33,928 nt of DNA from Bacteriovoracaceae bacterium (GTDB lineage: Bacteria; Bdellovibrionota; Bacteriovoracia; Bacteriovoracales; Bacteriovoracaceae), in NCBI GenBank assembly GCA_947461145.1, contig CANHJD010000011.1, forward strand, positions 1 through 33,928, written 5' to 3'. Positions 1-33,928 of this stretch are shown here, one piece after another. Below the pieces are notes generated by a model. The model was given only the letters and a program-made list of their open reading frames with translations. It ran no database searches and was not told where the DNA came from. Positions within the stretch are counted from its first letter, which is position 1. Every line of letters starts with the position of its first letter. Made by a program: the position numbers and the translations under genes.

Positions 1-770
1 CCATCAACAATGGCGTATTCACCATCAAAAACATACATTTTTTCATGAAAGATTTTAAGTGCTCCACCTTGAAGTGCTAGATGGACTCCAAGGTCCTTAA
101 TTTTATTTACACAACTCCTATCTGCATTAATGAAAGTTGCATCAATGATTGCAAAGACTTCTAAGCCTTGTTTAATCTTTTTTTCTAAAACGTTCATGAT
201 CTCTTTGCTGCCGGTATCACACTGAAAGAGGAAGCTCGTCATAAAAACATGATCTTGAGAGGCTTCAATTTTAGAAATGATTTTTTTTAGAGAGTTTGGT
301 GTCTTTAGTATTTCTAACTTGTTTCCAGCATAGGCTTCAGTATTTGTTAATTTATCCATTGACCTTACAAAGGCGAGACTTTGAAGGCTTTGATTTGGGT
401 GAGCAAATTCAGGAATCCATTGCTGTGGCTCAATCCCTTTAAGGTCCTTAACAATTGGATAAGGCAGAAATTCCCAATGTGATCCGATTGAAAAGTCGTA
501 GGAGTAAAGGTTTAGATGCGAATTATAGTTAAACGACTTGTACCATGATTTAAGTGTCTCAAGCTTGTTTTGCCCGAGCTCTTCTCCCAGCGCGTTTAAA
601 TCCAACTCTAAGTTGTTAAGCTCTTCAACCTGCAAGAATGGGTATTTAAAGGGAGGCCGCTGCTCATAAAAGGGAGAAGCCTCTTTGGCCGATGATGAAA
701 GATAGGGCGTAAATGGATTCGCCCATAATTGAGATATGCATAGAATTATTAGAAGAAAAAATTGCAACAT
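1..770 (-). CDS. Phospholipase D-like exported protein, N-terminal part (truncated by window edge)
   Basis: The reading frame is open from an ATG at 770 to the window edge, giving the first 256 residues. It starts with a signal peptide (hydrophobic FFLLIILCISQL, likely cleavage after LWA). Near the edge is a PLD catalytic motif H-x-K-x4-D (H242, K244, D249, within FHEKMYVFDGEYAIVDG). PLD-superfamily enzymes carry two such motifs and cleave or transfer phosphodiester bonds in phospholipids or nucleic acids; the second motif would lie beyond the window. The segment before the HxK (SLKKIISKIEASQDHVFMTS) resembles the start of a PLD domain in cardiolipin-synthase-like proteins. Family is fairly sure; substrate is unknown. 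It is divergent from the gene at 927. Confidence 0.8.
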   Translation of the reverse strand, partial: MLQFFLLIILCISQLWANPFTPYLSSSAKEASPFYEQRPPFKYPFLQVEELNNLELDLNALGEELGQNKLETLKSWYKSFNYNSHLNLYSYDFSIGSHWEFLPYPIVKDLKGIEPQQWIPEFAHPNQSLQSLAFVRSMDKLTNTEAYAGNKLEILKTPNSLKKIISKIEASQDHVFMTSFLFQCDTGSKEIMNVLEKKIKQGLEVFAIIDATFINADRSCVNKIKDLGVHLALQGGALKIFHEKMYVFDGEYAIVD

Positions 771-858
771 ACGACGCCAATTTTAGTCCCTTTTATCGAT
801 GGATCAGACTAAGGAGTAACTTTTACTTTAGGGTGTATAAAACTTAGACATAGGTGAG

Positions 859-869
859 CGACATTGTCG
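859..869. promoter_or_regulatory. Short inverted repeat in a divergent intergenic region
   Basis: CGACA-T-TGTCG lies between the divergent genes starting at 770 and 927. It could be a small operator. Five-base arms are weak evidence. Confidence 0.2.
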
Positions 870-926
870 GCCTAAGGTGTTAGAAGTTGAAAGACTTAAA
901 GTCGGTTTTATATGTAAAAATTAATT

Positions 927-2531
927 ATGTTTTTTAAACTCTTACCATTCTTGCTTTGCCTATTAACTGTGCACCTGATGGCCCAGTCAAAAGATGTTGA
1001 ATTTTTTGAAAAAGGGCTAAAAGTCAACGAGCAAGTTTTTGAGTTTCTTTCAACCCACCCTTGCGAAATTGGTCTTGATAAGTCTTGTGAAAGGCCACTA
1101 TCTGCCAAAGACTTAACAAAATTAAAGACCATCCTCAAAGATTTAGAAGAATGGCGCAAAATTGCTTTTGATGGAATTGTGCCAGTTTCAAGGCTAGAGG
1201 TTGATTTGCCTTCCAGTGTTTCTTTTGGAGAAAAGTTTTCAGTAACTCAAAAATATCGGATAGATCCAATCTATTTAAAATCGCAAGCCTTTTTGGAAGT
1301 TGTTCTAAACCCAAAAGACGAAGAATCAGTGAGATTCACACACAAGGCCCGTCAAGGTACAACAACTATTCTTCTTATGTATGATAGCTTTTTTCGTTTA
1401 ACAGAAATATTGAGCAAGGCCACTAAGATTCGCGCTATTCTTCAAAATGATATTGGCGAGGAAAGCACAGTTTTAGAAAACACTTTTACATTAGCAATGA
1501 ATCAGAATCTTTGGGTACGGATGATTCATGCAGTTCAATTCCTGGAAGCAGAAAAAGTTCTTAGAGGGCCGATTGCTGTCGCGAGTGAAGATAAAATCTT
1601 TGATCAATATCTTGAAAAATCTTTTACTGCGAAAAGAATGATTCTTAATGATATAGACTTTAGAGTTAAAACGGCTTTATTTGCTTACGGTCAATTAGGG
1701 CAATCTTATTTTTTTGAAGCGATTAATCATTTTGTGGAAACAATAAGTCGAATCTTTGGCAATATGGCCGGATCAATTCAGACGAGAAGTGGAAAATTAA
1801 AAGATCTCGTTTCGGATCCGACAGCACTGAGAAATCTAAAAGAAAAATTGAAGCCTCTGGATATTCTCTTGGAGAAAACTCCCTTTCGCTTAACTGATCA
1901 TTTTATCCCTGGCTATTTTGGACATGTCGCAATCTGGATTGGTTCACCAGATGATTTGGATAAATTCGAGGTGAATTTCCAAGGAAAAAAAATTCCACTT
2001 CTTTCTCATCCTGATGTTCTCCCGCACCTTGAAAAACTATCGCAGGGAAAGCTTATTTTAGAGGCTTTGCGTGTTCCTGGAGTAACCTTAAATACGTTGG
2101 AGCACTTTTTAGATATCGATGATCTAGTCGTGCTTGAATCACCAGTGATGAGTGATGATCAAAAAGCAGACCACCTATTAAGGGCTTTTCAGCAAATTGG
2201 GAAACCTTATGACTTTAATTTTAATGTAGAAACTGAGAGAGAAATTGTTTGTTCTGAGCTTATATATAGAGTCTATACTGAGCAGATTTGGCCAACATCT
2301 GTGAGTTTATCTCGCTATACAATAAGTCCAGATCAGGTTGCTTGGAAAGCCGTGGATTCCTGCTTTATTCCAGTCGTTTTATACTTGGACGGGAAAGAGG
2401 TTTCTTATAACTTAAAAAAAGAAATCAGAAAGGTTCTCGAGCTTCCCGGCGGCATTGATTACACTCCATCAGGGACTTGTTTTGGAAGTAATAAGTTCTC
2501 TACACTTAACCATTCGACACAAAACGAATAA
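927..2531 (+). CDS. Exported YiiX/YaeF-type (C92, permuted papain-like) cysteine hydrolase
   Basis: A 534-residue protein with an N-terminal signal peptide (LLPFLLCLLTVHLMA, cleavage before QSKD). The first ~320 mature residues match nothing I recognise. The C-terminal part has the permuted papain/NlpC-like layout: His first (H333 in FGHVAIWIG), then the nucleophile Cys (C442 in VCSELIYRVY), in the order seen in YiiX/YaeF-like amidases. These families cleave amide or ester bonds of peptidoglycan or lipid-linked substrates; the substrate here cannot be told. The start lacks a Shine-Dalgarno; a weak TTGAAA-N18-TATGTA sits just upstream. The 3' end overlaps the opposing ceramidase-like gene by 63 bases. 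Confidence 0.75.
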   Translation: MFFKLLPFLLCLLTVHLMAQSKDVEFFEKGLKVNEQVFEFLSTHPCEIGLDKSCERPLSAKDLTKLKTILKDLEEWRKIAFDGIVPVSRLEVDLPSSVSFGEKFSVTQKYRIDPIYLKSQAFLEVVLNPKDEESVRFTHKARQGTTTILLMYDSFFRLTEILSKATKIRAILQNDIGEESTVLENTFTLAMNQNLWVRMIHAVQFLEAEKVLRGPIAVASEDKIFDQYLEKSFTAKRMILNDIDFRVKTALFAYGQLGQSYFFEAINHFVETISRIFGNMAGSIQTRSGKLKDLVSDPTALRNLKEKLKPLDILLEKTPFRLTDHFIPGYFGHVAIWIGSPDDLDKFEVNFQGKKIPLLSHPDVLPHLEKLSQGKLILEALRVPGVTLNTLEHFLDIDDLVVLESPVMSDDQKADHLLRAFQQIGKPYDFNFNVETEREIVCSELIYRVYTEQIWPTSVSLSRYTISPDQVAWKAVDSCFIPVVLYLDGKEVSYNLKKEIRKVLELPGGIDYTPSGTCFGSNKFSTLNHSTQNE

Positions 2532-3215
2532 TCCTGCAGCTGCCAAAATATGCTTTAAGCTATGACCGCTAATGAGGTGGTTAGTGGCTTCATAAATCTC
2601 ACCATCTTTTACTTCAGTCCATTTTGCTAAGGCATAAAAGGCAAGGGCAAAAACATAGTATCGTTTGAGGGTGAACCGGGAATGAAAAAGAACTAGGATC
2701 AAAGGGATTGTGACAAAAGAGCTGAATTGAACGATAAAGTAAAAACGCAGGTCACCAGTTATTGCCCAGATGAAGACACTTCCAACTCCCAATATCAAAG
2801 AGACCGAAAGAAATTTTTCTAGCTTGAGATTAATGTGTTCGGAAACCAAAGCAACATACATCGCCATGAAACCCATGCTCATGGGTAGTCGATCCCAAAT
2901 GAGCGTAAAGTCGTCAGGTGACCAGTGGTAGTAGGCAGATCCTGGTCCAATCAATGAAATACTTAAAAAAAACCAAAACCAAGATTTTCGGTTTAGTAAC
3001 TCATGCCTTTTCAAATTTATAACTTTGAGTCCCAATAAACCAACAATAATAAATAATACGTTCGTTAGGACATTCATAGCATTAGGAATCCCTAAAAAGG
3101 GCTTACCATCTGCAAATAGGTGATAAGTTTGTGGCTGATGAGTGACTCCTTTTGAATAAAAAAAGATCGCCACTAAGGTCACTGCTAATTGAATCAAAAG
3201 AAGTTTGAATTTCAT
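2469..3215 (-). CDS. Alkaline ceramidase family (CREST superfamily) membrane hydrolase
   Basis: About 248 residues with some seven hydrophobic segments. Signature residues of the ceramidase/CREST family are visible: GSAYYHWSPDD followed by WDRLPMS, and a C-terminal H-x3-H type segment (SGHSLKHILAAAG). Family members use a Zn site formed by such His/Asp/Ser residues to hydrolyse amide bonds of ceramides or related lipids within the membrane. I chose the ATG at 3215 rather than 3302: the extra 29 residues are not family-like, and a TATAAT hexamer sits 7 bases upstream of 3215. Bacteriovorax stolpii is known to make phosphonosphingolipids, so a ceramide-type substrate is plausible; substrate is inferred. 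Confidence 0.8.
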   Translation of the reverse strand: MKFKLLLIQLAVTLVAIFFYSKGVTHQPQTYHLFADGKPFLGIPNAMNVLTNVLFIIVGLLGLKVINLKRHELLNRKSWFWFFLSISLIGPGSAYYHWSPDDFTLIWDRLPMSMGFMAMYVALVSEHINLKLEKFLSVSLILGVGSVFIWAITGDLRFYFIVQFSSFVTIPLILVLFHSRFTLKRYYVFALAFYALAKWTEVKDGEIYEATNHLISGHSLKHILAAAGLFVLCRMVKCRELITSKTSP

Positions 3216-3222
3216 GGAGATG

Positions 3223-3228
3223 ATTATA
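3223..3228 (-). promoter_or_regulatory. -10 hexamer (TATAAT) for the ceramidase-family gene
   Basis: A perfect TATAAT ends 7 bases before the chosen ATG at 3215, which places the transcript start at or next to the start codon. No good -35 and no Shine-Dalgarno are visible, consistent with a leaderless mRNA. Confidence 0.4.
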
Positions 3229-3345
3229 GTAAACTCTCTATGGCAGGTATATGGCCCATAAAAGGGTAAAATAATTACGTACCCGACAAGAAGGGTCGAC
3301 AACTGACTTTTTTAGAGATCTGACGTCATTTTTTTTCTTCATTTT

Positions 3346-3353
3346 TCCGATAA
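3346..3353 (+). promoter_or_regulatory. Possible sigma-28 (FliA)-type -10 element
   Basis: TCCGATAA matches 7 of 8 bases of the FliA -10 consensus GCCGATAA and lies 10 bases before the ATG at 3364. The corresponding -35 position (CATTTTTT) is poor, so this is only a candidate. Confidence 0.25.
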
Positions 3354-3363
3354 ATAAATAAGA

Positions 3364-6300
3364 ATGATCTCTTATTTTTTGTGGCCTTTAATTCTGGCTT
3401 TATTATTTTCTTGCAATGCCAAGGTATGGGTTGAGCAGGGTGAGCTAAGTTCACCAGTTGTTCAAAGTGCATCTTCTATCAATTCATCAATTATCGGAAC
3501 TGGAGCAGTTGTTGCAAACAATGTTGCAGTCTCAAATGTCACCATTCAATTACTTGATGATGATATGCTTCCCGTAACTGGTGTTGTGCCTACATTTTCT
3601 GCTACTGATACTGGGAGCACAAATACTTATTCTGCTTGTTCAGCTACAGATTCAAACGGGAATTCGACCTGTTCATTCAAATCAACTGTTGCAGAGACAA
3701 AAGTATTAGCAATTCAGGCACCGATTACAAAAGTTGGTCAAAGTGTAACTTTCATCCCTGGACCTCCATCCGTGATTTCTTCTATTGGAGCTACAAGTTT
3801 AATTGTTGCTGATGGAGTTTCATTTTCTGATGTTTCAATTGTTCTTAAGGATGCTTTTGCTAATCCGATTGAGAATGTAACTCCGACCTTCTCAGTAGGG
3901 GGAACCGGAAATACTTTGGAGGCTTGCCTCCCAACAAATTTCTTAGGCTTTTCATCATGCAAATTTCGCTCGTCAAAAGCCGAGAGCAAGTCAATTGGTC
4001 TTGAGACGCCAATTTTAAAGGCAGGCAGTGGAGTCATATTTATTCCAGGTCCTGCTTTTGAAGCAAATTCCAGCATATCTGGATCGGGTTCAGTTGTTGC
4101 CAATGGAGTCAATACTTCAACTATTTCCATTCTTCTTCGTGACTCAAATAATAATCCGATCATCGGCACAACTCCTACCTTCTCTGCGACAGGCAGTGGA
4201 AACAGTTATGTGGACTGCTCTCTAACAGATAGTACTGGTTTGGCGATTTGTTCAATGAGCTCAACTGTGGCTGAAGTAAAAACTCTCTCAATTGAGACAC
4301 CGATTACAAAAAACGATGGAGTGGTAACTTTTACAAGTCAAGTTCCAGAAGAATCAAATTCGAATTTTAAAGTTGGAAATTTTGCCCTGAATGATGGATT
4401 TGAGACAGTCGAAGTCAAAATAATTATTAATGATTCAGATGATGTTGCGATTGAAGGCTATGTCCCTCAAATTGCGGTTACTGGGATCAATACAGTGAGC
4501 GAGTGCTCACCAACTGACATGAATGGATTATCTAGCTGTACTATTTCGAGCACTGAACTAGGAGAGAAGACCGTCTCATTAACAAACCCTGCAAATTTTG
4601 GTTCGACTGGAATTGCATCTTTTGTATCTTCTCCTTTTATTACACAATGGAAATTAGATAACTCGAGCACTTTAAATACATCCGTGACACTTCCTCTTGT
4701 TAGTGGTGGAACTTATAATTTCATAGTTGATTGGGGAGATAATACTACCAGTGAGATTACTTCGTACGCTGACATGGATAAGGAGCATCTTTATGAAACA
4801 TCTGGCCCCTTTATAATAAAGATGTATCCCCGAGCTCTGACAGGATTTTCTCGACTTCAGTTTTCTGGTCCAAGCCTCTTAGATATTATTGATGTCTCTC
4901 AATGGGGTGCAAATCGTTGGGTTAGCATGAGTTCAATGTTCAAAGGGTGTACTAATGTACAGCTTACTTCAGTTGATGCTCCAGACCTATCAGTTGTCAC
5001 TTCGATGGCAAGTATGTTTGAAGGGGCGACAAATTTTACTGGCAATGTTTCAATGAACTCTTGGAATTTATCAAATATAACCTCTTTATATAGAACCTTT
5101 TATGCTGCCTCTAACTTTAACTCTCCTATAGGCAGTTGGAGTACAGTTAATGTTACAAATATGTCCTCTACATTTTCATTTGCTTCAGATTTTAACCAAT
5201 ACATAGGGAATTGGAATACATCCAGTGTTTCAAATATGGATAGTATGTTTTATGGCGCTACTAACTTCAATAATGGTGATCCTGCTGGAGCTTCTACAAA
5301 ACCACTTCTGACGAATGGTGATTTTTGGAAAACGTCTCTACTCGTTAGAATGCAAGACATGTTTTATGATGCTGCTAGCTTTAATCAAGACATCCATAAC
5401 TGGGATACTTCTCAAGTGACTACAATGAAAAGAATGTTTAAGGGAGCAAGTTTATTTAATCAGGATTTGAGCAACTGGGATGTTAGAAAGCTGCAAGTAC
5501 TATCAGGTATGTTTTATGGTGCTACTAACTTCAATAATGGTGATGATCTTGACCCTCTCACTCCAGCGGCGAAACCTCTTAGTTGGACCTGGCCGACTCC
5601 TATGCTTAATAGCATTGATACAGTTTTTTATAACGCTCCTAACTTTAACCAAGACATCTCATCTTGGGATACGTCTCTTGTCACTACCTTCTATGCCTCC
5701 TTTGCATTGGCCAAAAAATTTAACAATGGTTGCCCATCTCTTACCAGTTGCAATATTTTGGGCTTGTGGGATACAAGAAATGTTGTGAACATGATAGCAA
5801 CATTCTCACATGCATTTGAATTTAATAATGACATTAGCCATTGGAATACTTCGAATGTGACATCAATGTACAGTATGTTTGAGAATGCTTATGCATTTAA
5901 TGTACCTTTAGCGTTATGGGACACAAGTAAAGTGACTACTATGGCCTATATGTTCGAGACGGCAAGCAGTTTTAATCAAATTATCAATACATGGGATACT
6001 TCCAGTGTAACAAGCATGCGGGGAATGTTTTATTTAGCGACTGCCTTCAATAATGGGGGCGCTCATATGGTACCGAGTGGGGTAAAATGGAATACTCGTA
6101 ATGTCACAAATATGATGTATATGTTTGCTGGAACATCTTTTGATCAAGATATTTCTGCATGGGATACAGTTAATACTGTTTGTTATTCATCCTTTGATAC
6201 CACCACTCCGATTACTTGGACATCTTTAGAAAAACCCGCGTGGGTGAATGTTCTTGCCAACTGTAAATATGCCTTTATCACGGCCTCTACTTTTAAAGGT

Positions 6301-6708
6301 AATCTCGGAGGCCGAGTTGGTGCTGATGCTAAATGCCAAGCAGATTCCCGTCATCCTGGAAATGGAACCTTTAAGGCAGTCCTCGGATCAATTGATCGTT
6401 ATGTTCTACCAACCCCTCTTAACTGGGTCATTCCAGCTGTCAACACACGATATTCGGGGTCTTCTTACATTACCAATGCTAATGTCGCTGATCGAACATT
6501 AATAACTCCAATAAGCAGTCCATTTGACTCCACTGCAACCGAATTTTGGACTGGTCTCAATGATGATTGGACGAATTCAGCTGAAAACTGTCTAGATTGG
6601 ACCTCTTCGAGTGATAGTGCAAATAGTTCTGTGTCAACCACAAGTAACTGGAGTAATTCTAAGGTCGCCTGTGATTCTCTCCTTCCGATTCTTTGTCTTG
6701 AGCAATAG
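3364..6708 (+). CDS. Large modular surface lipoprotein: four Ig-like repeats, PKD-like segment, ~15 BspA-like (DUF285) repeats, DUF1554
   Basis: A 1114-residue protein with a lipoprotein signal peptide (lipobox LLFSC, Cys about residue 17). Residues ~41-420 are four ~98-residue bacterial Ig-like repeats, each opening like SSI.G.G.VVA.GV and ending in a Cys-containing DSxGxSxCxFxS strand. A PKD-like stretch (FIVDWGDNTTSE) follows near 450. Residues ~515-935 hold about 15 DUF285/BspA-like units of the form W(D/N)TS.VT.M..MF..A..FN.DI. Residues ~970-1114 (FITASTFKGNLGG through CDSLLPILCLEQ) form a DUF1554 domain, best known from Leptospira. BspA-type repeats are associated with surface adhesion and Ig-like domains act as stalks; an adhesin-like role is inference. 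It is monocistronic, with a terminator directly downstream. Confidence 0.9.
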   Translation: MISYFLWPLILALLFSCNAKVWVEQGELSSPVVQSASSINSSIIGTGAVVANNVAVSNVTIQLLDDDMLPVTGVVPTFSATDTGSTNTYSACSATDSNGNSTCSFKSTVAETKVLAIQAPITKVGQSVTFIPGPPSVISSIGATSLIVADGVSFSDVSIVLKDAFANPIENVTPTFSVGGTGNTLEACLPTNFLGFSSCKFRSSKAESKSIGLETPILKAGSGVIFIPGPAFEANSSISGSGSVVANGVNTSTISILLRDSNNNPIIGTTPTFSATGSGNSYVDCSLTDSTGLAICSMSSTVAEVKTLSIETPITKNDGVVTFTSQVPEESNSNFKVGNFALNDGFETVEVKIIINDSDDVAIEGYVPQIAVTGINTVSECSPTDMNGLSSCTISSTELGEKTVSLTNPANFGSTGIASFVSSPFITQWKLDNSSTLNTSVTLPLVSGGTYNFIVDWGDNTTSEITSYADMDKEHLYETSGPFIIKMYPRALTGFSRLQFSGPSLLDIIDVSQWGANRWVSMSSMFKGCTNVQLTSVDAPDLSVVTSMASMFEGATNFTGNVSMNSWNLSNITSLYRTFYAASNFNSPIGSWSTVNVTNMSSTFSFASDFNQYIGNWNTSSVSNMDSMFYGATNFNNGDPAGASTKPLLTNGDFWKTSLLVRMQDMFYDAASFNQDIHNWDTSQVTTMKRMFKGASLFNQDLSNWDVRKLQVLSGMFYGATNFNNGDDLDPLTPAAKPLSWTWPTPMLNSIDTVFYNAPNFNQDISSWDTSLVTTFYASFALAKKFNNGCPSLTSCNILGLWDTRNVVNMIATFSHAFEFNNDISHWNTSNVTSMYSMFENAYAFNVPLALWDTSKVTTMAYMFETASSFNQIINTWDTSSVTSMRGMFYLATAFNNGGAHMVPSGVKWNTRNVTNMMYMFAGTSFDQDISAWDTVNTVCYSSFDTTTPITWTSLEKPAWVNVLANCKYAFITASTFKGNLGGRVGADAKCQADSRHPGNGTFKAVLGSIDRYVLPTPLNWVIPAVNTRYSGSSYITNANVADRTLITPISSPFDSTATEFWTGLNDDWTNSAENCLDWTSSSDSANSSVSTTSNWSNSKVACDSLLPILCLEQ
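5244..5544 (+). repeat. 37-bp near-identical direct repeat inside the DUF285 region
   Basis: Bases 5244-5280 and 5508-5544 are identical over 37 bases except one C/T difference (TATGTTTTATGGYGCTAC... ending AATGGTGAT). The offset is 264 bp, exactly 88 codons, so recombination between the copies would keep the frame. Other units of the array are diverged at DNA level. Confidence 0.75.
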
Positions 6709-6711
6709 GGT

Positions 6712-6733
6712 AGCTGATATTTATCAGCTTTTT
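6712..6733 (+). terminator. Rho-independent terminator of the surface lipoprotein gene
   Basis: AGCTGATA (6712-6719) pairs with TATCAGCT (6722-6729), followed by a short T run, immediately after the stop codon. Confidence 0.75.
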
Positions 6734-6826
6734 ATGCGATCTTTTTGCCCAGATAATGGTCTCTTTTTCGCCTAATCTATCAATGTTAAAATAAAAATAA
6801 GATCATAATTAATCCTGAGTGGTTGT

Positions 6827-7591
6827 GTGCGGACTATTATTTTTTTAGTTTTTTTTCTTTTAATTGGCTGTGGCAAGGGTATAAACGGTTTTGAGAAAAT
6901 TAAAGAGCCGATTATTGTTGATATGGACACTATGAGATGGGAGCAATCAGACTTCCCCATTAAAATGAAAGTGTCAGAAAATATAGAATTTACCTCTCAG
7001 CAATTAGCAAATGATGCCATGGATGAATGGGAAAGAGTTGCGAACACTAATTTCTTTGAACCAATTCAAACGACACCACTATTAAATTTTACCAAATTAA
7101 GTGATTTTTACTACAAAGATAAAGCCGTGCAGGGGATTTATCTTGCAACAAACAAGATCGATGAATTAGATGAGAATAATCTTGCTGTCGCACAGGTTAT
7201 GTTTTTTAAAGATACTGAATCATCAACCATACCTTTCTATCATATTATTCACGTCGACATTGTTTTAAATGGATACAACTTTATATTTTCTTCTGATTCT
7301 TCTGATGATAGTTCTTACTATTTTTTAACGCTTATTCTTCACGAACTTGGCCATGTTTTGGGTTTAGGACATGAAGCCAAGGGAATAATGTATCCATCCA
7401 TGTCAACTTTTGATAAGCAAGATACACTCATTTCTTTTGATAGTGAGCTTATTAATAACAAATATAATCTTAATAATATACCAGCTAGAAAGATTGACTT
7501 AGGCGTCAAGGAAATTGAACGGACAATATTATTTTTGCCTGCTAAAAAGTTTCTTACCGATAGGCGCCTAAACTTCGTAAGGAAAAGATGA
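6827..7591 (+). CDS. Matrixin-like zinc metalloprotease lipoprotein
   Basis: 254 residues from a GTG start. The signal peptide ends in a lipobox (FLLIGC, Cys15), so the product is probably an envelope lipoprotein. It has the metzincin zinc motif HExxHxxGxxH (H172, E173, H176, H182, in [11 protein letters not shown]) and a downstream Met-turn (GIMYPSM), the layout of the matrixin/M10-like family, which cleaves peptide bonds of extracellular proteins. The upstream region ([29 protein letters not shown]) is typical of the N-terminal part of bacterial matrixin-like domains. The stop overlaps the ATG of the next gene (ATGA), suggesting translational coupling with the broken AHSA1 gene. Substrate unknown. 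Confidence 0.88.
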
Positions 7592-8076
7592 AATTTAATC
7601 CTGAACTTGACCTAAAACTTGAGAGAGTCATTGATTTGCCAGTTGAAATTATTTGGAAGGCATGGACCAATCCTGAGATTATAAAAAAATGGTTTTGTCC
7701 AAGGCCATGGACGGTAATTGAATGTTAAATGGATTTAAGGCCTGGAGGAGTTTTTAAAACGATTATGCAATCACCAGAAGGTGATCAAATTCCCAATATT
7801 GGTTGTATATTGGAAGTTACTGAGAATAAAAAACTTATCTGGACAGACGCTTTGCTCCCTGGCTTCAGGCCAATTGTTCAACATGTATCAGGCTCTGGGT
7901 TATTATTCACGGCGGCCATTATGCTTGAACATTATCCACATGGTACAAAATACACGGCAGTGGCAATGCATAAAGATTTGAATGATAGAAAAATCCATGA
8001 AGAGATGGGATTTCATGAAGGGTGGGGTAAAGCACTAGATCAATTAATTGATTATGCAAAAAATTCAATGCTATAG
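7588..8076 (+). pseudogene. AHSA1/SRPBCC-domain gene interrupted by an in-frame TAA
   Basis: From the ATG at 7588 (overlapping the upstream stop as ATGA, with AAGGAAAA as Shine-Dalgarno) the frame encodes [20 protein letters not shown] and [14 protein letters not shown]. It then hits TAA at 7726-7728 and continues without frame change into [16 protein letters not shown] and [14 protein letters not shown]. Together these form one complete ~162-residue AHSA1-like (activator of Hsp90 ATPase homologue, SRPBCC fold) domain. The stop falls where relatives have an ordinary residue (pattern C-E-x-D-L-R-P-G-G), so one base change (for example GAA to TAA) explains it. The ATG at 7729 directly after the stop might allow reinitiation, but would give a protein without the first helix and strand. 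Sequencing error is possible. Confidence 0.8.
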
Positions 8077-8096
8077 ATTTTTTTGAAGGACTTCAA

Positions 8097-8897
8097 ATGT
8101 ATTCTGATTTTAAAATGCCAGTGCTGTTTCTTGGGCACGGTTCACCCATGAATGCTTTGGCCGATAATGTGTATACAAATACTCTGAATAGACTAGGGAA
8201 GAAGATCCCTCAACCATTAGCAATCCTTTGTATTTCGGCCCATTGGATGACTCGAGGCACTTGGATCACTCACTTGGAAAATCCAAAAACCATTCATGAT
8301 TTCAGTGGATTTCCTGAGGAGCTTTATAAAGTTCAGTACCCGGCATCAGGAAATCCAGAGCTAGCAGAATCAATTCAAAAAATAATTACTACTCCAAAAA
8401 TAGAACTGGATCATGATTGGGGATTAGATCATGGTTGTTGGTCTGTTTTGCGCCATATGTATCCTAAGGCCGATATTCCTGTCCTTCAATTAAGCCTCAA
8501 TATGGAAGCATCTCCTGAGTATCATTTTAACCTAGGCCATGAGCTTCAAAAGTTACGCGATAAAGGAATTCTTTTAGTTAGTAGTGGTAACATTGTTCAT
8601 AATCTGAGACGAATTAGTTGGGATGAAAACGCCGAATCCCTGTCATGGGCGGTTGAATTTGATCAATGGGTAAAAGACAAGATTCTGGCCCGTGACTTTA
8701 AAGCACTTCAAAATGATTTCTTAAGCACTGAAGCCGGAGGTCTTTCCGTACCAACGATTGAACATTATCTTCCTTTGCTCTATACAATTGGAGCTTCTCA
8801 ACCAAGTGATTCAATTAATTTTGAGTATGAGGGAATGCAAAATGCTTCTATCTCTATGAGGTGTATCAGTTTTGGTATGCCTGAGGAGATGCTTTAA
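8097..8897 (+). CDS. ygiD: Extradiol ring-cleavage dioxygenase, 4,5-DOPA dioxygenase family (YgiD/DodA)
   Basis: 266 residues, full length for the LigB-type DODA family. Conserved blocks are present: VLFLGHGSPMNAL at the N-terminus (metal-ligand His), ISAHWMTRGTWIT, TIHDFSGFPEELYKVQYPA, LDHGCWSVLRHMYP and LLVSSGNIVHNLR. These enzymes use a divalent metal (Zn or Fe) and O2 to open catechol rings; E. coli YgiD acts on L-DOPA in vitro. The start is supported by AAGGA six bases upstream of the ATG at 8097. It follows the broken AHSA1 gene by 20 bases and may share its transcript. Its last 32 bases overlap the opposing histidine kinase gene. Confidence 0.9.
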   Translation: MYSDFKMPVLFLGHGSPMNALADNVYTNTLNRLGKKIPQPLAILCISAHWMTRGTWITHLENPKTIHDFSGFPEELYKVQYPASGNPELAESIQKIITTPKIELDHDWGLDHGCWSVLRHMYPKADIPVLQLSLNMEASPEYHFNLGHELQKLRDKGILLVSSGNIVHNLRRISWDENAESLSWAVEFDQWVKDKILARDFKALQNDFLSTEAGGLSVPTIEHYLPLLYTIGASQPSDSINFEYEGMQNASISMRCISFGMPEEML

Positions 8898-10338
8898 ATA
8901 TTACTTTCAGGCATGCCCCTCCTTGAGGCAAATTTGAAATAGATAGTTTGGCGTCGTGAACTTCAGCAATGGTTTTCATTATAACTGACCCAAGGCCTAG
9001 AGAGAAATTTCTAGGTCCATAATTTCTGAATTCTCTTCTTTCTCTTCTTTTGCCAAATGATTTTAAGGCATCTGGACTGAGCCCTGGTCCATCATCTGTC
9101 ACAGTGACTTCAATTTCTTTCTCATTTGAATTAAGACTTAATCGAATTTTTCCTTTGGCATAGCGAGCAGCATTGTCTAGGGCATTTTTAAAGAGGCGAG
9201 AGATAAGATGGTTGTCCCCGAGGATAAAGGGTTTAGTGCTGGACTCAGTTTTAAAAGACCACTTTAAATTTTCAAGAGAGCATCGGTCACGATTCTTTAC
9301 TTCTTCTTCAAGAAGCTTCGCAAGATCTATCTTTTCGGATGAAACTTTATAGTGTGCCTCATCTATCGTAGCAATCGTTGTAAGATTATCCAGGAGATCT
9401 TTAAAGTAGTTTATGTCTGACTCAATCATTTGGAAAAGTTCTTCAGTTTCTTCATCCGTTATTTTTTTATTAAAATTTTTGAGTGTTTCAATAGTCGTAG
9501 AAAGACTTGTTAAAGGAGTTCTTAAATCATGTCCAAGTTCCTGTAAGAGATTTGATCTTGAAGTCTCTGTGTCGTGTATCCTTTTCACGAGTCTTTCTAT
9601 CTCATCGGCCATTCGATTGAAGTCTAATATCAGGTTCCCAAATTGATCAAATCTTCTTATTTCAAACCTGGCCTTAAGATCTCCCGCTTCAAGTTTTGCT
9701 AAAACATTTCTTGCCTCAGTAGATTTCCTTCGCAGGTAGATGAAGCTGATTGAGAGAGCTAGAAAGACCGCTAGGGTGGCCGTAGTGAAGGTATGCAATC
9801 CTTGGACCCAAAGAAAGGGTCCCTGAAATAATGAACGTTCATTATAAGTAAGAAGGTAGGCCTCAGGCTTGGTCTTTAATTTTAAAATATAGGCCTTTGG
9901 TGATAGGAAGGAATTTTCCGTTTGCTCAAGTAGATGTGGCTCACGAGGTTTAACTACTTTTGCCCAAATTATTGGTAATGGGGAAGTTACTGTTGAGGAT
10001 ATGACTTCTCCCTCATCACTTAAAAGCCACAGAGATGGTTTAGCAACCTTTTGGGTTTGATTTTGGGGCAGAGGATTTTCCGTCAACTTAATTAAAGAGA
10101 GAGTCTCTTTGTTCGGCATTGGGGGTGGTGAGTATCTGTTGAGATTAATCTTTTGAACAGGTCGATGGAGGGCGGTTTTCTCAATCTTCTTGCCGATAAA
10201 CATCATATATCCGTAGCGATAGTCTTCAACAACCATGTCTGAAATTTGTGCAAGACAAAGAATAGAAACTAGACTCAGTAATAGTGTTCCAAAAATTCCA
10301 AAGAATAAGATTCTTATGTATGCTGATTTAAGTGGCAT
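8866..10338 (-). CDS. Membrane sensor histidine kinase with HAMP domain
   Basis: About 490 residues using the ATG at 10338, which overlaps the stop of the upstream response regulator by 11 bases; the longer frame from 10407 adds 23 unlikely residues inside the regulator gene. Order: TM1 (ILFFGIFGTLLLSLVSILCL), a ~150-residue periplasmic region of no recognised family, TM2 (FTTATLAVFLALSISFIYLR), HAMP (LEAGDLKARFEIRRFDQFGN), HisKA with the phospho-acceptor His (LLQELGHDLRTPLTSL), and HATPase_c with N box (FKNALDNAARYA), G1 (VTDDGPGLS) and G2 (SLGLGSVIM). It is intact by these motifs. It should autophosphorylate and pass phosphate to the regulator encoded immediately upstream. The signal is unknown. 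Confidence 0.92.
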   Translation of the reverse strand: MPLKSAYIRILFFGIFGTLLLSLVSILCLAQISDMVVEDYRYGYMMFIGKKIEKTALHRPVQKINLNRYSPPPMPNKETLSLIKLTENPLPQNQTQKVAKPSLWLLSDEGEVISSTVTSPLPIIWAKVVKPREPHLLEQTENSFLSPKAYILKLKTKPEAYLLTYNERSLFQGPFLWVQGLHTFTTATLAVFLALSISFIYLRRKSTEARNVLAKLEAGDLKARFEIRRFDQFGNLILDFNRMADEIERLVKRIHDTETSRSNLLQELGHDLRTPLTSLSTTIETLKNFNKKITDEETEELFQMIESDINYFKDLLDNLTTIATIDEAHYKVSSEKIDLAKLLEEEVKNRDRCSLENLKWSFKTESSTKPFILGDNHLISRLFKNALDNAARYAKGKIRLSLNSNEKEIEVTVTDDGPGLSPDALKSFGKRRERREFRNYGPRNFSLGLGSVIMKTIAEVHDAKLSISNLPQGGACLKVIFKASPQAYQN

Positions 10339-11014
10339 AGGTACTGGCCCAGACGAGCCTGTAGCCCATTCCGTAAACAGAGTTGATTTGTAGGTCTTTC
10401 CCGGCAATTTCCTTTAATTTTCGTCTTAAGTGGCTCATATGAGAATCTACTGTGCGATCATACAGATCTGCGTTTTCATACAACGTTGAGAGTATATTCT
10501 CTCTCGTAACTATTTCTCCTGCTTTTTTAGTAAGCAATACAAGTATCTCAAGTTCTTTACGTCCGAGTGTCACAACTTGTTCTTTTAAAGTAACAAGTCT
10601 TTTTACGGGGTCAATTGTTAGATCACCAAATGTAATGAGAGCAGTTGGCAAAGAAAATTTTTTTAGAATTTTATTTATGCGAACTTTTAATTCCTCAACA
10701 CCAAATGGCTTTCTAATGTAGTCATCTCCGCCACAACTAATTCCCTTCACAACGGTCGTCTCATCTGTTCTTGCACTTAAAAAAATGATTGGGATCTCAT
10801 CACCCTCTTCTCTTACTTTTTGACAGAAATCGATTCCGTTCCCGTCAGGAAGTCCGACATCAAGACACATTAGATCATAGTGATCTTCTTTAATCCTCTC
10901 CCATGCCTCTGCAATTGAACTCGCGGAGTGTGCCTCAAATCCACTGTATTTTAAATTTATCATCAGGCTTTTTGTTATTTGGAAATCATCTTCTACAATA
11001 AGTATTTTTGGCAT
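10328..11014 (-). CDS. OmpR/PhoB-family response regulator
   Basis: 228 residues. The receiver domain has all key residues: acidic pair (VEDD, residues 8-10), phospho-acceptor D52 (MCLDVGLPDG), switch Ser (FLSAR, S80) and K102 (IRKPF). The C-terminal winged helix (residues ~130-225) has RKELEILVLLTKKAGEIVT, RTVDSHMSHLRRKL and GMGYRL. The ATG at 11014 has a good Shine-Dalgarno (AAGGAAAA). It is first in a two-gene operon with the kinase. It is paralogous to, and transcribed away from, the regulator at 11216. Targets unknown. Confidence 0.95.
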   Translation of the reverse strand: MPKILIVEDDFQITKSLMINLKYSGFEAHSASSIAEAWERIKEDHYDLMCLDVGLPDGNGIDFCQKVREEGDEIPIIFLSARTDETTVVKGISCGGDDYIRKPFGVEELKVRINKILKKFSLPTALITFGDLTIDPVKRLVTLKEQVVTLGRKELEILVLLTKKAGEIVTRENILSTLYENADLYDRTVDSHMSHLRRKLKEIAGKDLQINSVYGMGYRLVWASTYAT

Positions 11015-11092
11015 GCTTTTCCTTTTTTTTTACAATCATACATTTTCTTTTGACCACGTAAAGTTTTGATCATTTAACTGATTTTCTTCGAT

Positions 11093-11112
11093 AATTTTCT
11101 TATTAGAAAATT
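11093..11112. promoter_or_regulatory. 8-bp inverted repeat between divergent regulator genes
   Basis: AATTTTCT-TATT-AGAAAATT is a perfect inverted repeat in the 201-bp gap between the two divergent regulator genes. There is no T run, so it is not a terminator. It could be an operator for one of the regulators, although AT-rich repeats arise easily by chance. Confidence 0.3.
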
Positions 11113-11215
11113 CTGTAAAAAGAATGGAGGATTTTTTTGGAATTGGTTGCCTAGATTTAAAACAAATTTGGTCTGTGTCAATGTGGAGTCTCCCGACACA
11201 ACAAAAGAGGTCCTT

Positions 11216-11893
11216 ATGTCTAAAGTTTTAATTTTGACAAATGATAATCAACTTAAAAGATTACTTGAGCTTTCATTAAAGTTTAATGGTTTTGTCGCCC
11301 ATTTCGTTGACGACTCAGCTGGGGCATGGAAATTTCTTGAGGAGGTCTATTTTGATTTTATCATTATTGACTTCCAACTTTCTCAAGAATCTGGACTCGC
11401 ATTTTTCAAGTCTCTTCGTCAATTTGGAACTAATATTCCGGTTCTAATGGTTGGGGAAGGAGAGTTTGATGAATTTATTCTTAAAGATCTTTCTCCACAT
11501 AATTACAGTTATATTCTGAAGCCTTTTAAATTTAGAGAGCTGAGACAGATTATAAATTCTTTATTGAATGGGATAAAAGAAGAGTATTACCATTTTTCTC
11601 CAAGAGACCTTCGTATTGATGCCGCAAGAGGTGTAGTGACATTAAAGGATAATATTTTTCTATTAGGAAAAATGGAAATTCAGATTTTCCTCGTCCTTGC
11701 AAAAAAAGCAGGAGTTGTTGTGACCTCCCAGAGAATTAAATCAATCCTTGAAAAAGAGGGGCCACTTTACCGCGGAACTCCTTTTTATCACGTTAGCAAG
11801 TTACGAAATAAGCTCAAGACAATTGTAGGCGATTCAATAGTCATTAAATTAATAAGTGGTGAAGGCTATAGGCTTGATTTTAAAACATCTTAG
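11216..11893 (+). CDS. OmpR-type response regulator with degenerate receiver
   Basis: 225 residues from the ATG at 11216, which has AGAGG five bases upstream; the earlier start at 11147 adds 23 residues without family support. It is paralogous to the regulator at 10328-11014 (compare DLRIDAARGVVTLKD with DLTIDPVKRLVTLKE, and EGYRL with MGYRL). The receiver keeps the phospho-acceptor position D52 (IIIDFQL) and the Lys (ILKPF). The acidic pair is reduced to LTND and the switch Ser/Thr is replaced (MVGEGEF). Mg-dependent phosphorylation is therefore doubtful. The recognition helix (FYHVSKLRNKL) also differs from the canonical VDxHxSxLR. It probably acts as a phosphorylation-independent or dimerising regulator; no kinase is attached. 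Confidence 0.88.
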   Translation: MSKVLILTNDNQLKRLLELSLKFNGFVAHFVDDSAGAWKFLEEVYFDFIIIDFQLSQESGLAFFKSLRQFGTNIPVLMVGEGEFDEFILKDLSPHNYSYILKPFKFRELRQIINSLLNGIKEEYYHFSPRDLRIDAARGVVTLKDNIFLLGKMEIQIFLVLAKKAGVVVTSQRIKSILEKEGPLYRGTPFYHVSKLRNKLKTIVGDSIVIKLISGEGYRLDFKTS

Positions 11894-11902
11894 AGGCGAG
11901 AC

Positions 11903-12135
11903 ATGAAATGTCTCTTAATTTTTATTTACTTATAACTACGGCATGTCAGGAATTGGTTAACAGTCAAACAGGAGAGTCAAGTGATACATTTTCTAAAGTT
12001 ATTTCTAATCAAAGTTGTACAGAAGCATTCATCGCCCTCTTTAATAATCATCGCACTAATATGGGGACTAGACCTCTTATCCTTGATGAGGCTTTATCAC
12101 AAATCGTATTAAATATGCCCAAAGTCGCAAGGTGA
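11903..12135 (+). pseudogene. Remnant of a CAP/SCP-domain lipoprotein gene (frameshifted and truncated)
   Basis: An ATG at 11903 with a Shine-Dalgarno (GAGGCGAG) starts a lipoprotein-like signal (MKCLLIFIYL) that stops after ten codons. A second frame from 11908 continues it as LLITTACQ, so joining the two frames gives an intact lipobox. The rest (AFIALFNNHRTNMGTRP then LILDEALSQIVL) looks like the first helix of a CAP domain (pattern N..R...G..PL..D..L...A). The frame ends at 12135, and only 35 bases remain before the opposite gene, so most of the ~130-residue CAP domain, with its catalytic-site His/Glu region, is missing. I read it as a decayed gene; a small functional lipoprotein from 11908 is the alternative. 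Confidence 0.55.
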
Positions 12136-12146
12136 CTTATTTTTGG

Positions 12147-12168
12147 ACTCAAATTTTTATTGAGTTTT
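12147..12168 (+). terminator. Weak hairpin terminator
   Basis: ACTCAA and TTGAGT pair around ATTTTTA, followed by TTTT (counting the last stem base), between the CAP remnant and the convergent gene ending at 12171. Confidence 0.4.
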
Positions 12169-12170
12169 AA

Positions 12171-12611
12171 CTAATGCTGAATTTTTAATAGATAATAGTA
12201 ATTTGAATCTTGGAATGGACATGTATCATGCTTTTCCACGACTTCTATATTGTTAAAGTTTTTAAGAATGTCACTTATTAATCTTGTGTTTAACGTGCAT
12301 CCTGCATCCCATGGGTCACTGTGGATCTCTACAGTTTCTACACTATCACCAGTGACCGTTGGAGTTTCAAATTTTGCCCTTAAGCTAATTGGTGTCCATC
12401 CCCAGTTTTGTAGACCACCTGTGCATAAGACGCGTACCTTCTGAGCACCAAGCATATTCAGAAAGTATGAAGCTTGATCTTCAACATAATTGCAAGAGTA
12501 ATAGGTTCTATTACTCCCAGAACCTTCGTTGCCGAAATAGCTAAAAGAAATCTCTGCAGCATAAAGAGGTAATGTTAGGGCTAGAGTGAAGGCCAAAAAA
12601 GTTTTTTTCAT
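12171..12611 (-). CDS. Small secreted protein of unknown family
   Basis: 146 residues from the ATG at 12611 (the frame extends to 12677, but the typical signal peptide KKTFLAFTLALTLPLYA begins at 12611). The mature part starts AEISFSYFG and has five Cys (SCNY, VLCTGG, AGCTLN, DTCPF and none unusually placed near the ends), probably disulphide bonded after export. I do not recognise the family. It follows the C25 protease gene (97-base gap) in the same direction, so cotranscription is possible. Confidence 0.65.
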   Translation of the reverse strand: MKKTFLAFTLALTLPLYAAEISFSYFGNEGSGSNRTYYSCNYVEDQASYFLNMLGAQKVRVLCTGGLQNWGWTPISLRAKFETPTVTGDSVETVEIHSDPWDAGCTLNTRLISDILKNFNNIEVVEKHDTCPFQDSNYYYLLKIQH

Positions 12612-12708
12612 TCTTAAGATATAGAAATATTTGTATGGTCTTGCAAGGATCAATTTCTTACAAAGTGGGCTTCGCATTTAATTGCAAAGCCCCTTATATG
12701 AATTAAAA

Positions 12709-14325
12709 CTAAAGAAGAGATTTAAAAGGCGAGATTTTAAGCTTTAAAGAAGGGTCGCCAAACATGTGATACGTTTCACGGTAGTATTTCGATCTATTCT
12801 CACCTCCATACTGCCTCCACATCTCAGAGAGGGCGTAGTCGGTGATTTCGCCAAAATTTTCTTTCTTTTTAGTGAAAATTCCGTCAAACATGCGTTTTTC
12901 GAGGATATCATCTTCATCCCAGTAGCTTGAGTCCATTGACCCAAAAAACATAATTGCGCCATTTTCATGACGAATCCATGTTTCGGCAAATGACTCATCA
13001 ATGCGGAAGTCACCCGTGATACAGGCGTTAGAAATAACAAAAGGGAATGTATTGCTCTTTAGTGAACGAACTTCTTCTTGGCCGATATAAGGGCCGGCCC
13101 ATGAGTCTGTTGATCCATGACCCGAATAATTAATGATTGTTCGACCTTGGGATATTGCGTTCATAACTTCATTAGTCCAGGCCTTGTGGGAAATGGCATA
13201 AAGTTTGTCCCCTCCAAGCTGGTTAGCCTTAGGAAATACGCCTCTATACTTTGCCTTTTTCGTATAAGTATTGATGACGTAATTATGGGTTTCTTCAGCA
13301 ACTTCATAGCGATCATCCGTTGCGATGAATGAGATATGATCTAACATACTTTGAGTTGAGTAAGAGTCATTTAAGTAAATAATCATCTTGTTGAAGATTT
13401 TATTCATCTCGGCTTTATCTTTAGCAGTTACGCGACCAATAAAGAGTTCAGGCGTATTTAAGTCTTCTTCATATTCATTTCCCAAAGCGGCGTAATAAAG
13501 ATCTGTTGTCCCTGCGATGATGTTCGATTCTTTGCCGGGAACATCTTCAGAATCTCCTACGATAACTGCGTATTTTAAGCTTGGATTCTTTGCATAAAGA
13601 TCTTTGACCTTAGCTCTAATTTGTTCAGGATCATCTTTTTTCACTTCTAGAGTGAAAATATTAAAGCCGAGACTTTTCTTTAGATCCATATATTTGACAA
13701 GAGAAGGAGTTTCTTTAAATTTCGATCCAATAATGAAAACAATTCCTTCTTGTGCTTCCATTGGGATGAAATTTATTTTAGGCTTTTTGATTTTCACAGT
13801 GAATTGATTTTTCAAAATGGCCTTAGATCCTTCAAGGACTACTGGATAAAGTGTCACGAGGTATCTTTGCTGGCCTCTCATTGATCCGACATCTTCAATA
13901 GAAAATTCATCTTCTTTGAGTAATGTTTTACTGACAGTTAAATCAGATTCTTGATAAGTACTTCCCGGCAATTTTACTAAAGAAGGTAGGACGGGAAGAA
14001 TGTTCTGAATTGTTTTATTTATTTCGTTTTTATTTTCATTCGCAGAGATTTGAATATCGTTCATCTTGTCTGCATCTGCGTAAAAACGGAGTACGGGAAC
14101 TTGAGGAGCTCCTTGTACATATTGAATTGATTGCATTTCATCAACGCCAACTAGATTTAATTTTTGAAATTCCCGCCCATTAAGGACCACCATCTCAGTG
14201 TTAAGACCATCTACACTGATGTCATAAGTTATTCCATCTTCATTAGTGATTTTCGTAATTTTTGAAAATGCCGGCGCACTCAGTAGAGCGAGCCCCAAAA
14301 CTAGAGACAATTTTTTATTAGACAT
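12709..14325 (-). CDS. Gingipain-family (C25) cysteine protease, exported
   Basis: 538 residues from the ATG at 14325, which has a strong Shine-Dalgarno (GGGAGG); the earlier frame start at 14379 overlaps the promoter. The signal peptide is LSLVLGLALLSAPAFS. Residues ~20-190 resemble a gingipain propeptide (QSIQYVQGAPQVPVLRFYAD). The catalytic domain has the C25 dyad His403 (INYSGHGSTDSW) and Cys435 (FVISNACITGDF), plus YAVIVGDSEDVPG and LFIGRVTA blocks. C25 enzymes are secreted endopeptidases; specificity cannot be read from sequence. There is no C-terminal sorting domain, so the product is probably released or periplasmic. Confidence 0.9.
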   Translation of the reverse strand: MSNKKLSLVLGLALLSAPAFSKITKITNEDGITYDISVDGLNTEMVVLNGREFQKLNLVGVDEMQSIQYVQGAPQVPVLRFYADADKMNDIQISANENKNEINKTIQNILPVLPSLVKLPGSTYQESDLTVSKTLLKEDEFSIEDVGSMRGQQRYLVTLYPVVLEGSKAILKNQFTVKIKKPKINFIPMEAQEGIVFIIGSKFKETPSLVKYMDLKKSLGFNIFTLEVKKDDPEQIRAKVKDLYAKNPSLKYAVIVGDSEDVPGKESNIIAGTTDLYYAALGNEYEEDLNTPELFIGRVTAKDKAEMNKIFNKMIIYLNDSYSTQSMLDHISFIATDDRYEVAEETHNYVINTYTKKAKYRGVFPKANQLGGDKLYAISHKAWTNEVMNAISQGRTIINYSGHGSTDSWAGPYIGQEEVRSLKSNTFPFVISNACITGDFRIDESFAETWIRHENGAIMFFGSMDSSYWDEDDILEKRMFDGIFTKKKENFGEITDYALSEMWRQYGGENRSKYYRETYHMFGDPSLKLKISPFKSLL

Positions 14326-14365
14326 CCATGTCCTCCCATTAATTGAATCATCAAGAACCTTTTCT

Positions 14366-14371
14366 ATTATA
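14366..14371 (-). promoter_or_regulatory. -10 hexamer (TATAAT) of the C25 protease gene
   Basis: A perfect TATAAT lies 40 bases upstream of the ATG at 14325, giving a ~34-base leader with the GGGAGG ribosome site. No clear -35 is seen. Confidence 0.5.
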
Positions 14372-14426
14372 GGATCCAAATTGATATCTGTTGGGAGTGT
14401 AAGGAAATATGAGGGAGAGTTTGATT

Positions 14427-14458
14427 AAAAGGCCCCGATCAATTTTATCGGGGCCTTT
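14427..14458 (-). terminator. Strong terminator of the dienelactone hydrolase gene
   Basis: A 12-base perfect stem AAAGGCCCCGAT / ATCGGGGCCTTT with a 7-base loop, followed by T on the minus strand, four bases after the stop of the 14463-15254 gene. Confidence 0.9.
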
Positions 14459-14462
14459 GGAC

Positions 14463-15254
14463 TTACATTTTAAGGAATGTTAGAAGATCTTTCCAAGAAC
14501 CTTGATCGGCCTTCTTGTTATAGGCCACAGGTATATTGTATTTCTTTCCGATTTCAGTGGCCTTTGGATTCGTGAATGCGTGAGTCGCACCTTTGTAGTT
14601 AACAACTTTAAAGTTAACCTTTAGTTCCTTCATTTCTTTTTCAAAGCTAGCTCTTTCTTTTGCTGGAACCATTGGGTCGGCCAATCCATTTATAGCGAGT
14701 ACTTTTGCTTTGATTCCATTTGATTTAACCGAGCTTCCTAGTCCACCATGAAAGCTAACGACACCTTTGATATCATAACCGCTTCTTGCAAGATTAAGCG
14801 CCTGCGTTCCACCAAAGCAGTATCCGATAACATAAACTTTACTAGCATCCACGTGTGGATCTTTTTTTGCCATCTCGATATATTTTGAAAGTCTTCCGAT
14901 GCCGAGTTCTGCATTTTGGTAAAAGGGAGTGGCAAGGGCCTGTGCTTCTGCCGGAGTTTCAACTACTTTACCGTCTCCAAAAAGATCAACAGCTAGTGTT
15001 GCGTATCCCTCTTTATTAAGCATTTCTGAGCGTGAAGCCATATACTCATTTCGTCCCCACCATTCGTGAACGATAACAACAAGAGGAATTTTGTCTTTGA
15101 ATACTTTTGGAAGCTGAACTTTCGCTTCGAATTTTTTTCCTTCTTCACTAAAGCCTAATACCGGTGAGTAAGCATCCTTTGGATTTTTTGCTTTCGAAAA
15201 GTGTCCGCAGGAAGTGAGGACGGTAAGTAATAAAAGACTCAGTGAAAATTTCAT
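14463..15254 (-). CDS. Dienelactone hydrolase family lipoprotein
   Basis: 263 residues with a lipobox signal (LLLLTVLTSCGH). The alpha/beta-hydrolase domain has DLH landmarks: VIVHEWWGRNEYM (conserved Glu), the nucleophile Cys in IGYCFGGTQAL, Asp in NGLADPMVPA and His in KGATHAFTNP, forming the Cys-Asp-His triad of this family. Members hydrolyse dienelactones or other small esters; a lipoprotein version would work at the envelope, and its substrate is unknown. The Shine-Dalgarno AAGGAGAA supports the ATG at 15254, and a TATAAA lies at 15271-15276. A strong terminator follows. Confidence 0.92.
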   Translation of the reverse strand: MKFSLSLLLLTVLTSCGHFSKAKNPKDAYSPVLGFSEEGKKFEAKVQLPKVFKDKIPLVVIVHEWWGRNEYMASRSEMLNKEGYATLAVDLFGDGKVVETPAEAQALATPFYQNAELGIGRLSKYIEMAKKDPHVDASKVYVIGYCFGGTQALNLARSGYDIKGVVSFHGGLGSSVKSNGIKAKVLAINGLADPMVPAKERASFEKEMKELKVNFKVVNYKGATHAFTNPKATEIGKKYNIPVAYNKKADQGSWKDLLTFLKM

Positions 15255-15361
15255 GAATTCTCCTTATTTGTTTATACAATGATGAGTATTTTATGAGTTT
15301 TTTTAGATTTGTCTTTGAACAAAATTAAACCCGAGCAGATTTGACGGGTTAGCGTATTTTT

Positions 15362-15389
15362 TTGTCTCGTCATCGCATTTGGATATAAT
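15362..15389 (+). promoter_or_regulatory. Promoter candidate for the PLOD-like gene
   Basis: TTGTCT (15362-15367), 16-base spacer, then perfect TATAAT (15384-15389). The start codon at 15400 is 11 bases downstream of the -10 and has no Shine-Dalgarno, consistent with a very short or absent leader. Confidence 0.45.
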
Positions 15390-15399
15390 TATTCATAAT

Positions 15400-16659
15400 A
15401 TGAAAACCATCGACGTCTGCCTTTTTATCTATAATAACAAATCTGATAACTGCCTGCGCTTTTTAGACGGCCTAAATTATCCTAAAGAGCTTCTTAATAT
15501 TATTATTTTTAGTGATCGTGAATTGAAACACAGCTACACCCATCTCATTGTTTCTGAGCGCGAAGCTTACAATTATATTACCTTCAATACATCCGGAGAT
15601 TACATCTGGACCATTTATGCAGATTACATTATTGATGAGCCTTCAATTCTTCAAGATTTAATAAAGCATAACAGAAGAGTCATTTCTGGACTCATGATAA
15701 AGCCTGATTCGAATTGGGCCAATTTTTGGGGAGCTATTTCTGAAAAGGGTTGGTATCAGCGTTCTGAGCACTATTTTGATATTTTGGATTTAAAGAAAAA
15801 AGGAAGCTTCAAAGTACCATTCATTACTGGAAATATTCTTTTCAAGAGGGAGGTCTTTAAGCGAAATGATCAAATCATAAGGCAGCATTCAGATTGGGAA
15901 CTCGATATGAACATCTGTTACAATTTGAGAAATGCTGGCGAGAATCTTTTTATTCTTAATGAAAAAGTTTATGGTCACATTGAGGAGACTGATATTTGGG
16001 TTGGAGTTAATGTTCTAGAGAACTGGACAGAAGAAGCTTACCTCCATCCTGATTTTATGGATTTCATGCATCAGTATAACCAAGACTGTGAAAAAGTAGA
16101 GACTAAGATTTTTAAACAGCTTGGGCCCGACATATGGCAAATTCCATTTTTTTCGACTGAGTTTTGTGATTATTTAGTCGGAGTGGCAGAGAAGAAAAAT
16201 CTTTGGTCGGCCGGAGCTTACTCAAGGCCCGACGAAGTTGACGGAAGAATAGGTACTTTTGAAAATTATCCCACCCAGGATGTGCATTTAAACCAACTGA
16301 ATTTACATCAATGGTGGCTTGAGACAGTGGTAAAGAAATATTTTAAAGCAATTATTCATCATCTCTATAAATATCATGCCAAAGGTTACAATATTGCCTT
16401 TATCGTCCGCTATAGTGAGAAAGGTCAAACGAAGTTAGACCCTCATCACGATGCCTCAAGCTATACTACAAACTTGGCCCTTAATACTTATGGTGTTGAC
16501 TACACGGGTGGTGGTTGTAATTTCGTTCACAAAAATATTCAAGTCGTTGGGAGTCCCAAAGGCTTCCTTACCCTGCACCCAGGCCGAATCACTCACTATC
16601 ATGAGGCAATTCCAATAACTTCAGGGACAAGGTATATTCTAGTCTCATTCAATGAATAA
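15400..16659 (+). CDS. Procollagen lysyl hydroxylase (PLOD)-like protein: glycosyltransferase-like domain plus 2-oxoglutarate/Fe(II) dioxygenase
   Basis: 419 residues from the ATG at 15400 (the frame opens at a TTG at 15379 that lies inside the promoter). The N-terminal ~230 residues match the accessory glycosyltransferase-like domain of animal PLODs: ANFWGAISEKGWYQRSEHYF corresponds to SNFWGALSPDxYYARSEDY, and DMNICYNLRNAGENLF to DMAFCANIR. The C-terminal domain matches the lysyl hydroxylase domain: FENYPTQDVHLNQ, PHHDASSYTTNLALN, DYTGGGCNFV, HPGRITHYHEAIP, GTRYILVSF. Iron ligands H349, D351 and H401 and 2OG-binding R411 are all present, with the same D-to-H and H-to-R spacing as I recall for human LH3 (50 and 10). 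Predicted to hydroxylate peptidyl lysine. No secretion signal is visible and no collagen-like substrate occurs in the window. Confidence 0.93.
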   Translation: MKTIDVCLFIYNNKSDNCLRFLDGLNYPKELLNIIIFSDRELKHSYTHLIVSEREAYNYITFNTSGDYIWTIYADYIIDEPSILQDLIKHNRRVISGLMIKPDSNWANFWGAISEKGWYQRSEHYFDILDLKKKGSFKVPFITGNILFKREVFKRNDQIIRQHSDWELDMNICYNLRNAGENLFILNEKVYGHIEETDIWVGVNVLENWTEEAYLHPDFMDFMHQYNQDCEKVETKIFKQLGPDIWQIPFFSTEFCDYLVGVAEKKNLWSAGAYSRPDEVDGRIGTFENYPTQDVHLNQLNLHQWWLETVVKKYFKAIIHHLYKYHAKGYNIAFIVRYSEKGQTKLDPHHDASSYTTNLALNTYGVDYTGGGCNFVHKNIQVVGSPKGFLTLHPGRITHYHEAIPITSGTRYILVSFNE

Positions 16660-16738
16660 GCCTGACTATTGTTGTCGGGAGCGGGGCGCACTTAATCATT
16701 ATCTTAAATTGTCCGAAATGGTCATAAAGGATTCCTTT

Positions 16739-17212
16739 ATGAAACAGACCATATTTTCACTTCTTTTATTTTTCACCACATATTCTTGGGCCCAGCTAAG
16801 AGGCGGTGGTGGTGAGAAAGATTTTAATGATCAGAATATGGAGACAATAAAAGTAGATGTTAAGAATATAGGCAAGATTTCAAAAGATCTTTTTAATCAA
16901 TGCTATAAACAAAAGGTGCAAATTAAGGGTTTAACAGATCTTTATGTTCATATGGCAAGCATTCAAAACCTACATCATTTAGAACATGGAAAAAGTTGGG
17001 ACATCTGTGACAAAGAATCAAAAAAAGTTAACTGGTCTTGCCTTAAAGGAAATGATCATTTTAAATTTTCGATAAAAAAAATCGTTGATTCGCCTGCCTA
17101 TTATGACTATCTCCGAAAGCATGAGCATGGTATAGATTCCTTGCAAGCAAAAGAAATCAAAGAATATTTTTATAAAGCCCTGGATTTAAAGAAACATGAA
17201 AACCGTCGCTAA
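16739..17212 (+). CDS. Exported poly-Gly/three-Cys protein, partner of the TPR-winged-helix gene (module A)
   Basis: 157 residues from the ATG at 16739 (Shine-Dalgarno AAAGG eight bases upstream); the frame is open from 16652 but the signal peptide KQTIFSLLLFFTTYSWA begins here. The mature protein starts QLRGGGG. It is paralogous to the product of 21559-22092: both have four Gly right after cleavage, three matching Cys (NQCYK, DICD, SCLKG against NNCYK, EDCLE, KCLFS) and a matching C-terminal block (IVDSPAYYDYL against IVNEPSMHDYL). No known family recognised. Its 3' end overlaps the next gene by 17 bases, so the two are probably translationally coupled and functionally linked. Confidence 0.8.
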   Translation: MKQTIFSLLLFFTTYSWAQLRGGGGEKDFNDQNMETIKVDVKNIGKISKDLFNQCYKQKVQIKGLTDLYVHMASIQNLHHLEHGKSWDICDKESKKVNWSCLKGNDHFKFSIKKIVDSPAYYDYLRKHEHGIDSLQAKEIKEYFYKALDLKKHENRR

Positions 17213-18380
17213 AACTTTTGCTACGGCACTTGAATGGTTCTACAAGGACATACGGAAGTTTAAGCGTTATTTAGACGATAAAAGAATAAATGCCGCAGAG
17301 AAGGCGATCTTGCAAAGTTGGCTCCATCTAAGGGATAACCAATTTATTGAAGCTCACTTTGAGCTTTCCAAGATTTCACAAACAAGTGATCACTTCGTAC
17401 TGGGTCAAAAGTATTTAATTGAAGGGATCATTTTTTTTAATCAAGGCGAATTACTTCAGGCCCTGCCACTCCTGAAGAAAGCCGATAAATTACTTTTTGA
17501 TAATTCATGTGAAAATCAAAAAATGGTCATTCTGAGTAACTTATTTAATTTGCATCTCAATTTAAACCATCCCAAAGAAATGAAAAATCTTATTTCAAAG
17601 ATGGAAGATCTTGATTGTTCTACCGTTGATGCCAGGATTCGTCGTTTGCGCTGTCAGTTTAATTATTTTAGCTTCTTTGAGCAGTTCGAGGTCGCCAGAT
17701 CGGTTCTACAGCAACTAAATTCACTAAAAAATTCCATGAATGAAAATCAAAGAATCTTTTTTCTCGTAGACCTCTTCGACTTTCAGGTTAAAGAAGGTCA
17801 TTTTAAGGAGGCCAAGAACACCTTAGAAGAGATGAAGAACTATAGAAAATTTCATCTGACTCAAAATTTTAATTATATGAAAGCGCTGATTAGTTTTCTA
17901 ACTGAGGATGAAAAATTTTATATTTATGAGCAAGATTTTGAAACTCATCAGTTTTTATTTTATCAATTGAAAGTAATTGAGGCACTTTCGCTCAAAGATC
18001 AGGATCAGGCCCAAGTATTTTGGATGAAACTTGCATCCCTTTTTCCGCAAACTTATTCCGAGGAGTTTTGTTATCAAGGTGATAAATGCCTTTTTTCTTT
18101 ATGCCTTGAGAAGTTAAAGATCCAAAGTGCAGGTAAAAAAAATCTTATAACTTTCAAAGATGATGGAACACTAGAGTGTAAAGTTATTCAAGAGCTTCAG
18201 AAAGAAAGTATTCTTAAGAAGGAAGATCTTTATTATTTGCTTTATGGTGAATTTCCTAAAGACAAAAATGACCTTGTAAAATTGGCGAAAGTAATCTCCC
18301 GCGCTCGTGAAAAATATGACCTTTTGATTAAGACCAACAAGGGATGCTACGAACTTGTTTATATGGCAAAAGCCAGTTAA
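17196..18380 (+). CDS. TPR-like protein with C-terminal OmpR-type winged helix (module A regulator)
   Basis: 394 residues, no signal peptide or membrane segment, so cytoplasmic. Residues ~1-310 are helical pairs resembling degenerate TPRs (LIEGIIFFNQGELLQALPLL, EGHFKEAKNTLEEM). The last ~75 residues (ILKKEDLYYLLYGEFP, LAKVISRAREKYDLLI, KTNKGCYELVY) fit the OmpR/PhoB winged-helix plan: helix pair, recognition helix, then a G-x-Y hairpin. It is paralogous to the 20366-21562 product throughout (KTFxxAL, LxDKRxxxAEKxILxxW, FYQLKVI/FHQLKVI, KGCY). AfsR/SARP and RRNPP regulators also join TPRs to an HTH, but with the HTH first. DNA binding and peptide or protein sensing are inferred. Confidence 0.75.
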   Translation: MKTVAKTFATALEWFYKDIRKFKRYLDDKRINAAEKAILQSWLHLRDNQFIEAHFELSKISQTSDHFVLGQKYLIEGIIFFNQGELLQALPLLKKADKLLFDNSCENQKMVILSNLFNLHLNLNHPKEMKNLISKMEDLDCSTVDARIRRLRCQFNYFSFFEQFEVARSVLQQLNSLKNSMNENQRIFFLVDLFDFQVKEGHFKEAKNTLEEMKNYRKFHLTQNFNYMKALISFLTEDEKFYIYEQDFETHQFLFYQLKVIEALSLKDQDQAQVFWMKLASLFPQTYSEEFCYQGDKCLFSLCLEKLKIQSAGKKNLITFKDDGTLECKVIQELQKESILKKEDLYYLLYGEFPKDKNDLVKLAKVISRAREKYDLLIKTNKGCYELVYMAKAS

Positions 18381-18485
18381 ACGTAAAATCAAACCCCTAG
18401 AGAGAAAGAGTTTTTGTCAGGTATTGAGTGTTTGACAGTTCTTCTCTTCACATTAGACCATAAGACATTAACATAGGAGTGTGTA

Positions 18486-19187
18486 ATGAAGATTTTCGTT
18501 TTGATTTCTCTTTTTTTATTGAGTCTTAATGTGTTCGCTCAGCAGGGTAAAGTATGTTGTAATCCAGGTGGACAAGTTGTTCCAGGTATTGTTCCGTGCC
18601 CAACTGCTAATAATCCTTTCAAGTGTTGTACGCCCTCAGGCCAAGCAGTTCCAAGTTTAACTAGTAATTTAAAGATATGCAAAGAAACTACAACTGGCGG
18701 TGGTTCTTCAGGTGCTACAAGTGGTGCATGCTGTATGGCCAAGCCAAATGCAAACCCGACTTACAACTGCGCTGATCCTATGCTTAACCTAGGGCATCCA
18801 CAGGGAGTATATTACGGTTATCAAAGATGTGTTCAGGTTAATATGGGAGCTTCATGTCAGTGGAATACAACAAATCCTAAATGTTGTGCTGCGGGTGTTC
18901 CAGGATGTTGCCCTGAAGGTTCTGCTACAGCAACTTATAACACTCTAGTTGCTGGTGGCTTTCTAACTGCTGCAGAAAACTGTAAGAAACAAATGGCCGC
19001 TGCTGGAGCTTCTGATCCAAGTACTTTCAAATGTTGTCTTGATGTAAGAAAAGATGTTCTTTCAGAAAAATGTAAAGCTTCTGGAGGAACTCCTGTTCAG
19101 GCCGCAAGCTGTTCTCACCCGACACCAACTTTGGTTTTTGGGCCTGTTTACTATAATAATACACCTTACATTTGCTGCAAGAAATAA
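18486..19187 (+). CDS. Cys-rich secreted protein with repeated Cys-Cys pairs
   Basis: 233 residues with a clear signal peptide (FVLISLFLLSLNVFA, cleavage before QQGK). The mature part has 22 Cys, mostly as CC pairs: VCCNPGG, KCCTPSG, ACCMAKP, KCCAAGVPGCCPEG, KCCLDVR and a terminal ICCKK. The first two units (CCNPGGQVVPGIVPC and CCTPSGQAVPSL) look like an internal duplication. Such density suggests a disulphide-bonded extracellular or periplasmic protein; I do not recognise the family. A strong Shine-Dalgarno (AGGAG, six bases before the ATG) and a bidirectional terminator suggest a well-expressed single gene. A TTGACA at 18432-18437 could be its -35, but no matching -10 is at normal spacing. 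Confidence 0.8.
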   Translation: MKIFVLISLFLLSLNVFAQQGKVCCNPGGQVVPGIVPCPTANNPFKCCTPSGQAVPSLTSNLKICKETTTGGGSSGATSGACCMAKPNANPTYNCADPMLNLGHPQGVYYGYQRCVQVNMGASCQWNTTNPKCCAAGVPGCCPEGSATATYNTLVAGGFLTAAENCKKQMAAAGASDPSTFKCCLDVRKDVLSEKCKASGGTPVQAASCSHPTPTLVFGPVYYNNTPYICCKK

Positions 19188-19203
19188 GATAAAATTGATT
19201 AAG

Positions 19204-19235
19204 GGCTAGCGACTTTTAGGTCGCTAGCCTTATTT
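19204..19235. terminator. Bidirectional terminator between convergent genes
   Basis: GGCTAGCGAC (19204-19213) pairs perfectly with GTCGCTAGCC (19220-19229) around TTTTAG, with T-rich flanks on both strands. It serves the Cys-rich gene (+) and the exported-protein pair (-). Confidence 0.85.
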
Positions 19236-19239
19236 AGAA

Positions 19240-19713
19240 TTAGATTGAAGACTGAGTCAGATCAACACGGATCTGTTCAGAAAGTTCAGGATTGGTCATG
19301 TTTAGAACTTCAAGCACTGGGCTTAGTTCCGCCTCAGAAAGAATAATCTCTTTAAAATTATTAGCATTAAATTCTACTAAGTTAGAATTTTTTGCTACAA
19401 GATTAGCAATCTCTTCCACTAAGTAAGAATCAAGCTCAGGATATTTCTGACTGATAATTGAAGTTAGCTCATCTGATTTCAATTGTTCATCAAGAACAAA
19501 AAGAGCGCCTGCTTTCCAATTTAAATCTTCAGATTGGATTCCCCAAAAAAATCCCGCAGAGGAAATTGCGAGTCCTACCAATGCTCCTGCAACACCAGCT
19601 GTTAATCCAACAATGATACCTGCTTCAGCTTTTTTTGATGTCGCAGTTGTTGCTGCTAACGTAATTGCACCGGCAAGAAAAAAACTTGTAAGTGATTTAT
19701 GTAGATTTTTCAT
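19240..19713 (-). CDS. Exported protein with AEAG-I/V-I junction, second of a tandem paralogous pair
   Basis: 157 residues from the ATG at 19713, preceded by GGAGAAAG; an in-frame ATG at 19728 overlaps the upstream stop (TAATG) but has no Shine-Dalgarno. The signal-like N-terminus ends KKAEAGIIVG and is followed by a Gly/Ala-rich hydrophobic segment (GVAGALVGLAISSAGFFWGI). The C-terminal ~90 residues are acidic and helical (LDEQLKSDELTSIISQKYPE, LSPVLEVLNMTNPELSEQIR). It aligns end to end with the product of 19728-20222. No known family recognised. The upstream paralogue and this gene form an operon. Confidence 0.75.
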   Translation of the reverse strand: MKNLHKSLTSFFLAGAITLAATTATSKKAEAGIIVGLTAGVAGALVGLAISSAGFFWGIQSEDLNWKAGALFVLDEQLKSDELTSIISQKYPELDSYLVEEIANLVAKNSNLVEFNANNFKEIILSEAELSPVLEVLNMTNPELSEQIRVDLTQSSI

Positions 19714-19727
19714 TTTATCTTTCTCCA

Positions 19728-20222
19728 TTAAAGTGTTTTTAGAGTTAAATCTTTTCTTAATTGTTCACCCAGCTTAGGGTTCGTGCTGGCCAGGATTTCA
19801 AGCACTGGTGCTAATTCATGCTCTGGAACAAGAATTTCTTTTATTCCATCTTTGTTGAATTCAACGGAATCTGAATTTTCAAGAACAAGTCTTGCAATCT
19901 CTTCAATCATAAATGAATCCAGCTCTGGATATCTTTGAGCAAGAATCGTTTGAATTTTATTAGGATCCATATTTTCATCAAGCATGAATAGGCCATAGGC
20001 ATACCAGCTCTTGTCACGGTGATCGATCGCCCAATAAATTGAAGCAACACTTGTTCCAAATCCACCAAACATGCCAATAACAGCGACTGCAACTGGAAGG
20101 GCAGCTACCGAAGCGGCAGTGGCTGCGATGATAACGCCAGCTTCAGCTTTTTTAGCTGGTATGCTGGCCGCACCGAGGGCAATTGAAAGTGCAATTACCG
20201 CACTCGTAAAAGATTTTTTCAT
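19728..20222 (-). CDS. Exported protein with AEAG-I/V-I junction, first of a tandem paralogous pair
   Basis: 164 residues. The ATG at 20222 has an excellent Shine-Dalgarno (TAGGAGGT, spacing about five). N-terminal signal to KKAEAGVIIA, then an Ala/Gly-rich hydrophobic stretch (AALPVAVAVIGMFGGFG). The C-terminal part shares LDExxxxxxxxxI(L/S)xQ(R/K)YPELDS, IEEIA.LV, VEFN..., SxVEFN and ELxPVLEIL with the downstream paralogue. Either a cleaved signal followed by one membrane helix, or a hydrophobic secreted protein. Function unknown. It sits inside the mirrored TPR-winged-helix locus. Confidence 0.78.
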   Translation of the reverse strand: MKKSFTSAVIALSIALGAASIPAKKAEAGVIIAATAASVAALPVAVAVIGMFGGFGTSVASIYWAIDHRDKSWYAYGLFMLDENMDPNKIQTILAQRYPELDSFMIEEIARLVLENSDSVEFNKDGIKEILVPEHELAPVLEILASTNPKLGEQLRKDLTLKTL

Positions 20223-20365
20223 TGAATACCTCCTAAATGGTAAACGTTTTTTAACGATAATATTTGGAGGGTGCTTCCAGCGGTAAAAAAAATACTCTTA
20301 ACTTCTTTTGGAATGATTTATCGAGTTAAGTCTGACTAAATTCGGATTTGGAGAAAAGTAAGTGG

Positions 20366-21562
20366 TTACGCTGACTTATCGTTTTTTAAAGATGATTTAA
20401 GGCTGTAGCAGCCCTTACGAAACGTTATTTCTAAGCACTTGTTCTTTCTTACATAGTAGATAAGATTCTTGAGTTTATCTTCATCGCTTTGATCCATCGG
20501 CTTTCTCCCCCAAAGGCACTCAAAAAGTTCTTCCTTTGGGATCGGGTATGAAGTTTTTTGCAGTAACATAATTATGGCCTCGGATTTATTTTTAGATAAA
20601 TCTGGAGTCACGTCAAAAGTTTGTTTTTGAACTTTATACTTTGAAAGGCAAAGTGAAAAAAGATTTACTTGTCCGTTATAGACAAAATTTTCTTGGTAAA
20701 TAACGGGATCTGTTTTTGAGAGAATATCCCAGTATTTCTCGGCTTCTTTGAAATTAGACTCCTCCAAAGATTTAATCACCTTAAGTTGATGAAAAAGTAA
20801 TTTTGAGTCTTTAAAGTCTTTCTCATAAAAGTATAGTGGCCCATTATGCATGAGATGATCTAATGAAAGTCTCATGAAAATAAAATTTGGACTGTGTCGA
20901 AAGAGGCGATACTTTTTCATCTCCTCCATTGTTTTCTCACAGTCATCAAATAAATTTTGCTTCAAAAAAAATTGAAATTTACTAATGAGATGAGACATGA
21001 TGACGGGGTCTGACATTGTTGATTTTTTAAATTCAAGTTCTTCTAAAAAAACTGAAGCCTTGTGGAATTCATTTTTAAAAGTTGAGTAATTAAATTTCGA
21101 CTGTAAATGACATATCGTTTGTCTATCATTTAGACCGGTGCTAGAAAGGACATCCATTAGGTTCAAAGCGTTGATCATGTCTTCTTCATTGCTTAAATTA
21201 TAACTTATGATAAACAGATTATAGACGCATATAAACTGATGTTCAGGTAGTGGATGTTTCTCAATAAGCTCGATTGCCTTATGAAGGTAGGAGGAGGCCT
21301 GATTTAATTCACCCATGTTGTTGTAGGTGAGACCCAAAATAAGAATTTTTTGAGATTCAACTAACTCACTTTCAACCACTAGAGTTCCAATATCCTCAAT
21401 AATCTGATTATGGAGGCAATTTTTTAATTGAAACCAGCCATTAAGTATTTTCTTTTCAGCGAGAGTAAGTCTCTTGTCATTTAGGAATGTTTTAGCTTTC
21501 TTAGGATTACTATGAACGAGCTTCAAAGCCTCAAGAAATGTTTTTGGCTTAAGTATGCTCAA
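20366..21562 (-). CDS. TPR-like protein with C-terminal OmpR-type winged helix (module B regulator)
   Basis: 398 residues from a TTG at 21562 that overlaps the upstream stop as TTGA. There is no ATG nearby, and alignment with the module A paralogue (KTFLEAL against KTFATAL, LNDKRLTLAEKKIL against LDDKRINAAEKAIL) supports this start. Residues ~1-310 are TPR-like helices (GLTYNNMGELNQASSYLHKA). The C-terminal ~75 residues show the winged-helix pattern more clearly than module A: PIPKEELFECLWGRKP, LKNLIYYVRKNKCLEITF, RKGCYSL, closely resembling the end of OmpR-type regulators (E.L...LWG, I..LRKKL, G.GYRL). No membrane segment. Likely a transcription regulator coupled to the exported protein encoded upstream; ligand and targets unknown. 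Confidence 0.8.
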   Translation of the reverse strand: MSILKPKTFLEALKLVHSNPKKAKTFLNDKRLTLAEKKILNGWFQLKNCLHNQIIEDIGTLVVESELVESQKILILGLTYNNMGELNQASSYLHKAIELIEKHPLPEHQFICVYNLFIISYNLSNEEDMINALNLMDVLSSTGLNDRQTICHLQSKFNYSTFKNEFHKASVFLEELEFKKSTMSDPVIMSHLISKFQFFLKQNLFDDCEKTMEEMKKYRLFRHSPNFIFMRLSLDHLMHNGPLYFYEKDFKDSKLLFHQLKVIKSLEESNFKEAEKYWDILSKTDPVIYQENFVYNGQVNLFSLCLSKYKVQKQTFDVTPDLSKNKSEAIIMLLQKTSYPIPKEELFECLWGRKPMDQSDEDKLKNLIYYVRKNKCLEITFRKGCYSLKSSLKNDKSA

Positions 21563-22092
21563 GGTTGTGGTACCGTAATAAAATTCTTAAAGAATTTAAT
21601 AAAGTCTTTTCTACTTTGTTCTTTCTCAATTTCCATACTCATGAGGTAGTCATGCATGCTTGGCTCATTTACGATGTTGTAAAGTTTGGAGTTATTTTCT
21701 AAATTGCTGAAAAGGCATTTAAATTTTTCATCTTCTAGGCAATCCTCTCCACCAGCTTGAATCATTTTATCTTTTGCTTTCTTCTTTAATTTTGGTGGCT
21801 TCATTTCACCTAATAAGGAGAGCTGAGTATAGACTTCGATAATATTTTCTGCCTTGAATTCCTCTTTATAACAGTTGTTCCAGTCTTTTTTCGCAAGTTT
21901 GACCCATTCTCCAAGAGCTTGCTCAATTTTTTTAATCCTCTGTGCTCTCACAAGCGAATTTTCACCATCTTCGCTTAGTTGCTTTTTATTATAATGACCA
22001 TCTGGTCCTCCACCGCCAGTATTAATGACTTGGGCATGAAGGGGTATTGTAATGATCAAGAAGATGGCGCTAAATATATTTGAAAACCTCAT
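21559..22092 (-). CDS. Exported poly-Gly/three-Cys protein, partner of the TPR-winged-helix gene (module B)
   Basis: 177 residues from the ATG at 22092 (GGAG five bases upstream; an in-frame GTG at 22098 has none). Signal peptide FSNIFSAIFLIITIPLHA, mature start QVINTGGGGPDG. It shares with module A the poly-Gly motif, three Cys positions, W.NCYK and the C-terminal IVxxPxxxDYL block. It is longer in the middle, with a basic KPPKLKKKAKDK segment. The stop overlaps the TTG start of the regulator gene (TTGA), so translation is probably coupled. No known family recognised. Confidence 0.78.
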   Translation of the reverse strand: MRFSNIFSAIFLIITIPLHAQVINTGGGGPDGHYNKKQLSEDGENSLVRAQRIKKIEQALGEWVKLAKKDWNNCYKEEFKAENIIEVYTQLSLLGEMKPPKLKKKAKDKMIQAGGEDCLEDEKFKCLFSNLENNSKLYNIVNEPSMHDYLMSMEIEKEQSRKDFIKFFKNFITVPQP

Positions 22093-22121
22093 AGACACTC
22101 CAATGATTAAATCTTTAGGAC

Positions 22122-22148
22122 TTATCGACTTTTGGAGCGCTTTCTTAA
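22122..22148 (-). promoter_or_regulatory. Sigma-28 (FliA)-type promoter candidate for module B
   Basis: Read on the minus strand: TTAAGAAA, 11-base spacer, GTCGATAA. The -10 matches 7 of 8 bases of GCCGATAA and the -35 core TTAAG matches 4 of 5 of TAAAG, at the exact E. coli FliA spacing. The transcript would start ~20 bases before the ATG at 22092. In Bdellovibrio, FliA-type promoters mark attack-phase genes. Confidence 0.35.
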
Positions 22149-22187
22149 AGTTTTCAGATTAGCTGACCGGAACAGGGTACTATTCGG

Positions 22188-22805
22188 CTATTTTTTCCAT
22201 AAATAGAGGCGTGGTCTGCCTTCAATAGCGAATTTTATGTTTTTTAGATTTTTTTCAAAGATATCTAAGGTTTCCTTCTTCACACTATGGAAGACAATTC
22301 TTGAAGCAAGCCCACTTCTGGGTGGGAGTTGAGTTTGAAAGGTCATTTCAGTCGTTTGCGGATCAATTTTTCGGTACTGCTGGCGAACAAATACGTATTT
22401 ATCCTTTAGTAACCTATTTCTTTCAAAGCCTTGGAAATTAAAGGTCACTATTTGCCTAAATTTTAGGGGGATTGCTTCTAAAGTCATTTCATCCCAACGA
22501 GCTCCCTCTTCATTGGCCATTCTAAAACAGCGACGGAGTGAGCCCTTTTTGCCATCCTCAATCCCGGGAAGTGGGGATATATGATCAAAATAAACTGACC
22601 AATCCGAGGCCCTGGTACTGTCACTAGCGTACTCCCATACCTCTTCGATAGGTGCATTAATAATAACAGAGGCGTGAACTGCCTTATTCCAATTTACTTC
22701 CTTCGATTCCATCATGAGTACATCTATTTTTGGCAATGAGCCTGCTCGCCCAAAAAGGGAGATCAGAAAACAAAATGCTAAAACGAGGATACGAATATTC
22801 ACCAT
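22188..22805 (-). CDS. Exported SRPBCC/START-like domain protein
   Basis: 205 residues. An N-terminal hydrophobic segment (ILVLAFCFLISLFGRAGS) is a signal peptide or anchor. The rest has the polyketide-cyclase/SRPBCC pattern: VIINAPIEEVWEYASDSTRA SDWS at ~50-70 and a long C-terminal amphipathic helix (KKETLDIFEKNLKNIKFAIE). SRPBCC folds form a hydrophobic pocket that binds lipids or other small hydrophobic ligands; in the periplasm this could be lipid handling (inference). There is no Shine-Dalgarno, and a TAAAAT lies 7 bases before the ATG. It points the same way as oxyR just upstream (50-base gap). Confidence 0.75.
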   Translation of the reverse strand: MVNIRILVLAFCFLISLFGRAGSLPKIDVLMMESKEVNWNKAVHASVIINAPIEEVWEYASDSTRASDWSVYFDHISPLPGIEDGKKGSLRRCFRMANEEGARWDEMTLEAIPLKFRQIVTFNFQGFERNRLLKDKYVFVRQQYRKIDPQTTEMTFQTQLPPRSGLASRIVFHSVKKETLDIFEKNLKNIKFAIEGRPRLYLWKK

Positions 22806-22855
22806 GGTGATAATTTTACAATAAATGGATTTCTGGAAGGGGCTTTTTGAAAATT

Positions 22856-23770
22856 CTACAGGAAAGTAGGGAGATTCTCTTTAAGCTTCTGAAATAAAAG
22901 TCGAATTTCTTCAGGTTTGGAATACTGCTCTCTCGAAACTAGAACAATTTCCCGATGGGCCGTTTTTTCTATAAATGGATGATACTTAATAAGATTTTTA
23001 AGCTTTTTATCCTCTCGTAAGGCAAGTTCTGGAAAAAAGGTATAACCATTTCCGCTTGCGACTAGATGTCTGAGAGTTTCAAGGCTAGTAGATTGGATTT
23101 TGGAGGATCTTCTATTTTTTGAAAGGCCACAGAAGTTAAGAACTTCATCCTTGAGACAATTCCCATCAGCAAGAAGCAGAAGCTTTTCCTCATCAATTTC
23201 GTTTACACTAATTCTTCCATTTTTATTTTTGAACTGAATCTCCGCTGGAGCCGCTAGCCAGAAAGGTTCTTGATAAAGTGAATAGACTCTGTAATTTTTT
23301 TCGTCAAAAGTTCGTGAAGCAATCACAGCATTTAGCTGTCCATTATCAAGTTTTGAAAGTAAGTCTTCGGTCATGCCTTCATGAATAATAAGTTCAAGTT
23401 CTGGGAAGGATTTTCTCAAAGGACCAATAATATAAGGTAGATAGTAGGGTCCAACTGTCGCTATGGCCCCAAGGTGAAACTCCCCTGAAAGTGGACTTTT
23501 TTTATTTTGAGCAATTCTAATAAAAACTTCTGCTTCTTTTAATATTTTTTGTGCAACCTCCAGAAGCTCAGTCCCCTGAGGAGTAAGTTTTACTGATCGC
23601 TTAGATCTTTCAAAAAACTTAACCTCAAGGAGTGATTCAAGTTTTTTAATTTGCTCACTCAGGGTAGGTTGAGAAACGTGAAGCCTAAGCGCTGCACGTC
23701 CAAAGTGAAGTTCTTCTCCAACAGCTATAAGGTATTCAAGATCACGAAGTGAAAGTTGAGACACATTCAT
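22856..23770 (-). CDS. oxyR: OxyR-type LysR-family peroxide sensor
   Basis: 304 residues, the same length as E. coli OxyR. The LysR winged helix lies at residues 5-65 (YLIAVGEELHFGRAALRLHV, SQPTLSEQIKKLE). The regulatory domain has the redox pair C205 and C214 in LADGNCLKDEVLNFCGL, with the same nine-residue spacing as C199/C208 in E. coli (EDGHCLRDQAMGFC). OxyR forms this disulphide on contact with H2O2 and then activates antioxidant genes. No catalase, peroxidase or Dps gene lies next to it here. It is divergent from the NlpC-like gene at 23846, which, with oxyR itself, is the obvious local target. Confidence 0.93.
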   Translation of the reverse strand: MNVSQLSLRDLEYLIAVGEELHFGRAALRLHVSQPTLSEQIKKLESLLEVKFFERSKRSVKLTPQGTELLEVAQKILKEAEVFIRIAQNKKSPLSGEFHLGAIATVGPYYLPYIIGPLRKSFPELELIIHEGMTEDLLSKLDNGQLNAVIASRTFDEKNYRVYSLYQEPFWLAAPAEIQFKNKNGRISVNEIDEEKLLLLADGNCLKDEVLNFCGLSKNRRSSKIQSTSLETLRHLVASGNGYTFFPELALREDKKLKNLIKYHPFIEKTAHREIVLVSREQYSKPEEIRLLFQKLKENLPTFL

Positions 23771-23776
23771 GTTCGT

Positions 23777-23805
23777 ATTTTAACAAGGGTCTAGAATCTT
23801 TACAA
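23777..23805 (-). promoter_or_regulatory. Promoter of oxyR
   Basis: TTGTAA, 17-base spacer, TAAAAT on the minus strand, with the -10 ending six bases before the oxyR ATG. No Shine-Dalgarno is present, so the transcript is probably leaderless. Confidence 0.5.
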
Positions 23806-23845
23806 GGATTGAAAAACCAAGACCGTTTGGTGATATAGACCATTT

Positions 23846-24835
23846 ATGTATTTTTTATTAGCGGCTTTAATTTTCAATTCACTTGCGGTCTGGTCTCAGG
23901 ATGCAGTTTTTAACCTTGATAATAAGGCGGTAACCATTCCAGTGCTTGGTTCAAAGAAGCTCCTTTCTCGGCACCCTCGATTTGAAGGCTTTATTCAAAA
24001 GATGTTTAATCGTCCGGGGGATTTCTTTGGACCAAATTGCTACAACACTTCCCTCATCTTAAGTGGGGCGCTTTCACCAAATGATATTCGTTATGTTTCT
24101 CCCGAAGAATTCAATGAAGTCCTTAAGACCAATTTTATCCAAGTCAGTACTCCAGAATACAAGGATGTGATTGTTTTTGATGCTAAAAGATCTAGGGGGC
24201 ATTCAGCTTTCTATTTGGGTGATAATTTAATTTTTCATAAAAAATCTTTTGGTACCTATTATCACTACCGCATAACTGAAATTAAAAATGCTGGTATCGT
24301 TGAAGAAAACGAATGGGTGCCCGGAATTAATGATGATTCTTCCTCTCAAATGAAATGGCCTGAGCTTGGCACTTTGCCTTTGGAGTATTACAGGTTAAAA
24401 AATTCTAATAGGCCGAAGCTTGATCCACGTTTTGAGAAACTCATTAGAAAATTAGAACAGCTTATTGTCCTAGACGCTCGAAGCTGGGCCTTTGGAAGGA
24501 AGTGGGGGATGACCGGAGAGTATTTATTAGAAGATTTTTTGGTTCATGCTCGATCACAAAAAACGGATAAATATACTGAAGGCATTCTCATCTCACTAAA
24601 GGATCAAATTTTTATCATGTTGGAAGAAGTTTATTTCAAGAGTTCGCATTCGCCTTCAAGGGTTTTGGAAGAGCTTTGTATTCCTGAACAAAAAGAGCAA
24701 TTGTTTGATTTGCTCCGTGATTTTGGAACTCTTCTCAAGCTTGATTCAAAAAAAATAGAAATCGTTTTAGAAAAACTGGCAGGGCAGGATAGAGAGCGTT
24801 GTCAACTTCGCCCTCTTCAAGAACTCTTAAAATAG
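23846..24835 (+). CDS. Exported NlpC/P60-like (papain-fold) cysteine hydrolase candidate
   Basis: 329 residues with a signal peptide (FLLAALIFNSLAVWS, cleavage before QDAV). Candidate catalytic residues are in NlpC/P60 order: C65 (FFGPNCYNTSLILSG) and H119 (KRSRGHSAFYLGDNLIFH), with the typical DVIVFD strand between. NlpC/P60 enzymes cut peptide stems of peptidoglycan, which would suit a predator, but similarity outside these motifs is weak. The C-terminal ~130 residues (KLDPRFEKLIRKLEQLI onward) are helical and unrecognised. It is divergent from oxyR. Its stop codon abuts the stop of the opposing PAP2 gene with no base between. Confidence 0.6.
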   Translation: MYFLLAALIFNSLAVWSQDAVFNLDNKAVTIPVLGSKKLLSRHPRFEGFIQKMFNRPGDFFGPNCYNTSLILSGALSPNDIRYVSPEEFNEVLKTNFIQVSTPEYKDVIVFDAKRSRGHSAFYLGDNLIFHKKSFGTYYHYRITEIKNAGIVEENEWVPGINDDSSSQMKWPELGTLPLEYYRLKNSNRPKLDPRFEKLIRKLEQLIVLDARSWAFGRKWGMTGEYLLEDFLVHARSQKTDKYTEGILISLKDQIFIMLEEVYFKSSHSPSRVLEELCIPEQKEQLFDLLRDFGTLLKLDSKKIEIVLEKLAGQDRERCQLRPLQELLK

Positions 24836-25597
24836 TTATAAATCTCTTGATACCATCATCGCTAGCCCTTGGTCCTCAACTAGTGGAATAAGAAAAGCAT
24901 TGGTTTTTTCTTTTGATGATGATTCTTCTTTTTTCTTTTGATCTAAATAATAAAGTCCAAGACCATAGGCAACTCCAATGGTTGCACCGGCCATAACATC
25001 TCTTGGGTAGTGGGCATTATCATTAATTCTGCTCACCCCAACTAATGTGGCCAAAGAATAGGCCCCGACTCCATAATACCATTCATGCTCTGCTGCTACG
25101 ACTGAGGCAAAAGCAAACGCACTTGTGGTGTGTCCTGATGGGAAAGAGTTGCGAGTGCTATGATCATTAGGCCTTGGTTCCCTAAAGCTATACTTTAGGA
25201 CCGTTGTGGTTCCTGTAGACCAGGCCGTTGCTTTAAACATGAGCCAGGCCCTGCGTTTACTTTCAGAATTTTCTTGGCCCCAGCCATGTAGACCCATGCC
25301 GAGTACATAAGCTATGTTCGGAACAAGCTGACCCATTATGTCTCCAACTTCAGCTAAATCACCAAGAGGTTTATGTTCCCTAAGATCCCGATGAATTTTG
25401 GTGAAGTAAGGATCTTTTGCCAAAACAATAAGAAGTGTTGCGCCAGCACCAATTAAAAGTGGAGTCCTCGCTGGAGTATTCCACGGGGAAGTAAGTTCTG
25501 TTTTAAATTGCTCCCAGTTATATTGATCCGACGCTTTTGCCGGAGTAAAAAAAATGAGTGGTGCAATAACCAAGAGTGCCATAATGAAATGTTTCAT
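24836..25597 (-). CDS. PAP2-family (phosphatidic acid phosphatase type 2) membrane protein
   Basis: 253 residues with an N-terminal signal sequence (MALLVIAPLIFFTPAKA). The three PAP2 motifs are present: KYSFREPRP (KX6RP), FPSGHTTS (PSGH) and SRINDNAHYPRDVMAG (SRX5HX3D), giving the His nucleophile and acid/base His. Family members remove phosphate from lipid phosphates (phosphatidic acid, undecaprenyl pyrophosphate, lipid A) at the outer face of the membrane. Only one or two hydrophobic helices are obvious outside the motifs, so it may be a soluble or loosely anchored periplasmic form. Lipid substrate unknown. Confidence 0.92.
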   Translation of the reverse strand: MKHFIMALLVIAPLIFFTPAKASDQYNWEQFKTELTSPWNTPARTPLLIGAGATLLIVLAKDPYFTKIHRDLREHKPLGDLAEVGDIMGQLVPNIAYVLGMGLHGWGQENSESKRRAWLMFKATAWSTGTTTVLKYSFREPRPNDHSTRNSFPSGHTTSAFAFASVVAAEHEWYYGVGAYSLATLVGVSRINDNAHYPRDVMAGATIGVAYGLGLYYLDQKKKEESSSKEKTNAFLIPLVEDQGLAMMVSRDL

Positions 25598-25738
25598 AGC
25601 TTAGTTCATCCGAAAAAGTGATTATCCTCACATTTTGACTGTTTATTGAAAAAAAGCCAGATAATTTTGAGCATACTATGTCGTGCTTTTGTTAAAAAAA
25701 TAGACGAATCTTTAATTGTGCCAATCAGGGAGAGAAGG

Positions 25739-26392
25739 ATGAAAAAAATTTCAGTTGTTTTGTCGGGATGTGGCCATCGAGATGGTGCCGAGATAACGGA
25801 AGCAGTAAGTTTAATGATTAATCTATCTAAGGCTGGGGCATCGATAGAATATTTTGCTCCTAACCTCAATATTTCCCCAGTGAATCACCTCACCGGGGAA
25901 ATTGCCAAAGCTGAAAAAAGAAACGTCCTGATTGAATCAGCACGAATAAGTCGGGGTAAAAGTAAGGATCTCATTTTGCTAAATCCAAATGAATTTGATG
26001 CCCTCATTTTTGTTGGTGGTTCAGGAGTGGCAAAAAATCTTTCGAGTTGGTCAACCCAAGGAGCAAACTGTGAAATTCTCCCCGAAATACAGTCAGCCAT
26101 AGAATCTTTTTATAAGAAATCAAAGCCTATTGGGGCAATATGTATTTCACCTGTCTTATTGGCCAAGGTTCTGGGTGGAAATAAGGTTAAACTCACTATT
26201 GGCAACGATAAAGAAACAATTGCAGAGATTGAAAAAACAGGGGCGATTCATATAGAGTGTGATGTTGATGACTGTGTCGTTGATAAAGAAAACAAGATCG
26301 TCACGACTCCGGCCTACATGTATGATGAGCGACCAGATAAAATTTTTGAAGGTATTAGTAAGTTTGCGAAAGAGATTATCAAACTAATTTAG
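25739..26392 (+). CDS. elbB: ElbB, DJ-1/PfpI-superfamily glyoxalase-like protein
   Basis: 217 residues from the ATG at 25739, equal to E. coli ElbB in length and preceded by GGGAG; the longer frame from 25646 adds 31 unsupported residues. Signature segments: VVLSGCGHRDGAEITEAV, NHLTGEIAKAEKRNVLIESA, LIFVGGSGVAKNLSSW, and the nucleophile-elbow Cys in IGAICISPVLLAKVL. ElbB has weak glyoxalase activity and was linked genetically to isoprenoid synthesis; its true role is uncertain. Cytoplasmic. The stop overlaps the stop of a small opposite-strand gene. Confidence 0.92.
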   Translation: MKKISVVLSGCGHRDGAEITEAVSLMINLSKAGASIEYFAPNLNISPVNHLTGEIAKAEKRNVLIESARISRGKSKDLILLNPNEFDALIFVGGSGVAKNLSSWSTQGANCEILPEIQSAIESFYKKSKPIGAICISPVLLAKVLGGNKVKLTIGNDKETIAEIEKTGAIHIECDVDDCVVDKENKIVTTPAYMYDERPDKIFEGISKFAKEIIKLI

Positions 26393-26484
26393 TGCATATA
26401 GGGAATCATAGCTATTCCAAAACAGAAAATCGCAAATATACCTAACAGGATGTTTGTAACGTCTATGAAAATATCTTTCATCAT
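26389..26484 (-). CDS. 31-residue single-helix membrane protein
   Basis: A short frame from the ATG at 26484 to TAA at 26389, preceded by a perfect AGGAGG (26491-26496 on the plus strand as CCTCCT) six bases upstream. The peptide begins MMKDIFIDVTN, has a hydrophobic core ILLGIFAIFCFGIAMI and ends PYMH, a typical small transmembrane protein. No homologue is recognised. Its stop overlaps that of elbB. A 7-base inverted repeat (GCCTCCT 26490-26496 with AGGAGGC 26529-26535) could hide the ribosome site in the mRNA. The strong ribosome site is the main evidence that it is real. Confidence 0.55.
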   Translation of the reverse strand: MMKDIFIDVTNILLGIFAIFCFGIAMIPYMH

Positions 26485-26604
26485 CACACGCCTCCTGCTT
26501 CTATTCTATCACCAGATCTCCGGTTAGGAGGAGGCAGAAATAGTTGCCTGTGCCAGTCAGTTACGAATTTAGGAGGCGCTCTAGTATTTATAAGCTTTTA
26601 CCAA

Positions 26605-26610
26605 TATAAT
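26605..26610 (+). promoter_or_regulatory. -10 hexamer (TATAAT) of the hexapeptide-repeat gene
   Basis: A perfect TATAAT ends six bases before the ATG at 26617; no Shine-Dalgarno and no convincing -35. Consistent with a leaderless mRNA. Confidence 0.4.
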
Positions 26611-26616
26611 CTTCAT

Positions 26617-27378
26617 ATGAGTGAAGAAAAAATTGATGTCAATTCAACAAAGTCGAATCTTACTGGTTTTGCAGGATTAGCTGAAGGCTTTCTTAGGAAA
26701 TTTAGAAGTCTAACTTTTATGATCCTTTTAGTGCCTATAGCTTTTCTCTATGTTGTGGCCATGGGCGTTTCTCTTACTCCTGGTGTGGTGCTTTATAAGT
26801 CAATTCATGAGGCCACACAGCATTCGCATTTTATTATTCATAGCTTGGCCGTTGGTCTTTCTTTAGCTGCAGGATTTTTTTCCTACGGCCTCACACTTAT
26901 TTTTGTTGTTCCCTTAATTAATAAATTGCTCCCCCTTAAAGTTAAAACACTTCGTGCTAGTTGGTTCTCAGTATCTGTCATCCCTTGGTATTACCACAAT
27001 GCTTTAACTTATCTTGTTAGATATACATTTCTGGAATTCATTACTCCTACTCCATTGAATAAATTATTTTTTCAAATGATGGGAATGAAAGTGGGTAAGG
27101 GTTCTATGATTAATACCACGAATATTTCTGATCCGTGTCTTATAACAATTGGGGATTATTGTACTATTGGTGGTTCAGCAACACTCATTGCCCATTATGG
27201 AATGAAAGGGATGCTCATTATTGATAAACTCATCATTGAAGATAACGTTACGATAGGACTTAAAGCTTCTGTATTTGGTGACGTAGTTGTTGGCAAAGGC
27301 GCTACAGTAAAGCCTAATGAGGTTATTTTGCCTAAAACGCGTGTTCCGGAATACAAAAAAGAACCACCAGCTGCATAA
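26617..27378 (+). CDS. Membrane-anchored left-handed beta-helix (hexapeptide) acyltransferase-like protein
   Basis: 253 residues. Two or three hydrophobic helices come first (LTFMILLVPIAFLYVVAMGV, then SLAVGLSLAAGFFSYGLTLI). A C-terminal left-handed beta-helix starts near residue 150 with hexapeptide-type repeats: MKVGKGSMINTTN, ITIGDYCTIGGSATLI, IIEDNVTIGLKASVFGDVVV, VGKGATVKPNEVIL. This layout resembles the C-terminal region of NRPS-associated membrane proteins that carry hexapeptide transferase repeats. Members transfer acetyl or acyl groups to sugars or amines; acceptor unknown. A catalytic His candidate is LIAHYG. It converges on the 27380 gene with one base between stops. Confidence 0.7.
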   Translation: MSEEKIDVNSTKSNLTGFAGLAEGFLRKFRSLTFMILLVPIAFLYVVAMGVSLTPGVVLYKSIHEATQHSHFIIHSLAVGLSLAAGFFSYGLTLIFVVPLINKLLPLKVKTLRASWFSVSVIPWYYHNALTYLVRYTFLEFITPTPLNKLFFQMMGMKVGKGSMINTTNISDPCLITIGDYCTIGGSATLIAHYGMKGMLIIDKLIIEDNVTIGLKASVFGDVVVGKGATVKPNEVILPKTRVPEYKKEPPAA

Positions 27379-27379
27379 T

Positions 27380-27751
27380 TTAGTAGTTCGTATGTTCTTT
27401 ATCCAATTGAAGATTAAGAATTTCGTACGCGTCGTATTCTGCCTTCATGGGATCTTTTTCAAGTTGAATAATTCCCTCCACATAGTAGGGAGTTATCTTT
27501 TCTTCAAGTACATTAAACCAAGGTATTTTTTTTCTTAAAGCCACTTTTGCTGCTTCATGAAACCAAAGTATATCTGCAATTGGTTTTTCTTTTTCAGAAT
27601 TAATTTCAAAGTGGATTCTGTAAGTGTTGCGAGCGATTTCTCTTAGAATCGGTCCGGCTTCTTGGGCCTGCTTCCTAGGCGCAGGCGTGCTTGTAAAAAT
27701 AAATATTAGTCCGAAGGCCAGCAAAAGAAAGAGTAAATAGTATGAGCGCAT
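27380..27751 (-). CDS. Small N-terminally anchored envelope protein, unknown family
   Basis: 123 residues from the ATG at 27751, preceded by GGAGGGG; an in-frame TTG upstream at 27766 is part of that ribosome site. One hydrophobic segment (YYLLFLLLAFGLIFIFTST) is followed by a charged mature domain (WFHEAAKVALRKKIPWFNVL, VEGIIQLEKDPMKAEYDAYE). Probably a signal-anchored periplasmic protein. Family not recognised. Confidence 0.65.
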   Translation of the reverse strand: MRSYYLLFLLLAFGLIFIFTSTPAPRKQAQEAGPILREIARNTYRIHFEINSEKEKPIADILWFHEAAKVALRKKIPWFNVLEEKITPYYVEGIIQLEKDPMKAEYDAYEILNLQLDKEHTNY

Positions 27752-27873
27752 ACTTGTCCCCTCCAAGTTGAATTAACCTTAGAAGAGGACTATGAATCAA
27801 GGAAAGGACTTAATTTAAATAATTTAAAAAAATTACGAAGCAATGGTACTTAGAAAATTTATCTCAAGTTTTC

Positions 27874-28509
27874 TTAAGACCTAGTGATGAGAAACATTCC
27901 GTCTCTTATGGGAAGGAGTGTCTTTGTAAATCCTTCAAGATTTTTTGCAAGATCGTTATGCGCTCGAATAGAGTCTGTCTGTTTGTCGAGACCAGGTGTT
28001 AAAACCTTTCCATACCAAAGAGTATTATCACTAATAATTAATCCATTTACTGAAAGATGTTGGATGGCCCAGTTTAAATAATTAGAATAATTATTTTTGT
28101 CAGCATCAATAAAAATTAAGTCATATTTGTCATTGAGGGTGCTTAATGCCTCTAGACCTGGCTTAAGGATATGCTCAATTTTTTTTCCGTGAGAAGACCT
28201 TTCCCAGAAGCTTTTTGCAATTTTTGTTGTTTCAGGATTCAAATCAATTGAAATGAGTTTACCATCTTCTGGCAAGGCTTCTGCCATAATTAGTGCAGAA
28301 TAGCCGGTATAAGTACCCAGCTCGACAATTGACTTCACTTTTCCCAGTTTTATTAAAAATTTAAGGATTGAACCTTCCATTTCACCAATAAGCATATTGC
28401 TTCCATGAACTGAGCTTTTCGTAAAGTCCATCAACTCTTTGGCAATTTGAGAGGGTTGAGTTGAATGGTCTATACAGTAAGTTTCAATCTCTTTTGGAAC
28501 AAATGACAT
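27874..28509 (-). CDS. SAM-dependent O-methyltransferase (Methyltransf_3/CCoAOMT-like)
   Basis: 211 residues, typical length. Motifs of the class I small-molecule O-methyltransferase family: IVELGTYTGYSALIMAEAL (SAM-binding motif I), LISIDLNPE (motif II acid), YDLIFIDADKNNY (metal-binding Asp) and GLIISDNTLWYGKV (second Asp-Asn metal site). These cation-dependent enzymes methylate hydroxyls of catechol-like or other small compounds. The YgiD-type dioxygenase in the same window also acts on catechols, but it is 19 kb away and no link is implied. Divergent from the TatD-like gene. Confidence 0.9.
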   Translation of the reverse strand: MSFVPKEIETYCIDHSTQPSQIAKELMDFTKSSVHGSNMLIGEMEGSILKFLIKLGKVKSIVELGTYTGYSALIMAEALPEDGKLISIDLNPETTKIAKSFWERSSHGKKIEHILKPGLEALSTLNDKYDLIFIDADKNNYSNYLNWAIQHLSVNGLIISDNTLWYGKVLTPGLDKQTDSIRAHNDLAKNLEGFTKTLLPIRDGMFLITRS

Positions 28510-28542
28510 ATAAATACCTCAGTAGATCTTTTGATTTATGAT

Positions 28543-29271
28543 ATGAAAGAAGGCATAATAAAACAAAGGACAAATTTCTTTTTGAAAGCTTTATCATATT
28601 TAGATATACATACTCACCTTAGATTTAAAAGTGAAAACTCTATTCATGTAGCTTCCTTATCAATGGATGAAATTCTTCAAGAGACCACTACCTGTGATTA
28701 CTCCTGTGCAGGAATTCATCCATGGTGGTTTGAGGAGATTTCTCAGGAAGAGATAATCATTCTAAAAACGCATATTGAGAATATGGCAAAAAATGGCAAG
28801 CTATGGGGGGTGGGTGAATCCGGACTCGATCGCCTTTATCCAGAGTTTTTAGATCAACAAAAAAGTCTTTTGGATTGGCATATAGATCTTGCGGAAAACT
28901 ATCAGTTGCCATTAGTTTTACATAATGTTCGTGCAGGTTCTGATTTTCTTGAGATCTTGAAAAAAAGGGCGGCTTCAGTCCCTTGGCTCTTTCATGATTT
29001 TCGCGGAAATGAGGAACTCGTAAAATCACTACTTAAGCTTCACCCTGGGTGTTATTTTTCTTTTGGAATTTCTCTTGATAACTCTCCCCAGATAAGGGAG
29101 CTTTTGCCTCTCATACCTTTAGAGAACATTTTTCTTGAAACAGATAATCAAAAACATCTCGATATTCATGACATATACCTTAGAGCGGCAGAACAACTCC
29201 ATTTGGATTTAGATTTCCTAAAGTCCCAAATTTGGAGAAATTTTCAAAAGATTACTCGCTCTCCGCAGTAG
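28543..29271 (+). CDS. TatD-family metal-dependent nuclease/hydrolase
   Basis: 242 residues from the ATG at 28543 (the frame opens at a TTG at 28531). It is an amidohydrolase-type TIM barrel with TatD metal ligands: YLDIHTHL (HxH), GVGESGLDRLYPEF (Glu), LVLHNVRAG (His), WLFHDFRGN (His) and FLETDNQKH (Asp). TatD proteins are Mg-dependent 3'-5' DNases/RNases. Compared with the family, HPWW replaces the usual GIHPH and SFGISL replaces S.SG, so it is a diverged member. No Shine-Dalgarno is visible. About 22 residues precede the first metal-binding strand, which is longer than usual, so an internal start cannot be excluded. Confidence 0.85.
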   Translation: MKEGIIKQRTNFFLKALSYLDIHTHLRFKSENSIHVASLSMDEILQETTTCDYSCAGIHPWWFEEISQEEIIILKTHIENMAKNGKLWGVGESGLDRLYPEFLDQQKSLLDWHIDLAENYQLPLVLHNVRAGSDFLEILKKRAASVPWLFHDFRGNEELVKSLLKLHPGCYFSFGISLDNSPQIRELLPLIPLENIFLETDNQKHLDIHDIYLRAAEQLHLDLDFLKSQIWRNFQKITRSPQ

Positions 29272-29297
29272 TATAACCTAAGTAAAATTTTCAAATT

Positions 29298-29327
29298 TTG
29301 ATACAATTTGCCAGTTATTGTTACAAT
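29298..29327 (+). promoter_or_regulatory. Promoter of the small lipoprotein gene
   Basis: TTGATA, 18-base spacer, TACAAT (five of six matches), ~22 bases before the ATG at 29350, leaving room for the TAGGAT ribosome site. Confidence 0.5.
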
Positions 29328-29349
29328 GCCATAAAAATTAGGATTAAGC

Positions 29350-29862
29350 ATGAAAACAACCCTCGCAGTTATTCTTTTATCATTCCTGGCCTCTTGTGAT
29401 GTCGCTACGGTCAGTTATGGCTATTACTGGAACCCTCTAAAAATACTCTCTGACGCTAAGAAAGCTGTTGAAAACAATAGTGTCGAAGAACTGGCCGAAG
29501 TTCTGTCGGATAAAGCACTTTGTGTCTATGGATCTGAGTCGGGGATTGCCAATATCCAAAATGCCCTAAGTCATGTTGATAGTGCTTCGTTGCGTGAGCC
29601 ATTTCTCGTGTCTGCGAAACATCTTACCTCACCAAATTATGTTGGGTATTTTTCTTATTATCAGGAAATATACGAGGCGACTGCGAAGAATGTTAAAGGT
29701 CAATCTATACTGAAAGTTCGCATCGTGTGTGATTTTGGGCGAGATAACAAAGACTCAAATTATCTTGGAGCGCCAATAAGTAAATATACCGTAAAATCTT
29801 GTGCCATTAATGAAATTAAAAACTATCAGACAAAACTTTCAGTTCCTGAATACTGTCTTTAA
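29350..29862 (+). CDS. Small lipoprotein of unknown function
   Basis: 170 residues with a lipobox (LAVILLSFLASC, Cys16). The mature part has ILSDAKKAVENNSVEELAEV followed by LSDKALCVYGSESGIA, then mixed beta (KVRIVCDFG, KYTVKSCAIN). Four Cys are in the mature region after the lipid-bearing one. The overall plan resembles small NTF2-like or DUF4878-type lipoproteins, but I cannot assign it. Single gene with its own promoter; stop one base from the opposing rlmI-like stop. Confidence 0.7.
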   Translation: MKTTLAVILLSFLASCDVATVSYGYYWNPLKILSDAKKAVENNSVEELAEVLSDKALCVYGSESGIANIQNALSHVDSASLREPFLVSAKHLTSPNYVGYFSYYQEIYEATAKNVKGQSILKVRIVCDFGRDNKDSNYLGAPISKYTVKSCAINEIKNYQTKLSVPEYCL

Positions 29863-29863
29863 A

Positions 29864-31066
29864 TTAGTCTTTAAAAACCTGAAGATAAACAAACTTCAGG
29901 TAGCGCATTTCGGGTAGCGCCATAGGGAAGGGATGATCTTCTGGCTGACCCTTAACGAGTAAGACTTTCCCTCTTTTCTTCGAGCGAGACAGGGCCTCTT
30001 GAACAAGATCCAAAAAGAGATCAAAACTGATGTGCCCAGAGCAGCTTGAAGCAACAAAGTAGCCTTTATCTTTGACGAGCCTTAAAGAGTCCGCAAATAT
30101 CTTTGTATAGGCTTCCTTGGCCGTTTCAACGGCTTTCTGGTTTGGGGCAAAGCTAGGTGGATCGGTTATAACGATATCCCAAAGTTGTTTCTTTGATTGG
30201 GCTTCCTTCACAAATTCAAATGCATCCGTACAAATGCCCACATGATTTTCATGTGGAAGAAGATTAATTTCCCAATTAATTTCAGAAGCTTTGATAGCAT
30301 GAGGGGCAATATCTACTGTGGTGACTCTGCTTGCTCCACCGAGGCCAGCATAAACTGAGAACCCACCTGTGTAGCCGAATAAATTGAGAAGAGTTTTATC
30401 TTTTGAAATCGAGCGAATAAAGTTTCTATTCTCTCTCTGATCAAGAAAAAAACCCGTTTTTGCCGCATCAATAATGTTTGTTCTAAACTTTACTCCATGC
30501 TCTAAGAATTCATGATTGGTAAGAGTTTCACATTCTCCAGCGAGAATTAATCCCTTTTCCTCTTCTTTATTCTTACGTTTAAAATACACGCAAGAGATTG
30601 GCAGTATTGTTTGGGCCATGAAGAAATCTGCAATCGCCTCCTTGTTCCAGAAGGCCTCTGCGGCCGTACCGTCAAGTTTAAGAACTAAAACACCTGCATA
30701 ATAATCCGCCACAACTCCTGGCAATTCATCACCCTCACCATTAAGGACTCTCAGACATTTATTCTCAACGTTTAGAAGGTGCTTCTTATTATCTATTGCT
30801 CTTTTGAGTCTTTCTTCTACTTCATGATCATTAAATTTCTTGTCACCAATATTTAAAACCCTGAAAGCAAGATTAATATTTGGAGAGTAATATCCATGGG
30901 CCAGAACTTCGCCTTTATGACTTTGCAAAATGGTATAAGCACCTTCAGGTGCCTTTATCTTTTCAACAGCGTCAGAAAAAATCCAGGGATTGCCTCGTTT
31001 AAGGTGTTTAGAAAGATCTCGGATTAATTTTAAACGTTGAGGTTTTTCTGCTGAAAAATATTTCAT
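29864..31066 (-). CDS. rlmI: RlmI-like 23S rRNA (cytosine-C5) methyltransferase with PUA domain
   Basis: 400 residues, the usual length. N-terminal PUA-like domain (KLIRDLSKHLKRGNPWIFSD), then an EEHEH-like linker domain (NGEGDELPGVVADYYAGVLV), then a class I SAM fold: KTGFFLDQRENR, LLNLFGYTGGFSVYA (motif I), VTTVDIAP, ITDPPSFAPN (motif IV) and VASSCSGHIS with the candidate catalytic Cys. E. coli RlmI makes m5C1962 in 23S rRNA. The start overlaps the stop of the upstream RlmM-like gene by one base (TAATG), so they are one operon. The exact target nucleotide is inferred from the family. Confidence 0.9.
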   Translation of the reverse strand: MKYFSAEKPQRLKLIRDLSKHLKRGNPWIFSDAVEKIKAPEGAYTILQSHKGEVLAHGYYSPNINLAFRVLNIGDKKFNDHEVEERLKRAIDNKKHLLNVENKCLRVLNGEGDELPGVVADYYAGVLVLKLDGTAAEAFWNKEAIADFFMAQTILPISCVYFKRKNKEEEKGLILAGECETLTNHEFLEHGVKFRTNIIDAAKTGFFLDQRENRNFIRSISKDKTLLNLFGYTGGFSVYAGLGGASRVTTVDIAPHAIKASEINWEINLLPHENHVGICTDAFEFVKEAQSKKQLWDIVITDPPSFAPNQKAVETAKEAYTKIFADSLRLVKDKGYFVASSCSGHISFDLFLDLVQEALSRSKKRGKVLLVKGQPEDHPFPMALPEMRYLKFVYLQVFKD

Positions 31067-31986
31067 TAATTTATGCCTTTGAGGTACCAGGTCACTTCAT
31101 GCTTGTTGTGATGAAGGTGAACAATTTTTGAACCAGGAATCTCTAGAAACTTGAGAGTACTTTCCCAGTCCGTCTCAGCTTGATATTTAATCGTGCAGAC
31201 AAAGTTCTTCACTTTGCCAGACTCTAAAAATTTCTTCACCAGATTTAGCAGTCTCTCAGGATAACAAATGATGTCGGAGCAGAACCAATCGATGGTATCA
31301 AAATCTTTCGGATCTAATCCGAACGCACTTTCTTGCCTGAAGTTTATTTTCCCTAGATCCATGATTCTCTTTTCAATTGGGGCCTTATCAACACTGATGG
31401 TTTGATCAAATTCTAGAGTTCGAAGCACCCATGTCCAACCACCGGGGCATGAGCCCACATCGATGGCAGATCCTCCAGAAATTGCCTCAGGTGCATAAAC
31501 CGTAAAAAACTCCCACAATTTTAAATAGGCCCGTGATGGAGGCATCACTTTGTCTTCCATGAAATCCATCTCACCCAGAGCAAATGGAGAGGAAGTCTTT
31601 GTTGAGGCAATCATGAGATCTGGCTCTAAAAGGGTCCAAAAGCCCATTTGTGTTGTAGGCAATGGATGCCTGAAGGCAATTGGTTTTTGATTATACTTTG
31701 GAAGTTCGTCTTGAATGAGCTGCGCTCTTCGGTGATGACCAACAGTAAATAGGCCCCAGTTCCTGCCAAGCGCTTTTAATTTTTTGGCGCCATCATTGAT
31801 TGAGGTAATTTGGATCTTCTCTAATCCAAAGGCAGAGACTTGGGCCCAGATCATGGCGGGATGATCTCCCTCAACTAAATAAAGCCGATCACGCTTTTCA
31901 GCGATCTTAAGGCCTTTAATCTCAAGTTCTTTTTCCAGCTCGGACTCTAACTTATGAATCGCGAGATACCCTGTATAATTTGACAT
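31066..31986 (-). CDS. RlmM/FtsJ-type rRNA 2'-O-ribose methyltransferase
   Basis: 306 residues. The N-terminal ~130 residues look like the RlmM accessory region. The catalytic FtsJ-type Rossmann domain has AIDVGSCPGGWTWVLR (motif I) and the K-D-K-E tetrad: Lys in SRAYLKLWEF, Asp in CSDIICYPER, Lys in FVCTIKYQ and Glu in HNKHEVTWYL. E. coli RlmM methylates the ribose of C2498 of 23S rRNA. Assignment to RlmM rather than another FtsJ relative is likely but not certain. It forms a translationally coupled operon with the RlmI-like gene. Confidence 0.82.
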   Translation of the reverse strand: MSNYTGYLAIHKLESELEKELEIKGLKIAEKRDRLYLVEGDHPAMIWAQVSAFGLEKIQITSINDGAKKLKALGRNWGLFTVGHHRRAQLIQDELPKYNQKPIAFRHPLPTTQMGFWTLLEPDLMIASTKTSSPFALGEMDFMEDKVMPPSRAYLKLWEFFTVYAPEAISGGSAIDVGSCPGGWTWVLRTLEFDQTISVDKAPIEKRIMDLGKINFRQESAFGLDPKDFDTIDWFCSDIICYPERLLNLVKKFLESGKVKNFVCTIKYQAETDWESTLKFLEIPGSKIVHLHHNKHEVTWYLKGIN

Positions 31987-32028
31987 GCTTCTCTATACAC
32001 TAGAAGCAAGGCGTGTTAAAAGGGCCAT

Positions 32029-32769
32029 ATGATACATACGAAAAAAAACCAGGAAATGAAGGTCTATGGCCGTCATGCAGCCGAGACTTTATTTAAAAAA
32101 CGACCAGAAGACCTAATCCGGGCCTACGTTACCCAATCGGGAATCTTTGAATTTAGAGATCTTATTCGCTACTGTGTGGACCATAAGCTTGCCTATCATA
32201 TTGTTGAGCGCGAAGAACTAGATAAGCTTAGTAAGGCGACTCACCATGAAGATATTCTTCTTGTCGTAAAAACAAAAAAGATACCAACTTTAAAAGAACT
32301 CCTCACTTCAGACGGACGCTCCCTTATTATTGCTCTGGAAGAAGTTGAAAATCCTCATAACCTGGGTGCTATTATGCGCTCCTGTGCTCACTTTGGCGTT
32401 ACTGGAATTCTTTATGAGGCTAAAGTCCCAGTTGCCTTAACGGCTTCGGCCTTCAGAACGTCTGAGGGGGGAGCAGAGAGTGTTCCAGCAATTCATTTGG
32501 CAAACTGGAATGAAGTTCTAGATTTGGCGAGAACCAAAGGTTACAAAACTTTTGCGACCTCTAGCCATGAAGGAACATCTTTGTTTAAGACAAAATTCCC
32601 AGAGAAAACCATTCTTTTCCTAGGTGCTGAAGGTGTGGGTCTGTCAGATAAGCTCACTAAAAAAATGGATGAGCTTGTTTCAATCCCAGGTACTGGTGAA
32701 GTCGAAAGCCTTAATGTCTCCAATGCAACAACGGCAATTTTGACTGAGTGGTACCGTCAGGGCCTTTAG
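32029..32769 (+). CDS. SpoU/TrmH-family (SPOUT) RNA 2'-O-methyltransferase
   Basis: 246 residues. N-terminal substrate-binding domain (MKVYGRHAAETLFKKRPED, similar to E. coli YfiF and RlmB), then the knotted SPOUT domain with its three motifs: ENPHNLGAIMRSC (catalytic Arg), LFLGAEGVGLSD and IPGTGEVESLNVSNA. These enzymes methylate ribose 2'-OH in rRNA or tRNA. The MKVYGR start points towards the YfiF-like subgroup, whose substrate is unknown. The ATG at 32029 has AAAGGG upstream. Divergent from the RlmM-like gene; its last four bases overlap the opposing gene. Confidence 0.9.
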   Translation: MIHTKKNQEMKVYGRHAAETLFKKRPEDLIRAYVTQSGIFEFRDLIRYCVDHKLAYHIVEREELDKLSKATHHEDILLVVKTKKIPTLKELLTSDGRSLIIALEEVENPHNLGAIMRSCAHFGVTGILYEAKVPVALTASAFRTSEGGAESVPAIHLANWNEVLDLARTKGYKTFATSSHEGTSLFKTKFPEKTILFLGAEGVGLSDKLTKKMDELVSIPGTGEVESLNVSNATTAILTEWYRQGL

Positions 32770-33641
32770 TAACTTTTAGCAGTTACAAAAATTCCGGCCG
32801 GTAAAACTCTGTCGTCGTTTTGATGTTTCACACCCAGTTCACCTGGTGTGACTTCTTTCCACCTTCGATCATGAATAATATTCCGTAGGGCCTCTGGCTG
32901 AACTCCATGAGTATGACTAGAAAGAAATAGGAAGCTATTCTCTTTATTAAGAACAGCGAGCATCAGCTCAGTCAGTACGTGAATACTCTTTTCAAAATCC
33001 CAAACTTCTTTTTTTGCCCCATGTCCCCAACTAGGCGGATCAGCCAAAATCCCATCGTAGGTGAAACTCTTTTTAAAGGAGTGCTTTAAAAATTCTTGAG
33101 CATCTTCTTGTACCCACCGAACACTTTGAGCTGGTAATTTACTGAGAGTTAAATTCTCTTTACCCCAATCAAGAACACCCTTTGAGCTGTCCACGTGAAA
33201 AACTTCTGCACCGGCCGCTGCCATCACAAGACTTGCGCAACCTGTGTAACCGAAGAGATTAATCACTTTTGGTGCACGCCCAAGTTTATTTTTTAGAAAT
33301 TTTACTTCGTTGTAGAGCCAAATCCACACAGGTATTTGTTCGAAAAAAACTCCGCAATGGCCAAAAGAAGTGAATTTGAGTCTAAACTGCAATCTCTTAC
33401 CATCGATTTCAAAAGGCAGATTGAGAGTAGGTGAGGGCTCTTTTTTATGCTCCCACTTACCGCCTCCATCTTTAGTGCGAATACAATTTGAGCTGGCCGC
33501 ATTCCATGCATTAGCATCAAGCCTTGGTTTCCAGATGGCCTGTGGCGAGGGTCTTGTAACCTTTATCCCACTTATGATTTCAAGTTTTTTTCCTAGACCA
33601 GAGTCCAGTAATTCGTAGTTAGGTAATTCTTTAGTGATCAT
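32766..33641 (-). CDS. Class I SAM-dependent methyltransferase, RlmI/RlmK-related, without PUA domain
   Basis: 291 residues. After an N-terminal region of ~120 residues (GIKVTRPSPQAIWKPRLDAN, with GGGKWEHKK), a Rossmann core shows KVINLFGYTGCASLVMAAAG (motif I), VFHVDSSKGVLDWGKEN, GILADPPSWGHGAKKEVW (motif IV, DPPSWG) and FLFLSSHTHG. These motifs place it in the family of RNA methyltransferases that contains RlmK/RlmI C-terminal domains. The LSSHTHG segment lacks the SCS Cys of the m5C enzymes, so it may methylate a base nitrogen (m7G, as in RlmK) instead; that is inference. Its ATG overlaps the stop of the SIMPL gene (ATGA). Confidence 0.8.
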   Translation of the reverse strand: MITKELPNYELLDSGLGKKLEIISGIKVTRPSPQAIWKPRLDANAWNAASSNCIRTKDGGGKWEHKKEPSPTLNLPFEIDGKRLQFRLKFTSFGHCGVFFEQIPVWIWLYNEVKFLKNKLGRAPKVINLFGYTGCASLVMAAAGAEVFHVDSSKGVLDWGKENLTLSKLPAQSVRWVQEDAQEFLKHSFKKSFTYDGILADPPSWGHGAKKEVWDFEKSIHVLTELMLAVLNKENSFLFLSSHTHGVQPEALRNIIHDRRWKEVTPGELGVKHQNDDRVLPAGIFVTAKSY

Positions 33642-33928
33642 TTAATTTCGAATGTTACGAGAATGTTTGTAGAAAAGTTTTGTGTTCCTGGCTCAATAGA
33701 GACGGGTGCAGCGTCCATCATCGCACTTTTTGCCATGAAGGCCCTTTCGGGATAAGGACTTGGTGCTGAAGCCGCTGGCGATTCAACAACGTTAAGAACT
33801 TTACCAACTTTAAAATCGAGCTCTTTTGCAAGTTGATCTGCCTTCTTACGAGCATCATTTGAGGCAACAGTAAGGCATTTGAGATATTCAGCTTGAGATT
33901 TTTCAAGTGAAAGAAAAGTTACCATTGA
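33638..33928 (-). CDS. SIMPL (DUF541) domain protein, C-terminal part (truncated by window edge)
   Basis: The last ~95 residues of a longer protein. ASNDARKKADQLAKELDFKV, GKVLNVVESP and the ending STNILVTFEIK match the C-terminal half of SIMPL/DUF541 proteins, periplasmic or outer-membrane-associated proteins usually of ~230-250 residues with a signal peptide. The ATG at 33925 is internal; the real start lies beyond the window. The stop overlaps the start of the downstream methyltransferase gene (ATGA), so the two are cotranscribed. Function of the family is poorly defined. Confidence 0.8.
   Translation of the reverse strand, partial: SMVTFLSLEKSQAEYLKCLTVASNDARKKADQLAKELDFKVGKVLNVVESPAASAPSPYPERAFMAKSAMMDAAPVSIEPGTQNFSTNILVTFEIK

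Follow-up and report, generated by a model that had tools for sequence, protein, structure and literature searches.

A two-gene cassette for an exported protein and a TPR protein with a predicted winged helix in Bdellovibrionota: a candidate peptide signalling system

Results

The window, by which is meant the entire 33,928-nucleotide stretch of Bacteriovoracaceae DNA that was analyzed, contains two cassettes separated by three genes for exported proteins. In module A, located on the plus strand, the first gene encodes the A-partner, a small exported protein of 157 residues counted from its ATG (16739-17212). The reading frame is open already from 16652, ahead of the ATG at 16739. Following the signal peptide is Q-LRGGGGEKDF, and this Gly-rich segment, QLRGGGGEKDF (16793-16825, plus strand), would form the N-terminus of the mature protein if cleavage occurs at the predicted site. 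The second gene (17196-18380, plus strand) specifies the A-receptor, a TPR protein of 394 residues; its first 17 nucleotides (17196-17212) are shared with the end of the A-partner gene. Module B lies on the minus strand. It consists of the B-partner, a small exported protein of 177 residues (21559-22092), and the B-receptor, a TPR protein of 398 residues with a TTG start and, as judged from sequence and model, a predicted C-terminal winged helix (20366-21562); the overlap of stop and start is here 4 nucleotides. The Gly-rich segment of the B-partner, QVINTGGGGPDG (21997-22032, minus strand), is again the putative mature N-terminus and a candidate for the signal, or for a peptide used in recognition. 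Both modules hold up as cassettes of two overlapping genes, one for an exported protein and one for a TPR protein with a predicted winged helix at its C-terminus.

Positioned between them, and co-directional with module A, is the gene for a 22-Cys exported protein (18486-19187, plus strand), which is a possible cargo and whose predicted mature part starts with QQGKVCCNPGG. The remaining two genes form a tandem pair on the minus strand, 19728-20222 being the first and 19240-19713, likewise a possible cargo, the second. Their exported products are 45% identical to each other and belong by sequence comparison to a family that we have named 'EAGII'. Given that this pair and module B share the minus-strand direction, 'mirror image' is a less telling description of the locus.

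The earlier note, which was made from the DNA letters alone, had placed all of these genes and both overlaps correctly. It had also regarded the cassettes as paralogous gene by gene. Indeed, the two receptors are identical at 34% of 392 aligned columns (E 2e-60 in a comparison of the two sequences) and contain the proposed motifs KTFxxAL, LxDKRxxxAEKxILxxW, and KGCY. The two partners by themselves are 22% identical (E 1e-5) and are joined by an alignment of 27 partners; the IVxxPxxxDYL block and three cysteines per mature partner are present, as are the 22 cysteines of the central protein. The description of a 'two-copy' system had to be abandoned, the source genome having five receptors of the window type. 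Up to eight receptor matches occur in the genome of a relative. Within the genus the cassette is distributed unevenly, being present in 10 of 26 genomes, and a search of the phylum with receptor profiles located receptors in Bacteriovorax-type genomes and in other families of the Bdellovibrionota.

An exported partner is encoded directly upstream of all 44 full-length window-type receptors examined, in keeping with the prediction that the pairing would be conserved. Dropped before counting were L019, L021, L137, and L138, which are receptor fragments cut off at contig ends with no upstream DNA, and L014 and L030, which are single-query matches to TPR proteins of ∼650 residues without the family features. 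L139 is a receptor remnant of 65 residues without a partner. Inspection by eye places a Gln at the +1 position of the predicted mature N-terminus in 48 of 48 partners, and a script found GG or GxG within 18 residues of that N-terminus in 41 of 47. By an automatic rule the combination of Gln +1 and the Gly motif was recovered in 11 of 371 other exported reading frames, nine of which proved to be partners not previously listed. The combination is kept in small partners that are only 13-22% identical to the A-partner. In the model of the B-partner the Gly-rich N-terminus is of low confidence and is followed by a helical domain with the three cysteines. No relative of the small partner was found among solved structures (best E 0.52). 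The distances between receptors correlate with those between the C-domains of their partners (r 0.66, n 24). Covariation of peptide and receptor is weak, with a Mantel r of 0.26 (P 0.0015) and, once the C-domain of the partner is controlled for, a partial r of 0.16 (P 0.024), the peptide of L023 having been misplaced in the script behind both values.

The AlphaFold model of the B-receptor (pLDDT 86.7) shows a TPR superhelix, with helical repeats beginning at residue 7, and a winged helix at the C-terminus, so that the HTH fold anticipated in the earlier note is present in the predicted structure. The predicted winged-helix part, residues 326-388 (20399-20587, minus strand), is formed by three α-helices (326-336, 343-351, and 358-375) and a β-hairpin wing (379-382 and 385-388). 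The sequence support for it is marginal: Trans_reg_C was matched at E ≤ 0.1 in 8 of 29 C-terminal domains, with a best value of 0.0012, and the first family member (E 0.0014) scored 19.1 bits against the PF00486 cut-off of 26.2. A sequence search of the Protein Data Bank with the winged helix gave a best E of 0.035, and the OmpR-type protein encoded in the window yielded no alignment with it. No BTAD family appeared in the Pfam results for the receptors. Identity of the TPR protein as a chaperone or an HrpB1-like protein was rejected, the Pfam matches being below threshold.

A Foldseek search with the B-receptor model matched Rap proteins (E 1.5e-3 to 2.3e-3, TM 0.46-0.51), two of which, 4gyo and 4i9c, hold a bound peptide; kinesin light chain and LGN ranked above them. 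The receptor profile of a more distant class matched NprR (1.5e-4) and RapH (1.8e-4), with PPR proteins and kinesin light chain ranking above NprR, and neither Rap nor NprR is among the matches listed for the window-type profile. The TPR matches of the receptors are generic.

In this distant class, 31 of 37 receptors across the Bdellovibrionota are adjoined by a co-directional exported protein at a spacing of -67 to +113 nucleotides. These partners are mostly 500-800 residues long and often trypsin-like; the exported partners overall extend from 144 to 804 residues. Pfam assigned a trypsin-like domain to 9 of the 16 large partners scanned; a scan for the His and Ser motif found none in several. 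Tandem repeats of 6-9 residues, identical at the peptide level, occur in 17 of 27 large partners, examples being GGNGPTNT (four copies), GDKKQGDG (ten), and GGGGDGPDT (six). The other ten have no array by the cut-off employed, with L062 barely below it. Among 230 other reading frames of at least 300 residues nearby, repeats of the same kind were observed in three, all in receptor loci: an adjacent partner in L058, a divergent neighbor in L121, and a protein ∼2 kb from the receptor in L127. An apparent fusion of precursor and receptor in L058 was dismissed as an assembly-gap artifact; another frame ends there in an overlapping GTGA.

The repeats are mostly Gly-rich and lie mid-protein between two regions, a linker-like place; in proteins with a trypsin-like region they follow it. 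Their sequence differs between species, yet within a gene it is identical despite many synonymous changes in the DNA. Between neighboring copies in 16 arrays, 178 codons differ synonymously and 19 non-synonymously (crude pN/pS 0.12), the ratios being 35:0 in L132, 15:0 in L059, and 14:0 in L131. The units GELADD, GDSDLTLP, GDKKQGDG, and GDGIIAGG are exact or nearly so while the codons drift. RTX calcium repeats were considered and rejected, since the periods are 6-9 and, by our reading, no position is consistently hydrophobic, in contrast to the RTX motif. The partners in the window have no repeat array and only one Gly-rich motif, which we infer to be the equivalent of the distant-type repeats.

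The earlier note had further proposed that the regulators control local exoproteins. A search for an operator motif shared upstream of cassettes and cargo, conducted with four groups of regions at three widths, gave none above the best of 40 shuffles and one tie, and the EAGII family (19240-20222) is tied to the cassettes by gene linkage only. The cassette-linked genes also include one for an exported protein of ∼400 residues that, by eye, resembles clan CD peptidases in its His/Cys pattern. The genome encodes four OppA-type (SBP_bac_5) binding proteins, possible candidates for peptide uptake.

Discussion

SARP/BTAD and HilA-type regulators combine an N-terminal OmpR-type winged helix with TPR-like helices and are not known to have an obligatory exported partner. 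The B-receptor model shares with them a predicted OmpR-type winged helix joined to TPR-like helices, whereas the domain order is reversed relative to the SARP/BTAD proteins, in which the winged helix precedes the BTAD. Fungal α-factor precursors are exported and carry tandem identical peptide copies that vary between species, as do the repeat-bearing partners; they differ in being eukaryotic, in acting through a cell-surface receptor, and in having no known co-encoded regulator.

The RRNPPA systems (Rap-Phr, NprR, PlcR-PapR, PrgX, Rgg, and AimR) are described as quorum sensing systems of the Bacillota in which the gene for a Sec-exported precursor adjoins that for a cytoplasmic TPR receptor of 250-500 residues, many with a DNA-binding domain (PMC9765709, PMC11343458, PMC10075063). 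The propeptides may hold multiple identical copies of the peptide, up to six (PMC9765709), or one to four repetitions (PMC11343458), and the detector of a large survey was applied to Firmicutes and viruses (PMC10075063). The cassettes described here are similar in having a TPR receptor of about 250-500 residues and an adjacent gene for an exported protein, here a putative propeptide; many of the distant-type partners, like some RRNPPA precursors, contain several identical peptide copies. In contrast to the N-terminal HTH of the DNA-binding RRNPPA members, the predicted winged helix is C-terminal. The RRNPPA propeptide is short with little else, whereas the partners contain 144-804 residues, the model of the B-partner includes a helical domain and 9 of the 16 large partners scanned have a trypsin-like match, and the cassettes occur in Gram-negative Bdellovibrionota rather than Bacillota. 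The homology found extends no further than TPR-type similarity. With a predicted DNA-binding domain at the opposite terminus and a precursor of considerable size, these proteins are not members of the RRNPPA family. The likeness to RRNPP systems drawn in the earlier note accordingly stands for the layout and fails for domain order and precursor size, and its suggestion that the partner or its fragments are sensed gains support from the tandem repeats of distant partners.

We favor, with a probability of roughly 0.45, the view that each module is a peptide-signalling pair working like the RRNPPA systems. The first gene would provide an exported precursor, its N-terminus resembling a signal peptide, with a Gly-rich peptide that in the window type is present once, where the mature protein begins, and in many distant-type partners as tandem identical copies. 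The released peptide would return to the cytoplasm and bind the receptor encoded beside it, within the TPR superhelix; the winged helix at the receptor's C-terminus might then alter expression of the cassette and of neighboring genes for exported proteins, the 19240-20222 pair for example.

Extended segments are common ligands of TPR domains, and the TPR protein could instead bind the unexported partner in the cytoplasm through its unstructured Gly-rich segment, sensing a backlog of secretion in the manner of a chaperone. Once the partner is exported, the winged-helix protein would be released and could regulate the cassette, with neither peptide release nor import being needed. The overlapping genes, the close pairing, and the location of the Gly-rich segment right after the signal peptide in small partners, with the low model confidence of disordered segments, suit this scheme, as does the correlation of receptor and C-domain distances, which is expected of any co-inherited pair. 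By itself it explains neither the exact peptide copies with synonymous drift nor the trypsin-like domains of the distant partners, and we regard it as rather improbable. Somewhat better placed, if still unlikely, is an ordinary dedicated regulator that answers to some unrelated signal and controls the secreted protein encoded next to it, the Gly-rich repeats being flexible linkers. Secreted enzymes often have local regulators, and the mid-protein position of the repeats is as expected of linkers. Linkers need not keep each residue, yet the units are preserved while their codons drift, and the Gln and Gly motif persists in highly divergent small partners.

The linked EAGII pair and the clan CD-like protein would befit a conflict or predation module of proteases and other exported cargo, with the TPR protein sensing a foreign molecule. 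This we consider very improbable. PADLOC gave no match for seven of eight receptors and a weak one for the other (L062, SduA, E 0.019); of two partners, one had none and L050 matched RT-Protease_XI (E 3e-6), which we attribute to the trypsin fold. No relative of P0003 was found in phages or plasmids, viral contigs contained none related to the A4 alignment, and a mobile-element origin was rejected.

Returning to peptide signalling, we suggest, a shade more tentatively than for the modules themselves, that the Bdellovibrionota may have a peptide-pheromone system of their own. Its precursor would be exported, would contain identical signal peptides in tandem, and would often be fused to a trypsin-like domain, perhaps for its processing; the receptor, encoded alongside, would be a cytoplasmic TPR protein ending in a winged helix. 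The small precursors of Bacteriovorax, with a single Gly-rich peptide at the N-terminus, would be a reduced form, and the system would there have multiplied into parallel channels, five in the present genome. No such system in Bdellovibrionota is among the matches listed in the literature searched, which lay mostly outside subscription journals. What has been found in these relatives of the predator Bdellovibrio has the look of a Gram-negative peptide signalling system not described before. If this is true, the predators possess a peptide language that is able to evolve, in some genomes with several private channels. Their coordination would be directly testable, since candidate signal peptides can be read off the repeats and synthesized.

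Results

The reading frames of both modules and of the genes between them lie where the earlier note placed them. Module A, on the forward strand, encodes an exported protein, the A-partner (16739-17212), and a TPR protein, the A-receptor (17196-18380). Module B, on the reverse strand, encodes the B-partner (21559-22092, exported) and the B-receptor (20366-21562, TTG start, TPR protein). The partner and receptor genes indeed overlap, by 17 nt in A and 4 nt in B, and the proposed paralogy is borne out for both the receptors (34% identical, E 2e-60) and the partners (22% identical, E 1e-5). Positioned between the modules are the genes for a 22-Cys exported protein (18486-19187, +) and for two exported proteins (19240-19713 and 19728-20222, both -) that are 45% identical to each other and belong to a family referred to here as EAGII. 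Module A is preceded by a gene (15379-16659, +) that stops 79 nt ahead of the A-partner start; its product shows strong similarity to the procollagen lysine hydroxylase/glycosyltransferase LH3 (phmmer E 8.5e-61) and would be a collagen-modifying-type enzyme in a bacterium. Directly beyond module B is an exported-looking protein (22188-22805, -) with a Polyketide_cyc2 match slightly short of the cut-off (E 8e-6).

Pfam matches of the receptors are to TPRs, all weak, and the C-terminus of the B-receptor weakly matches Trans_reg_C (E 0.018). The model of the B-receptor, based on 7 sequences with a mean pLDDT of 86.7, displays a TPR-like superhelix with three helices and a β-hairpin C-terminal to it. 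This C-terminal part is predicted to be a winged helix, and the HTH-type fold expected of a regulator is accordingly present in the model. Among the best 50 Foldseek matches listed, kinesin light chain, PCI proteins, and LGN rank highest, and Rap proteins appear from rank 28 onward (E 1.5e-3 to 2.8e-3). The profile of receptors like those in the window (window type, with small partners) matched designed TPRs, LGN, and others, with Rap and NprR absent. That of the distant type, namely remote Bdellovibrionota homologues with mostly large partners, matched NprR (1.5e-4), RapH (1.8e-4), and 5dbk, a "Transcriptional regulator/TPR domain protein" (2.2e-5), all outranked by PPR and kinesin-light-chain sequences. 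For the C-terminal domain profile, the best PDB sequence was the ToxR DNA-binding domain (0.035), followed by TcpP, CssR, and SaeR at 0.6-0.8 amid unrelated chains. The B-partner model (8 sequences, pLDDT 74) consists of a Gly-rich N-terminus of low confidence and a helical bundle, for which a PDB search revealed no relatives.

The arrangement had been described as a two-copy system, but the organism's own genome (2.65 Mb, 212 contigs, 86% complete) carries five receptors, of which two lie in the window, two on contig C62, and one on contig C50. A second query recovered the same five. The receptor profile A1 matched 41 of 368 Bdellovibrionota genomes at E ≤ 1e-5, including 10 of the 26 from the same genus; the lowest-ranking matches among the 41 are short and partial, possibly non-members, and copies are undercounted because scoring was limited to five candidates per genome. 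Profile A5, representing the distant members, matched 69 of 356 genomes at E ≤ 1e-8, window-type genomes among them, and the two profiles are homologous across 364 columns (hhalign E 1.2e-34). Named relatives are four loci from MAGs labelled Bacteriovorax stolpii and one from a MAG labelled Halobacteriovorax. Searches of viral contigs, phages, and plasmids gave no matches.

Co-occurrence of the pair across Bdellovibrionota was confirmed for the window type: all 44 full-length receptors examined (24 + 19 + 1) are immediately preceded by a same-strand exported gene. The overlap is kept in part, with measured gaps ranging from -20 to +22 nt, such that some are positive. Three incomplete receptors also follow a partner (the broken L022, and L028 and L067, which are truncated at contig ends), and a 65-aa remnant (L139:1553-1747, +) has no recognized partner. 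Fragments without upstream DNA (L019, L021, L137, L138) were left out of the count, and L014 and L030 were dropped as unrelated hits. These totals include the last four places added, which comprised one full-length receptor with its partner, two fragments without upstream DNA, and one partnerless remnant, and which did not shift the weight given to the readings. At one locus (L007:491-1486 / L071:6991-7986) two partner genes lie in tandem ahead of one receptor, and their products differ in the mature N-terminus (QVKTGGGSSA versus QIKTGGGPDM). At L070:8009-8775 / L022 a truncated receptor frame adjoins an intact partner, representing a decayed cassette.

The first residue past the inferred signal-peptidase site, read by eye, is Gln in 48 of 48 window-type partners, a count that is partly circular in that the site was set before Gln. 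Scripted placement gave 41 of 47, the lower number arising from several cleavage sites that the script misplaced. It scored GG or GxG among the next 18 residues for 41 of the 47 partners, and 38 of 47 contain exactly three cysteines. As a control, 371 other exported ORFs of the loci were scored with automatically placed cleavage sites and a slightly tighter Gly criterion: 26 have Gln at +1, 38 the Gly motif, and 11 both; nine of these 11 are partners not listed before, and the remaining two are the 22-Cys protein of the window and a 596-aa protein.

For the distant type, 37 loci were examined (1 + 16 + 20), with further, mostly weaker, A5 matches outside the count. A co-directional exported partner is found in 31: 29 with measured gaps, L056 (cut by a contig end), and L058. 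This number includes a weak case (L123), two short partners (L122, L126), and one start misplaced by the script (L066). Of the 29, 21 share 1-67 nt between partner and receptor frames, with start codons chosen by the analyst, and the largest gaps are 48, 63, and 113 nt. Whether the partner lies upstream or downstream of the receptor varies with the lineage. In L121 the large neighbor is divergent, in L127 a candidate lies ∼2 kb off on the opposite strand, and near the receptors of L064, L065, L128, and L130 no partner was recognized. Nine of 16 large partners scanned (L050-L055, L062, L063, L114) match Trypsin or Trypsin_2 of Pfam at E ≤ 0.1, although the family cut-off is exceeded in just two cases, L052 (Trypsin) and L062 (Trypsin_2); the other seven (L059, L060, L061, L066, L116, L124, L129) gave no such match. 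A motif scan located TNAHC in the partners of L050-L054 and detected no His or Ser motif in those of L055, L057, and L059.

Large distant-type partners contain mid-protein arrays of exact short peptides, including GGNGPTNT (x4), GDSDLTLP (x3), PGNTSIP (x6), GSGSGGDG (x3), GGPDSAGS (x4), GNGSSGDG (x3), GDGIIAGG (x5), GDKKQGDG (x10), GELADD (x4), GGGGDGPDT (x6), and others. With a lenient detector, arrays were found in 17 of 27 large partners versus three of 230 other ORFs of at least 300 aa. These three are the L058 partner, which adjoins its receptor next to an assembly gap, the divergent neighbor in L121, and the candidate in L127, the partner status of the latter two leaning partly on the repeats themselves. 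The detector found no array in L051, L053, L060, L062, L063, L115, L118, L120, L123, and L129; the L062 partner has two exact copies (score 9 against a cut of 10), and those of L115, L118, and L120 each carry a single related segment, GG(G)[DE]YGE[GS]G. Between adjacent copies in 16 arrays there are 178 synonymous and 19 non-synonymous codon differences, excluding L117, an N-run artefact that is still within the summed crude pN/pS of 0.12. The detector's identity requirement also limits non-synonymous change, yet single genes with ratios of 35:0, 15:0, 14:0, and 13:0 argue for selection acting on each peptide copy.

The EAGII family is small, occurring in 11 of 356 genomes. Strong hits (E < 1e-40) occur in seven genomes, each of which carries window-type receptors. 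For six of the eight strong clusters the nearest receptor is no more than 3 kb away, and for one (genome G006) it is ∼6 kb away; the eighth, on contig C4 of the own genome, has no receptor on its contig. Weaker hits lie beside a receptor and on a separate contig (G313), on a contig that lacks a receptor hit (G312), and in two genomes that have none at all (G308, G329). The pair is upstream of the cassette in f12 genomes and downstream in Bacteriovorax. This occurrence and linkage support the EAGII pair as cargo or partner of the cassette; its regulation by the cassette would be a separate, hypothetical step. A search for an operator common to the upstream regions of cassettes and cargo found none.

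Ahead of EAGII genes at three loci (L068:9309-10556, L070:9725-10936, and L133:8522-9730, -) is a ∼400-aa exported protein whose HSDE...SCH pattern is conserved and looks, by eye, like the dyad of clan CD peptidases; Pfam gave no trusted hit. On contig C4 it belongs to an operon-like run (L133:4847-9730) that also encodes three EAGII proteins and an exported-looking protein of 700 aa, and receptor queries gave no hit on that contig. Peptidase_C25 peptidases are part of type IX secretion in Bacteroidota. A Peptidase_C25 (gingipain-type) domain is encoded in the window at 12709-14379 (-; E 3.8e-53), and Por_Secre_tail, a secretion system C-terminal sorting domain, occurs in exported proteins adjoining receptor cassettes (L070:8880-9728, +, E 3e-10; L005:584-1480, +, E 2e-4, short of the cut-off). 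Together these proteins hint at type IX-like secretion in Bacteriovorax.

Discussion

The pair is not classed as RRNPPA, given that its predicted DNA-binding domain is at the opposite end and of a different type, and that its precursor is a large protein. Among the literature matches listed, none concerned such exported-protein/receptor pairs in Bdellovibrionota. RRNPPA propeptides can hold tandem identical peptide copies, up to six (PMC9765709), and a second paper provides further precedent (PMC11343458). The weakest link in the argument is that the repeats of the distant partners may correspond to the single Gly-rich N-terminus of those in the window.

The best-supported reading is that each module is a peptide-signalling pair functioning like RRNPPA systems. 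The precursor, bearing Gly-rich peptides, would be exported, the TPR protein would serve as receptor of the peptide, and the winged helix would be its output. The own genome encodes four OppA-type proteins, and thus a route of peptide import via such proteins is possible.
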